NCBI GenBank assembly: GCA_028713535.1
Contig: JAQTOC010000005.1
Location: 1 to 55,339 of the forward strand
Length of the DNA stretch: 55,339 bases
Direction: 5' to 3'
DNA from: Candidatus Nanoarchaeia archaeon
GTDB taxonomy: Archaea; Nanobdellota; Nanobdellia; SCGC-AAA011-G17; JACPNG01
Shown here one piece after another: positions 1-55,339 of this stretch; the first letter of the stretch is position 1; the number at the start of each line of letters is the position of its first letter. The notes beneath the pieces were generated by a model, which had not been told where the DNA came from, ran no database searches, and saw only the letters and a list, made by a program, of their open reading frames with translations. The translations under genes were made by a program, and so were the position numbers.

Positions 1-416
1 CAGTTGCAACCGAGTTCTACGGAATGATTGAGCACACTGTATAGACTGCTCGCGTAAGTGAGAGGAAGGTGCAGGCAACGGTAGGTCAGTATGCCTCGAA
101 TCTCCTGGGCTACACACGCGCTATAATGGGAAGGACAATGGGATACAACTCTGAAAAGAGAAGTCAATCCTCTAAACCTTTTCTCAGTTCAGATTGAGGG
201 TTGCAATTCACCCTCATGAAGCCAGAATCGGTAGTAATCGGATGTCATTAGCGTCCGGTGAATACGTCAACGCGCCTTGCACACACCGCCCGTCAATCCA
301 ACCGAGCAGGGTCTATGTGAGAACTAATCTTCGGATTAAGCCGAACATAGATTCAGTGAGGTGGGGTAAGTCGTCACAAGGTAGCTGTAGGGGAACCTGC
401 AGCTGGATCACCTCCT
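1..416 (+). rRNA. 16S ribosomal RNA, 3' portion (5' truncated by window edge)
   Basis: Conserved 16S 3' motifs: GGGCTACACACGCGCTATAATGG, TTGCACACACCGCCCGTC, AAGTCGTCACAAGGTAGCTGTAGGGGAACCTGCAGCTGGATCACCTCCT ending about 416. Confidence 0.97.
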
Positions 417-466
417 ATTTTAATTATCTACAACAACCTAGACTGCTTTATACATGAGTAATATTT

Positions 467-566
467 GGGCCCGTAGCTCAGTTGGCTTAGAGCGTCGCCC
501 TTGCAAAGGACCTTACTTTGTCCTCGAGAGAGGCGGAGGTCCCGGGTTCGAGCCCCGGTGGGTCCA
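467..566 (+). tRNA. tRNA-Ala(TGC) with a ~25-nt intron (about 506-530) between anticodon positions 37/38
   Basis: GGGCCCG/TGGGTCC acceptor stem, GCTC..GAGC D-stem, TCGCC-CTTGCA[intron]A-GGCGG anticodon arm, GGTTCGAGCC T-arm; lies in the 16S-23S spacer. Confidence 0.93.
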
Positions 567-631
567 TTTTTTAACTGAGGTTCGCTGATAACAATTTCGC
601 GGACTGATCGATATTAATATTTTTTAATATC

Positions 632-650
632 ATGCATAAGAAAGAATAAT
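632..650 (+). repeat. Left arm of 23S precursor processing stem (inverted repeat with 3552-3570)
   Basis: ATGCATAAGAAAGAATAAT is the perfect reverse complement of ATTATTCTTTCTTATGCAT at 3552-3570. Confidence 0.9.
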
Positions 651-654
651 CTGA

Positions 655-3548
655 CCTAATTAGATCTTACACCAATAGATGGATGACTAGGTTCAAAACA
701 AAGATGAAGGGCGTGGCAAGCTACGAAATGCTGTGGCGAGGCGCATGCAGCCATTGAACCACAGGTTCCTCAATCGGACTTCCGAATTTAATCCAAAAGG
801 ATGTACAACGCAGAGAACTGAAACGTCTTAGTACCTGCAGGAAGAGAAATCAATCGAGATTCTGTTAGTAAGAGCGACCGAAAACAGATGAGAGCAAACC
901 GAATCCTTTGCAGAAATGTAGAGGACATGTGGGGTTATAGGACTCATATAAGGTCTTCGATGGTGATCTGAATTTCTCTGGAACGAGAGACCTCAGAGGG
1001 TGACAGTCCCGTAAGTTAAACCATAAAGATTTTTTGAGTATCCTGAGTACCACTCATTGACTTTTGAGTGGGAATTTGGGAGACATCAACTTCCAACTCT
1101 AAACATGTTTTGAGACCGATAGCATATAGTACAGTGATGGAACGTTGAAAAGCACTCTTGGTCGAGAGTCAAAAGACCCTGAAATCTATTGGTATGGTGA
1201 GATACAGTTCTTCGGAACCGTATCGTACGTTTCGAATAACGTACCAGGGAGTTTATCTAAGTGGCAAGGGTAAAAACAAAAGTTTGTACCCGTAGCAAAA
1301 GCGAAACCCCGCAGCTTGCAAGGGGGGAGGTATGAAAGTGCCTTAAGTCACTTGGGTATGACCAGAAACCGGACGATCTATTCCTGGGCAAGGCGAAGCG
1401 GAGTTAATCCTTCGTGGAGGCCTGTAGCGGTATTGGGTGCATCCATTCGTGTGATCTGGGAATAGGGGTGAAAAGCCAATCGAGTTCGGTAATAGCTGGT
1501 TCCTGCCGAAATAGGCCGAAGTCTAGTCTTAAGTACGATAGTTTAGGTGGTAGAGCTACGGATTAAGAATTTAGGGGGAGAAATCCCTCGGTTCTTTGTC
1601 CAACTCCAAATGCCTAAACATCTTAGCTTAGGAAACAGCGTTACGCGGTAAACGTGTAATGCAAGAGGGGAACAGCCCAGACTATGATTAAGGTCCCAAA
1701 GTGTTGATTAAGTGTTAAAGGGTGAAAGGTGTTTATTTTCTCAGACAGCTGGGAGGTTGGCTTAGAAGCAGCCATCCTTTAAAGAAAGCGTAATAGCTCA
1801 CCATTCAAGAGAGTATGCCCTGAAAATGGACGGGACTAAATTAACCACCGATATCATAGACCATCCGAAAGATGTGTGGTAGGCAGGTGCTTGGCTAGGG
1901 CAGAAGCTTTTTCATGAGAGAAAGTGGACCTGGCTAAGATAAGAATCCTGGTGGTAGTAAGATCTGTTTAGGGTAAGAATCCCTAATACCGAAAGGGCAA
2001 GGGTTCCTCAGCAATGTCAATCAGCTGAGGGTAAGTCGGTCCTAACCTAGTTCATAACTTGACGCTAGGGAAGGGGAAAAAGGTTAAGATTCCTTTACTA
2101 TTTGAGTACCCGGCAACGAAAGTCTATTTTCTGACGCTTTGGGTTAAGCTTTTATTCCTCGTCTGGAATATTAACAAAGATAAATCAGGGGAGTATTGTA
2201 ACAATGAGATCCTGATTAAATTTGGGAGCTAGCAATAGTTAAGCTAACACCTAGAGTCCATGAAAAGGAAAATAGAAAGAATCTTGAATAACCGTACCCA
2301 GAACCAGCACTGGTGCCCAAGGTGAGAAGCCTAAGGTATGAGGGAATAAACCAACTTAGGGAATTCGGCAATTTAGCCCCGTGTCTTCGGTATAAGGGGT
2401 CCCTGCGCTTGTTGCTTTATGCTGCGAGTACAGGGTGCAATTACAAGGGAGGCCCGACTGTTTAATAAAAACGTAGCCGTCTGCTAGCCAGTAATGGTTT
2501 GTATAGGCGGTGATGCCTGCCCAGTGCTAGTACTTCAAACTTCCTTTCAAGGGGGCCAAGAGCTAGTAAACGGCGGGAATAACTATAATTCTCTTAAGGT
2601 AGCGAAATGCCTTGTCGTTTGATTGACGACCTGCATGAATGGCATAACGAGCCCTCCTCTGTCCCAAGTTGGAGTCCCCTGAACACACCCTTCTGGTGCA
2701 AAGGCCAGAGATTCCTAGTGGGAAGCGAAGACCCCGTTGAACTTTACTGTAGCTTGTTGTTGTAGTGTGAGTTGCTCTGTGCAGAATAGGTAGCAGTCGC
2801 TAAGACTTAAACGCCAGTTTAGGTATAGACAAAAAGTGAGATACTACCCAAAGCGATTTACATTACTCACTTACATAAGTTGTGAGGACAGCAGCTGGCA
2901 GACAGTTTGGCTGGGGCGGCACCCCGTTGAAAAGATATCAATGGGGCCCGAAGGTAAGCTCAAGAGGTTTAGAAATCCTCTGTAGAGTGCAAGAGCATAA
3001 GCTTGCCTGACTGGATTCTTAAGAGTATAGAATTCAGGAACGAAAGTTTGGTCTAGCGAACCCCTGTGTCCTCTTTGATGGGGGCCAGGGCTGACAGAAA
3101 AGCTATCACGGGGATAATTGAGTCGTAGCGCCTAAGAGCTCAAATCGACGGCGCTGCTTGCTACTTCGATGTCGGCTCTTCCTATCCTGGGCGTGCAGAA
3201 GCGCCCAAGGGTGAAGGTGTTCACTTATTAAAAGGAATCGTGAGCTGGGTTAAGTACGTCGTGAGACAGTACGTATGATATCTACTAGGAATGTTCAATG
3301 TCTAACAGGAAGGATCCTCTAGTACGAAAGGAACGGGGAATCGGTGCCACTGGTGATCGGTTATCTGACAAGGTAGGCCGAGCAGCTACGCACTAAGGGA
3401 TAAGTGCTGAAAGCATCTAAGCACGAAACCCGCCTGGAAAAGAGACACAGAACACCCGTTATAAGACGGGTTTAATGGGAACGGGATGTAAGGACTAAGG
3501 TAACGAGGTCTTCAGTCTGCGTTTTCCAACAGTTCGACTTTAATTAGG
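655..3548 (+). rRNA. 23S ribosomal RNA (complete, ends approximate)
   Basis: Conserved 23S blocks (GGATGACTAGG, GTAACTATAATTC-like AATAACTATAATTCTCTTAAGGTAGCGAAATGCCTTGTCG, GGGGATAATTGAGTCGTAGC, AGTACGAAAGGAACGG); terminal CCTAATTA/TAATTAGG pairing. Confidence 0.95.
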
Positions 3549-3551
3549 TTT

Positions 3552-3570
3552 ATTATTCTTTCTTATGCAT
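3552..3570 (+). repeat. Right arm of 23S precursor processing stem
   Basis: Perfect 19-nt inverted complement of 632-650. Confidence 0.9.
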
Positions 3571-3637
3571 TTTTTATTATTTTATTAAACGCTAATTCTT
3601 GAATTATAAATAAAATAGAAAAAGAAGGATTATATCC

Positions 3638-3982
3638 TTAATCTGTATCTAAATTTTCATCATCAGAAAACTCTTCATCATTAAAACTCTCACTGTCATC
3701 AGAACCTTCATCACTTTCACTTACTTCTTCGTCTTCGTTCTTTTTCTGTTTTTTCTTGTCTGATTTTTTTTCTTCTGGTTTGGAGTCATCCTGAATAAGA
3801 ACTATATTCTCTGCCTTCATTCCTCTTTCGCCTTGTACAGCATCAAAGGTAACAGAGTTGTTTTCATACAATCTTAATCCGGTTGGTAGACTTGTGTAAT
3901 GTACAAAGTAATCTTTGCCATCCTCACCTGTTATAAATCCAAACCCCTTTTTTTTATCAAAAAACTTTACTTTTCCTTGCAT
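3638..3982 (-). CDS. Cold-shock-domain protein with long acidic C-terminal tail
   Basis: MQGKVKFFDKKKGFGFITGEDGKDYFVHYTSL is a CSD with RNP1/RNP2-like motifs; GGAGGAAT Shine-Dalgarno upstream of 3982 favours this start over the longer ORF start at 4075. Confidence 0.9.
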   Translation of the reverse strand: MQGKVKFFDKKKGFGFITGEDGKDYFVHYTSLPTGLRLYENNSVTFDAVQGERGMKAENIVLIQDDSKPEEKKSDKKKQKKNEDEEVSESDEGSDDSESFNDEEFSDDENLDTD

Positions 3983-4056
3983 ATTTATTCCTCCACTCTG
4001 TTGTTTAATAAACAACATAAAAATTCCAGTAAGAACTGCTTTTAAATGTTTGGTTT

Positions 4057-5262
4057 TTAGAAATGAGCAAAGCATCTTTCTAGGGTATAAACCATTGCCA
4101 TTTTATGGCTGTTAGCTATCCTTATAATTTTATCATCATTTATAGACCCGCCTGGCTGTATTATTGCACTAACTCCTTCTCTCCCCATAAGGGATATTGA
4201 ATCTGGGAATGGGAAAAATCCATCTGATGAACATACTGCATCCTCAAGAGGGTTTGTTTCTAGTCTCCCTTTGCTTAATATTCCATGCAAAGAATCATAG
4301 TGCTCTATTTTTTCCCGATCCATTGCTTTTTGATAAGCTTTTATTATTGCTTGCTCAACAGCCCCAACTCTTTCCTGTTGTCCAGAACCGATTGCAACAC
4401 TAACTCCATCTTTAACAAAAACGATTCCATTGCTCCTGACTCCTAAATTAATATACCATGCAGTCAGTAAATCATTCACTTCTCTCTTGGTCGGATCTCT
4501 TTCAACAACATATTTTATTTTAGTACCTTTCTCATCCTCTTTTACAACCATCGGATCCAAAATCAAATCCTTAACACTTCTAATACTACTTAAATATGGT
4601 TTTTGAACAATGACTCTGCCTGTTGGCAACCATTTTATATCATACAAATCTTTAATATCATCACCAATAAATTTTGGGATTTTGTCAATATTTGAATAAA
4701 GAAGAACCCTAAGGTCTTTTTTAGTTTCTAAAATATCCATAACCCCTTTCTCAAAATACGGAGCTGCAACTCCTTCTACAAATGTAGAAATGATAGCTTC
4801 AGCAGTTGCTTTGTCTACTGGCCTTGTTGAAACAACCACAGACCCAAAAGCGCTTCTTGCATCAGCATCTCTCGCTAAAGTGTATATATTATCTAAGCTA
4901 TTGTTATTAAACTGAGTTGCAAATCCACAAGGTATAAGATGTTTCATAACAGCTACACTTGGGCGATTGTTAAAAAATTTGAGAATATCTAGAGCTCTTG
5001 TTACATCCATCATGTTTGTTGCAGATATGCCTCCCTTTCCTGTTTTTGCTAATCTTATATCAGTTAATTCTGCTAGGCTAGTTCCTTTAAGAGAATATAT
5101 GGCTGCACTCTGGTTTGGATTTTCTCCATATCTTAGACCAGATTCTTTTTTGAGTTCAATATTAAATTCATCAGGAAATTTGTCTTCAACAGCTGTACGA
5201 TATCTTCCTTTCATATCTGCTACGTCTGTTCCTCTTTCCTTGCCATCAGTCTTGTTGTTCAT
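4057..5262 (-). CDS. AICAR transformylase (PurH C-terminal-domain-type, stand-alone)
   Basis: GLRYGENPNQSAAIY, DPMVVKEDEKGTKIKYVVERDPTKRE, GILSKGRLETNPLEDAVCSSDGFFPFPDSI motifs of AICAR transformylase; no MGS-like IMP cyclohydrolase domain. Confidence 0.85.
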   Translation of the reverse strand: MNNKTDGKERGTDVADMKGRYRTAVEDKFPDEFNIELKKESGLRYGENPNQSAAIYSLKGTSLAELTDIRLAKTGKGGISATNMMDVTRALDILKFFNNRPSVAVMKHLIPCGFATQFNNNSLDNIYTLARDADARSAFGSVVVSTRPVDKATAEAIISTFVEGVAAPYFEKGVMDILETKKDLRVLLYSNIDKIPKFIGDDIKDLYDIKWLPTGRVIVQKPYLSSIRSVKDLILDPMVVKEDEKGTKIKYVVERDPTKREVNDLLTAWYINLGVRSNGIVFVKDGVSVAIGSGQQERVGAVEQAIIKAYQKAMDREKIEHYDSLHGILSKGRLETNPLEDAVCSSDGFFPFPDSISLMGREGVSAIIQPGGSINDDKIIRIANSHKMAMVYTLERCFAHF

Positions 5263-6046
5263 TTTTATTTAGGTCACAAGCATTGATAATTGCTATATCT
5301 AATTTACCCTCTCTATCCATAACCACTGCAGCTGCAGCAACTCCAAAGTGATTTTCAATAGATTTGTAAGCATTATCTACTAAATCAGTTGCATTAGTGG
5401 ACCTAACAGTCACTTCTAGAGTGTTTCCTACAAAAGGCAGCAATAAAGGACTTTCATTATCCCCTTTATAGGTTGTTATTAAATGACCCAGTCCAGGTTT
5501 TATAAGGAACATGTACTCCCCTACCTCTCTTTCACCTTTATTATTCCTTGCAATCCATAATGCTCCAGTTAAATTTTTATTATCGGCTCCATCAACAACT
5601 GCAGCAATTCTTGGAGTAGTTGAAGAATCTGGTTCATATGTAGTTATATCCATTATTGTATCAGTCTTAGAATCATATCTCCAACACTGCTTCTTAAATG
5701 CTAGCTCAATAAATTTCCATGCACCCCTTAGTGTAGGATTATTCTTGACTTGAGTATAAAGAAGATCTGTCTGGGCACCATTGCTCACAGTTAAAGAATT
5801 GTTTATAGGCATTATTGCAGGATAGATGAGTAGTGCTTGATTTCCTTTTTTAATCTGTTCTTCATTAGTAACTTCTGTACTTACAATATGAGTGGTTGAC
5901 CCTTCTTTTAGTTTCCTTGCTTTGCTTGAATCGCCTCTCCCAGTTAAGGTATAAACAACAAAAATATCGTTTTTAGGAGTCGCTCCTATTGTGATCCCCC
6001 TTCCACTATACTCCATTCTTTCTAGTGCACTAAAATCATCTTTCAT
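5246..6046 (-). CDS. IMP cyclohydrolase-like protein (PurO/PF07826-type)
   Basis: YSGRGITIGATPKNDIFVVYTLTGRGDSSKAR motif; position between purC and AICAR transformylase; likely start at MKDDFS. Confidence 0.75.
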   Translation of the reverse strand: MKDDFSALERMEYSGRGITIGATPKNDIFVVYTLTGRGDSSKARKLKEGSTTHIVSTEVTNEEQIKKGNQALLIYPAIMPINNSLTVSNGAQTDLLYTQVKNNPTLRGAWKFIELAFKKQCWRYDSKTDTIMDITTYEPDSSTTPRIAAVVDGADNKNLTGALWIARNNKGEREVGEYMFLIKPGLGHLITTYKGDNESPLLLPFVGNTLEVTVRSTNATDLVDNAYKSIENHFGVAAAAVVMDREGKLDIAIINACDLNKNEQQD

Positions 6047-6047
6047 T

Positions 6048-6902
6048 TTAAATCCCAAGTATCCTTGCGATTTCTTTTTCATCAACCTGATTCTTGGCCT
6101 TTATTTTTAATTTATTATCTATGACCCTTGTTTCAATACAATCTCCTGCAGCAAGGCAATCTCTTGATTCATTTGGTTTATATCCATTACAAACTCTTAA
6201 TACAGCAGGAGAGATTTCATCAATTAAAACAATCTCACCGCTCCCTTCTTTTAATCTTCCTAATTCAAATTTACCATCTATTACATGTAACCCCTTTTCA
6301 TGGAAAATATCTGTAACCACTCCAGCTATATCTTTAACAAGATTCTGTGTATAGCTTATCTCTTTTTTAGTCATAACCCCTGCAGCTTCCAGCACCTCAA
6401 ATGTGATTAAGGTATCGCTTTTGCCTTTAGTCCAGGCCTCAACAGCAAGGTTTTTTGCATATCCACAAGGTTGTAAGAACGGGTATCTCCTAACTGCACT
6501 GCCCATAAACTGGTTTCTCCAGGTAAACTCAAGATTTTGTAAAGGGGCTGCTCCTTCAAAATTAGATCTAGCCTTCATACCTATAGGTATGGCAGGTTCA
6601 ACAATCAAAGTATTATCATTTGCTGTAGCAATATAATGGGAAATTATCCCTTTTTTATTAAGCTCCTCAAAGAAAAATTTAGCTACCTTACAAGATATTG
6701 CTCCACTTCCACGAATCTCTCCAACAACATTATCATACCCAGGATCAAAGTGGATCTCCCCTGTTTTTGAATCCCTCCATCCCGTTGCACGATCTGAATA
6801 AAAAAAAGCATATTTTCCTTTGAAATCTCCACCAATGATTTCAAAAACTTCCTTTGACTTACCAACATAAATTGGTATTTCACTCAGAACTAAATCAGTC
6901 AT
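6048..6902 (-). CDS. purC: SAICAR synthetase
   Basis: GKSKEVFEI..YAFFYSDRATGWRDS.., VEAWTKGKSDTLITFEV, GRLKEGSGEIVLIDEISPAVLRV consistent with the SAICAR synthetase fold. Confidence 0.75.
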   Translation of the reverse strand: MTDLVLSEIPIYVGKSKEVFEIIGGDFKGKYAFFYSDRATGWRDSKTGEIHFDPGYDNVVGEIRGSGAISCKVAKFFFEELNKKGIISHYIATANDNTLIVEPAIPIGMKARSNFEGAAPLQNLEFTWRNQFMGSAVRRYPFLQPCGYAKNLAVEAWTKGKSDTLITFEVLEAAGVMTKKEISYTQNLVKDIAGVVTDIFHEKGLHVIDGKFELGRLKEGSGEIVLIDEISPAVLRVCNGYKPNESRDCLAAGDCIETRVIDNKLKIKAKNQVDEKEIARILGI

Positions 6903-7007
6903 TTCTCCTGCCATCCACAAAAAAGATAGAAGAACTTTATAAACACTATTTAGCTAAAAAATATATATCCAAAACCTTTAAAAACAACTAGTAACTAGAA
7001 AAGCTCG

Positions 7008-7321
7008 TAGGGAAGATACCTAACTTTCGGTTTTAAACTGAGGAAAGTCCGTCCACCAATATCGGTTGCTTCCATCTGGAAGTTCGAGAAATCGAAGGCA
7101 ACCGCTCAGAAACGGCACGGCCTGTTTCCGCCAAAGATGTGGCTGAGAAGGTTATTGGCAACAAGAACCAAGTTAACCAGCTGAATAGGTTGCAGGATAC
7201 GTTGAAACGGCGAGTCCCGACTGGTGCAAGTTCGAATGAACGCTAAGTTGAATGTTAGACAGATGATCGCCAAACAATGTTTGGTTTGCATCTGACAGAA
7301 GACGGCTTATTTCTTCCCTAC
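7008..7321 (+). ncRNA. rnpB: RNase P RNA
   Basis: GAGGAAAGTCCGTCC (CR-I), AGACAGATGATCG (CR-IV), ACAGAAGACGGCTTAT (CR-V), and closing P1 helix GTAGGGAAGA/TCTTCCCTAC. Confidence 0.95.
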
Positions 7322-7323
7322 AC

Positions 7324-8289
7324 CTAATATTTAATGATTTTAATGAATCTGTTCCCCATTATCCTTTTTTTATGGGCTTCTACCTCTGTTTTGAATTCAG
7401 GAGCAACCTCACTTACTCTCTTTATTTTATTTTCTTCAAAAAAACAAGGATCAATCCATCTTGGTTTTTTTTCTGTTAGCAAAAAATCATAATCTAATGG
7501 ATTTTCTATGACAGTTAATTTTGGATTTAAAAAATTAAGATATTTTAAAATTTCTGCATTACCAGATCCTTTTAGTTTATTGTAAACATAGTTATCGTCC
7601 TTAAACAAATCTTCTTGAGTTAGGATTGAATTTTTCATAGCAATTTTTATTGCCTGGGATAATACCCAGTAAACTGTGCTGCTGAGATTTCTTGCATATA
7701 CTTCCTTGTCCATATTAAGATAATCATAAGCAAGGTCTATTGCAACTTTTTTGTTATCAACTAAAATCTGGTTGTTGCTGACCCTTAGATGAGGGAGATA
7801 TTCTTTTCCTTTTTTCATATAGACAGACATATCCCTTAAAAGATAATCTATTCTGTCTGCGCACAATTCTGGAATTTTTTTCTCTAGAAGTTGAAAATTT
7901 GATATATCTAAAATCCTGTTGAGATCATAGCCATATCTCCCCAGAATAGAAGGAATCTCAGATTCCCTGATTATTTTCTCGTGAAACTCTTCATGAAACT
8001 CCTGTTCATTATTTTCAAAAACAGAATCAGCAACATGCGAAAATGCAGTATGGGGGACATCATGAAGCAATCCAGCAATTTGCTCCTCAACCGAAGCGCC
8101 AAATTTGTTTAGTAATATCATAACCCCAACAGAATGGCCATACCTCGTAATCAAGTCATCTGGCCTGCAGAAATGGAGTGCTTTCTGAGTTATGCCTTTT
8201 AATCTTTGTACTGGTCTGGAATTAATAAGTTCAATCAAGACTGGTTCAGTTATGATGGTTTTTCCATAGATTTCATCATTAATCTCCAT
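7324..8289 (-). CDS. HD-domain phosphohydrolase (dNTPase/SAMHD1-like)
   Basis: YGHSVGVMILL..AGLLHDVPHTAFSHVAD HD motif, CADRIDYLLRDM. Confidence 0.85.
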   Translation of the reverse strand: MEINDEIYGKTIITEPVLIELINSRPVQRLKGITQKALHFCRPDDLITRYGHSVGVMILLNKFGASVEEQIAGLLHDVPHTAFSHVADSVFENNEQEFHEEFHEKIIRESEIPSILGRYGYDLNRILDISNFQLLEKKIPELCADRIDYLLRDMSVYMKKGKEYLPHLRVSNNQILVDNKKVAIDLAYDYLNMDKEVYARNLSSTVYWVLSQAIKIAMKNSILTQEDLFKDDNYVYNKLKGSGNAEILKYLNFLNPKLTVIENPLDYDFLLTEKKPRWIDPCFFEENKIKRVSEVAPEFKTEVEAHKKRIMGNRFIKIIKY

Positions 8290-8467
8290 CTAACCTCAAC
8301 CTTCCAGAGATTTATATATTTTGCTTAATTTTATAACCACTTTAAGATAACACTTATATAAAAATAATTAGTTACATAAAAAATAACAAAAACTACAACT
8401 ATAAAATAGTTATAAATAGACCTATAAAAACACTAAATTTATAAACCCAAAGATAAAAGGAATCTCC

Positions 8468-8623
8468 ATGTCACAAGATAAAATTCAGATGCCTACCTCA
8501 GGCGGAGGGCTTGTAAGGTATTCTGAAGAAGCTAAATCTAAAATAGAGATAAAACCTGAAGTAGTCGTAGTAATCCTTGCGGTGGTTATTGTAATCGGGT
8601 TAATTTTGAAATTTACACTATAA
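8468..8623 (+). CDS. secG: Preprotein translocase subunit Sec61-beta/SecG (51 aa; absent from ORF track)
   Basis: Manual translation MSQDKIQMPTSGGGLVRYSEEAKSKIEIKPEVVVVILAVVIVIGLILKFTL: archaeal Sec61beta motif (GGLVRY.EE....I.P) plus one TM helix. Confidence 0.93.
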   Translation: MSQDKIQMPTSGGGLVRYSEEAKSKIEIKPEVVVVILAVVIVIGLILKFTL

Positions 8624-8624
8624 A

Positions 8625-8960
8625 ATGATACCTGGAATGAATCCTAAAGCAATGAAACAGGCCATGAAGAAGCTTGGCCTTAAGCAGGAAGAAATAGAGG
8701 CGAATGAAGTCATAATTAAGTGCGAAGATCGCGAGATAGTCATAAAAAACCCCCAGGTTGTTAAAATGAATATGATGGGGCAGGATTCTATTCAGATTAC
8801 AGGGGATATCACTGAGAGAGATGCTGAAGTCTTTAATGAAGATGATATTAAAACCATAATGGAACAGACTGGCTGCGATGAAGAAACAGCCAGAGAATTG
8901 CTTCAGCGAGAAGGGGATATTGCTGCAGCAATACTTGCCTTTGAAAGAAAAAAAGAATAG
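8625..8960 (+). CDS. nac: Nascent polypeptide-associated complex protein (NAC alpha-like)
   Basis: NAC domain VVKMNMMGQDSIQITG and C-terminal UBA-like DIKTIMEQTGCDEETARELLQREGDIAAAIL. Confidence 0.92.
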   Translation: MIPGMNPKAMKQAMKKLGLKQEEIEANEVIIKCEDREIVIKNPQVVKMNMMGQDSIQITGDITERDAEVFNEDDIKTIMEQTGCDEETARELLQREGDIAAAILAFERKKE

Positions 8961-9011
8961 ATACTCTTTCTTAATAATCTTTATTAAATAAATTATGTTC
9001 TAAATAACAGT

Positions 9012-9503
9012 ATGATTTCAGATATGAAAGAGATTTATGAATTAGTTAGAAAATCAAATGAGCTGTATAATAGTGCAGATCATCTAACTTATGTTACATA
9101 CCCTCTTGTTAAGGATCTTAAACTAATCATAACCATCTTAGATAATCTCCATAAATCTTTGGAGTTAGGTATGGATGCTGTGCTTCAGTATGAAAGGCTT
9201 TACAAGAGAATAGGCCCAGTTCCGGAAAACTTTTCAGCAAGATATGAATTATTTAAGGATAATTGTGTGTCTAAATATGGCTTTAACAGGGAGCATCTCT
9301 TGTTGATGAAAGATTTGAGGGAAATAATAAAGAATAGGAAAGAAAGCCCGATGGAATTTATAAGAAAAGACAAGTATGTTATCTGCTCAGATGACTACGG
9401 AATGAAAACAATTACGATAGATAAGGTAAAAAACTACATTTTTCAATCCAAAAGTTTTATAATTAAGTTAAATACTATGTTTAAGAATGCTAGAGTCTTT
9501 TGA
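9012..9503 (+). CDS. Hypothetical helical protein (paralog A of pair upstream of MinD)
   Basis: Complete ORF; shares ADHLxYVT and general layout with 9487..9939. Confidence 0.75.
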   Translation: MISDMKEIYELVRKSNELYNSADHLTYVTYPLVKDLKLIITILDNLHKSLELGMDAVLQYERLYKRIGPVPENFSARYELFKDNCVSKYGFNREHLLLMKDLREIIKNRKESPMEFIRKDKYVICSDDYGMKTITIDKVKNYIFQSKSFIIKLNTMFKNARVF

Positions 9504-9939
9504 TGAAATAAACAGTGCAAAGGAAGAGATAAAAAGGGCAGATCATCTGTTGTATGTTACACTAAAATACACCAGAACTGCCGACGTAATTAATAATATG
9601 ATAAAAAGGCTTGCCTCTGCATTTGAAATGTGTTTTGATTTAATTCTTGAAGACCTGAAAAGAAGCAAAAAAATTAAGGAAATTCCAAAGATTGGCCTTG
9701 AAAAAGCGACCCTTCTTGAAAAATTAATGGCAAAAGACAGGGTTTTGCTGGACTATATTCATTTTTATTTTGTTTTATGGGAGATTAGAAGAGCGCCCTA
9801 TGAAGGCAGGGAAGAATACAGGAAGCACATCGCATTGGTCGGAAGGGATTTTATTGTTAAGACAGATTTATTAAAAGAATATTTCGAAGTAACAAAGAAT
9901 TTTGTAAAATATTGTGAAGAATGCTACCAACATGACTAG
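9487..9939 (+). CDS. Hypothetical helical protein (paralog B of pair upstream of MinD)
   Basis: Complete ORF overlapping neighbours by a few nt; RADHLLYVT motif. Confidence 0.75.
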   Translation: MLESFDEINSAKEEIKRADHLLYVTLKYTRTADVINNMIKRLASAFEMCFDLILEDLKRSKKIKEIPKIGLEKATLLEKLMAKDRVLLDYIHFYFVLWEIRRAPYEGREEYRKHIALVGRDFIVKTDLLKEYFEVTKNFVKYCEECYQHD

Positions 9940-10696
9940 GTTTATTGGGGTTATATCTGGTAAGGGCGGTGTTGGAAAAACAACAACATCTATAAATTTA
10001 GGGACCGCTTTAACCTACTTTGGAAAAGACACAATTGTGATTGATGCAAATTTAACCACCCCAAATATTGGGGTTCATCTTGGAGTTCCAGTCCTTCCAA
10101 TAAATATCAACCATGTATTGCAGGGAAAAAATACAATAACAGAGGCAATCTATGAACATCCTACAGGTACAAAAATCATTCCTGCTTCAATATCATTGTA
10201 TGACTTGAAAAAAACAAATCCAGATTCATTAAAAAAACACATAAGGAGTCTTAGGACAGACATAGTGCTTGTGGACTGTGCAGCAGGTCTTGGCAGGGAA
10301 GCTTTATTGGCAGTTGATGCTGTTGATGAAATACTCATAGTCACAAACCCAGAGCTTCCGGCAATCACAGATGCCTTAAAAACAATAAGGTTGGCAGAGG
10401 AAATGGGAAAAAATGTTCTGGGTGTTATCCTTACAAGAACAAAAGAAAATAACCTGGATGTTTCAATAAATAATGTTCAGTCTATTCTTGAAAAACCAGT
10501 TCTGGGAGTTATTCCAGAATCCAAGTCTATAAGAGAGGCTTTAACCCTAAGGGATTCTGTGGTGTTTACTCACCCAAACTCCACTCCCGCAATTAATTAT
10601 AAAAAATTAGCATCAGGCTTGATTGGGAGAGAGTATACTGAAGAGACAAATTCAGGATTCTTTAAAGGTTTCTTGTCCTACCTTGGTTTTAAATAA
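9932..10696 (+). CDS. minD: MinD/ParA-family ATPase with amphipathic C-terminus
   Basis: Deviant Walker A GVISGKGGVGKTTTSINLG; C-terminus GFFKGFLSYLGFK. Confidence 0.9.
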   Translation: MTRFIGVISGKGGVGKTTTSINLGTALTYFGKDTIVIDANLTTPNIGVHLGVPVLPININHVLQGKNTITEAIYEHPTGTKIIPASISLYDLKKTNPDSLKKHIRSLRTDIVLVDCAAGLGREALLAVDAVDEILIVTNPELPAITDALKTIRLAEEMGKNVLGVILTRTKENNLDVSINNVQSILEKPVLGVIPESKSIREALTLRDSVVFTHPNSTPAINYKKLASGLIGREYTEETNSGFFKGFLSYLGFK

Positions 10697-10801
10697 AAAC
10701 ATTTATAAACAATCCTTTCCAACAGTTTTCTATGAAAATGAACCGAGTTGATTGTATTCATCAGCGAGAATAATTCAGATAGTTCTAAAACCTTTAATAT
10801 T

Positions 10802-10874
10802 GGTGGTCGTAGTATAATGGTTAGTATACGGGACTGTGGATCCTGTAATCCGGGTTCGATCCCCGGCGACCACC
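10802..10874 (+). tRNA. tRNA-His(GTG) with genomically encoded G-1
   Basis: G-1 + GTGGTCG/CGACCAC acceptor + C73; ACTGTGGAT anticodon loop; GGGTTCGATCC T-loop. Confidence 0.96.
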
Positions 10875-10886
10875 CTTTTGATTAAA

Positions 10887-12173
10887 ATGAAACCGCAACT
10901 AGCTAAAGGAACAAGGGACATAATGCCTGAAGAGCAGATCTTAAGGCAGAAGATAATGAGCATACTTAGAAAGAACTTTGAATTATATGGATATTCTCCT
11001 TTAGAGACTCCAATCTTGGAAAGATATGAAACACTTGCAGCCAAGTTTGGTGCTGGCCAGGAATCAGATGCATTAAAAGAAACTTTTAAATTAAAAGATC
11101 AGGGGGACAGGGACCTTGGTTTAAGGTTTGATCTTACTGTTCCATTAGCAAGGTTTATTGCTTTAAATCCTCAGGTAAGGTTTCCGTTTAAAAGATACCA
11201 GATTGGAAGGGTTTTCAGGGATGGTCCAATAAAGTTAGGAAGATACAGGGAGTTTTGGCAGTGTGACATTGATGTTATAGGTACCAAGAACCTTGTGTAT
11301 GACGCTGAGCTCCTCAAGATAGTTGATGAAATATTTAGTGAACTAAACTTTGAGATTGAGATCCAGTTGAACAGCAGGAATCTGCTTAAGGATCTGCTTG
11401 GCTATTTTGGAATTAAAAATGACCAGGACTCAGTGATAATCACATTAGATAAGATAGAAAAACTTCCAGAGCAGGAAGTTGAAAATGAGTTAAAGGAAAA
11501 AGGCATTAAAAAAGCAAAAGAGCTTATTGTTTTGTTGAGAAAAGAAAAGGATAATAAAAAAACACTTGCAAAAATAAAAAAATATGCAAAACCCGAAACT
11601 CTTAATGAAATAAATACAGTTCTTGATTATCTAACTAAGTTTAAGGTTGGCTCAGTAGTCTTGAACCCAGGGTTAGCAAGAGGGCTTTCCTATTATACTG
11701 GCCCTGTTTTTGAAGTATTTCTCAAGAACTCAGAGATAAAAAGTTCTGTTTGCGGAGGCGGGCGTTATGATAATATGATTGGCAATTTTATGGAAAGTGA
11801 ACAAGAAATACCTGCAACAGGAATCTCTTTTGGCATGGATGTAATCCTTGATGCAATAAAATCAAGAGGAGACTCTGAAATAAAAACACCTGTAACAGTT
11901 TATCTAATTCCAATAAAAAATATGAATGAATGTATCCCAATCCTGCAGAAATTAAGAGATAATAATATTAATTCAGAGATGGATTACAATGAAAAGAATA
12001 TCTCTAAAAATCTGGACTATGCAAACAAATTAAGCATACCTTATGTATTAATCTGTGGCCCCAGAGAATTAGAAGAGAATAAACTCAAGCTTAAGAATAT
12101 GATTTCTGGTGAGGAAAAACTTTTGAGTCTTAACGAAATCATTAAGTTATTGAAAAACATCAATCAGAATTAA
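10887..12173 (+). CDS. hisS: Histidyl-tRNA synthetase
   Basis: KGTRDIMPEE, RFDLTVPLARF, YQIGRVFRDGP, GLARGLSYYTGPVFEV, VCGGGRYDNMIGNF; ATG at 10887 lies outside the tRNA (ORF-track start 10836 is inside it). Confidence 0.96.
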   Translation: MKPQLAKGTRDIMPEEQILRQKIMSILRKNFELYGYSPLETPILERYETLAAKFGAGQESDALKETFKLKDQGDRDLGLRFDLTVPLARFIALNPQVRFPFKRYQIGRVFRDGPIKLGRYREFWQCDIDVIGTKNLVYDAELLKIVDEIFSELNFEIEIQLNSRNLLKDLLGYFGIKNDQDSVIITLDKIEKLPEQEVENELKEKGIKKAKELIVLLRKEKDNKKTLAKIKKYAKPETLNEINTVLDYLTKFKVGSVVLNPGLARGLSYYTGPVFEVFLKNSEIKSSVCGGGRYDNMIGNFMESEQEIPATGISFGMDVILDAIKSRGDSEIKTPVTVYLIPIKNMNECIPILQKLRDNNINSEMDYNEKNISKNLDYANKLSIPYVLICGPRELEENKLKLKNMISGEEKLLSLNEIIKLLKNINQN

Positions 12174-12924
12174 GTTTGTGATTTATGGGTTTGGTGATGT
12201 AAATTTCATTGAATGATTCTGGTTGTTGCATGTCTACTTTTTCCTGTGTGTCCAGATGTAATAAAGGAATTAATGTATAAATAATCTCTTCCTTCCTTTT
12301 TGAAGGAACCAATTCAGAAAAAGTGATAGTCTCCTTCTCCTGTAAAAATTTCATGACGTTTTCATAAACATTTTTTATTAAGGCAGTTATGTCCACCTTT
12401 CTTTCAGGAATTTCAACATGGATTCTTTCATCTTGGATTCTCTTCATGACTTTTCTGTGTCCAATCATCAATGCTTTTTGCAAAGCAGACATCAAGTCAT
12501 TTAATGTGATCTTTCTCTTTCTTGCCTGTGGAGTTTTCATGGCTAACTGTGGTATCTTAACCTTAGACCTGTCAATCCCCTGGCCAAGCTCTTCATATGC
12601 TCCTTCTTCAGGAGGATACAATAAAGCATCTAGGTTGACAAGGTCTTCTTCAACTAATTTATAGGACTTAATTCTTAATAAAAAAGATGCAGCCAACACT
12701 ATCTTTCCTGAAACAAAGAAATTAGCTTCTTGCATCGCCCTTACAACTTCAATGTATTTATTTGTTAATTTAGAAATATCAACGTTCCATGGGTCAATCT
12801 CTTCGCTTTTTATTAATTCTTGAATAATTGTCTGCCAGGTAATTTCATCATCCTTCATCAATAAATCATAAATCCTTTCATGCATGTGTTTATTAAAAAA
12901 GGCTGATTTATAAAGATTTACCAT
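12160..12924 (-). CDS. scpA: Segregation and condensation protein A (ScpA, kleisin)
   Basis: DPWNVDISKLTNKYIEVVRAMQEANFFVSGKIVLAASFLLRIKSYKL and C-terminal winged-helix-like region. Confidence 0.88.
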   Translation of the reverse strand: MVNLYKSAFFNKHMHERIYDLLMKDDEITWQTIIQELIKSEEIDPWNVDISKLTNKYIEVVRAMQEANFFVSGKIVLAASFLLRIKSYKLVEEDLVNLDALLYPPEEGAYEELGQGIDRSKVKIPQLAMKTPQARKRKITLNDLMSALQKALMIGHRKVMKRIQDERIHVEIPERKVDITALIKNVYENVMKFLQEKETITFSELVPSKRKEEIIYTLIPLLHLDTQEKVDMQQPESFNEIYITKPINHKLNSD

Positions 12925-12961
12925 AAGAAAAATTTAAAAGGTTCTTAATCTCCCCTTTATT

Positions 12962-13531
12962 ATGATAGATTTGGTTTTGGCAGATTTTGACAATCCTCAG
13001 GACTATGGCTTTTCTGGTTTTTATAAGGTTAAATCATATAATATCAAAAACCCAAAAGAAATAAACAAAATAAAAGAACATATTATTGTTGTTGAAGGGG
13101 GCTCTTTGAACTACGAAATAATCTGTAACGGCAAAGTTGATGTTCTGCTAAACCCAGAGAGTGATTCTCAAAGAGACTTCATTCATTCCAGGAACTCAGG
13201 ATTAAATCAGGCTTTATGCAAATTAATGTATAAAAAAGGAATGGCTCTAGGCCTAAGCATTTCAAATATTTTACTTTCAAAAAGTAAAGCAGAATTAATT
13301 GGCAGGATAAGGCAGAACATAATGTTATGCAGAAAATACAAGGTTCCAATCTTGATTTCAAGTTTTGCATCAAAAAAAGAACAGCTGAGGCATTACAATG
13401 ATATTAAAACCGTTGCTTTGTTTTTAGGCCTAAGTACCCAAGATTTTAAAGAATCCTCTTGTTTATTTGAGAAAATTTTAAAGGATAAAGAAGAAGTTGT
13501 TATTCCTGGTTTGAGGGTTCTAAAGAATTAA
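12962..13531 (+). CDS. rnp3: Ribonuclease P protein component 3 (Rpp30)
   Basis: RDFIHSRNSGLNQALCKLMYKKGMALGLSISNILLS, NIMLCRKYKVPILISSFA typical Rpp30 PHP-like fold motifs. Confidence 0.9.
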   Translation: MIDLVLADFDNPQDYGFSGFYKVKSYNIKNPKEINKIKEHIIVVEGGSLNYEIICNGKVDVLLNPESDSQRDFIHSRNSGLNQALCKLMYKKGMALGLSISNILLSKSKAELIGRIRQNIMLCRKYKVPILISSFASKKEQLRHYNDIKTVALFLGLSTQDFKESSCLFEKILKDKEEVVIPGLRVLKN

Positions 13532-13557
13532 CCCACTTAATTTTTGATCCTTCCTCC

Positions 13558-13653
13558 TTTTTATATAGATTCTAATACCACCCATAAATTATATATGTTG
13601 GAAACATTTAAATATAAGCATCTATAGTAAAATACTACTTAGAGGTGGTAATT
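13558..13653 (+). promoter_or_regulatory. Copy 1 of duplicated promoter/leader element
   Basis: TTTATATAGATTCTAATAC..GAAACATTTAAATATAAGCA (BRE/TATA-like) ..ATACTACTTAGAGGTGGTAATT; near-identical block upstream of next gene. Confidence 0.8.
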
Positions 13654-13682
13654 AAAGTAAAAACCTATAGGAGAGAATAAAA

Positions 13683-14438
13683 ATGAAAAAACTATTAGCT
13701 ATATTAGCTATATTTTTAGTTGGATTTTCTGGTGTAGTTCTAGCTTGGAACCAACCATCAAAAGATACAACTTTCGTTAATATTGGTAATGTTTACCAAG
13801 AAAAAGTCGCAAAATCCATGAATGGATGGAGTGATCCATACTATGGGGCAAATTTTGAAAATATCTTCAAAGATGCTAAGAAAACAGTATCCAAGGCTGG
13901 AGCAATTAATGTAGCTATTGCCTACGGACCAACTTCTTATGGCGGAGCAGATTGTACTGAAATTCAAGGCGATAGCACAATGTCTGGAACCTGTTCATTC
14001 AGGATGGTCGTAGCACCCAGTGAATGTACAGAAGAAGGAAGAGAAGCATCTGTAAATGTGCCTATCAGAAATTCAAAAGGACAGATCCAAAGAACAATAA
14101 GCATAAGACACTTAGATGGATACGCTGATGACAGCTTCAATGTTTACCTAGAAGACGGAGATAAAAGCTGGTTAATTGGAACTTATGAAGACAGTCTTAA
14201 TACAGAAACATGGGTAACAAGTAATTTTGTATTACCAATTACAACTTCAGAAAACTGTATGGATGACGGTGGAAACTACTTGATGGGAGATATTAATTGT
14301 GAAGCTAGTTACGCATACAAGTATCTATCCCTAAAAAATGCACCTAAAGCAAAGATAGTTATTGAAGCTACTGGTGACTTCTGGGGTGGATGTGGTACCT
14401 ACGGACAACTAGCAATAAGTTCAATTGCTTTAAATTAA
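13683..14438 (+). CDS. Secreted hypothetical protein (signal peptide, Cys-containing)
   Basis: N-terminal MKKLLAILAIFLVGFSGVVLA; no obvious family. Confidence 0.8.
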   Translation: MKKLLAILAIFLVGFSGVVLAWNQPSKDTTFVNIGNVYQEKVAKSMNGWSDPYYGANFENIFKDAKKTVSKAGAINVAIAYGPTSYGGADCTEIQGDSTMSGTCSFRMVVAPSECTEEGREASVNVPIRNSKGQIQRTISIRHLDGYADDSFNVYLEDGDKSWLIGTYEDSLNTETWVTSNFVLPITTSENCMDDGGNYLMGDINCEASYAYKYLSLKNAPKAKIVIEATGDFWGGCGTYGQLAISSIALN

Positions 14439-14453
14439 GCCTTAATTAGGCTT
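14437..14453 (+). terminator. Hairpin + U-tract terminator-like element
   Basis: AAGCCT-TAATT-AGGCTT followed by TTTTCTTCTTTTTT. Confidence 0.65.
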
Positions 14454-14462
14454 TTTTCTTCT

Positions 14463-14560
14463 TTTTTATATAGATTCTAATACTACTTATGAGTAATATA
14501 TCTTAGAAACATTTAAATATAAGCATATATATTAAAAGATACTATTTAGAGGTGGTAATT
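14463..14560 (+). promoter_or_regulatory. Copy 2 of duplicated promoter/leader element
   Basis: TTTTATATAGATTCTAATAC..GAAACATTTAAATATAAGCA..ATACTATTTAGAGGTGGTAATT. Confidence 0.8.
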
Positions 14561-14591
14561 GAGGTGTATAATAATACGGAGATAAACAAAA

Positions 14592-15095
14592 ATGAAAAGA
14601 ATTTTAGCTATAATGGCTGTTTTTGTACTTGCATTCGTAGGAATAGCAAGTGCTACAGTAACTCCAAATTTTGCAATTTCTAAAGACGTTATTGTAACTG
14701 GAGACTGGGTTTACAATGGTGGATGGACTCTACCAGCTGAAAAACCAATAACTGCAACATACCAAATGGAAGCAGTTAGTCAAGACGCACTAAATGTATT
14801 TTATGGTGAAACTGAAGTTTTAGGTCAACCATGGAAATATCAGTTAATGAGTGAATTGAGCATTGATGCTCCATCAACCATATCTAACCAGTTGAATGTA
14901 GTAACTGTTAATGACCCAAAAATAAGTCCAGAGATAGATCAAGATGGATTTACAACATATAACTTCGAAAATCACAACTATGGTAAATTTACCGCATCAC
15001 ATCTTGTTGTTAATGGACAAGGTTGGGCAACTATCTTTACAGGATTAACTGCACAGTCTGAGATTACACAACTTGTAGGAGTAGGAATAAACTAA
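14592..15095 (+). CDS. Secreted hypothetical protein
   Basis: Signal peptide MKRILAIMAVFVLAFVGIASA, then beta-rich sequence. Confidence 0.8.
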   Translation: MKRILAIMAVFVLAFVGIASATVTPNFAISKDVIVTGDWVYNGGWTLPAEKPITATYQMEAVSQDALNVFYGETEVLGQPWKYQLMSELSIDAPSTISNQLNVVTVNDPKISPEIDQDGFTTYNFENHNYGKFTASHLVVNGQGWATIFTGLTAQSEITQLVGVGIN

Positions 15096-15112
15096 AAGGG
15101 ATTTTCCCTTTT
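15094..15112 (+). terminator. Hairpin + U-tract terminator-like element
   Basis: AAAAGGGA/TCCCTTTT followed by TTATTTTTTTT, directly before the next ATG. Confidence 0.65.
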
Positions 15113-15126
15113 TTATTTTTTTTAAA

Positions 15127-15756
15127 ATGAAACAAATAACAATCGCATTTATGGTATTGATTTTATTTAGTGTTCCAACTCTTGCAGCAGTTGACGCAAC
15201 AGACTTAGAAATTACAAATATTGTATATGCACCAGAAGGAAATGTTGATTTTAATGCAGATATACTTGCTGGTGGCGATGTAGACGTTACAGTTAACGGA
15301 GTAAGTATGAGTGGCTTACAGAACCAGATTTCAACTATGAGTTTGACAATGGAGCAAAATCAATATGATACTATCCTGGCTGGAAGTACTGGTGGGGGAA
15401 TACTAAACACAGTAACTAACAGATTTGTTAAAGCTATGCAGTGGTTAGCAGGAGAAAGAAAAGGAATCCCTGGAGAAGCAGAAAAAGCAATTGCCTTATC
15501 TATGGATGGATATTTTGCCTCTGACCAAGATACACAATTTTTGTATGATCATATAAAAATACTCTCAATGAGGATAGAAGCGTTAGAAAATACTATGGAT
15601 GAAATACAGGAAGAGGCTTATTGCCAGGCAACTTTGGATGTTATGCATAAATATAACTTAAGAACTGCAAGTTGCGGAGACACGACATTCTATAATCATA
15701 TGAAGGACCCAATTACTGGAGAGGATTTGGTCATTTCTATTGAGACAGTAGAATAA
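15127..15756 (+). CDS. Secreted hypothetical protein
   Basis: Signal peptide MKQITIAFMVLILFSVPTLAA; helical C-terminal half. Confidence 0.8.
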   Translation: MKQITIAFMVLILFSVPTLAAVDATDLEITNIVYAPEGNVDFNADILAGGDVDVTVNGVSMSGLQNQISTMSLTMEQNQYDTILAGSTGGGILNTVTNRFVKAMQWLAGERKGIPGEAEKAIALSMDGYFASDQDTQFLYDHIKILSMRIEALENTMDEIQEEAYCQATLDVMHKYNLRTASCGDTTFYNHMKDPITGEDLVISIETVE

Positions 15757-15841
15757 TCCTTCTTTCTTTTTTAATATTTAAAAAGTCATAATAAACTAAA
15801 GTAACAATAAATTTATAAAAGAATAAATATCCTACTAACTA

Positions 15842-18310
15842 ATGGGGAAAACGGCCATAGCAGTAGTAATAATCTTATTGTTTTCTGTTTCCTTGGTTAT
15901 GGCTTTAAGTTCTAACTCTAAAATCGATGTTAGGATAAATACTTTTGAAAATATAGAAAAAGAAATAAGTTCAAAAGGTAATGCTAGGGTTATAATTACT
16001 ACAAATAATGCTAAACAAATTGGAATGGCTAGTGTTGGTTTAGGTTATAAGAAGAATAATATTAAAAAAATAGGAGAAAAAACCTATGTTTTGGATGTTG
16101 ATAATAAAAAACTTGAGGAACTTAAACAGGATAAAAATATTTATAGTTTTGAGTTAGATCAAGAAATTCATGCTTTTCTTTCTGAGTCTGTTCCTTTGGT
16201 TAGGTCTGATATAGTTAATTCTTTAGTTTACAACGAGAATATTACAGGAAAAAATGTTGGAATTTGTATCCTTGATACTGGAATAGACAAAACACATGAA
16301 GCTTTTCAGGATAGAGTTGTAAATGAAAAATGTTTTTGTAATGGTTGTTGTCAGGGTTTTGATATAAGTGATGATGCAACAGATGATAATGGACATGGAA
16401 CACATGTTGCGGGAATAGCTGCTGCTAATAGCAATATTGTCAGGGGAGTTGCACCAGAAGCGAACATAATTGCTGTTAAGATATTGGATAACAAAGGAGA
16501 CGGTGATTTATCTGATGCTATTCTGGGAATAAATTATTGTATTAAGAATAAAGATTTATTTAATATTAATATCATTAGTATGAGTTTTGGTGGAGGATCT
16601 TATCCTAATTATTGTGATGGTGATTTTCCTTCTTATAGAGATGCCATTAATCTGGCTGTTGCGAATAATATAACTGTTGTTGCTGCTTCGGGTAATAGTG
16701 CTAATTTAACTTCTATAGCTGCCCCGGCATGTATTGAAAATGTAACTTCTGTAGGAGCCATCTATGATGCAAACTTCGGTTTAGTACCTTGGGGAGTTTG
16801 TACAGATTCAGAAACTTCAGTAGATAAAATTGCTTGTTTTACAAACAGAAATAATCTTCTAGATTTACTTGCCCCAGGAACAGCAATATATTCAACTTGG
16901 TTAAGTAATAGTTATTCTACAGGTCATGGAACCTCTCAAGCAGTTCCACATGTTTCAGGTGCAATAGCTTTATTGCAACAATATAAAAAAGAAGAGTCAA
17001 ATTCAACCTTAACCCCTTTAGAAATTGAAACTATCCTAAAACAAACAGGAAAACAGATTTATGATTCCTCAACAAACCTGACTTTTTCAAGAATAGATGT
17101 TTACGAAGCCCTAGAATCCATAGATGAAAAAGCACCTTCAATTTATGATTTCAAAATCCAGGAAAATATAAAAAACAATGAAAATATAACATTTGATTTT
17201 AATGCTTCAGATATTTTCTTAAACTCAAAATATTTGGAAATTAATTCACAGATTTATCCAATAGATTATATTTTGGATACCTCCCAGTTTAGTATTTCAG
17301 ACACAGTAACCTACAGATATTATGCAAATGATACAAATAACAATACTAATTCTTCAGACTTATTTTCGTTTAAGATACAGGGTTATCCAATAATAAATAT
17401 AATCTCTCCATCAAATAATTCTTATTTGTTAAATGGAACAAATGAATTTAGCTACTATGCCACCGACGATGATTTAGCTAATTGTACTTTAAGTGTAAAC
17501 AACCAAGAATTTTTCAATCAAACTACAAATGGAACAATAATGAATCAAACAATTAATCTTCAAGAAGATGGAAGTTACACCGTTTACTGTTATGATGCTC
17601 TTTCAAATTACAATGAAGAAATAAACTTCTTTACTGTAGACCTTACGAATGAACCAGAAGTAGAAAATATTAATTTTGTTAGCTCTTTAAGTTATAATCA
17701 GCCTCAAAATATAACTGTAACCTTAAAAGATTATGATCCTATCTCAGAAGTATTCATAGATATAAATGGAAATCAAACAATGACTTATATTAATCCTTAT
17801 TATGAGTATTCATTTATCCCACCCGCTTGTGGGAATATTAACTTTATAATTTACTTTAAGGATGCTCTTAATTATCTTGGTAAATATGAAAATAGTTTTA
17901 CAGTAAGTTGTTGTGGCAACAGTGTTTGTGATAATTCAGAAACATGTTCATCCTGTTCATCAGATTGCGGAGCCTGCTCATCCAGTTCTTCCGGAGGTTC
18001 AGGAGGCGGAGGAGGCGGTGGTGGAGGGCACAGTAGTTCAAGTGTAACCACTAATTCAGTTTCATCAGCAAATGAGACTATAGTCCAAAAACAATCTTTA
18101 TCTCAAGATGAAAAGAACAATGAAACCCTGGAATCAGAAAAACAACAAGAAGAAACAAATGAAGTTTCAGGATCAACAACTGGTTTAGCTGTTAAAGCAC
18201 CACCAAAAATATTGTTTAACTGGAAGAATATTGTAGCGGGTTTAGTCTTGCTGTGTTTATTGTTTGCTGGCATCAAGGATCTTCATATTTTCCATAAAAG
18301 AAAGAAGTAA
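15842..18310 (+). CDS. Subtilisin-like serine protease (S8) with Cys-rich module, poly-Gly linker and C-terminal TM anchor
   Basis: Signal peptide; GICILDTGID (Asp), NGHGTHVAGIAA (His), GTSQAVPHVSGAIALL (Ser); CCGNSVCDNSETCSSCSSDCGAC; GGSGGGGGGGGG; C-terminal TM + HKRKK. Confidence 0.93.
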   Translation: MGKTAIAVVIILLFSVSLVMALSSNSKIDVRINTFENIEKEISSKGNARVIITTNNAKQIGMASVGLGYKKNNIKKIGEKTYVLDVDNKKLEELKQDKNIYSFELDQEIHAFLSESVPLVRSDIVNSLVYNENITGKNVGICILDTGIDKTHEAFQDRVVNEKCFCNGCCQGFDISDDATDDNGHGTHVAGIAAANSNIVRGVAPEANIIAVKILDNKGDGDLSDAILGINYCIKNKDLFNINIISMSFGGGSYPNYCDGDFPSYRDAINLAVANNITVVAASGNSANLTSIAAPACIENVTSVGAIYDANFGLVPWGVCTDSETSVDKIACFTNRNNLLDLLAPGTAIYSTWLSNSYSTGHGTSQAVPHVSGAIALLQQYKKEESNSTLTPLEIETILKQTGKQIYDSSTNLTFSRIDVYEALESIDEKAPSIYDFKIQENIKNNENITFDFNASDIFLNSKYLEINSQIYPIDYILDTSQFSISDTVTYRYYANDTNNNTNSSDLFSFKIQGYPIINIISPSNNSYLLNGTNEFSYYATDDDLANCTLSVNNQEFFNQTTNGTIMNQTINLQEDGSYTVYCYDALSNYNEEINFFTVDLTNEPEVENINFVSSLSYNQPQNITVTLKDYDPISEVFIDINGNQTMTYINPYYEYSFIPPACGNINFIIYFKDALNYLGKYENSFTVSCCGNSVCDNSETCSSCSSDCGACSSSSSGGSGGGGGGGGGHSSSSVTTNSVSSANETIVQKQSLSQDEKNNETLESEKQQEETNEVSGSTTGLAVKAPPKILFNWKNIVAGLVLLCLLFAGIKDLHIFHKRKK

Positions 18311-18715
18311 TCAATCCTCTATTTTATAAATTTCCCACCTTACTTTTTTATTTTCTATAGCATCCCTGACCTTTCTTTCAGAACTTGATAAATTTGAATT
18401 TCCAGACTTGACTTCAACAAAGATAACCTCTTCTGTGTTTCTTTCTTTGTTGCCCTTAAATACTATAAAGTCAATAGGACTCCCAATAAACCTTGCTTCA
18501 GTTGGATCATAAGGGAAGTTAGGCAAGTAAGGGGCTAACTGCTCAGAAAATTTTCCAGTCAAAACACTTCTTGATCTCTTGATTGCGTCCTCTCTAATTT
18601 CTGGAACAAGGTTTCTCTCCCAGTATTTATTTGTTATAAACTTGCCTAAAAAATAACCGACAATTATAGAAACCAAGATTATCCCTGATACAACTAAAAT
18701 AGTAATAATCTCCAT
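18311..18715 (-). CDS. Membrane-anchored predicted endonuclease related to archaeal Holliday junction resolvases
   Basis: N-terminal TM; SPIDFIVFKG...EVIFVEVKSGNSNLSSSERKVRDAIENKKVRWEIYKI nuclease-like core. Confidence 0.75.
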   Translation of the reverse strand: MEIITILVVSGIILVSIIVGYFLGKFITNKYWERNLVPEIREDAIKRSRSVLTGKFSEQLAPYLPNFPYDPTEARFIGSPIDFIVFKGNKERNTEEVIFVEVKSGNSNLSSSERKVRDAIENKKVRWEIYKIED

Positions 18716-18739
18716 AGCAATAAAAAAATAACCTTCTTA

Positions 18740-19732
18740 TTAATTCTTTTGGTCTTTTATCCTCTCTTTTAATTTTATGATTTCTTCAACAGTGCATGTA
18801 GCAGTTCCTTTCTTCCTTACAACCACCCCGCCTGCATAGTTTGCAATCTTTGCAGTGTCCAACAAGGATAATCCTGAAACTAAGCCAAGTGCGATTGCAG
18901 CAGCAACAGTATCTCCTGCACCTGTAACATCAACCGCATCAGTAACTACCGCATCAATTATGTATCCTTTTGAATCATCAAAAGCAACCATTCCCTTAGA
19001 GCCCCTTGTTATTACTAAATATTTTAAATTAAGCCTCTCCTTTAATTTAATCCCAATCTCCTTTACCATTTCATTGGAAATGTCTTCACCAGAAACATAG
19101 TCTGTTCCATGTAATGCAGAATATGCCTCAAATTCATTAGGGGCTAAAACCGTGAAATTATTAAATTCATTTAGTTTTGGCCTTGAATCTCCCACCTTAA
19201 TCTTGTCTAATGTTGAAATAAACTGAATAAGTTCTTTAGTGACTATACCTTTGCTGTAATCAGCGACGACAATCGCATCTATCTCATTTATTTTTTCCTT
19301 TATTTTTTCTATTAGTATATTTGTTTGTTCCTTAGTTAGGTCTCCCTGCGGTTTTGTGTCAATTCTTATTATTTGGTTATGTTGCCCATGTGACCCAGAA
19401 GCACTTGCATATATTTTTTCATAAACGTGGGTTTTCCTTTCTTTTAATTGAATTATTCCAGAAGTATCAACTCCGTTTTTCTTGAATATTTCTATCATCA
19501 AATCTCCAGCTTCATCTTCCCCTATTATTGTGATGGGTATTACAACTCCTCCCAAAGAATGAACATTGTTTGCAGTATTCCCTGCCCCTCCAAACGCCTT
19601 AGTTTCATTCAATGGATGGGCTACAACACATGGCTCTTCCTTGCTTAAATAATGGGCAAGGTTATACCTGCAATAATCTAATGAAAAATCTCCTACAACA
19701 GCTATCCTTTTTGGTTTTAGTCTTTGAGGCAT
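18740..19732 (-). CDS. PfkB-family kinase, HldE kinase-domain (RfaE1) like
   Basis: GDFSLDYCRYNL..ETKAFGGAGNTANNVHSLGG.. and DVTGAGDTVAAAIALGL. Confidence 0.82.
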   Translation of the reverse strand: MPQRLKPKRIAVVGDFSLDYCRYNLAHYLSKEEPCVVAHPLNETKAFGGAGNTANNVHSLGGVVIPITIIGEDEAGDLMIEIFKKNGVDTSGIIQLKERKTHVYEKIYASASGSHGQHNQIIRIDTKPQGDLTKEQTNILIEKIKEKINEIDAIVVADYSKGIVTKELIQFISTLDKIKVGDSRPKLNEFNNFTVLAPNEFEAYSALHGTDYVSGEDISNEMVKEIGIKLKERLNLKYLVITRGSKGMVAFDDSKGYIIDAVVTDAVDVTGAGDTVAAAIALGLVSGLSLLDTAKIANYAGGVVVRKKGTATCTVEEIIKLKERIKDQKN

Positions 19733-19785
19733 AAGAAACTTGTTATTTTTTTGTTTTTAAAGATTATTGGTAAAATAAACTATAT

Positions 19786-20034
19786 TTATTTAACCCGTCT
19801 GCTCTCTTTTATTATCTCTTTGAAAATGCCGTCTAGATTCATTTCTTTATGTTTCCTGTTCTTTAGCATCTCTTTTTCTCTCTTGAGGTCTCTTACATAA
19901 CCCCCCTTAGAAGTCCTGTATTTTATTATTTTCTGGCATATTTTTTTCCTTTTGGCAAGAAGTTTTATTATTTCCCTATCAATCTTGTCTATGTTTACTC
20001 GTTCCTTTTTTATGTCTATTTTTGAAAAACCCAT
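19786..20034 (-). CDS. Chorismate mutase type II-like protein
   Basis: Short AroQ-like: IDKIDREIIKLLAKRKKICQKIIKYRTSKG..RDLKREKEML. Confidence 0.7.
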   Translation of the reverse strand: MGFSKIDIKKERVNIDKIDREIIKLLAKRKKICQKIIKYRTSKGGYVRDLKREKEMLKNRKHKEMNLDGIFKEIIKESRRVK

Positions 20035-20124
20035 TTTATACTAATTAAGTCAACCAAAACCTTTATAAAGCTTCTTTTTAAACAATTAATGTGGAGAGAA
20101 AAGAAAGCATAGGGGTTTTCTAAT

Positions 20125-20460
20125 ATGAAAAAACTAAAACCTTTAATCCCCTCATTGAGAGAAAGGAAGAGATATGTTGTATATGAAGTTCATTCAAATG
20201 ACAGACTTGCTAATCTAAAAGACGAAATCTTAAGCTCTATTAGGAAGTTTTTGGGTTCTTTTGGCCTGGCAAAGGCAGGCGTACAGATGTTAGACATTAA
20301 AAACAACAAAGGAATAATAAAGGTAAACAACAAAGAGTTAAATAATGTTAAAACCGCATTAATCCTGACAAATAAAATAAACCAAAAGGATGTTTATGTT
20401 CAACCGATTTTTGTTACAGGTTTACTTAGAAAAGCAAAATTAAAAATAGGAGGAGATTAA
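20125..20460 (+). CDS. rnp2: Ribonuclease P protein component 2 (Pop5)
   Basis: RERKRYVVYEVHSN..IRKFLGSFGLAKAGVQMLD..NKGIIKVNN; exosome superoperon context. Confidence 0.88.
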   Translation: MKKLKPLIPSLRERKRYVVYEVHSNDRLANLKDEILSSIRKFLGSFGLAKAGVQMLDIKNNKGIIKVNNKELNNVKTALILTNKINQKDVYVQPIFVTGLLRKAKLKIGGD

Positions 20461-20462
20461 AT

Positions 20463-21176
20463 ATGCAACAAGTTCAGCATCAGATGATGGGTTATGATAG
20501 GGCTTCTACTATGTTCTCTCCAGATGGTAGATTATTACAGGTAGAATATGCTAAAAAGACAGTAAGACAGGGATCTAGCGCAATAGGTGTCGTTTGTAAA
20601 GACGGAGCTGTATTAGTAGCAGATAAAAGAGTTGTTGAAAAATTAATATTGCCGCACTCTGTGGAAAAAATATTTCAGGTGGATGATCATATTGCTGCTA
20701 CACCAACTGGCTTAGTGATGGATGGTAGAGTCTTAATAGAAAGAGCTCAAGTAATTGCTCAGCAGCACAGGGTAACCTATGACGATAACATAGACATACT
20801 CAGTCTTGTAAAGGAAATATCAGACATTAAGCAGGCTCACACACAATACGGGGGTGTAAGGCCATTTGGTGTTTCATTATTGATTGTTGGTGTGAATGAT
20901 ACAAGTCATTTGTATATGACAGACCCAACAGGGATTTATTTTGAATACAAGGCAACAGCAATAGGTGAGTTTGAGCAGGAAATAAAAAATATTCTTGAAA
21001 AGTCCTACAAGGAAACCATGAATATGGATGCAGGGATTAAATTAGGAGTCGGTGCTCTTAAAACCGTACTTGGAAAAGAATTTTCAATGGATAGGGTTGA
21101 CGCGATAAGAATTCCAAGAGCCACCAAGAAATTTGAAAGATTGACTACAGAGGACTTAAAAAAATATAATCTATAA
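20463..21176 (+). CDS. psmA: Proteasome subunit alpha
   Basis: GYDRASTMFSPDGRLLQVEYAKKTVRQGSSAIGV. Confidence 0.97.
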   Translation: MQQVQHQMMGYDRASTMFSPDGRLLQVEYAKKTVRQGSSAIGVVCKDGAVLVADKRVVEKLILPHSVEKIFQVDDHIAATPTGLVMDGRVLIERAQVIAQQHRVTYDDNIDILSLVKEISDIKQAHTQYGGVRPFGVSLLIVGVNDTSHLYMTDPTGIYFEYKATAIGEFEQEIKNILEKSYKETMNMDAGIKLGVGALKTVLGKEFSMDRVDAIRIPRATKKFERLTTEDLKKYNL

Positions 21177-21178
21177 AA

Positions 21179-21880
21179 ATGGTAAACATTGATGAAGCTG
21201 TAACAGCAAAAATCACAAAACAGGGAATTAAGTTTGAGATTTTGGTAGACTGCGATAAAGCAATGCAGTTCAGGGAAGGCAAACTTAAGGATATTAGCGA
21301 TGTCCTTGCAACAAACGAAATATTCAAGGACGTTAAAAAAGGATTACTAGCTTCAGAACACGAACTACAAAATATTTTCAAGACAACAAACCCTGAGGAC
21401 ATCTCCAAAGAGATAATAAAACACGGAGAAATCCAGGTAACAGCAGAATATAAAAACAAAGAACATGAACAAAAAAAGAAAAGGATTATTGATATAATAA
21501 GGACAAACGCAATAAATCCTCAAACAGGCTTGCCTCATCCTGCAGAAAGAATTAAAAATGCGATTGAGCAGGCCAAAGTTCATATTGATGAACACAGAAA
21601 AGCTGAAGAGCAGATACAAGATGTATTGAAAAAAATAAATCCAATCCTTCCAATCAAATTTGAAGTTAGGAAGATTGAGACAATAGTTCCTGCTCATTAT
21701 GCCAGTCATGCTTACAGCTTTTTAAAGCAGTTCAGTAAACTGTCAAAAGAAGAATGGCTTGGCGATGGTTCTTTGTTGGCTGTTCTGGAAATTCCCGCAG
21801 GTCTTCAGGAAGAATTCGAAAACTCCATAAATTCGTTGACGCATGGAGAAGCAGAAATTAAGATAATTAATCTAAAATAG
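21179..21880 (+). CDS. sdo1: Ribosome maturation protein SBDS/Sdo1
   Basis: FEILVDCDKAMQFREGK, DVLATNEIFKDVKKG, INPQTGLPHPAERIKNA. Confidence 0.95.
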   Translation: MVNIDEAVTAKITKQGIKFEILVDCDKAMQFREGKLKDISDVLATNEIFKDVKKGLLASEHELQNIFKTTNPEDISKEIIKHGEIQVTAEYKNKEHEQKKKRIIDIIRTNAINPQTGLPHPAERIKNAIEQAKVHIDEHRKAEEQIQDVLKKINPILPIKFEVRKIETIVPAHYASHAYSFLKQFSKLSKEEWLGDGSLLAVLEIPAGLQEEFENSINSLTHGEAEIKIINLK

Positions 21881-21890
21881 GAGGACAAAA

Positions 21891-22604
21891 ATGGGATTAA
21901 TGGTAGATGAAAAGGATGTAGTCCTTCCTGGGCAAATCATTGCTGAAGGAATGGATTTCCTGCCTGCTATGAATACCTATAGAGATGAAAATAATATAGT
22001 TTCTACAAGGATAGGATTCATAAAGATGTCTGGAAGATCAATTAATGTTATACCTCTTTCAGGCCCATATATTCCAAAGGTAGGAGATACAGTTATAGGT
22101 AGAGTTTCAAACATAGGCCTATCGTCTTGGTCTGTTAATGTGGGGTATGCATACGAAGCTGCTCTCTCACTAAAAGATGCAACCTCTGAATATATACAAA
22201 GAGGATCTGACCTGTCTCAGTATTATGACATAGGCGACTTTGTTGTAGCAAAAATAATAAACGTAACCAAGATGAAGTTCATGGATCTTACTACAAAAGG
22301 ACCTGGACTAAGGAAACTTAACGGCGGGTTATTAGTCAAAGTAACCCCAAGCAAGGTTCCAAGAGTAATTGGAAAACAGGGTTCAATGATATCTGTTGTA
22401 AAAAATGCAACAAATACAAGAATTATTGTAGGACAAAATGGCTGGGTATGGATACAGGGAGAAAACCCAGAAGATGTAAAGAAAGCAGCAGAAGCACTTC
22501 TTATGATAGACCAGCAGGCTATCTCAGAAGGCCTGACAGACAGAATTGAAAAATTTCTAGGAGGTAAAAAAAATGACAACAACAACATACAAGAAGAGAT
22601 CTGA
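21891..22604 (+). CDS. rrp4: Exosome complex RNA-binding protein Rrp4
   Basis: S1 and KH: GDTVIGRVSNIGLSSWSVNVG, VTPSKVPRVIGKQGSMISVVKNAT. Confidence 0.95.
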   Translation: MGLMVDEKDVVLPGQIIAEGMDFLPAMNTYRDENNIVSTRIGFIKMSGRSINVIPLSGPYIPKVGDTVIGRVSNIGLSSWSVNVGYAYEAALSLKDATSEYIQRGSDLSQYYDIGDFVVAKIINVTKMKFMDLTTKGPGLRKLNGGLLVKVTPSKVPRVIGKQGSMISVVKNATNTRIIVGQNGWVWIQGENPEDVKKAAEALLMIDQQAISEGLTDRIEKFLGGKKNDNNNIQEEI

Positions 22605-23283
22605 TGGCAGAAGATTTGACGAACCTAGAGAGATGGAAGCAAAGGTCGGAGTTGTTCCTAGAGCAGACGGTTCTGCAATGTTTAAGGCTGGTAAATCGTT
22701 GGCTATAGCAGCAGTTTATGGCCCAAGACAGATGAACCCTGCTTTTATGAGAAACCCAAAGAAAGGGACACTAAGAGTAAATTATAATATGATGGCCTTT
22801 TCAGGTTCTGGAGAAAGAGTAAGACCTGGCCCATCTAGAAGAAGCAAGGAAATTAACTTAGTAATTGAAAAAGCATTTGAACCTGTTATTGACACAACCG
22901 AATTTTCAAACACTGCAATAGACCTTTACATTGATTTAATACAGACTGATGCAGGAACAAGATGTGCTGCAATAAACGCAGCAACATTGGCTTTGGCAGA
23001 TGCAGGAATTAATATGAAAGAGATGATATCTGCTATGGCTATAGGAAAAGTTCATGACAAGATTTGCATAGACTTAACAAAAGAAGAGGAAGACATGGAA
23101 GCAGTGGATATTCCAATTGCTATGACATCAAATAGTGGAAAGGTAACTCTGCTGCAAATGGATGGAGTTATCTCAAGAGAGGATTTGAAAGAGGTTCTAA
23201 GACAAGCTAGAGATGCAACTTTGAAAGTTTATGAAGTGCAAAAAAAAGCATTGATGGAAAAGTACGGAGGCAAAAATGAATAA
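22573..23283 (+). CDS. rrp41: Exosome complex exonuclease Rrp41
   Basis: RSDGRRFDEPREMEAKVGVVPRADGSA, RNase PH fold; RBS AGGAGGT before ATG at 22573. Confidence 0.96.
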   Translation: MTTTTYKKRSDGRRFDEPREMEAKVGVVPRADGSAMFKAGKSLAIAAVYGPRQMNPAFMRNPKKGTLRVNYNMMAFSGSGERVRPGPSRRSKEINLVIEKAFEPVIDTTEFSNTAIDLYIDLIQTDAGTRCAAINAATLALADAGINMKEMISAMAIGKVHDKICIDLTKEEEDMEAVDIPIAMTSNSGKVTLLQMDGVISREDLKEVLRQARDATLKVYEVQKKALMEKYGGKNE

Positions 23284-24046
23284 GGAATATGTCAAAGAAC
23301 TGATCAAACAAGGAAAAAGAATGGATGGAAGGTCTCTTGAAGAATACAGGAACATTGTTGTTGAATACGGGATCAGCCCAAAAAATGCAGAAGGATCAGC
23401 AAGGGTAAAAATCGGAGAAACCGAAGTTGTCTGTGGTATTAAGTTTGAGGTTGGAACTCCATTCCCTGACAAACCTGACGAAGGAACAATAATGGTTAAT
23501 GCAGAGCTTTCTCCATTAAGTTCGCCTGATTTTGAATCTGGCCCTCCAGGAATAGAGTCAATTGAATTGGCAAGAGTCGTTGACAGAGGTATAAGGGAAA
23601 GCAAGGCAATAGATTTCAAGAGCTTATGCATAAAGGCCGGAGAAAAAGTCTGGATGGTTTTCATAGACATCTACCCAGTAAACAATGCCGGAAATTTGTT
23701 TGATGCAGCAGCCTTGGCAGCGCTTGCAGCTTTGAAAGATACAAAGTTTCCAAAATATGATGAGAAAGAAGGAAAGATTGTTTATGATGAAAAAACAAAG
23801 AATGAACTTAAGCTGGTAGAGCTGCCTGTAGAGGTTACAGTCTGCAAGATCAAGAACACTTTCTTCTTGGATCCAACAGATGAGGAAGAGGAAGCTGTAG
23901 ATGCAAGACTTACCGTTGCTGTGTTGGAAGATGGCAAGTTAGCAGCATTGCAAAAAGGCGGAGAGGATGCACTAACCCCAGAAGACATAGACAGAATGAT
24001 TGAAACAGCACAGAAGCATTCAAAAATAGTGAGGTCAAAACTATGA
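23276..24046 (+). CDS. rrp42: Exosome complex component Rrp42
   Basis: [39 protein letters not shown]. Confidence 0.96.
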
Positions 24047-24255
24047 TAAAGCACTATACAAAGTATGAAAGAGCAAGAATAATCGGAGCAAGAGCTTTAC
24101 AGCTTTCTATGGGCGCCCCAATGCTTCTTAAACTTAAAAAAGAAGATCTTGAGAAAATAAACTACAGCCCCATAGATATTGCAAAGACTGAGTACGACCA
24201 AGGTATTATTCCTATAACAATCAGAAGGCCATTGCCTGGAAGATTAAGGGAATAA
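24043..24255 (+). CDS. rpoK: DNA-directed RNA polymerase subunit K
   Basis: [46 protein letters not shown]. Confidence 0.94.
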
Positions 24256-24356
24256 CTTTTTCTTTTTTATTAGTTTTATTCTATGATAATATTTATAAAT
24301 AATCTAATCTCTAAATTTTACTATTTTCAATTAATCTCTTGTAAAAGGATATTATG

Positions 24357-24393
24357 ACGGGAAAACCCGTTTTGTATTCTCTTTTCGAGAGAA
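24357..24393 (+). promoter_or_regulatory. Tandem hairpins in leader of 24447 gene
   Basis: ACGGGAAAACCCGT and TTCTCTTTTCGAGAGAA perfect stem-loops. Confidence 0.55.
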
Positions 24394-24446
24394 GATCGTT
24401 CTTTAATTTACAAGGATGAATGGGAAAAGGCTATTAGGAGGCATTA

Positions 24447-24797
24447 ATGTCTAATAAGTCTAATGAGAAGAACCCTACCCGTAAAAAAATTAGGAGGGTC
24501 AAGAGGAGATTAATTAAAAAATCAGGAGGAGTTAACAAACCTAAATTAGTTAAACCAGTTAAAATTAAAAAGAGTTTCGAGAACGACCTAACCCTAATGG
24601 ATGAAGTGCGTCGCCTCATGAATGGAGATGGAAAAGATCGTTTCATGAGAAACGAATTTGTTCCACTAAAAGAAAAGGAATCAGATAGGATATCCCTTCC
24701 AACAGATCCAGATCCAGACCCGCTTGCAGAAAAAAATCATATCGAGCTCGGGAAAAAAGGTCTAAACTGCATGCCCCCGATAAAAAAATCTTTTTGA
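24447..24797 (+). CDS. Small basic hypothetical protein
   Basis: RBS TTAGGAGG; Lys/Arg-rich N-terminus, acidic/Pro-rich DPDPDPLAEK segment. Confidence 0.7.
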   Translation: MSNKSNEKNPTRKKIRRVKRRLIKKSGGVNKPKLVKPVKIKKSFENDLTLMDEVRRLMNGDGKDRFMRNEFVPLKEKESDRISLPTDPDPDPLAEKNHIELGKKGLNCMPPIKKSF

Positions 24798-24809
24798 TAA
24801 TGAAATATT

Positions 24810-24830
24810 GCCCTCTTACTCCTAGAGGGC
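24810..24830 (+). terminator. Hairpin + U-tract terminator-like element
   Basis: GCCCTCT-TACTCCT-AGAGGGC followed by TTTATTTTTA. Confidence 0.75.
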
Positions 24831-24901
24831 TTTATTTTTACAAGTAGGGTATATACAAATATAATAAAATCTTTATAAATCCATAAAACTGAAAAATATC
24901 A

Positions 24902-26032
24902 ATGAAAATAAAAAAAATAGGGGCAAAGAAAATTCTAAACTCAAAAAAACAGCCAGCCATAGAGATAACAATAAATAATTCTTTCAAAGGATCTGCCCCA
25001 TCAGGAACCTCAAAAGGAAAACACGAAGTTTCTGATTACGGAAGAAATGGATTAATCCACGCAATAAGAACAATAAACAAAAATAAAGATATCCTTAATT
25101 TTGAGTTTAATAATTTTAATGACCTTAGATATATAGAAAAAAGATTCTCAAGCCTGGGAGGGAACACTGTTATTGCATTGGAATCTGCCCTGCTAAAATC
25201 TATCTCTTCAAATAGTGTCTGGAGATTTTTAAATCCACGGGCATACAAGCTCCCAAGACCACTTGGAAATGTTATTGGCGGGGGTTTGCATGTTAAGGGA
25301 ACTTCCCCTGATTTTCAGGAATTTCTTTTGATGCCAATGTCAGAGGATTTTTATAAAAACAAGAGAGCAATGGAACTTATTTATAATAATATTGGAAAAA
25401 AACTTAACTATCCAAAAAAAACTGCAGAGTCTGCATTCTCCCCAAACCTGCCAAATATAGAAGTTATAAAACTTTTAAAGAAAACAATAGAGGAATTAGA
25501 ATATCATTTTGATTTTCCAGTCCATGTTGGTTTGGATGTCGCATCCACTTCATTTTATAAAAATCGATTTTATAACTATAAAAACTTCTCAAAGGATATC
25601 AAAAATAAAAAATTAAATAAAGAATCCCAGATGATTTACATTAATTCCTTGATTGAGGAATTTGACCTAAGATACGTAGAAGATCCATTGTACGAGGAGG
25701 ATTTTGATGGGTTCTCAAGGTTAAAGGGCTCTTTAATTTGCGGGGATGATTTAATCTGCACAGATATTAAAAGGCTTAAAAAAGCAAAGATAAATGCAGT
25801 CATTATAAAGCCAAACCAGATTGGTTCCTTGATAAAAACAAAGGAAATAGTTGATTACTGTAAAAAAAATAACATAACTCCAATAATCTCTCATCGTTCT
25901 GGAGAGACCAATGATGTTTTGATATCTCATTTGGCAGTTGCATGGGAAATCCCGTTCATCAAGACAGGCATAATGGGCAGTGAAAGAAAAGCCAAATTAA
26001 ATGAACTGGTTAAAATAGAAAAAGAGATTTAA
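24902..26032 (+). CDS. Divergent, short enolase-family protein
   Basis: PSGTSKGKHE, VEDPLYEEDFDGF, CGDDLICT, VIIKPNQIGSL, PIISHRSGETND consistent with enolase active-site motifs; ~376 aa. Confidence 0.82.
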   Translation: MKIKKIGAKKILNSKKQPAIEITINNSFKGSAPSGTSKGKHEVSDYGRNGLIHAIRTINKNKDILNFEFNNFNDLRYIEKRFSSLGGNTVIALESALLKSISSNSVWRFLNPRAYKLPRPLGNVIGGGLHVKGTSPDFQEFLLMPMSEDFYKNKRAMELIYNNIGKKLNYPKKTAESAFSPNLPNIEVIKLLKKTIEELEYHFDFPVHVGLDVASTSFYKNRFYNYKNFSKDIKNKKLNKESQMIYINSLIEEFDLRYVEDPLYEEDFDGFSRLKGSLICGDDLICTDIKRLKKAKINAVIIKPNQIGSLIKTKEIVDYCKKNNITPIISHRSGETNDVLISHLAVAWEIPFIKTGIMGSERKAKLNELVKIEKEI

Positions 26033-26799
26033 TTTATCTTTTTTATCCAATCCAAAAATATTTTTTTAATTTCTTCTAAATGTTTTTCATCTTTGAAGGT
26101 ATGAGGCGCATTTTTGATTATATGTAATTCTTTTTTTCCAGGTAATTTTTTATAAAGGATTTTTTGATGTTTGGGAGGAGTACTTTCATCCTTCTCACCA
26201 ACAATTAACAGAACAGGCATAGTTAAATTTTCAACTTTATCCAGCAGATTGTATTTTAATCTGTCTTCAAAATGAGCCCATTTTAGTTTTTTCATTAAAC
26301 CCGGTTTTGTGCTGCTTTCTTTAATCATCCATCCGTTTCTTTTCCATTCTGGCCACTCTTTTTTATGTACTTCCATACTTAGTTTACCTGATACAACCAC
26401 AGATATTGGAGCTAAAGCTTTTACCTTAGTCGGATAATTCTCTGCATATAATGCAACAGATATTCCGCCCAAACTATGGCCCACCAAACAAAAAGGTTCT
26501 TCATACCATCTTTGGCTCTTAGCCCATTTAATAATATCTTCCAAGTCTTCGTAATAATTAGTTATAGTAGCATCTTCATAATTGCCCTCGCTCTCTCCAA
26601 AAGTATGAGTAACATCAAATCTCACAGTGCTATATCCTGATTCAATAAAAGCTCGAGAGAAGGTTTTAATATGTTTCTGATCTTTTGATCCTCCTAAACC
26701 ATGCATAACGAAAACCAGACCTTTTTGATTTTTAACAAGTTCAAGAACTAAAACTAAACGTTTGCTTTCTCTATTCTTTATTGTTATTTTTTCTTCCAC
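26029..26799 (-). CDS. Alpha/beta hydrolase
   Basis: VMHGLGG, CLVGHSLGGISVALYA nucleophile elbow, VGEKDESTPP, APHTF. Confidence 0.88.
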   Translation of the reverse strand: MEEKITIKNRESKRLVLVLELVKNQKGLVFVMHGLGGSKDQKHIKTFSRAFIESGYSTVRFDVTHTFGESEGNYEDATITNYYEDLEDIIKWAKSQRWYEEPFCLVGHSLGGISVALYAENYPTKVKALAPISVVVSGKLSMEVHKKEWPEWKRNGWMIKESSTKPGLMKKLKWAHFEDRLKYNLLDKVENLTMPVLLIVGEKDESTPPKHQKILYKKLPGKKELHIIKNAPHTFKDEKHLEEIKKIFLDWIKKIN

Positions 26800-26829
26800 A
26801 CAAAAAACAAAAAAGAACTAATATTTAAA

Positions 26830-27486
26830 TTATTCTTCAACGTAAAAATCTTCCAGTTTGGCTGTAAATTCAGAATCTGATTTGATTTCTCCCTTGGTCT
26901 TTAAATATTCTTTTGCAAGAATATAATAGAATAAAGCCAGGCTTTTTCTTCCTTTATTGTTGCATGGGACAACCAAGTCAAGATTGTTTGCCTCGTTGTT
27001 TGTATCGCATAAGGCAACGATAGGAACTCCTGCTGAAACAGCATCCCTTATTGCATTTTTATCAACCCATGGGTCAGAAACCACAAGTATTTTTGCTTCT
27101 TGGAAATTCTCAAGGCTTGGGTTTGTCAAGATTCCAGGAGGGTATCTTCCTGCATAAACTTTCATTCCTGTTAATTTAGCGCACATTTTTATTGCTCTAT
27201 GCCCATTTTCCCTTCTGCAAACAAGAAGAATTTCTCCAGGATTGTATGTAGCTAAGAATTTAGTAGCAACTCCAATCCTGTCATTTATTTTTTGAACATT
27301 TAATACAGACAATCCGTCTGGCCTAATCTTGTATATGAATGGCTCCATGTATTTTGTTTTGTACTTAGTCCCAATATGTAATCCAACCTTAAGGTAGCTG
27401 TCTAGAGGAACAAGTAGGTTTTCTGCCTTTTGTTCTTCTTCAATTGTTTCTTTCTTTTTTTTCTCCATTGGTTTTTGTGTTATCAT
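26830..27486 (-). CDS. rps2: 30S ribosomal protein uS2
   Basis: HIGTKYKTKYMEPFIYKIRPDGLSVLNVQKINDRIG, AGRYPPGILTNP, LDLVVPCNNKGRKSLALFYYILAKEYLK. Confidence 0.95.
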   Translation of the reverse strand: MITQKPMEKKKKETIEEEQKAENLLVPLDSYLKVGLHIGTKYKTKYMEPFIYKIRPDGLSVLNVQKINDRIGVATKFLATYNPGEILLVCRRENGHRAIKMCAKLTGMKVYAGRYPPGILTNPSLENFQEAKILVVSDPWVDKNAIRDAVSAGVPIVALCDTNNEANNLDLVVPCNNKGRKSLALFYYILAKEYLKTKGEIKSDSEFTAKLEDFYVEE

Positions 27487-28211
27487 TTTCCTTTGCCCTT
27501 TTCTTCAACCTTTGTTGCAACTTTTGCTGTTTTGATTTCTGTTTTTTCTTCTTTGACCTCTTCAGCAGCTCCTTCTTTTGGAGCAGCAGCCTTTTCTTCA
27601 GCCTTCTTGGCTTTGGCCTTCATTATCTCTAATTCAGGAGCTAATTCTCTTTGTTTAGCTTCTAGATCCTCTTTTAATTTCTTTGTTTTTTTATCATCAT
27701 GAACTTCTTTTCCTTCGTTTATTTCTTTATCATATTTCCCTTTATTAATATCCTCGTTAATCTCAACAGCAGTCTTGCCTTCAACTAAAATGCCCATCGA
27801 GTTGCATGAACCAACAATATTTTTCACAGCAGCTTTTAAGTCCCTTACAAACATAGCATCCTTCTTCATCTTGGCTATTTTAATGCACTGCTCTATAGAA
27901 AGATTAGCAACCTTTTCAACATGAACATATCCTGCACCTTTTTGCAGGTTAACTTCTTTTTTAATTAACTGAGAAACCGGAGGAGTACCAATTTCAACTT
28001 CGTATTCCTTTGTTTCAGTATTTACAATGACAGTAACAGGAACTTTCATCCCTTTAAATGACTGGGTTTTTTGGTTTATTGTATCTACTACTCCTTTAAT
28101 GTTTACTTTATATGATCCTAATGCAGGTCCCAACGGAGGAGCGGCTGTAGCTTTCCCACCTTCAACCAATATCTCAACTTTTTCCTTACTCATTGTCTTC
28201 TTCCTCTTCAC
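27483..28211 (-). CDS. rpl11: 50S ribosomal protein uL11 with long charged C-terminal extension
   Basis: GGKATAAPPLGPALGSYKVNIKGVVDTINQKTQSFKGMKVPV; C-terminal ~70 aa Lys/Glu/Ala-rich tail. Confidence 0.94.
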   Translation of the reverse strand: MKRKKTMSKEKVEILVEGGKATAAPPLGPALGSYKVNIKGVVDTINQKTQSFKGMKVPVTVIVNTETKEYEVEIGTPPVSQLIKKEVNLQKGAGYVHVEKVANLSIEQCIKIAKMKKDAMFVRDLKAAVKNIVGSCNSMGILVEGKTAVEINEDINKGKYDKEINEGKEVHDDKKTKKLKEDLEAKQRELAPELEIMKAKAKKAEEKAAAPKEGAAEEVKEEKTEIKTAKVATKVEEKGKGK

Positions 28212-28653
28212 CCTCTCGTCTTATGACCTTAACCGCATCTATTTTTAAAGTCATCGGTATTGGAACTGCAGCTTCAAGCAATTCCAGGACAACTTCTTCT
28301 TTTGACTCGTCAATCCTGGTGATTTTTGCTTTTTCTCTCTTGAATGGACCAGAAATAATTTCAACAATATCTCCCTTTTTGATATTGACTTCTTGTTTTC
28401 CTTGCTCTAACATTGGATCTATTTCTTCATAAGAAACTGTGTTAGGTAACAATCCTCTAGCATAAGGTACTCCTTTGAAAGACTCTTCAGCATTTTGCCT
28501 GTCTTTAGCTTCTATGAAGATGTAACCTCTCAGGCCGTGTGGTTTTATAACAGCATAAACTTCTAGCTGTTTTTTTTGAGCATTGCCAGTAACAAAGTCA
28601 ACTACTTGATCTTCCCTGTTTGCTGTAGTTCTTAATGCAAATATTTGGTTCAT
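28186..28653 (-). CDS. spt5: Transcription elongation factor Spt5/NusG
   Basis: NGN domain HGLRGYIFIEAKD..KGVPYARGLLPN and KOW IKKGDIVEIISGPFKREKAKI. Confidence 0.95.
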   Translation of the reverse strand: MNQIFALRTTANREDQVVDFVTGNAQKKQLEVYAVIKPHGLRGYIFIEAKDRQNAEESFKGVPYARGLLPNTVSYEEIDPMLEQGKQEVNIKKGDIVEIISGPFKREKAKITRIDESKEEVVLELLEAAVPIPMTLKIDAVKVIRREGEEEEDNE

Positions 28654-28829
28654 CTTAATACCATCTGGAATATTACAGTAATAATAAATCCAATTGCTCC
28701 TATTGCAGCTATTCCGATTGCGCTGACCTTTACAATTGCCATAAACTCTGTCTTTGAGGGTTTTTTAGTTACCTGAAATACCCTCTTGCATTCTCTTAAA
28801 AATGATACAAATTTACTGAGTATATTCAT
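28650..28829 (-). CDS. secE: Protein translocase SecE/Sec61-gamma (59 aa; absent from ORF track)
   Basis: Manual translation MNILSKFVSFLRECKRVFQVTKKPSKTEFMAIVKVSAIGIAAIGAIGFIITVIFQMVLR; ATGA overlap with spt5 start. Confidence 0.93.
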   Translation of the reverse strand: MNILSKFVSFLRECKRVFQVTKKPSKTEFMAIVKVSAIGIAAIGAIGFIITVIFQMVLR

Positions 28830-28915
28830 AGTTAGGAAGGAAAAATAAGCATTTATAAAGCTTTTGATTGAGGTTTTTAGAAAGATTTTTATATGCTAAA
28901 AAATAGGTTTAAGTT

Positions 28916-29278
28916 ATGAAAATAAAAGAGGATGGTCCTAGAGGGGTAAAAAGGATAAGTCTTATCAAAGTTATCATTGTTGTTTTGATCCTTGCCCAAG
29001 TGCTTAGCCTGTATTTTATTTTTGATTTAAGAAACAAGCAGCAGGAAATAATAGACCAAACAATGAAAGGATGGCAATTGAGATGCTCAAAAACAGAGGT
29101 CTTTGAAACGAGTTCAAATTTTGCAAGCTGTACTGACCCAGCCTGTGTTGATATTGCCGCAGGCATTCAGAAATGTGTTTGTTCAGACAATAAGAAGAAT
29201 TGGTATAAAACAAAATGCGTAGAAGCAACAAAAGTTATTCCGGTAATATATGAACAAACAAATAAAACTAGTCAATAA
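28916..29278 (+). CDS. Single-pass membrane protein with Cys-rich domain
   Basis: N-terminal [27 protein letters not shown] followed by a segment with 6 Cys. Confidence 0.7.
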
Positions 29279-30383
29279 ATTCTATTCCTAATTCATTCTC
29301 TATCTCAGAGGAGCCTTCTTTCTTTGAGCCGTGTTTAGCTCCAAATATCTGAGGGGACTTTACTCCTGTTACAATTAGCAGGGTTCTTATTGTCCTGTCT
29401 AAATCTTCAGAGATTTGTGCACCCCAAATTATTCTTGCATCTTCATCTAATCTTGAAGATACAGCTTCAACCACCCTTCTGGCTTCTTCCAAAGTCATAT
29501 CTCTTCCCCCAGAGACATTAATCAGAGCACCATTTGCTCCAGAAATATCAACATCAAGTAAAGGATTTGAAATTGCTTTTTCAACAGCTTCAACAGCTCT
29601 GTTTTCAGTATCAGACTCACCCACACCTATCATTGCAACTCCTCCATTGCCCATTACAGCCCTTATGTCTGCAAAGTCAAGGTTAACCAATCCAGCTTTA
29701 GTTACCAATTCAGCTATTCCTTTGACAGCATTCGTCAAGATTTCATCTGCTACCTTAAATGCAGTATGTAATGGTAAGTCAGGAGCTAATTCAAGCAGTT
29801 TATCATTAGGTATTACAATTAATGTATCAACAATATGCTCTAATTTTTCAAGACCAATCATTGCATTTTCATATCTTCTTGATCCTTCCATCTCAAAAGG
29901 CAAAGTAACAATTGCTACAGTTAAGCAACCCATTTTTTTTGCTACTTCAGCAACAACAGGTGCAGCACCAGTTCCTGTTCCTCCACCTAAACCGCATGTA
30001 ATGAATATTAAATCAGAACCATGGATCTTCTCTTTTATTTCATGCTCTGTTTCTCTTGCTGCCTGCTCTCCCACCTGGGGGATAGATCCAGCACCAAGTC
30101 CCATTGTTATTTCTCTTCCAATTAAAATTTTAGATCCAGCATTGGTATATAATAAATCCTGGGCATCTGTGTTTATCGCAATAGTCTCTGTTCCTGTGAT
30201 TCCTACCTCAGTCATCCTGTTTATTGTGTTGTTTCCTGCACCACCGCATCCAACAACCTTGATTTTAGCCCTTTGTTTTGATAAAATTTGTTCAAGTTCC
30301 TCATCGATTTCAGAAGTCCTTTGAGGCATTCTTTTAAGGTCAAGCTCCTCGTTATTTTTTACCTCTCTTATAATCCTATCCAT
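29268..30383 (-). CDS. ftsZ: Cell division protein FtsZ
   Basis: [34 protein letters not shown]-like [19 protein letters not shown]. Confidence 0.97.
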
Positions 30384-30442
30384 GTTCTAAATGAATTTAT
30401 TCTTTTAATATTTAAAGATAATTATAGTTTAATATATAGAAT

Positions 30443-32092
30443 TTACTTGTGAGTAAAATAAAACAAATCCTTGCTGTCTTTTCTGCAAAAGCCAAATCTC
30501 TCAAACTGAACTATTCTATTGACCTTTACATTATTTATTGACTTGTGACAAAAGCCTTTCATTATCTTTGAGTCGTTCATCACTATTTGAATATTCACTA
30601 AATCTTTTGTTGGCAGCCAGTGTATTAGCGTTGCTTTCAATGTTGGGTCATACTCTTCTGATATAAAATTTAGGTCAACAAAATTAAATAAATGCATAAA
30701 TCTGTACACTTTGTTCTTTTCCAATTTGTCTTCAACTAAAAATTCTCCCTCAGTTTCAATAAGATTGCTCCCTCTTTTTTCATCATCAGGATGCAAGGGA
30801 ATTTTTGCCTTTAGTTTTGGGCAGTTTTTTATCTTTATTTTTTTTGCCTTATCACTTACAAAAATATATCTGTCTGATTCAAAATCAAGTAATTTTTTGT
30901 TTTTAACAATTAAATCATCCCAGGTCATTGTTGCTTCTGATTTGCTTACTCCTGTGCTTAGAACAAATTCTCTGATTGCTTCTGGTAAAAATCCTCTTTT
31001 CCTCAGTGCAACAAGGGTTGTTAACCTCGGATCGTCCCATCCAGTCAATTCTTTTTTATCTATTTTCTCTCTGATGATCCTTCCAGATGCAGGAACTCCT
31101 TTGATGTTCAATCTTCCAAACTCATATGTATGTGTCAGTTCATATCCAAGTAATTTCTGGATATATCTTTGCAATTCAGACCTTAATTCAAATTCTTTTG
31201 ATCTTAGCCTGTGGGTTATTTTAAAATAACCGTCCATGATTGCATTCTCAAAATCATAATTTGGCCATACTCTGTATTTTTTCCCGTGTCTCGCATGTTC
31301 CTCTTCAATAATCCTGAAAACCGTCGGGTCTCTCATTGTAGTATTTTTATGTTCCATATCTATCTTTAATCTTAAAACCATGGACCCCTTTTCAGCTTTG
31401 AAGAATTCCTTCCATAACCTTAAATTTTCTTCAATAGAATTATCCCTGCATTTGCATTCTTTTCCTTTGGACCTGTATTCACTCATTGTTTCATTTGAGC
31501 ATTTGCACATGTATGCCTTATTTTTTTTAATGACTTCCTCTGCTTTTTTATAGTATAATTCCATATAATCCGAGGCATAAATTAATTTATCCCATTTGAC
31601 ATTCAGCCATTTAAAATTATCAAGCATGATGTCATAGAACTCTTTTTTTACTAAAATAGGATTTGTATCCTCAAATCTCAAGTAAAATTTGCCGCCGTAT
31701 TTTTTTGCCAGTTCATAGTTTAGTATCAATGATTTTGCATGGCCAATATGCGGATATTTCTCTGGTCCTGGCGGAAATGCTGTTATTATTTTTTCATTGT
31801 CTCTTATATTCAAAAATTCAAAGATATTCCTTTCCTTTTTCTCTTTTTTCTCTAATAGCTCCGGAGCTAATTTTTCAAGCATTAATTTTTGTTCCTCAAC
31901 TTTCATAGAATTGACTTCCTCAAGAACCTCTGAAATTATTTTCATGATATCTTGTTTGTTTAAATCCTTGTTTTCTCCAAAAATCTTCCCGAGGACTGCA
32001 TTTTCAGACGCCTTTCCGTTATATTTTAACGCATTCTGCAATGCATACTTTAAGATTAGCTCTCTCATAAAAAACAAATAACAATAATGCAT
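30443..32092 (-). CDS. gltX: Glutamyl-tRNA synthetase (archaeal type)
   Basis: FPPGPEKYPHIGHAKSLILNYELAKKYGGKFYLRFEDTNP; GWDDPRLTTLVALRKRGFLPEAI. Confidence 0.94.
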   Translation of the reverse strand: MHYCYLFFMRELILKYALQNALKYNGKASENAVLGKIFGENKDLNKQDIMKIISEVLEEVNSMKVEEQKLMLEKLAPELLEKKEKKERNIFEFLNIRDNEKIITAFPPGPEKYPHIGHAKSLILNYELAKKYGGKFYLRFEDTNPILVKKEFYDIMLDNFKWLNVKWDKLIYASDYMELYYKKAEEVIKKNKAYMCKCSNETMSEYRSKGKECKCRDNSIEENLRLWKEFFKAEKGSMVLRLKIDMEHKNTTMRDPTVFRIIEEEHARHGKKYRVWPNYDFENAIMDGYFKITHRLRSKEFELRSELQRYIQKLLGYELTHTYEFGRLNIKGVPASGRIIREKIDKKELTGWDDPRLTTLVALRKRGFLPEAIREFVLSTGVSKSEATMTWDDLIVKNKKLLDFESDRYIFVSDKAKKIKIKNCPKLKAKIPLHPDDEKRGSNLIETEGEFLVEDKLEKNKVYRFMHLFNFVDLNFISEEYDPTLKATLIHWLPTKDLVNIQIVMNDSKIMKGFCHKSINNVKVNRIVQFERFGFCRKDSKDLFYFTHK

Positions 32093-32130
32093 ATAAAAAC
32101 CTTTTTATACATTAAGAACAAAATAAATTC

Positions 32131-32580
32131 ATGGAGAGGCAGTTCTTTAACTCAAAGGAAAAAAGGAATTTTATTAATCAGATTAAGGAACAATACGGCA
32201 TCAACGAGTTAAATTTGGATTATGTTTTCATGAAAGATCAAAAAGATAAGGTATACATTATCTCAAACAAGTTAAAGGAGATAAATCAAAAAGATTTTAA
32301 TATATCTTCTTATGGATTGTACTTTGCAAGGGATATAGGGGAAATAAGGCTAAGTGTGGAAGGTTCCCAGATTATAGGAGAATATGCCAAAAAAAATATT
32401 ATTGAACTTGATGAATCTTTGTTAAAAAAATGGATGCAGGGTCTTGACATAACAATGGATTCTGATCAGGAAGGTTTTGTTTTGATAAAGCACAAAAATA
32501 ATTTTTATGGGTGTGGCAAGTATAAAAATGGGATAATCCTGAATTACGTCCCAAAAGAAAGAAGAGTTAAGTTTGAATAA
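32131..32580 (+). CDS. PUA-like RNA-binding protein (RsmF/PUA C-terminal-like)
   Basis: GFVLIKHKNNFYGCGKYKNGIILNYVPKERRVK. Confidence 0.65.
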   Translation: MERQFFNSKEKRNFINQIKEQYGINELNLDYVFMKDQKDKVYIISNKLKEINQKDFNISSYGLYFARDIGEIRLSVEGSQIIGEYAKKNIIELDESLLKKWMQGLDITMDSDQEGFVLIKHKNNFYGCGKYKNGIILNYVPKERRVKFE

Positions 32581-32988
32581 TCACTTTCTTGTTTCAGAAT
32601 AAACCAACAAGAACAGAGCCAAGACAATATAACAGTCAGCGAAATTAAAAACATACCAGAACTTAAAATTAATAAAATCAACAACAAATCCATAAATAAT
32701 TCTGTCTATTAAGTTTCCTATTAAACCAGAAATCAATAAGATTAAAGCAAATTTTATATTTGATTTTTTCTCCTTTATAAACCAGAATATGATAAGAGAA
32801 AGGATAATAAGACTTAGAATAATAAATACCAAGTTATTCCCTTTAAACAATCCAAACAAAGCCCCTGTGTTTGTAACCCGTTCCAGAGAAAAAAAGCTAA
32901 AAACTTTAATTTCCTTCTTTACTAATAATTTAGTTATCTGATCAAGCAGAATAAGACCAAAACCAATTAAAAAATATTTTTTATTCAT
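32581..32988 (-). CDS. lspA: Lipoprotein signal peptidase (LspA)
   Basis: LDQITKLLV, TNTGALFG, LIGNLIDRIIYGFVVDFI, FNFADCYIV motifs, four TM segments. Confidence 0.93.
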   Translation of the reverse strand: MNKKYFLIGFGLILLDQITKLLVKKEIKVFSFFSLERVTNTGALFGLFKGNNLVFIILSLIILSLIIFWFIKEKKSNIKFALILLISGLIGNLIDRIIYGFVVDFINFKFWYVFNFADCYIVLALFLLVYSETRK

Positions 32989-33485
32989 GTCTCTATCTTC
33001 AAGAAAGCTTTCATATTGCCTAGGAAATCATAAACTTCGTCTGCGAATTCATCTTTGTATCTCATAAACTTGCCTGCAACAACAATCTTGTCATAAACTT
33101 CTCTTATGAATCTTGCCAGGAAGTTAGCCTCCCAGATTTCCTCATAATCTTTATGCAGATAACACTCAATCTTAATTTTTATGTCGCCCCTGTAAGTATA
33201 ACGGTCGTGCTCGTCCTTTATTTTTTTAAGATTCTTGAACTCTAAGTTTGCTTTAAACTGGAACTTAATATAGTCGTCTATTTTCTTGAATGATCTCCAT
33301 TTGATTAATGTCTGTTTTGCCTGTTCCTTTTCGTCTGTTGTTTTTTCTGTATACAGTTTTTCCAAGAATTCATAACCATGGTCATAAAACCATTTCTGGC
33401 CCATTCTATAAAGTTCAGGCAGGTTTACAATAGCATCCTGCTTTTCCAAAACCAAATCCCTGACTACATAGTCTTTTTCAGACAT
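32985..33485 (-). CDS. Hypothetical, paralog 1 of tandem triplet
   Basis: DDYIKFQFKANLEF..GDIKIKIECYLHKDYEEIWEANFLARFIREVYDK; 4-nt overlap with lspA. Confidence 0.8.
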   Translation of the reverse strand: MSEKDYVVRDLVLEKQDAIVNLPELYRMGQKWFYDHGYEFLEKLYTEKTTDEKEQAKQTLIKWRSFKKIDDYIKFQFKANLEFKNLKKIKDEHDRYTYRGDIKIKIECYLHKDYEEIWEANFLARFIREVYDKIVVAGKFMRYKDEFADEVYDFLGNMKAFLKIET

Positions 33486-33523
33486 ATTATTCCCCTTATG
33501 ATTTAACTATTAAAATCTTTTGG

Positions 33524-34072
33524 TTAACCCATTGGCGATTGGATATGTTGTTCCATCCAGTCCCTTATAAACTTCTGAAGATTCATAAATTTCCTACGTA
33601 ATTCCTCTTCGTGGTCTTCAACCTCTTTCTTCATGATAAATCTTTCCCATAAATCCTGCATCCATTTAAATCCCCAAGGAGTTCCTTTGGTAAGTTTGGT
33701 ATAATCCTTTTCAATCCATGCAGTCATCCTGATTTCAAAGTCTCCCTTGTCCTTTTTTAATTTTTTGCCATCAACAATAACCTCTACTTTGGTGATTGCA
33801 ACCAACAGCCATATAAGTTCAATCTTGTAAGTTATATATGGATTTGCCTTTTTTGTAGCCATCCATTTAATATCTATATTAACAAAACCCCCTTCTTTGA
33901 AAGCGTGTTTATAGTACTCTTCATCAAAGAGTTTCCCTCCGCTTTTGCCTTCAGAATAACCCTCAAAGTCAAGCCATCTCTTTACACACTTATAGAACTC
34001 TTTGAGTTCCATAACTCCAACCATCCTCGACCTTGCATTCTGTGCAATATACCTTTTTTCAACTAGTGCCAT
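33524..34072 (-). CDS. Hypothetical, paralog 2 of tandem triplet
   Basis: NPYITYKIELIWLL..KGDFEIRMTAWIEKDYTKL..FKWMQDLWERFI. Confidence 0.8.
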   Translation of the reverse strand: MALVEKRYIAQNARSRMVGVMELKEFYKCVKRWLDFEGYSEGKSGGKLFDEEYYKHAFKEGGFVNIDIKWMATKKANPYITYKIELIWLLVAITKVEVIVDGKKLKKDKGDFEIRMTAWIEKDYTKLTKGTPWGFKWMQDLWERFIMKKEVEDHEEELRRKFMNLQKFIRDWMEQHIQSPMG

Positions 34073-34083
34073 CTAAACCCCTT

Positions 34084-34620
34084 TTAATAAAATAATCCCA
34101 AACTGTCTTTTATCATCCCTTTTACAGTCTCAAATTCTATAAATAATCCAGTTTCATAATATTTGTCTATCCTCCATTTAATAAGATACCAGTGATAAAA
34201 ATTATGGAGTTTTCTTGCAAACTTTGTTCTTTTCCATTTATTCTGGTAATCCAGTAGTAAATATGCCTTAAGTGAGAGTTCCAGCTTGCCCTTAGTAAGA
34301 GTCTTGCCTTCATAATTAACCTTTGATGCATGAGTAACATAAAATATGAATTCAAGGTGATACTGGACATAGTCATCAACTTCCTTTTTAGCCCTGAACT
34401 TAACCTCTACGTCATCCCCTCTGTCTTTTTTCTTTGTGGTATTATCATATTCCTCAATATCATAAGTTTTAGATCTTAGAAATGCCCATATCTCTCTGTA
34501 TGCTTTTTCGAGGTCGAACATACCTTCTATTCGATACTTCCACCCCTGTTTTTGACTTATAGTTCTTTTAAAGCCCCAGTCTCCGGGCTTTAACATCTGA
34601 AGATAACCCATGTATTTCAA
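34084..34620 (-). CDS. Hypothetical, paralog 3 of tandem triplet
   Basis: DDYVQYHLEFIFYV..KGKLELSLKAYLLLDYQNKWKRTKFARKLHNFYHWYLI. Confidence 0.8.
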   Translation of the reverse strand: MKYMGYLQMLKPGDWGFKRTISQKQGWKYRIEGMFDLEKAYREIWAFLRSKTYDIEEYDNTTKKKDRGDDVEVKFRAKKEVDDYVQYHLEFIFYVTHASKVNYEGKTLTKGKLELSLKAYLLLDYQNKWKRTKFARKLHNFYHWYLIKWRIDKYYETGLFIEFETVKGMIKDSLGLFY

Positions 34621-34660
34621 AAATATTCGTTAATTAATAAGGATTTCGGTTATGAAAAAA

Positions 34661-34668
34661 TTTATAAA
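34661..34668. promoter_or_regulatory. Palindromic TATA-like box in divergent intergenic region
   Basis: TTTATAAA, ~40-45 nt from both start codons (34620 minus, 34706 plus); A-rich BRE-like on the plus side. Confidence 0.5.
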
Positions 34669-34705
34669 ACATGGTTTACTCTAATTATTAACCAAGAGGT
34701 GAAAA

Positions 34706-36208
34706 TTGGCTGAAAGTAAACCATCAAAAAAACCAAAAGAAACTTTTTTCTCAAAGTTATTGAAAACAGAAAAAAAAGAGGAAAAGAAGGAAGTTAAAAA
34801 AGAAGGCCTTCTCGGAGAAGAAATAAAAAAATTTAATTTGATAGTAGAAGATCCTAGTAAAGGTGTAGAAGAAGTTTATTTCTGGTTTTTAAATTTCGCA
34901 AGGGATAACCTTCATTTTGATGTTGAAAAGACTTCAGATCTATTTACAGCTACAGAAGCTTCCAGCTTTTTTGGTGATTTGTTTGCAAGGAGATCTCAGT
35001 TGCAGGAAAAAGTTGCTAACTATATGGGCTTGATTGCAAACATGTCCAAGAGTTTATTCCAGATTATCAGAGAGATAAGGATCATCAAAGAGAGGTTAAG
35101 TTACTATGAGGATGCAAAAAAGTATCATTCAAGTGATCCAAAAGAGAAGGAAGCAGGAGATGCAGCAGAAATTGCCCTTAAGTCAATCTGGGTAGATATG
35201 GTTGAGGGAGGGATCCAGAACGCGGGCTCTGTTTATGGTATAGCAACAAAAGTTGGTTTCCATACGCTTCCAGACTTCTTCTTCAGAGTCCATGCCAAGG
35301 ATAAAGATTCAGTAGGAAAAGTGGTTAACAGCCTTGAGGGAATAAACAAAAAGTTAAAAGAAGTTTTGGAGAGAAAATTATACCAATACTATGTATGGAA
35401 AGAAAGAACCTACCAAGAGTTAAAAACAAGAGAAAAGTTTGCATTAAAGTATCTGAGCCAACAGCACGATGCAATGAGATTATATACTTCCTGGATAAAA
35501 CCCTACTTAAGGACAATAAATAAATTGGACCTAGGATCAGGTAAGGGATTTTCAGTTACAGATCCAGATTTAGTTACTGCATTTGAGACCTCAAAGATAC
35601 AGGTAGAGCTTATACTTACCAAGAAAGAATTTAATGTAGAAGGTCCTTACGATATAGAAACAAAACCTTACAAAAATATCATGCCTGTAGTGCGAGTTGA
35701 ATTTATATTTTCATCACTCCCCAGCATGGTCTTCCACCAAAACTATCAAAGAGGGGCTGTACATGGCGGACTAAGTAGGGTTAAAGTTTTAGCTTATGCC
35801 CCAAAAATGGAAAATTACAAAGAATACATCAAGCAAAAAGAAGAGGAAGATTTTGAAATACTTAAATCCATAGATGCTACATTAGAATCCCTTGGAGATG
35901 AGCTAAAAAAATATCTTGCTGAAGCAGAAAACGTTTTTGCTCTCAAAGCAGCGGAAAAGGAAAAAGGAAAAGAAGTCAAAAAGGAAGATGGAGAACCTGG
36001 TCCATTTAAGGCCTTGGGAAAAGGATTTAAAGATCTATTTGGATTAATAGGCAGTGCGGTGCCAAAGAAAAGCAAAAAAGCAGAAGACGAAGAGTATGAT
36101 GAATTTGTTAAAGAAGAAGAAAAAAACGCTGCAAGTAAAGTGGTAGTAGAAGAAGGATTCAGGCTTTATGATTACTACAAGAAAAATCATCAGATGTTAA
36201 GCTGGTAA
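34706..36208 (+). CDS. Hypothetical 500-aa cytosolic protein, TTG start
   Basis: AGAGGTGA Shine-Dalgarno 4 nt before TTG at 34706; charged N- and C-termini; first gene of tight 4-gene operon. Confidence 0.8.
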   Translation: MAESKPSKKPKETFFSKLLKTEKKEEKKEVKKEGLLGEEIKKFNLIVEDPSKGVEEVYFWFLNFARDNLHFDVEKTSDLFTATEASSFFGDLFARRSQLQEKVANYMGLIANMSKSLFQIIREIRIIKERLSYYEDAKKYHSSDPKEKEAGDAAEIALKSIWVDMVEGGIQNAGSVYGIATKVGFHTLPDFFFRVHAKDKDSVGKVVNSLEGINKKLKEVLERKLYQYYVWKERTYQELKTREKFALKYLSQQHDAMRLYTSWIKPYLRTINKLDLGSGKGFSVTDPDLVTAFETSKIQVELILTKKEFNVEGPYDIETKPYKNIMPVVRVEFIFSSLPSMVFHQNYQRGAVHGGLSRVKVLAYAPKMENYKEYIKQKEEEDFEILKSIDATLESLGDELKKYLAEAENVFALKAAEKEKGKEVKKEDGEPGPFKALGKGFKDLFGLIGSAVPKKSKKAEDEEYDEFVKEEEKNAASKVVVEEGFRLYDYYKKNHQMLSW

Positions 36209-36210
36209 AT

Positions 36211-36681
36211 ATGGCAAATTTTGAAAAAGACATAAAGGAAATAAAATTAATAAGTAATCCGTTTGAAAGACTTGAAAGGCTCAATTCTTTGCTTAAACAA
36301 GAGATTGAGAAAGAGGAAGAAAAAAAAGTATGGAAAGAGATAGAAGAGACAAACAAAGAAATATTCCTCAGGTTTAAGCCCTGGACAAAAAAGGATGGTT
36401 TAAATGTAGAAACCCTTTCAAAAACAACGGCAATAGAAGAAAATAAGATTCCAAATCTTGAACATGTTGTCCGGGAAGAAGATGTAAGAGTTGAAAACCC
36501 CTCAGGCATAAAAGGAGTGGATTATGGAAAACCATTTAATGTAAACGGGATTTACCAGCCGAATATGTTAAATGAACCTAAAAAAGAGGAAACAGAATTT
36601 GGTTATCAGCCAAAAATAAATGATGCTGTATTAGATGAACAAAAAAAGAAGGAGGAAGAACTTAAAAAATACATTGATTAA
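36211..36681 (+). CDS. Hypothetical, low-complexity charged protein
   Basis: 2-nt gaps to both neighbours. Confidence 0.75.
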   Translation: MANFEKDIKEIKLISNPFERLERLNSLLKQEIEKEEEKKVWKEIEETNKEIFLRFKPWTKKDGLNVETLSKTTAIEENKIPNLEHVVREEDVRVENPSGIKGVDYGKPFNVNGIYQPNMLNEPKKEETEFGYQPKINDAVLDEQKKKEEELKKYID

Positions 36682-36683
36682 AA

Positions 36684-38456
36684 ATGTCAGATTTTAATTC
36701 TGGTTATTGGCACGCATTGGACAAGGAAAGGCCAGTCGTAAAAACTTCTAACATAGGCTATACTACCTCTGGGATAAAAGATCAGCTTGAAGAATTAAAA
36801 GCTAAGATATTTACAGGAGCATCGCATATTGAACTTGGATTTTCAGGAGTTGGTAAGGGAAGCATTGCCGGAGGTAAAGTAACTCCTGGATTATTTGGAA
36901 AAGATCAAAGAGAGGAAATGAGGCAGCTTTCTAAAATCAATGATGTTACATTATCAACCCATGCAACAACAGGAGTAATGGGTCTTGCTGGGATGACTGA
37001 GCGAGGGGGTTTTAGTGAAAACATGAGGAGAAATGCCCTCGACGAAATAAAGCAGGCAATTGAGTTTAATGCAGATGTTGGTGGTAGAGCTGTAGTACTC
37101 CATGTTGGAGAATTCAACAGGCCTACAGGAGAAAGGGAAGCTGAAGGAAAAATAGAAAGAAAGGGATTTATTGATTATGGAGAAGGAATCCCCCAGACAC
37201 TAGTAGATTTAAGGAATGGAGAAACCGTATTTTCTTTTAACCTTAAAAGCCATTTCGAGCTCCCAAAAGTAGTGCAGGATGAAAAAACCGGACGCTGGAA
37301 AATCAGCCACGATACATTAAAGCCAGGAATAGATGATGAAACTGGTAAAATAAAGAACCTCGAACAATCAAAAGAAGATGTTAAAAGATTTCTTGAATCT
37401 CAGGTAACAATGAACAGAGGTCGTGCAGAACAGTATACAAACGAATATGAACATCTTAAAAAAAGCATTGCAAAGTTTGATAAGATGAGTGATGCTGAAA
37501 AACTTGATTTTGTTAATCATAGTAAGTTAGACATAGAAGATGTTTGGAAGCAAGGTAATCTTACTGAAGTATTTAAAAAAGCAAAGGAACTTTTGATAGA
37601 AAGAGAAAAAATAATTGAAGCAGAAGCAATAGGTTATGCCCATCAATTCGTTCAGTATGATGAACTAAAAAAGAATATAAGGACTGCAAAAGAATACGCT
37701 CTTGGAAAAAGTACAGATTCTATTGCAGAAGCAGGAATCCTTGCAATGAACCAGACAAAAGAAAAAGAATTAAAGGATCCGATATTTGTTGCTCCTGAAA
37801 GCATTTTCCCAGAGCAGTATGGAGGCCATCCAGAAGAATTAAAAGAACTGGTCCTAAAATCAAGAAAAATAATGGAAGAAAGACTTGTAAAAGAAAAACA
37901 TCTTTCAAGAGATGAAGCAAAAAAGAAAGCGGAGACTCACATAAAGGCAACATTTGATACAGGTCACGCTTATTTATGGAAAAAATATTTCAAAGGTACT
38001 GATAAAGAATTTGACAAGTGGATGTTGAACCAGGCTGATGATCTTATAAAAAATAAAATTGTCGGCCATGTCCACGTAACAGACAATATGGGTTATGCAG
38101 ACGACCATCTTCCTATGGGTGAAGGAAAAGTTCCCATAGAAAGATTCACAGAAATCCTCTCAAAGAGGGAATTTAAAGGTAATGTTATTGCTGAAGCAGG
38201 TGACCGGGATTATGGAACCGAACCTGCTGCTGCTTTAAGGGGAGCTTGGAAAACAATGGGATCCCCAATATACAGAGTTGATATTGAATCAGAGATTCCA
38301 ATTCCCCGTCCGGGAATGGGTGTGCGAAGAGGCCTTGGCTGGGTTGACATAGAGCAGTCTTATTTTGGAAGAACAACAGGCCCGACATATTTAGTAGGAG
38401 AAAAAATTGTACCATCAAAAGACTGGATATTCTGGTCAGAGGTACCATTGGAGTGA
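36684..38456 (+). CDS. TIM-barrel sugar phosphate isomerase/endonuclease IV-like protein with large insertion
   Basis: ASHIELGFSG, STHATTGV, RAVVLHVGEF, FDTGHAYL, GHVHVTDNMGYADDHLPMGEGKVPIERF, VIAEAGD motifs; ~200-aa helical insertion. Confidence 0.82.
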   Translation: MSDFNSGYWHALDKERPVVKTSNIGYTTSGIKDQLEELKAKIFTGASHIELGFSGVGKGSIAGGKVTPGLFGKDQREEMRQLSKINDVTLSTHATTGVMGLAGMTERGGFSENMRRNALDEIKQAIEFNADVGGRAVVLHVGEFNRPTGEREAEGKIERKGFIDYGEGIPQTLVDLRNGETVFSFNLKSHFELPKVVQDEKTGRWKISHDTLKPGIDDETGKIKNLEQSKEDVKRFLESQVTMNRGRAEQYTNEYEHLKKSIAKFDKMSDAEKLDFVNHSKLDIEDVWKQGNLTEVFKKAKELLIEREKIIEAEAIGYAHQFVQYDELKKNIRTAKEYALGKSTDSIAEAGILAMNQTKEKELKDPIFVAPESIFPEQYGGHPEELKELVLKSRKIMEERLVKEKHLSRDEAKKKAETHIKATFDTGHAYLWKKYFKGTDKEFDKWMLNQADDLIKNKIVGHVHVTDNMGYADDHLPMGEGKVPIERFTEILSKREFKGNVIAEAGDRDYGTEPAAALRGAWKTMGSPIYRVDIESEIPIPRPGMGVRRGLGWVDIEQSYFGRTTGPTYLVGEKIVPSKDWIFWSEVPLE

Positions 38457-38460
38457 TAAA

Positions 38461-39282
38461 ATGAAATTTGAAGTAAAAAGAAAACAAAGACAAAATCAGA
38501 TGTATTATCCAAAAGAAGATTTTGAGGTTGCAAGAAGATTTGCCAGGGAGATTTATAATGAATTTGGGGAATTTATTAAGGGTATTGTTTTATTTGGCTC
38601 TGCAACGCAAAAAGTGCATAAGCTTTCCACTGAAAAAGATGTTGATATCTTAGTAATAATTGATGATGTAAAATTCAGGATAGGCAGCGAGATTATACAA
38701 ACTTACAGGATTATATTGGATAAATTAATATTTAATATTGATCCTCATAAACTGCATGTCCAGACAATGACATTTACAAGTTTCTGGGAATATGTAAGGG
38801 CAGGGGACCCTGTTGCAATAAACATACTAAGATACGGGATTTCATTGATTGATACTGGTTTCTTTGATCCATTGCAGGAATTACTTGATCAGGGAAGGAT
38901 AAGGCCAAGCAGGGAATCAGTTTACACTTATTTTGTAATGGCTCCAGAAAGTATAGCAAGATCTAAAAGGCATTTGCTTGCTGCGATGGTTGACTTGTAC
39001 TGGGCAACAATAGATTCAGCACATGCTGCTTTAATGATAACCGGAGAGATTCCTCCAAGTCCAGAGCATGTTGCAGATATGCTTGACAAAGACCTTGTAA
39101 AAAAAGGATATATCTCAAAGAAATGTGTGTCTACCATGTCATCCATATATAAAATATTTAAAGACATAGAGCACAGAAACATAAAAGAGATTAATGGAAA
39201 GGATTACGACAGATATAAATATCTTGTAAGGGATTTTGTCAAAGAAATGCAGGGATTTATAGAAAATAGAAAAAAGATTTAG
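38461..39282 (+). CDS. Nucleotidyltransferase with C-terminal HEPN-like helical domain
   Basis: FGSATQKVHKLSTEKDVDILVIIDD (GS..DxD) then AHAALMITGEIPPSPEHVADML..KDIEHRNIKEINGKDYD. Confidence 0.82.
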   Translation: MKFEVKRKQRQNQMYYPKEDFEVARRFAREIYNEFGEFIKGIVLFGSATQKVHKLSTEKDVDILVIIDDVKFRIGSEIIQTYRIILDKLIFNIDPHKLHVQTMTFTSFWEYVRAGDPVAINILRYGISLIDTGFFDPLQELLDQGRIRPSRESVYTYFVMAPESIARSKRHLLAAMVDLYWATIDSAHAALMITGEIPPSPEHVADMLDKDLVKKGYISKKCVSTMSSIYKIFKDIEHRNIKEINGKDYDRYKYLVRDFVKEMQGFIENRKKI

Positions 39283-39833
39283 GCCGCGTCTAGAAGTGCT
39301 TCTTCTAGCCCCCCTCCACCAACTGTGTCCTGTTTAGCAGTCTGATATAAGATTTCTAACATTTTATCCATTAATCCTTCTTCTTTAAGTTCTTTTTTAA
39401 TTGATTCCTCTGTTTTTGTTTGATCAATCAACCTAAGAACTGTGTGGTATGGTGTTTCAGTGGGTTCTTTAGCTACTGCTAATAGATAATGTTGGTATTT
39501 TATACTATCAATTGTGTTTGCAATATATCTTCCCATAGACCCAGTTATTTTAGCAATCTGGTTTAGAACAGGTAAACCTTTACAATAAGAGTCAACAGTT
39601 CTTACTAGTTTTTCATAATTTCTTGAAAGATCTCCCATCCTAAGACCTTCCTTCCCAATCACTCCAGCCAGAACGTTGAAGGATTCCTCTTTAAACTTTT
39701 GAACATCTATTCTTTTGTTAATAAAATCTAGTCTAAGCTTTTCCAGAGGAAGTGTTAATTCGTTAAAAGTAAATTCTTGATCTTTACCATAGATCTCTTT
39801 GAATATCCCTTTTGTATCTTCATATGTTGCCAT
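39279..39833 (-). CDS. Hypothetical helical protein
   Basis: Complete ORF convergent with the NTase gene (4-nt overlap). Confidence 0.7.
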   Translation of the reverse strand: MATYEDTKGIFKEIYGKDQEFTFNELTLPLEKLRLDFINKRIDVQKFKEESFNVLAGVIGKEGLRMGDLSRNYEKLVRTVDSYCKGLPVLNQIAKITGSMGRYIANTIDSIKYQHYLLAVAKEPTETPYHTVLRLIDQTKTEESIKKELKEEGLMDKMLEILYQTAKQDTVGGGGLEEALLDAA

Positions 39834-40048
39834 TTTGTAGATAATTGTTACTGCTGAGTAGCAATACCAATATATAAACCTTTCGTTTTTATTAAAACTC
39901 CATCTAAAAGGCTTCTAGAGGCTAAAAAACCAGTCTAAATAATCAGGTTATGAATCATACTTTCGTTTTTATCACTCAATGTTAAATCTAAAATTTTAAA
40001 TACGATAAATTTTACAGATAATAGTTTTACATAAAAAGTAGGTGTTTT

Positions 40049-40921
40049 ATGAACTTTAATACAAAACTAAAGCATGTTTTAAGGGAAATAAGAAAAAGAG
40101 GAACGAGAATATGGGTTGATAAGCTAAACTATTTTAGCATCCTGGTTATATGGACTTTAGTAATCGTCTTGTTTGGATGCATTTATTACTTTGCCCAGGA
40201 TTCTGAATCCTACCTTGTTTATAGCATAAAGCAAACTCCAGTGGACAGTCTCCAGGATTCTATTTATTTTAGTTTTGTTGCTGCAACAACCACAGGCTTC
40301 GGAGATATTATTCCTAATGGCTCGTTTAAAATAATAGCGATATTTGAGGTTATTTTTGGACTAATATTAATTGCAACAGTAGCATCAAAATTAGTTTCTA
40401 TCAAGCAGGATGCAATACTCGGGGAATTATATGAACTATCGATCAAAGAAAGAGTTCACAAGACAAGATCCTCCCTGTTGTTGTTCAGGCAAAACTTAGA
40501 CAGAATGATAGACAAACTTGAAGAAGGTCCGCTACATAAAAGAGAGATAAGTAATATTCCAATTTATATTTCATCCCTAAAGGATACATTGCATGAAACT
40601 ACAGCATTAATAACCAAAAAAGAGGATCACCAGTTAATAAAAGGCGTAGATTCAATAAATACTGAGTTGATATTCAACAGTATATTAAACTCTTTTGAAA
40701 AATTCCATGAACTGACTTCATCAATGAATCAAAACAAGTTAGAATGGAAAAACAATGTTATAACTAGCTTGATGAATGATTGCATAGTCATAAATAAAAA
40801 CTTGATTTCTAAGCTGGCGACATCAAAGGCCCTGACAAACCAGACAATAGCAGATCTAAATTCAAGGGAAAATGAGATTGCAACAAAGCTAAATGAGACT
40901 CTTGGAATAAAACAGAATTAG
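40049..40921 (+). CDS. Two-TM potassium channel-like protein with unknown C-terminal domain
   Basis: TM - pore helix SFVAATTTGFGDIIPNG - TM; ~170-aa helical C-terminus. Confidence 0.85.
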   Translation: MNFNTKLKHVLREIRKRGTRIWVDKLNYFSILVIWTLVIVLFGCIYYFAQDSESYLVYSIKQTPVDSLQDSIYFSFVAATTTGFGDIIPNGSFKIIAIFEVIFGLILIATVASKLVSIKQDAILGELYELSIKERVHKTRSSLLLFRQNLDRMIDKLEEGPLHKREISNIPIYISSLKDTLHETTALITKKEDHQLIKGVDSINTELIFNSILNSFEKFHELTSSMNQNKLEWKNNVITSLMNDCIVINKNLISKLATSKALTNQTIADLNSRENEIATKLNETLGIKQN

Positions 40922-41424
40922 GTTTTTTTGTTTTCTTTCTTGCCCTTGCCTTTCATAAAAGAGATTATAAGGATAATTATAATTAATATGATTGCAACCC
41001 AAGTCCAGTCAACAGAATAAAAGAAATTCTGGCTGAATATATCATAATTGCCTCCAAGATTTATAATAAATATGATTAATACAACAACAAAAATAAGCCC
41101 AAACCAAAGAGGGCTAATCTTTCCGCTTTTGGAGAACAATCCAAGCAGTATCAAAATAAGCAAACCAGCCAATACCAGTAATGAAACGGTAGGTAAAAAA
41201 TCATTCAGCTTTTTGACAAGGGTTTGGTTTGATACAAAAATCAATCCAGCAACTAACCCAATAACCACATCAATGTTCTTTTTGCCTCCAAGAACTTTGG
41301 TAGTTTGTAACAATGCAAAAACAATCGCAAAGACAAGAAAAAAAGGCATGAGTACATTAAATACTCCCTGCGATTCCCATGTTTTTAATAAGTCTTCAAA
41401 CTCCATGCTCTGCCTCTGAGACAA
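40918..41424 (-). CDS. Multi-pass membrane hypothetical protein
   Basis: Four or more hydrophobic segments, basic C-terminus KGKGKKENKKT. Confidence 0.75.
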   Translation of the reverse strand: MSQRQSMEFEDLLKTWESQGVFNVLMPFFLVFAIVFALLQTTKVLGGKKNIDVVIGLVAGLIFVSNQTLVKKLNDFLPTVSLLVLAGLLILILLGLFSKSGKISPLWFGLIFVVVLIIFIINLGGNYDIFSQNFFYSVDWTWVAIILIIIILIISFMKGKGKKENKKT

Positions 41425-43672
41425 AATGCTTTATTTTATTGACCGCATCCGGATTTACAGATATCGAATCAATCCCTGCTTTAGCTAAAAACTGGGCCAT
41501 TTCTGTTCTTGATCCAGCCTGGCCGCAGATTGAGCTCTCAATATTATACGTCTTGCAAACATTAATAACATCCTTTATTTGTTTTAAAATTGCAGGATGC
41601 ATTTCATCAAATAAACCAGCAATAGCTTCATTATTCCTGTCTATTCCAAGTGTTAATTGCGTTAAATCATTTGTTCCGAATGAGATAAATGAGATTTTCT
41701 CCTTGCAGATGTCTTCTATTATGCAGACAGAAGCCGGAGTTTCAATCATAACTCCAAATTCAATATCATTTACAGGTTCTAAACCAACCTCCCTCATAAT
41801 ATCCTTTGCCTTCCTGATCTCATCAACTCTTATTACAAACGGAATCATGACTCCAACATTAGACAGTCCTTCTTCATGTAATCTTCTAAAAGCTTCAAAC
41901 TCGCATTTTAATATTTCTGTATCCCTTAATGATCTTCTGATTCCATGGCATCCAAGCATGGGATTGTCTTCCTTAGGTTCTTCATCTCCGCCTTTCAGGC
42001 TCCTGTATTCATCTGTCCTCAGATCAGATGTCCTAACCCATACAGATTTTCCTTTGAATGCTGCTGCAATCTCCTTGACTCCATTATAAATTAAATTAGT
42101 GTATTCTTCCTGCTTGCCTTCTTCAATGTATTTTCTTGGATGTGTCCCAGAATTAGCTATCATTATTTCAAGTCTGACTAACCCAACCCCGTCAGCACCT
42201 GTTTGGGCAGATTTCTCTGCAAACTCAGGCATATCAACAAGAGTCTTGACTTTTATGTTTGTCTTGGCATCCTTATAATGTTTTTCTTCGTGTTTTATCT
42301 TTAATTCTCCCTTGTAAACAACGCCTGCTGTGCCATCGACAGTTATTACTTCGTGGTCTGTTAATGTTTTTGTGGCTTCTTCAGTGCCTACAACACACGG
42401 GATTCCCATTTCTCTTGAGACTATTGCAGCGTGTGCAGTTGCTCCGCCCTCATCAGTTACTATTGCCACTGCCCTTTTCATAGCAGGAACATAATCTGGG
42501 GTAGTCATAACTGCAACAAGAACATCCCCTTTCTCAACCTTGGTTAATTCTGAAGGATCCTTAACAATCTTGACTTTGCCAAAAGCAACCCCTGGAGATG
42601 CAGCCAATCCTTCAAGTATTTTTTCACCAGAGCCTTCTATAGTATCTTTGGATTCTTTTTTTAATGTAGTAATTGGCCTTGACTGTACAATGTATATCTG
42701 TGCATTTTCTATTGCATATTCAATGTCCTGCGGTTTATCATAATGTTTTTCTATTTTCTTTGCAAACTCTCCAAGTTGCCTTATTTCAAAGTCACTAAGA
42801 ATTTGTTTGTACATCAAGTCTTGGGGGACTTTTCTTTTAACAGTTTCTTTTAGGTTGACATCTGTTTTCAGCATCCATTCCTGCCTGTTCAAACTTTTGC
42901 TTATAACTTTTAAAAAAGACTTGCTGAGTACATATTGGTCTGGATGTATTGATCCTGAAACAATCATTTCTCCAAGTCCATAACACGCCTCAATCATTAT
43001 TTCATCCTTGTTGTTGTTTAATGGGTTTACTGTGAATATTACTCCTGATTTCTGGGATTGGATTTGCTTTTGGATGATAACAGAAATTAAAACTTTTTCA
43101 TGAGGAAAATTATTCTTAATTCTGTAATAAATGGCCCTTGCAGTGAATAAAGAAGCCCAGCATTTTTTTACTGCATCCAAAACCTGCTGTTTCCCCTTGA
43201 CATTCAAGAATGTTGCTTGTTGCCCAGCAAAACTTGCCTCAGGTAAATCTTCTGCAGTAGCAGAACTTCTTACAGCCACCAATGGAAGGTCTCTCCCTGC
43301 CCTGAAAATGTCAAGGTTCTTGTTTGCTAATTTATCAAACAGCTCCTTGTTTTTATCAATGTACTCATAAGACTGGATTATTTTCTCGCTAAGATCTTCA
43401 GGAACCTTAAGTTCTAGGATTAATTTTTGAACCTCATTTGCCTTTAATTGCAACAGGTCATTGTTTTCTACATCAAGATTTTTTAATATTGAAAATATTT
43501 TTTTTGAAGCATGATTGTAGTCAATAAATCTTTTGTATGCCTGGGCAGAAATTGCAAATCCATTCGGAACCGGAAGGTTGATGCTAAACATCTCCCCTAA
43601 GTTTGCACCCTTGCCACCAGCAACAGAAATGTCCCCTGCTTTTAGATCCTTAAACCAAACAATCTCTTCCAT
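41396..43672 (-). CDS. ppsA: Phosphoenolpyruvate synthase
   Basis: GGKGANLGEM, AVRSSATAEDLPEASFAGQQ, VTDEGGATAHAAIVSREMGIPCVVGT, IETPASVCIIEDI, FGTNDLTQLTLGIDR. Confidence 0.97.
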   Translation of the reverse strand: MEEIVWFKDLKAGDISVAGGKGANLGEMFSINLPVPNGFAISAQAYKRFIDYNHASKKIFSILKNLDVENNDLLQLKANEVQKLILELKVPEDLSEKIIQSYEYIDKNKELFDKLANKNLDIFRAGRDLPLVAVRSSATAEDLPEASFAGQQATFLNVKGKQQVLDAVKKCWASLFTARAIYYRIKNNFPHEKVLISVIIQKQIQSQKSGVIFTVNPLNNNKDEIMIEACYGLGEMIVSGSIHPDQYVLSKSFLKVISKSLNRQEWMLKTDVNLKETVKRKVPQDLMYKQILSDFEIRQLGEFAKKIEKHYDKPQDIEYAIENAQIYIVQSRPITTLKKESKDTIEGSGEKILEGLAASPGVAFGKVKIVKDPSELTKVEKGDVLVAVMTTPDYVPAMKRAVAIVTDEGGATAHAAIVSREMGIPCVVGTEEATKTLTDHEVITVDGTAGVVYKGELKIKHEEKHYKDAKTNIKVKTLVDMPEFAEKSAQTGADGVGLVRLEIMIANSGTHPRKYIEEGKQEEYTNLIYNGVKEIAAAFKGKSVWVRTSDLRTDEYRSLKGGDEEPKEDNPMLGCHGIRRSLRDTEILKCEFEAFRRLHEEGLSNVGVMIPFVIRVDEIRKAKDIMREVGLEPVNDIEFGVMIETPASVCIIEDICKEKISFISFGTNDLTQLTLGIDRNNEAIAGLFDEMHPAILKQIKDVINVCKTYNIESSICGQAGSRTEMAQFLAKAGIDSISVNPDAVNKIKHFVSEAEHGV

Positions 43673-43721
43673 GCAACCTCTCTTTTTTAGATTAAACTAG
43701 ATTTAAGATATATAAATGTTT

Positions 43722-44510
43722 TTATCCTCCAGCGCTAGTGTATTTTTTCATGGCCCATTTCCACAAAAACAAGCTGATAATAAAGAAGATTATTACTGGA
43801 ATGATTATTTCAAGTATTAGCCCCAAGCTTATTCCTTTAGTCAATGCTTCTGCAGGATAATTGCCAAGTATTGCAAGAGGAAATATAAATGTAATGAAAA
43901 ATCTTACTCCTGCCCCGTATACGCTTGTTGGATATCTTGCCAAATCTGTAAATCTAAAAAATAAGTCAAATAACGCCCAGGAATCTACAAATAAAAATGC
44001 CAAGGCAGATATTAAAATCATGAAGGAATACACAAACAATATCGCTAAAATTATAAGGAAAATATACAATAAAAATCCAATGCTTATGATGCTTAAGTTT
44101 AATTTTATAAAACTCCATGCTACAAGGGCTAATCCAGTTGCAATCTCTGCCAATCCCTCAATCTGCACCGAACTGAACGTTAAGTATAATAAAGGATCAA
44201 AGGGTTTAGTTAAAAATTTTTCAAATTCTCCCTTTCTTATGTTCTGTATTACCCTTGCCGGAAATTCCAGCATGCAAAACCTTCCAACTCCTAAAACCAG
44301 GATGATTGTTCCCTGAAATAAGATAAATTCCTCAAATCCCCAGCCAGGAATTCCAGATGTGTTTGAATAAATCAATAAGGTAACTAATGGAGTTACAATG
44401 CTTAGCAAGACAAGGGCAACACTTTTTATTATAAAATTCCATTTATATGCCAGTTCAGAGCTAAGCTCCATCTCAAAACTTTTCCTTAATAGCGTAAAGT
44501 AATTCCTCAT
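43722..44510 (-). CDS. ABC-2 type transporter permease
   Basis: Multi-pass; follows cognate ATPase and a second permease in the same operon; GVRFFITFIFPLAILGNYPAEAL. Confidence 0.85.
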   Translation of the reverse strand: MRNYFTLLRKSFEMELSSELAYKWNFIIKSVALVLLSIVTPLVTLLIYSNTSGIPGWGFEEFILFQGTIILVLGVGRFCMLEFPARVIQNIRKGEFEKFLTKPFDPLLYLTFSSVQIEGLAEIATGLALVAWSFIKLNLSIISIGFLLYIFLIILAILFVYSFMILISALAFLFVDSWALFDLFFRFTDLARYPTSVYGAGVRFFITFIFPLAILGNYPAEALTKGISLGLILEIIIPVIIFFIISLFLWKWAMKKYTSAGG

Positions 44511-45304
44511 ACTCCCACCCCTGAAAATTTCTTAGAGGCTTTCTTCCAGACAAAGGATATAATCAGCCAGAAAATTCCTATCCAGAATAGCTGCATAAAA
44601 TAAATTTTTAATAACTCAACTAAACTCTGTGGGTACAGCCATATGTTTATTATTGAATTTCTAATATACTGGAAAGGCAGAAACTCTGATATCTTTTGGA
44701 ACCAGATAGGAAAAAAAGACAAAGGAAGTATTCCTCCTGCCAAAAACATTACAATGGTATTTTTTGCCCTTCTCATGCCTGTGATTCTTTTTAACCAGAA
44801 TGCTCCGAGCCCAACAAGATATGCAATCATGAAATTAAGCAGCAAAGCAAGCAATAATCCAACAATAAACGCCAGTATCATGCCTACTCCTGGAAGTTGA
44901 ATATTAAATACCATCGTAGCAATAAATAAGAAAGGCAGAGTTTCAACTACCAAACAAAAAATGTTAAATCCCTGGTGTATTAAAAAATAATAAGGAAACA
45001 AATGTATCGGGATGATTAAATCCACGGTCAGTTCTCCGTTTAGGATATTACGTTCAAACCACTCATCAACTTCTGAATAAACAATCCATGCAACAATTGT
45101 ATTGATTGCATAATATGAGACTAATAATTCAAAGCTAAATCCATTGATTATAGTTTGTCCTGAAAAACCATAAATTGATTTCCAGAGGTAATAATAAATA
45201 AGCAGGGTTAATGGAGCAGTTACTAATCCAACATAAAAATGAAATCTGTATATTACCGCAGACTTAAGCCCAATCTTCAGGGAAGCAAGGAATTTCTTAA
45301 TCAT
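44507..45304 (-). CDS. ABC-2 type transporter permease
   Basis: Multi-pass; 4-nt overlap with the downstream permease; FLAGGILPLSFFPIWFQ. Confidence 0.85.
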   Translation of the reverse strand: MIKKFLASLKIGLKSAVIYRFHFYVGLVTAPLTLLIYYYLWKSIYGFSGQTIINGFSFELLVSYYAINTIVAWIVYSEVDEWFERNILNGELTVDLIIPIHLFPYYFLIHQGFNIFCLVVETLPFLFIATMVFNIQLPGVGMILAFIVGLLLALLLNFMIAYLVGLGAFWLKRITGMRRAKNTIVMFLAGGILPLSFFPIWFQKISEFLPFQYIRNSIINIWLYPQSLVELLKIYFMQLFWIGIFWLIISFVWKKASKKFSGVGV

Positions 45305-46286
45305 TTTTTTCCTGGTAAATTTTCTGGATTATCTCCTCGATTGGAGTATCCTGTATGTTTATATCCAAAACCTCAAATTCCCCAATTAAGTAATCAATAA
45401 CGTCTCTTATTTTTTTCTTAGATAAATCAACTTTTATCTTTAGGCCGCATCTGCCTCTCTTAAGGACGATACATCCTTTACATTTGAAACCAACGGGTTT
45501 CCCGTCAAATTTAACATCCAATATTTTGGTAGTCATGTATTTTTCTTTAATTTCCTTCAATGGGCCGTCATAAACTATTTTTCCATGGTTGATTATAATA
45601 ACTCTCTTGCATAATTTTTCAACATCCTGCATGTCATGTGTTGTAATCAAAAAGGTTGTTCCAAATCTTTCATTGGTCTCAAGTATAAAATTACGGTATC
45701 TCTCTTTTGCAACCACATCTAATCCTATTGTTGGTTCATCAAGAAAAACAAGCTTTGGTTTATGCAACAATGCAGCAATGGTCTGGCACTTCATCCTCTC
45801 TCCCAAGCTTAAGTCTCTTACAGGTTTCTTAATAACTCTTTCAACGTTCATAACTTTCATCATGAACTTAAGTCTCCTCTTGAAAACTTCTTTGGGTATT
45901 TTATACAAATCTTTGTTTAATTCAAAAGTATCAATTGCAGGAAGATCCCACCATAGCTGTGTCTTCTGTCCAAAAACAACACCAATATTCTGGACATATT
46001 TTACCCTCTCTTTCCAAGGAACAAACCCCAGAACATTTACTTCTCCTTCGTCTGGATATAATATCCCCGATAAAATCTTGATTGTTGTGCTTTTTCCAGC
46101 GCCATTTGGTCCAATAAAACCAACAATCTCCCCTTTATTGATGCTAAGATTAATTCCTCTCAGTGCATAATCAATTCTGTAATTCCTTTTGAAAATTGAT
46201 TTTGCTGCATTAATCAAACCTGGTTCTCTTTCGTGGGTTTTATACATTTTCTTCAGGTTTTTTACTTCAATTATATTTTGTGTCAT
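45297..46286 (-). CDS. ABC transporter ATP-binding protein
   Basis: Walker A GPNGAGKST, signature LSLGERM, Walker B LVFLDEPT. Confidence 0.96.
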   Translation of the reverse strand: MTQNIIEVKNLKKMYKTHEREPGLINAAKSIFKRNYRIDYALRGINLSINKGEIVGFIGPNGAGKSTTIKILSGILYPDEGEVNVLGFVPWKERVKYVQNIGVVFGQKTQLWWDLPAIDTFELNKDLYKIPKEVFKRRLKFMMKVMNVERVIKKPVRDLSLGERMKCQTIAALLHKPKLVFLDEPTIGLDVVAKERYRNFILETNERFGTTFLITTHDMQDVEKLCKRVIIINHGKIVYDGPLKEIKEKYMTTKILDVKFDGKPVGFKCKGCIVLKRGRCGLKIKVDLSKKKIRDVIDYLIGEFEVLDINIQDTPIEEIIQKIYQEKND

Positions 46287-46365
46287 ATATTCTCTCTGAT
46301 AGTTAGAAAACTAAGTCAACCCCTTTTTCATAAAGTTAATTAAAAAATAGAACTTATAAACTTTT

Positions 46366-47205
46366 CTAAGAGATATCAATAACAGTATTTTCTAGATTGG
46401 AAAAAGAATTATCATAACCTAATTTTTTAACTTTCCGCCACAGACAAATATTTCTAGCCGCCCCATTTAATTCAGGATCCTGTCCAAGCAATGCAGCGTC
46501 ATAATCTGAAAGTGCCTCGCTTGGAAAAGGAAAGGGGTTGCATTTAGCAATGATTGGATATTCTTTTTTATTCAAGGCTATTTTCCAATATCCGGCAATC
46601 TCGTGCTCATCTCGAATAACCATCATTGTATCAATCCCATATTTAAGAAAAAAAAGTTTGATAGGACAATCAGGATGATCTGCTGTAAAAGATGCAGCAA
46701 TCTCATTCATAAATTTATTCTTTACTAATGGAATCCCTCTTACAGAAAGATTATATCTTATATGTTTAACAGTCCTTGAAGCAATAGTAATTATTGCATG
46801 ACCTCCTTCTTGCTCAACCTGGGGCGCATCAAAATAATATTTATCTTCTACACTTGGGCGCCCGTTCTCAAATTCATAAATTAATAATTTTTTTGCTTCT
46901 AGGATATTAATTAGGGTGAACGCTCTATGCCTGTTGTCCTTTCCCAATTCAGATCGATATAAAATTGCTGCAAAATGTGAACCCGTACTTGCATTAACTC
47001 TATCCCTAAGCGAACTTAATAATCTTGCTTTTTCTTTTGTTTCTTCTTGAGGCGTAATCAGCATAAAATTTCCTTTTTTTAATAACCCTCTAGAATTACC
47101 GTACTCTTTTTTAACATGTTCTTTTGCCTCACGAATAATCTCAAGTAATTCTTCATTGCGTTCAGCTTTTTCAGTTTTAAAAAAAGTTTTTTTGCCGTAC
47201 TTCAT
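46366..47205 (-). CDS. Hypothetical protein
   Basis: Complete 279-aa ORF; no recognised motif. Confidence 0.65.
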   Translation of the reverse strand: MKYGKKTFFKTEKAERNEELLEIIREAKEHVKKEYGNSRGLLKKGNFMLITPQEETKEKARLLSSLRDRVNASTGSHFAAILYRSELGKDNRHRAFTLINILEAKKLLIYEFENGRPSVEDKYYFDAPQVEQEGGHAIITIASRTVKHIRYNLSVRGIPLVKNKFMNEIAASFTADHPDCPIKLFFLKYGIDTMMVIRDEHEIAGYWKIALNKKEYPIIAKCNPFPFPSEALSDYDAALLGQDPELNGAARNICLWRKVKKLGYDNSFSNLENTVIDIS

Positions 47206-47227
47206 AGAAAAACAAAAACAATAAAAC

Positions 47228-47734
47228 TTAAATAATTTCTGCTTGGCAAGGCAACCTTGGGAAAGCAGCTCTTAATGCATCTCTGGCAGCTTTTTCATAT
47301 TTTTTGTCTGTGTAAACAGTAAATACTTTCTGCCCTTTTTTGACAACTGCAGCAGTGCCCATTGGCTTTCCAAATGCCTGGCTCATTCCAGAGCTTAACC
47401 TGTCAGCTCCAGCTCCAGCCAATATCTTTTTCTCTCTTAAAACTTGGTGAGGGTAAAGTCTTAATTTAAAATGAAAGTTCTTAGGGCCAATATTCTCGTT
47501 TAATCTCCTGACTATAACTATTCTTGCTGATTCCAAGGCATTATGCCTTATTTGGATTGCCTGCTTGCTGGCCAGACTAAATTCAGAATTAAACTCGTCT
47601 TTCAGGTTTCCAAGATCATACTTAACAATTTTGTTAGGGGCAAAACCTTTGATAAAAGCCTTGCTTTTATACTTGCTTTTTCTGGTATAAGCCCTTGTTA
47701 ATCTCGTATAGCACTTACCTTTTCTTAGCCCCAT
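47228..47734 (-). CDS. rpl10e: 50S ribosomal protein L10e (uL16)
   Basis: KCYTRLTRAYTRKSKYKSKAFIKG, LRLYPHQVLREKKILAGAGADRLSSGM. Confidence 0.95.
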   Translation of the reverse strand: MGLRKGKCYTRLTRAYTRKSKYKSKAFIKGFAPNKIVKYDLGNLKDEFNSEFSLASKQAIQIRHNALESARIVIVRRLNENIGPKNFHFKLRLYPHQVLREKKILAGAGADRLSSGMSQAFGKPMGTAAVVKKGQKVFTVYTDKKYEKAARDALRAAFPRLPCQAEII

Positions 47735-47735
47735 C

Positions 47736-47993
47736 TTAAATAACCTCTACTTTTGTTCCAACCGCCTGTCCAGGCATTCCTTTTTCAAATAAAACTCTTA
47801 GAGCACCATTATTGCCGTGTATTGCCCTTATTTCTCCTTTTATTTCAGTGCCTTTTGGGCTTTTCCAGCTTACTTTTTTTCCAACTAATTTTTCAGCTTT
47901 TTCCTTGTTATCGATAGATTTAATTGATATGATCATCTGATTGGTTTGATGCGTATGCCTGCCCATCCTAAATGTGTTTATCATTGCTTCCAT
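47736..47993 (-). CDS. rpl35ae: 50S ribosomal protein L35Ae (eL33)
   Basis: RMGRHTHQTNQMIISI..GKKVSWKSPKGTEIKGEIRAIHGNNGALRVLFEKGMPGQAVGTKV. Confidence 0.92.
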   Translation of the reverse strand: MEAMINTFRMGRHTHQTNQMIISIKSIDNKEKAEKLVGKKVSWKSPKGTEIKGEIRAIHGNNGALRVLFEKGMPGQAVGTKVEVI

Positions 47994-48034
47994 AGTTTAG
48001 TTTTCTAATAATATCCATTTAAAAAGGTTTCTGT

Positions 48035-49852
48035 TCAATAATTAAGCAGTATTTCTATATCTCTTCCAAACAGGGTTTTAAGGTCCTCAAATATGGTTTC
48101 CTGTATAAAAACATTTGGGGGTATTTTTAAGGATTTTAGGCTCTCCTCAAATTCTCCTAACGAACTTTTCCTTACATTTTTTATTCTCCCGTTGACAAGA
48201 TCTGCTTTGCTCATATCTTCCTTATTAGAGATATCATTTAGTATGAAAACAAATTTGTCCAATAACAAAACCTCTCCAAACTTGTCTCCGTACTTGAATC
48301 TTATTCTTACTTTATCCAGTTCATAGGATTTTTTCTTTTCAATGTACTCAACTAACAATCTTATGTATTCATTTGATTCCCTTAGTATCTTAATCATCTC
48401 TTCTCTTATGACATCTTTCTTTTTGTCATCAAATTCTTTTTTGATTTTAATAACATCTTTTAGTACTCCTAATAATTTGCTAGGCAGAATTCCTTTGTCA
48501 ATGAACACATTCTTAAGGTCTTTTTCTACATTGTTAATGTTAAATTTAACTCCCTCAAGTTCTAAAGCATCTTTTGTTACAGCAATACAAACATCATATG
48601 TGTTGCATAATTTCTCCTTGTCTGTTCTTTTCTCAATTTGCATAAACAATTTCTTTATTCTCTTAAGGTAATCTTCTGTGTCTTTTAATATCTCATCTAT
48701 CTGTTTTCCTGTAACGTCTTTTACTTTTCCATGCTCTATGTCCTTGTAATATTTTCTTATTCTTTCAAGCATATCAACATACTTTTTCTCCAGAATCTTT
48801 TCTTTCTTGACAAATAATTCATTCATTAATTTTACAGTTTCTCTCGGAGTTGTTGGTGGTATTCCGTATAGCATTAAAGCAGCCTGTCCAGGATTTAACG
48901 TTGCATAAAATAAGTCTTCCCCCAATATTCCCAATAATTTTCCTTTTGTTCTTTCTAAGAGCCTGTCCCCAATCTCCATGTTTAGCTCAATGGCTTCAGG
49001 GCTTGGTTTTATCCTTCCCATTTTTAATAATAATCTCCAGGGTAAGAAAACTCCTCGGTCATACAATGGAACACCATCTCTTAATAAAGTGAATATTACC
49101 TGGTTTGCATCCCTTAATGATTCCCAGAAATCAGTCAGAATGTATGTCTGGACGTGGAAGCTTGCCTCTATTCCTGAGATTTTTGCTGCACTGAATCCAA
49201 GGTTTTGTATTATTGCCCTTAACTTTGTCTTCAGTTCCTGTCTAGGCATTCTTTTTACATCAGTATCATCGATAACAATGAAAACATCAATGTCTGCAGG
49301 GTTTGCATCCCCTCTAAACAAAGAGCCGGCAGCGACGTAGCTTAAAACATATTTTTCAAATTTCTCAACAGTCATTGTCTTGTGGATCTCTGCTGTCTTT
49401 AAAGCTCCCAAAATTCCCTTGTCATAAACTATTGCAGACATTCCAATTGACTTTAATATGTCAAACTTTGAGTCAAAGCATGCTTCCTGCAGCGCAGACA
49501 ACAACATTGGGATCGTGTTAACGTTTTTATTTATCCCCAAGGCAATCTCAGCAACAATTTTTGTTACTCTTGCATTTAATTCTTCCTTCGGCATTTTTTT
49601 GCTGTCAGAATCGTCAATTAAAATAAATAAGTTAATAATGTCCTTTTTCTCTTTCTGGTTTTTATAAAAGTCATTTTGTAATTCTTCTGGCAGTTCAACC
49701 GGAAGCACGCACATCCCCAACACATACTTGTCAAACTTCTTTAGAATTTCTTTTTTTAATTTGTTTAGGTCTTTTTTAAGCTCTTCTCCTTTGTCTGTTT
49801 TGCTTGTAGAACTTTCAGAACTCTTTTGTTTGCTCATAAAGGTTATTTTCAA
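48035..49852 (-). CDS. Large nucleotidyltransferase protein (degenerate NTase + NTase + HEPN-like + C-terminal extension)
   Basis: AAGSLFRGDANPADIDVFIVIDDTD NTase motif; similar upstream segment INLFILIDDSDSKKMPKEEL; HEPN-like GQAALMLYGIPPTTPRETVKLMNELF..KDIEHGKVKDVTGKQID. Confidence 0.82.
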   Translation of the reverse strand: MKITFMSKQKSSESSTSKTDKGEELKKDLNKLKKEILKKFDKYVLGMCVLPVELPEELQNDFYKNQKEKKDIINLFILIDDSDSKKMPKEELNARVTKIVAEIALGINKNVNTIPMLLSALQEACFDSKFDILKSIGMSAIVYDKGILGALKTAEIHKTMTVEKFEKYVLSYVAAGSLFRGDANPADIDVFIVIDDTDVKRMPRQELKTKLRAIIQNLGFSAAKISGIEASFHVQTYILTDFWESLRDANQVIFTLLRDGVPLYDRGVFLPWRLLLKMGRIKPSPEAIELNMEIGDRLLERTKGKLLGILGEDLFYATLNPGQAALMLYGIPPTTPRETVKLMNELFVKKEKILEKKYVDMLERIRKYYKDIEHGKVKDVTGKQIDEILKDTEDYLKRIKKLFMQIEKRTDKEKLCNTYDVCIAVTKDALELEGVKFNINNVEKDLKNVFIDKGILPSKLLGVLKDVIKIKKEFDDKKKDVIREEMIKILRESNEYIRLLVEYIEKKKSYELDKVRIRFKYGDKFGEVLLLDKFVFILNDISNKEDMSKADLVNGRIKNVRKSSLGEFEESLKSLKIPPNVFIQETIFEDLKTLFGRDIEILLNY

Positions 49853-50026
49853 AACAATATATTTAAACTTTTTGGTTATTTTTCCAGAAAATTCTTAATA
49901 AAAAGAAAATAAAAAATAATGCATATTTTAAGAAATATTTCGCATAACTATGATTTTATTAAAAAATAAGGGAAATATTTATAAATAAGTAAGTATAATA
50001 GTTAAAATATATAACAAAGTAGTCAT

Positions 50027-50096
50027 AAAAAGGCTAATTTAGCTTTTTTTGTTTAGCAAAAAAGAAAAAGAGGCTGTTTTTCTCTGAAAAAAAGCC
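50027..50096 (+). promoter_or_regulatory. Multi-hairpin leader
   Basis: AAAAAGGCTAA-T-TTAGCTTTTTT (50027-50049) and GGCTGTTTTTC-TCT-GAAAAAAAGCC (50072-50096). Confidence 0.55.
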
Positions 50097-50122
50097 AAAA
50101 AAGACGTTTAAGGGGGTAAAAG

Positions 50123-50467
50123 ATGGTAGTAAATTACGCTGGTCCAACACCATGGAGCCTAGGACCTCAAAAAAACCCTGAGTATCATACAAAAACTCAG
50201 CAGGCAGCTATTGATGATATTATTGAATTATATGGTAATCAGTTCTCCGAAGACGTTATAGAAACAACAGTAAAAAGATATAACCTAAGCATGGATATTG
50301 AGTTTAATTATCGCATGGAGACCAAAACAGCTAGCAAAGTAGTTTCCCCAAATGAGATACAAGCGCTTCTTAAACAGGAAGAGAGTTTAGCAAAGATAAT
50401 AAAATTTCCAACTAATTCCAGTTCAAAAATCCTGCCGGAGAAAGCAATAAACTTTAGCCCATATTAA
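50123..50467 (+). CDS. Small hypothetical protein
   Basis: GGGGGT RBS-like sequence before ATG; structured leader. Confidence 0.7.
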   Translation: MVVNYAGPTPWSLGPQKNPEYHTKTQQAAIDDIIELYGNQFSEDVIETTVKRYNLSMDIEFNYRMETKTASKVVSPNEIQALLKQEESLAKIIKFPTNSSSKILPEKAINFSPY

Positions 50468-50501
50468 AAAAATTTAAAAACAACGCATTCTTCATTTCTC
50501 C

Positions 50502-51092
50502 ATGGAAGAATATATGGAAACCACAGAATTCACCTGTGGTAGTTCTGCATTGATAATGGTCTTAAAGCATTTTAATAAACTAGAACCCAATAGAGAAAAT
50601 GAATTTAGGATCTGGATGAAGTCTGCTCTGCTCCCGGTGAGAGCATCTTCAATCTATGGTTTGGCTTTATGCGCAAAAGAACTTGGATTAGAACCAGAAG
50701 TTTATGCTGAAACAAAAGAGTATGAATACCCCAATTACAGGTTCAAGAGTTATACATTAAAAGAAGTCAACCAGGCAAAATTTACCTCAAATTTATACTT
50801 GAAAGATGCAGAAAAAAACAACATAAAGATCCATGAAAAGAAAATAACTCTTGATGAAATCAAAAAATTACTCACAGATAAAAGAATAATTATTATGAGG
50901 TTGAATGTTGGGATCTTTAGGGGGCATAAAGCCCAGTCAAATTATATCGTAGTCTATGGTTATGGGGATAAAAAATTCTTGGTCATAGATCCTAAGATAG
51001 GTAAAAGAATAATTCCAGAAGAACAATTCAAGGAATCGTTTGAGACAGTTATAACCAAATGCAAAAGAGACCACAGGATGATAATTTTCTAG
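50502..51092 (+). CDS. C39-like papain-fold peptidase-family protein
   Basis: TTEFTCGSSALIMVLKHF and NYIVVYGYGDKKFLVIDPKIGK. Confidence 0.75.
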   Translation: MEEYMETTEFTCGSSALIMVLKHFNKLEPNRENEFRIWMKSALLPVRASSIYGLALCAKELGLEPEVYAETKEYEYPNYRFKSYTLKEVNQAKFTSNLYLKDAEKNNIKIHEKKITLDEIKKLLTDKRIIIMRLNVGIFRGHKAQSNYIVVYGYGDKKFLVIDPKIGKRIIPEEQFKESFETVITKCKRDHRMIIF

Positions 51093-51146
51093 AGCCGGCT
51101 TCCAAACAGAAACCTTTTTAAAATAAAATTAGTCTCTTAACTGCAC

Positions 51147-51219
51147 GGGCCCATGATCTAGTGGCTATGATGTCACCCTTACAAGGTGAATGTCCCCGGT
51201 TCGAGTCCGGGTGGGCCCA
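51147..51219 (+). tRNA. tRNA-Val(TAC)
   Basis: GGGCCCA/TGGGCCC acceptor, CACCC-TTACAAG-GTG anticodon arm, GGTTCGAGTCC T-arm. Confidence 0.95.
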
Positions 51220-51720
51220 TTAAAACTTTAAAGAATTCGCAATTACTTCTAATGCATTAATGTTTTTGTAATTATCCTCACAGCACCATTTAATCTCTGC
51301 ACCTTTAGCAATCTTAGATACATTACACTGTATGAATTCAATATAAGAGTCTAGATTTTCTCTTGCTTTTTCATAATTAAATCTCTTGTCTTTAGCCCCA
51401 AACCATCTCTCGTCAACCATCACAAAATTTACAAAATCATTTAAATTATTCCTGTAAACTTCATTTTCCAAAAGCATTGTTCTCTGGGTCTTGCCAGGAC
51501 TTCCTAAAGAAAAATATACTAAGACCAGCTCCCTAAAATATTCCTTGAATTCCTCGCCCTTGCTATGAATCTTAATTAATCCAAGCCTTTGGTTTATCCT
51601 GCTGACATACGTATTTCTTTTAGCAAGAGTTTCTTTTCTAAGCTCCTCTCTGTATATATCAAGTCCATAAGATTCCAGAACATTATCTCTTAATTCTTTT
51701 ACGCAATCTTCAAAGCCCAT
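51220..51720 (-). CDS. Hypothetical protein
   Basis: Complete ORF; stop codon abuts the 3' end of convergent tRNA-Val. Confidence 0.65.
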   Translation of the reverse strand: MGFEDCVKELRDNVLESYGLDIYREELRKETLAKRNTYVSRINQRLGLIKIHSKGEEFKEYFRELVLVYFSLGSPGKTQRTMLLENEVYRNNLNDFVNFVMVDERWFGAKDKRFNYEKARENLDSYIEFIQCNVSKIAKGAEIKWCCEDNYKNINALEVIANSLKF

Positions 51721-51778
51721 AAGAATAAAAATAGTTATTGATTTTTAAATAAGATTAAATCAAGAAATATATTTAGGA

Positions 51779-52372
51779 CTACCTAGCTGCATCAGCCTGT
51801 CTTTCCAATTCAAATTTCTTTGCAATGGCAAATGACTTGTTATCCATGCTATAAGCAAGCATAATCTCTTCAGCCAATCCGGTTGTAATGCTCAACTTTT
51901 TCCTGAATGTTCTCTGGTATGCTCCTTGTGTAAGCATTCTCAATGCAAAATCAATTCTTCTCTGGGGGGACATCTCAACAGCCTGTGGATATCTTGCTCC
52001 TCCGTATTCAATTGTTGTAATCTCATCTCTTGGAGCAGAATTCTCAACAGCTTTTACAAGAACCTCAACAGGATTCTTCTGTAATTTTTTTTCAACCATT
52101 TCTAAGGCTTTTTTTACAGTAGTATAAACATGAAGTCCCTTGCCTGTGAAATTACCAGACCTCATTCTGTGTGTTTTTCCCCTATGGCCTGTGTTCATTA
52201 ATTTGTTCATCAATCTTTCAACAACATGATGTTTTGATTTCCAGAACTGGAGTCCGCTGTTTCTTCCGCATGTTCTTGGAACTAGAATAGGATTTATGTT
52301 TATGTATCCTCTCAATCCAGGATCACTAACTGTAATGCTACCAGTCTCCCACTTATCAAATAACTTAATCAT
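51779..52372 (-). CDS. rps7: 30S ribosomal protein uS7
   Basis: [75 protein letters not shown]. Confidence 0.96.
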
Positions 52373-52806
52373 CTTCTACCCTTCTCTATCCTGCCTTTAA
52401 TCAAGGCATTCAAACTTTGATCATTAACTTTGATAACCTGCCATCTTATAGCTGGCAAGTCTCCTTTTGATCTTCCCTTTGTTCCACCAATTGGCTCTAT
52501 GATCACTTCGTCGTGTTCACTAATGAACTTGATAGCATTATATCCTGGGACAAAAGCTGTAACCTGCTTCCCGTTTTTAATCAGTTGTACTCGTACACAT
52601 TTTCTCAATGCAGAGTTTGGCTGTTTTGCAGTAACTTGCCTCTTCTCAAGAACAATTGCCTTAGCCTGAGGAGCAGCTTTTAATGGGTCTGATCTGGCTT
52701 TTAAATTAAGAGTTCTTGTTTTATACAGTCTTTCTTTCCATCTGAACTTCTTTCTTCTATCTTTAAGCTTTTTTCCAGCGCCTAATCCTCTTCCCTTTCT
52801 TGACAT
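52369..52806 (-). CDS. rps12: 30S ribosomal protein uS12
   Basis: [49 protein letters not shown]. Confidence 0.97.
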
Positions 52807-52808
52807 TT

Positions 52809-53219
52809 TTAAACAACCTTTATTTCAGTATCTTTAAAGTATTTTTTTATGATCTGATTGAGATCAGCAAGGTTTTTTTTGTTTTTTCCAAGCAAACTTG
52901 CCTTGTCTGCCACCCCTTTCATCTCAACAAAAATTGTGCCATTTTCGCCTTTATAAACTTTACCATTAACTGGTTTTATTAGGTTCTCAACAAAAATTTC
53001 TGGCTTGGGATTAAACTCTATAACCTTTATTGGCTTCTTTAATAAGGCAGAAATTCTCTTGATGTTTGCCCCTGCTTTGCCTATCGCTCTCCCTGCATCC
53101 CCGTAGTTTATTATGAATACGAGAATTCCTTTTCTGTCAATATAGCAGTCTTTAACTTTTGCCTTGGTGACTCTCTCCATGAGGTTTATGTAATTTATCT
53201 CTTCAAGCCCATATCTCAT
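52809..53219 (-). CDS. nusA: Transcription factor NusA (archaeal, KH domains)
   Basis: [42 protein letters not shown]; start at MRYGLEE avoids overlap with L30e. Confidence 0.92.
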
Positions 53220-53227
53220 TTTAGAAA

Positions 53228-53476
53228 TTAATAACTCAAAACCGTAACAACAAATGGTTTTTTGCACAAGGTTCCTAGTTCAATGTTATCTACATCCAAT
53301 TGCACAACTTCAACATTGTTAATACCTGCTAAAGAATCTATATCTTTTTTTATTTTTTCATCGCAATTGCTTGCAAGAAAAATATGTCTTACTTTGTTTT
53401 CCCTAAGTTTCCTCAGGGTTGTTTTAGTTCCTATTGTTAAATTATTGCTTTTCAGTGCTTCTTCCAGATTTTTCAT
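53228..53476 (-). CDS. rpl30e: 50S ribosomal protein L30e (eL30)
   Basis: GTKTTLRKLRENKVRHIFLASNCDEKIKKDID..LGTLCKKPFVVTVLSY. Confidence 0.9.
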   Translation of the reverse strand: MKNLEEALKSNNLTIGTKTTLRKLRENKVRHIFLASNCDEKIKKDIDSLAGINNVEVVQLDVDNIELGTLCKKPFVVTVLSY

Positions 53477-54614
53477 CTTTTACCTCTCCCGCCATCTTTA
53501 CAACCAGTCCAGGAAGACCTGTTCCCAATGGAACTGGTTGGTTCAAGATAACATTCTCGATAACAGAACTGAGACTATCTTCTTCTCCAATAATCGCAGC
53601 ATCTATTAAATGTTTGATTGGAGTCTCGAAACTTGCTCTTGCCAGAACAGATTCTTTCTCTCCAGTTATACCAGACCTAGTAATACCTTTGACGTCTCCT
53701 CCGACGCACATAAGGTCTGCTATAAACATGATATGTCTTATGTCAATATCTAATCCCTGATCCTGGATAACTTTCTTTGCTTCTTCTATGATTGTGTTCC
53801 TTGCAGCCTCAACTCCAAAGACTTCATACATCTCAAATATGTTGTTGCACCTTGTTCTTGTTTCATCAACCTCAGGAACCTTTATGACTTCCTTTAGGTT
53901 TGAACCTGCAGTCAATATGACAAACTCGTTTGTCTGCTTTATTGGAAGGACCTGGGTAATTCCTGGAATTCCTCTTATAAAAACATCCTTTGCTTTTTCT
54001 TTGAGCTTGTAAACATCCTTTAGTTCTTCTGAGTTAGGTTTCAATACAATAGTATCTCCTTTATTAAGCAGTTTTACATTGACTCCTTTAAGTCCCTTAT
54101 TAAGTGCCTCGACAATTTCTTCATCTTTTATTTTTAGGTCTCTTATGTTTTTCTTGTTTAATTCACATTCGACCTGCAAATTAAGAACGTTGATTGAAAA
54201 TGAGGATACAACTTCCTTGAACTGTGTTTCCTTTATTAATGATGCAACAATCTTTGCATATTTGACATCCTCTGAATATTTCTTGTGTAAATAAATTTCC
54301 ATAGCAGGTGTTGAAACTGTTTTTCTTGCGTCAAATAGTTCTATTAACCTTGGGAGTCCAAGTGTAACTTGCACTTCTGCAACTCCGGCAAAGTGGAATA
54401 CGTTTAATGTCATCTGCGTACCTGGCTCTCCAAAGCTTTCTGCAGTTATAACTCCAATGCTCTCACCAGGTGCAATCTTTGCTTCATTATATTCTTTTTC
54501 AAGCCTGTCCAGTATTTGTTTTTCCTGTTCTTTTGTAATCTTGATATCTTTGATTAATTTAAGGTATTTTTCAATTAAAGGTGCAGGTATTTTTTCCTTA
54601 TAATCTTCTATCAT
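53442..54614 (-). CDS. rpoA2: DNA-directed RNA polymerase subunit A''
   Basis: GESIGVITAESFGEPGTQMTLNVFHFAGVAEVQVTLGLPRLIELFDARK. Confidence 0.97.
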   Translation of the reverse strand: MIEDYKEKIPAPLIEKYLKLIKDIKITKEQEKQILDRLEKEYNEAKIAPGESIGVITAESFGEPGTQMTLNVFHFAGVAEVQVTLGLPRLIELFDARKTVSTPAMEIYLHKKYSEDVKYAKIVASLIKETQFKEVVSSFSINVLNLQVECELNKKNIRDLKIKDEEIVEALNKGLKGVNVKLLNKGDTIVLKPNSEELKDVYKLKEKAKDVFIRGIPGITQVLPIKQTNEFVILTAGSNLKEVIKVPEVDETRTRCNNIFEMYEVFGVEAARNTIIEEAKKVIQDQGLDIDIRHIMFIADLMCVGGDVKGITRSGITGEKESVLARASFETPIKHLIDAAIIGEEDSLSSVIENVILNQPVPLGTGLPGLVVKMAGEVKDEKSGRSTEKQ

Positions 54615-55339
54615 TTTCCAGTAACCTCTTTGATTATTTTTTTAACATCAATTGAACCATTAACGCTTTTTGAAACATCAATACCATCATCTCCATAAGT
54701 AAATTGTACAATCATCCTATTGGCATCTCTTACTGTGTTGTCATACTCTACTTTCATATCCTGCAGTGCGTTAGCAAGTCTCCTGTACAAATAACCTGAT
54801 TTAGGTGTCCTTAATGCAACATCCATTAATGAGTCTCTTCCTGTCATAGCGTGGAAGAAATATTCTCTTGCTCCTATCCCCTGTTTGAATCCTGTGTCAA
54901 TAAATCCTTTTGATATTGGAGTCAATTCTCCTCTCTTGAATAGTGATAATGTCCTGTCCCTGTATCCAATCTCGATTCTCTTACCTCTCAAAGCTTGCTG
55001 TCCTACACAAGCAGCCATCTGGGCTATGTTAAGCATATTTCCTCTTGCTCCTGACTTGGCCATTATAACTGTAGGGTTATGCTCGTCAAGTGATTCAGCA
55101 AGCAAGTCTCCAATCTTGTTTCTGACTTTGTTTAATACCTGTAATATTAATGCCTCTAATGTCTCTTCCAGAGTCTTGCTTGGAAGTGCCTCAAGCTGCT
55201 TCCTGTCATATTGTTCAATAAGGTCTGCAGTCTCTTTCTTAGCCTCGCTTAATGCTCTGTTTACCTTCGTTTTTATCTCTGGGCTCATATCTGTATCTGA
55301 TAATGATGTTGTAAATCCTCTGACAGATAATGCCTGGAT
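54611..55339 (-). CDS. rpoA1: DNA-directed RNA polymerase subunit A', C-terminal part (continues beyond window)
   Basis: Frame stays open to the edge (IQALSVRGFTTSLSDTDMSPE..); MAKSGARGNMLNIAQMAACVGQQ, FFHAMTGRDSLMDVALRTPKSGYLYRRL. Confidence 0.96.
   Translation of the reverse strand: MQALSVRGFTTSLSDTDMSPEIKTKVNRALSEAKKETADLIEQYDRKQLEALPSKTLEETLEALILQVLNKVRNKIGDLLAESLDEHNPTVIMAKSGARGNMLNIAQMAACVGQQALRGKRIEIGYRDRTLSLFKRGELTPISKGFIDTGFKQGIGAREYFFHAMTGRDSLMDVALRTPKSGYLYRRLANALQDMKVEYDNTVRDANRMIVQFTYGDDGIDVSKSVNGSIDVKKIIKEVTGK

Follow-up and report, generated by a model that had tools for sequence, protein, structure and literature searches.

A gene set conserved across Nanoarchaeota that probably forms one functional unit and may act on RNA 3′ ends

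A set of genes retained, and often kept together, across the phylum Nanoarchaeota, whose members are very small symbiotic archaea, encoding three paralogs (A, B and C), a 500-residue protein (D500), a charged linker protein (E), a TIM-barrel protein (TIM) and two nucleotidyltransferases (NTase1 and NTase2), probably constitutes one functional unit. Our best explanation, held tentatively, is that the products may form a cytoplasmic multi-subunit machine, specific to the phylum as far as tested, for tailing or trimming RNA 3′ ends. The genes were analyzed in a stretch of 55,339 nucleotides, called the window below, from a Nanoarchaeota genome of 872,850 bp in 28 contigs whose named relatives are Candidatus Woesearchaeota, Pacearchaeota and 'Nanoarchaeia'. 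No part was found to carry transmembrane segments except LspA, the signal peptidase II encoded beside the set.

Open reading frame (ORF) calls place the genes in two facing runs, as the sequence-only reading had described. On the minus strand lie paralog A (34084–34611; 175 aa from its ATG, with an alternative TTG start at 34620), paralog B (33524–34072; 182 aa), paralog C (32985–33485; 166 aa) and lspA (32581–32988), whose reading frame overlaps that of C by 4 nt. The plus-strand run consists of D500 (34706–36208; 500 aa), which starts at a TTG codon preceded by GAGGTGA, followed by E (36211–36681; 156 aa), TIM (36684–38456) and NTase1 (38461–39282; 273 aa), and the ORF coordinates bear out an operon of four genes with gaps of 2, 2 and 4 nt. 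NTase2, a long paralog of NTase1, is encoded on the minus strand at 48035–49852, where it adjoins the gene for ribosomal protein L10e. The convergent minus-strand gene at 39279–39833, which closed the interval first proposed as the cluster, was rejected as part of the system since it occurs in just 2 of 41 loci. The start of the window carries a partial 16S rRNA (1–416), a 23S rRNA (654–3549) and an archaeal RNase P RNA (7010–7318).

Counted from their TTG starts, A and D500 lie 85 nt apart, and between the divergent genes is the palindrome TTTATAAA (34661–34668), about 40 nt from both starts. As a special operator it was rejected, being over-represented across the window, with 19 copies against 6.2 expected from shuffles. 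Because its frequency in the window is about three times the chance expectation, TTTATAAA is probably a general archaeal TATA box, readable both ways.

Gene order was compared in two samples, 41 loci from 20 families of the window's order and 59 loci mostly from other orders, with linkage counts restricted to loci with enough flanking sequence. Across the 41 loci of the window's order, lspA faces D500, and downstream of D500 come a charged protein that varies among loci, then TIM and NTase. TIM lies downstream of D500 in 26 of 31 loci of the window's order and in 28 of 34 loci mostly from other orders; the corresponding counts for NTase within 8 kb of D500 are 9 of 11 and 19 of 32. By genome-wide matches, D500 and TIM fall within 8 kb of each other in 49 of 57 genomes, and the fast-evolving, coiled-coil-like E family usually sits between them. 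Given the D500–TIM counts, the genes do not occur without synteny in related genomes, nor do all of them match well-characterised families. Outside the window's order, A, B and C often form a tandem array or are separated into A+C and B. They stand at the D500 locus in 2 of 35 such loci and are near D500 in some other families (loci L182 and L183), with D500–E–TIM–NTase1 adjoining, and A+C adjoin NTase2 at L194 and other loci.

The same counts bear on a plainer reading, in which these are independent housekeeping genes, their order kept by common descent and translational coupling, with no machine at all. Archaea commonly keep unrelated housekeeping genes in conserved neighborhoods, the neighbors here vary between orders, and A/B/C share the D500 locus in so few loci outside the window's order. 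We nevertheless consider this reading rather unlikely, as the D500–E–TIM order is kept although the flanks change completely between orders, A/B/C reappear near D500 in distant families and NTase paralogs are present at both loci.

Distribution searches were confined to the phylum Nanoarchaeota, and a contig profile search over all species covered the best 80 of 221 matches. D500 was found in 96 of 103 genomes of the window's order and in 352 of the 371 genomes of the phylum sample (236 of 243 high-quality ones). The A/B/C profile matched all 128 of 128 phylum genomes, with three copies in 77, four in 23, five in 3, two in 8 and one in 17 of them. TIM was present in 125 of 128, a few of these being weak matches to shorter TIM barrels, and NTase in 128 of 128, usually as two copies, the short one of the D500 operon and a form of 600–650 aa. 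The set is kept even in genomes of ~0.5 Mb. One record labelled Candidatus Aminicenantes, a bacterium, bears the archaeal cluster (L128) and is probably mislabelled or a mixed bin. In a genome that is 97% complete, the TIM ortholog (G049:C12:7294-9129) has five in-frame stops, indicating a decayed gene or an assembly error.

In order to resolve the relationship of A, B and C, a tree was built from 95 proteins of 49 genomes. It separated three groups, orthogroup A (27 genomes, SH support 0.56), orthogroup B (27 genomes, 0.88) and orthogroup C (41 genomes, 0.90), and no genome occurs twice in any group, so the triplication is older than the families sampled. Together with iterative HMM searches, the tree establishes the three as true paralogs, as had been claimed from the sequence. 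Neither A, B, C, D500 nor E gave a Pfam match above the cut-off, no NCBIfam family matched any of them, and PDB searches with the D500 and A/B/C profiles returned zero matches. The AlphaFold2 model of B (pLDDT 85.5) runs strand-helix-strand-strand-strand-strand-long helix. The model of D500 (pLDDT 81, pTM 0.64) begins strand-helix-strand and continues with long antiparallel helices (residues 87–274), strands and a long helix; its C-terminal part is helical.

Comparison of the whole D500 profile with A/B/C by hhalign gave no match. After removal of the inserted helices, the D500 core aligned collinearly with A/B/C (score 24.3, P 0.0034), a score reached by 1 of 400 shuffles, with the reversed profile at 13.2. 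Both carry a G-x7-A-[YW] motif where the last strand ends, and their predicted strand and helix order agrees. Among controls, GluRS against the D500 core scored 26.0 over just 64 columns (P 0.011), and the c16 profile against A/B/C scored 25.4, although c16 is compromised as a control by the D500 sequences that it had taken in. Because other profile pairs scored similarly, we grade the homology as suggestive; D500 is only probably of the A/B/C type, with a coiled-coil stalk inserted into it, and the two would then share a common core fold. The N-termini of D500 (34706–34900) and E (36211–36400) are alike in some families, such as at L071, both forming a short helical hairpin with an ERI.YLKELLKKIK-like motif, so that one profile crossed over.

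The earlier suggestion that the two runs encode parts of one machine finds support reaching far past the window, although the first reading as a whole holds only in part. What stands is the co-occurrence of the parts in the phylum, the D500–E–TIM–NTase linkage, the presence of A/B/C near D500 and of A+C beside NTase2, and the weak match of the D500 core to A/B/C. What falls away is a general role for LspA, any special regulatory function of the palindrome and the gene at 39279–39833.

LspA is an ordinary member of the signal peptidase II family (PF01252, E 3.8e-32; TIGR00077, 76.2 bits against a cut-off of 73.95) with the motifs NTGALFG, GNLIDR and FNFAD, and its sole oddity is its place beside D500 in one order. 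It lies within 3 kb upstream of D500 in 28 of 36 loci of the window's order versus 0 of 44 mostly from other orders, and it is present in 109 of 128 phylum genomes and missing from 19; on these grounds it was rejected as a general part of the machine. Lgt (PF01790; for example G000:C8:4803-5519) was found in 56 of 60 phylum genomes, and archaeal control genomes had neither Lgt nor LspA; the phylum has a bacterial-type lipoprotein pathway.

These observations matter for an alternative that we regard as improbable, an envelope or lipid machine in which A/B/C and D500 are helix-grip (START-like) handlers of lipids or lipoproteins working with LspA, with TIM and NTase as modifying enzymes for a sugar or a lipid-linked substrate. 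The weak Foldseek matches of B are indeed dominated by START/PYL/CERT/Ups1/PITP folds; the best of them has E 4e-3 and TM 0.24, TM-scores for B lie at ~0.2–0.3, and nothing fell below E 1e-3 for D500 against PDB or for B against PDB and BFVD. No SRPBCC model appeared in Pfam results for 21 A/B/C members. In the window's order lspA is divergent to D500 in 26 of 36 loci, and elsewhere a Kef antiporter stands upstream of D500, whereas lspA is unlinked outside the window's order. lspA is more often missing where a genome has a single A/B/C copy (10 of 17 versus 9 of 111; Fisher p 5e-6), but this co-loss mostly tracks the reduction of genomes within a few related families, which makes the test non-independent.

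TIM belongs to the xylose isomerase–like TIM barrels (PF01261, E 3.3e-18, 66.7 bits against a gathering cut-off of 31.1). Residues H93, H140, E372, D425, H428, H464 and E504 are invariant in 26 of 26 sequences, H475 is kept in 25 and D473 in 22, with His in the other 4. A tri-metal site of nine ligands is the pattern of endonuclease IV, and in the alignment TIM has all nine of these positions occupied, eight strictly or nearly so, in keeping with the earlier description of the enzyme as apparently metal-binding. Beyond the superfamily and the ligand positions it shares with endonuclease IV, TIM differs in its length of 590–800 aa, in the 223–336 aa inserted between H140 and E372, and in a C-terminal tail that is conserved. 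It gave no match to TIGR00587 (nfo), and in the same genome this model matches another, 275-aa nfo-like gene, itself under the cut-off. The nearest solved structure is MJ1311 (3wqo, E 6e-11), followed by D-tagatose 3-epimerases, and such relatives would argue against a nuclease.

A role in sugar or nucleotide-sugar metabolism was weighed, with TIM as an epimerase or isomerase, NTase acting on a small molecule and D500/A/B/C as a carrier complex. Besides the epimerase relatives of TIM, the resemblance of NTase to kanamycin nucleotidyltransferase would suit such a role. We think it quite improbable, however, since TIM keeps extra endonuclease IV–type histidines beyond the four epimerase ligands and the set is also retained where a genome is very small and encodes little sugar metabolism.

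NTase1 matches NTP_transf_2 (PF01909, E 6.8e-5, 23.6 bits against a cut-off of 21) and carries a HEPN-like helical tail fused in one chain. G46, D60 and D62 are invariant in 24 of 24 sequences and S47 is kept in 22 of 24; the call of a nucleotidyltransferase in the plus operon is thus upheld, and no third catalytic acid is evident in the aligned sequences. NTase2 has a degenerate NTase-like N-terminal half, a DxD-bearing second half, a HEPN-like part and a C-terminal extension. A CCA-adding enzyme was rejected, as neither NTase1 nor NTase2 contains PF09249 and separate tRNA_NucTransf2 matches lie on other contigs.

The NTP_transf_2 domain and the G + DxD motif are shared with MNT-HEPN systems and kanamycin nucleotidyltransferase, and the PADLOC candidate model PDC-S09 matches NTase (E 1.4e-6), which would fit a defense or toxin-antitoxin system built around this protein. 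MNT-HEPN pairs are two separate, adjacent genes of patchy occurrence, whereas here two ancient fused paralogs per genome are core genes, the nucleotidyltransferase and helical domain form one chain and 128 of 128 genomes carry it. The set occurs in practically every genome at stable copy number, unlike defense islands, and no other part matches PADLOC. A defense function, with near-universal occurrence and one candidate PADLOC model for NTase only, was therefore rejected as very improbable.

Returning to the RNA 3′-end machine, a mechanism can be outlined. A, B, C and D500 would be four curved-sheet proteins assembling together into a scaffold, to which D500 would add a coiled-coil stalk and E a flexible linker. 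From their motifs, NTase1 and NTase2, as pol-beta-type nucleotidyltransferases, would add nucleotides, and TIM, as an endonuclease IV–like multi-metal barrel, would hydrolyze phosphodiester or 3′-phosphate ends. The most likely substrates would be RNA 3′ ends undergoing tailing, trimming or repair. Both the physical complex and its substrate are what we infer from the parts, and that the substrate is RNA we hold with considerable doubt.

RNA 3′-end processing is the best single guess because RNA-related neighbors recur, namely dnaG, FttA, YhbY and TYW3. In several families dnaG lies downstream of the C ortholog (dnaG is near C in four, and C precedes it at L185, L186, L198 and L201), FttA precedes A+C in two genomes from a single family (L191 and L196), YhbY is the neighbor of D500 at about 20 loci and TYW3 adjoins NTase. 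HisRS and a YchF-like GTPase are further neighbors of A/B/C. Translation genes are, however, common neighbors in small archaeal genomes anyway, membrane genes are among the neighbors too (LspA and the Kef antiporter, the latter at about 35 loci upstream of D500), and no direct RNA-binding domain was recognized in the parts.

In the region of A/B/C and dnaG, an archaeal SRP RNA is close by in all four of L185, L186, L198 and L201. The gap between C and dnaG also holds a conserved element of ~75 nt with a GC-rich closing stem (GCCCGC...GCGGGC), at L185:5540-5850, L186:5255-5570, L198:4610-4870 and L201:4825-5180, and the element recurs in a few other places (L066:2179-2276, L152:2047-2144 and L188:7050-7147). 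It gave no Rfam match at the gathering score in the loci scanned and could be an H/ACA-like guide RNA.

The system as a whole matches no known kind, while two of its parts fall in known enzyme superfamilies. To our knowledge, the core genes particular to DPANN lineages are for the most part still without a functional assignment. Our literature searches, which covered the cluster, MJ1311 and Lgt in Woesearchaeota, produced no direct match and no description of the cluster as a system. Module 98 of Castelle et al. 2021 (PMC8204110) comprises 51 families, mostly of unknown function, widespread in Pacearchaeota and Woesearchaeota; the cluster's families resemble it as lineage-wide, function-unknown families of the same archaea and may be among them. 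The section of that paper on the module gives the 51 families without operon or structure analysis.

It is thus possible, though doubtful, that A, B, C and D500 as four paralogous scaffold proteins, the linker, the two nucleotidyltransferases and a multi-metal phosphodiesterase make up an undescribed core complex of the phylum, acting on RNA 3′ ends and with no counterpart outside it. The linkage, the three ancient orthogroups and the two parts with catalytic motifs bring isolated 'hypothetical proteins' together as a complex that can be tested. Cells probably depend on these seven or eight genes, kept in nearly all Nanoarchaeota, either to live at all or to live as symbionts, and if it is true that RNA is processed, the set would represent a lineage-specific RNA machine.
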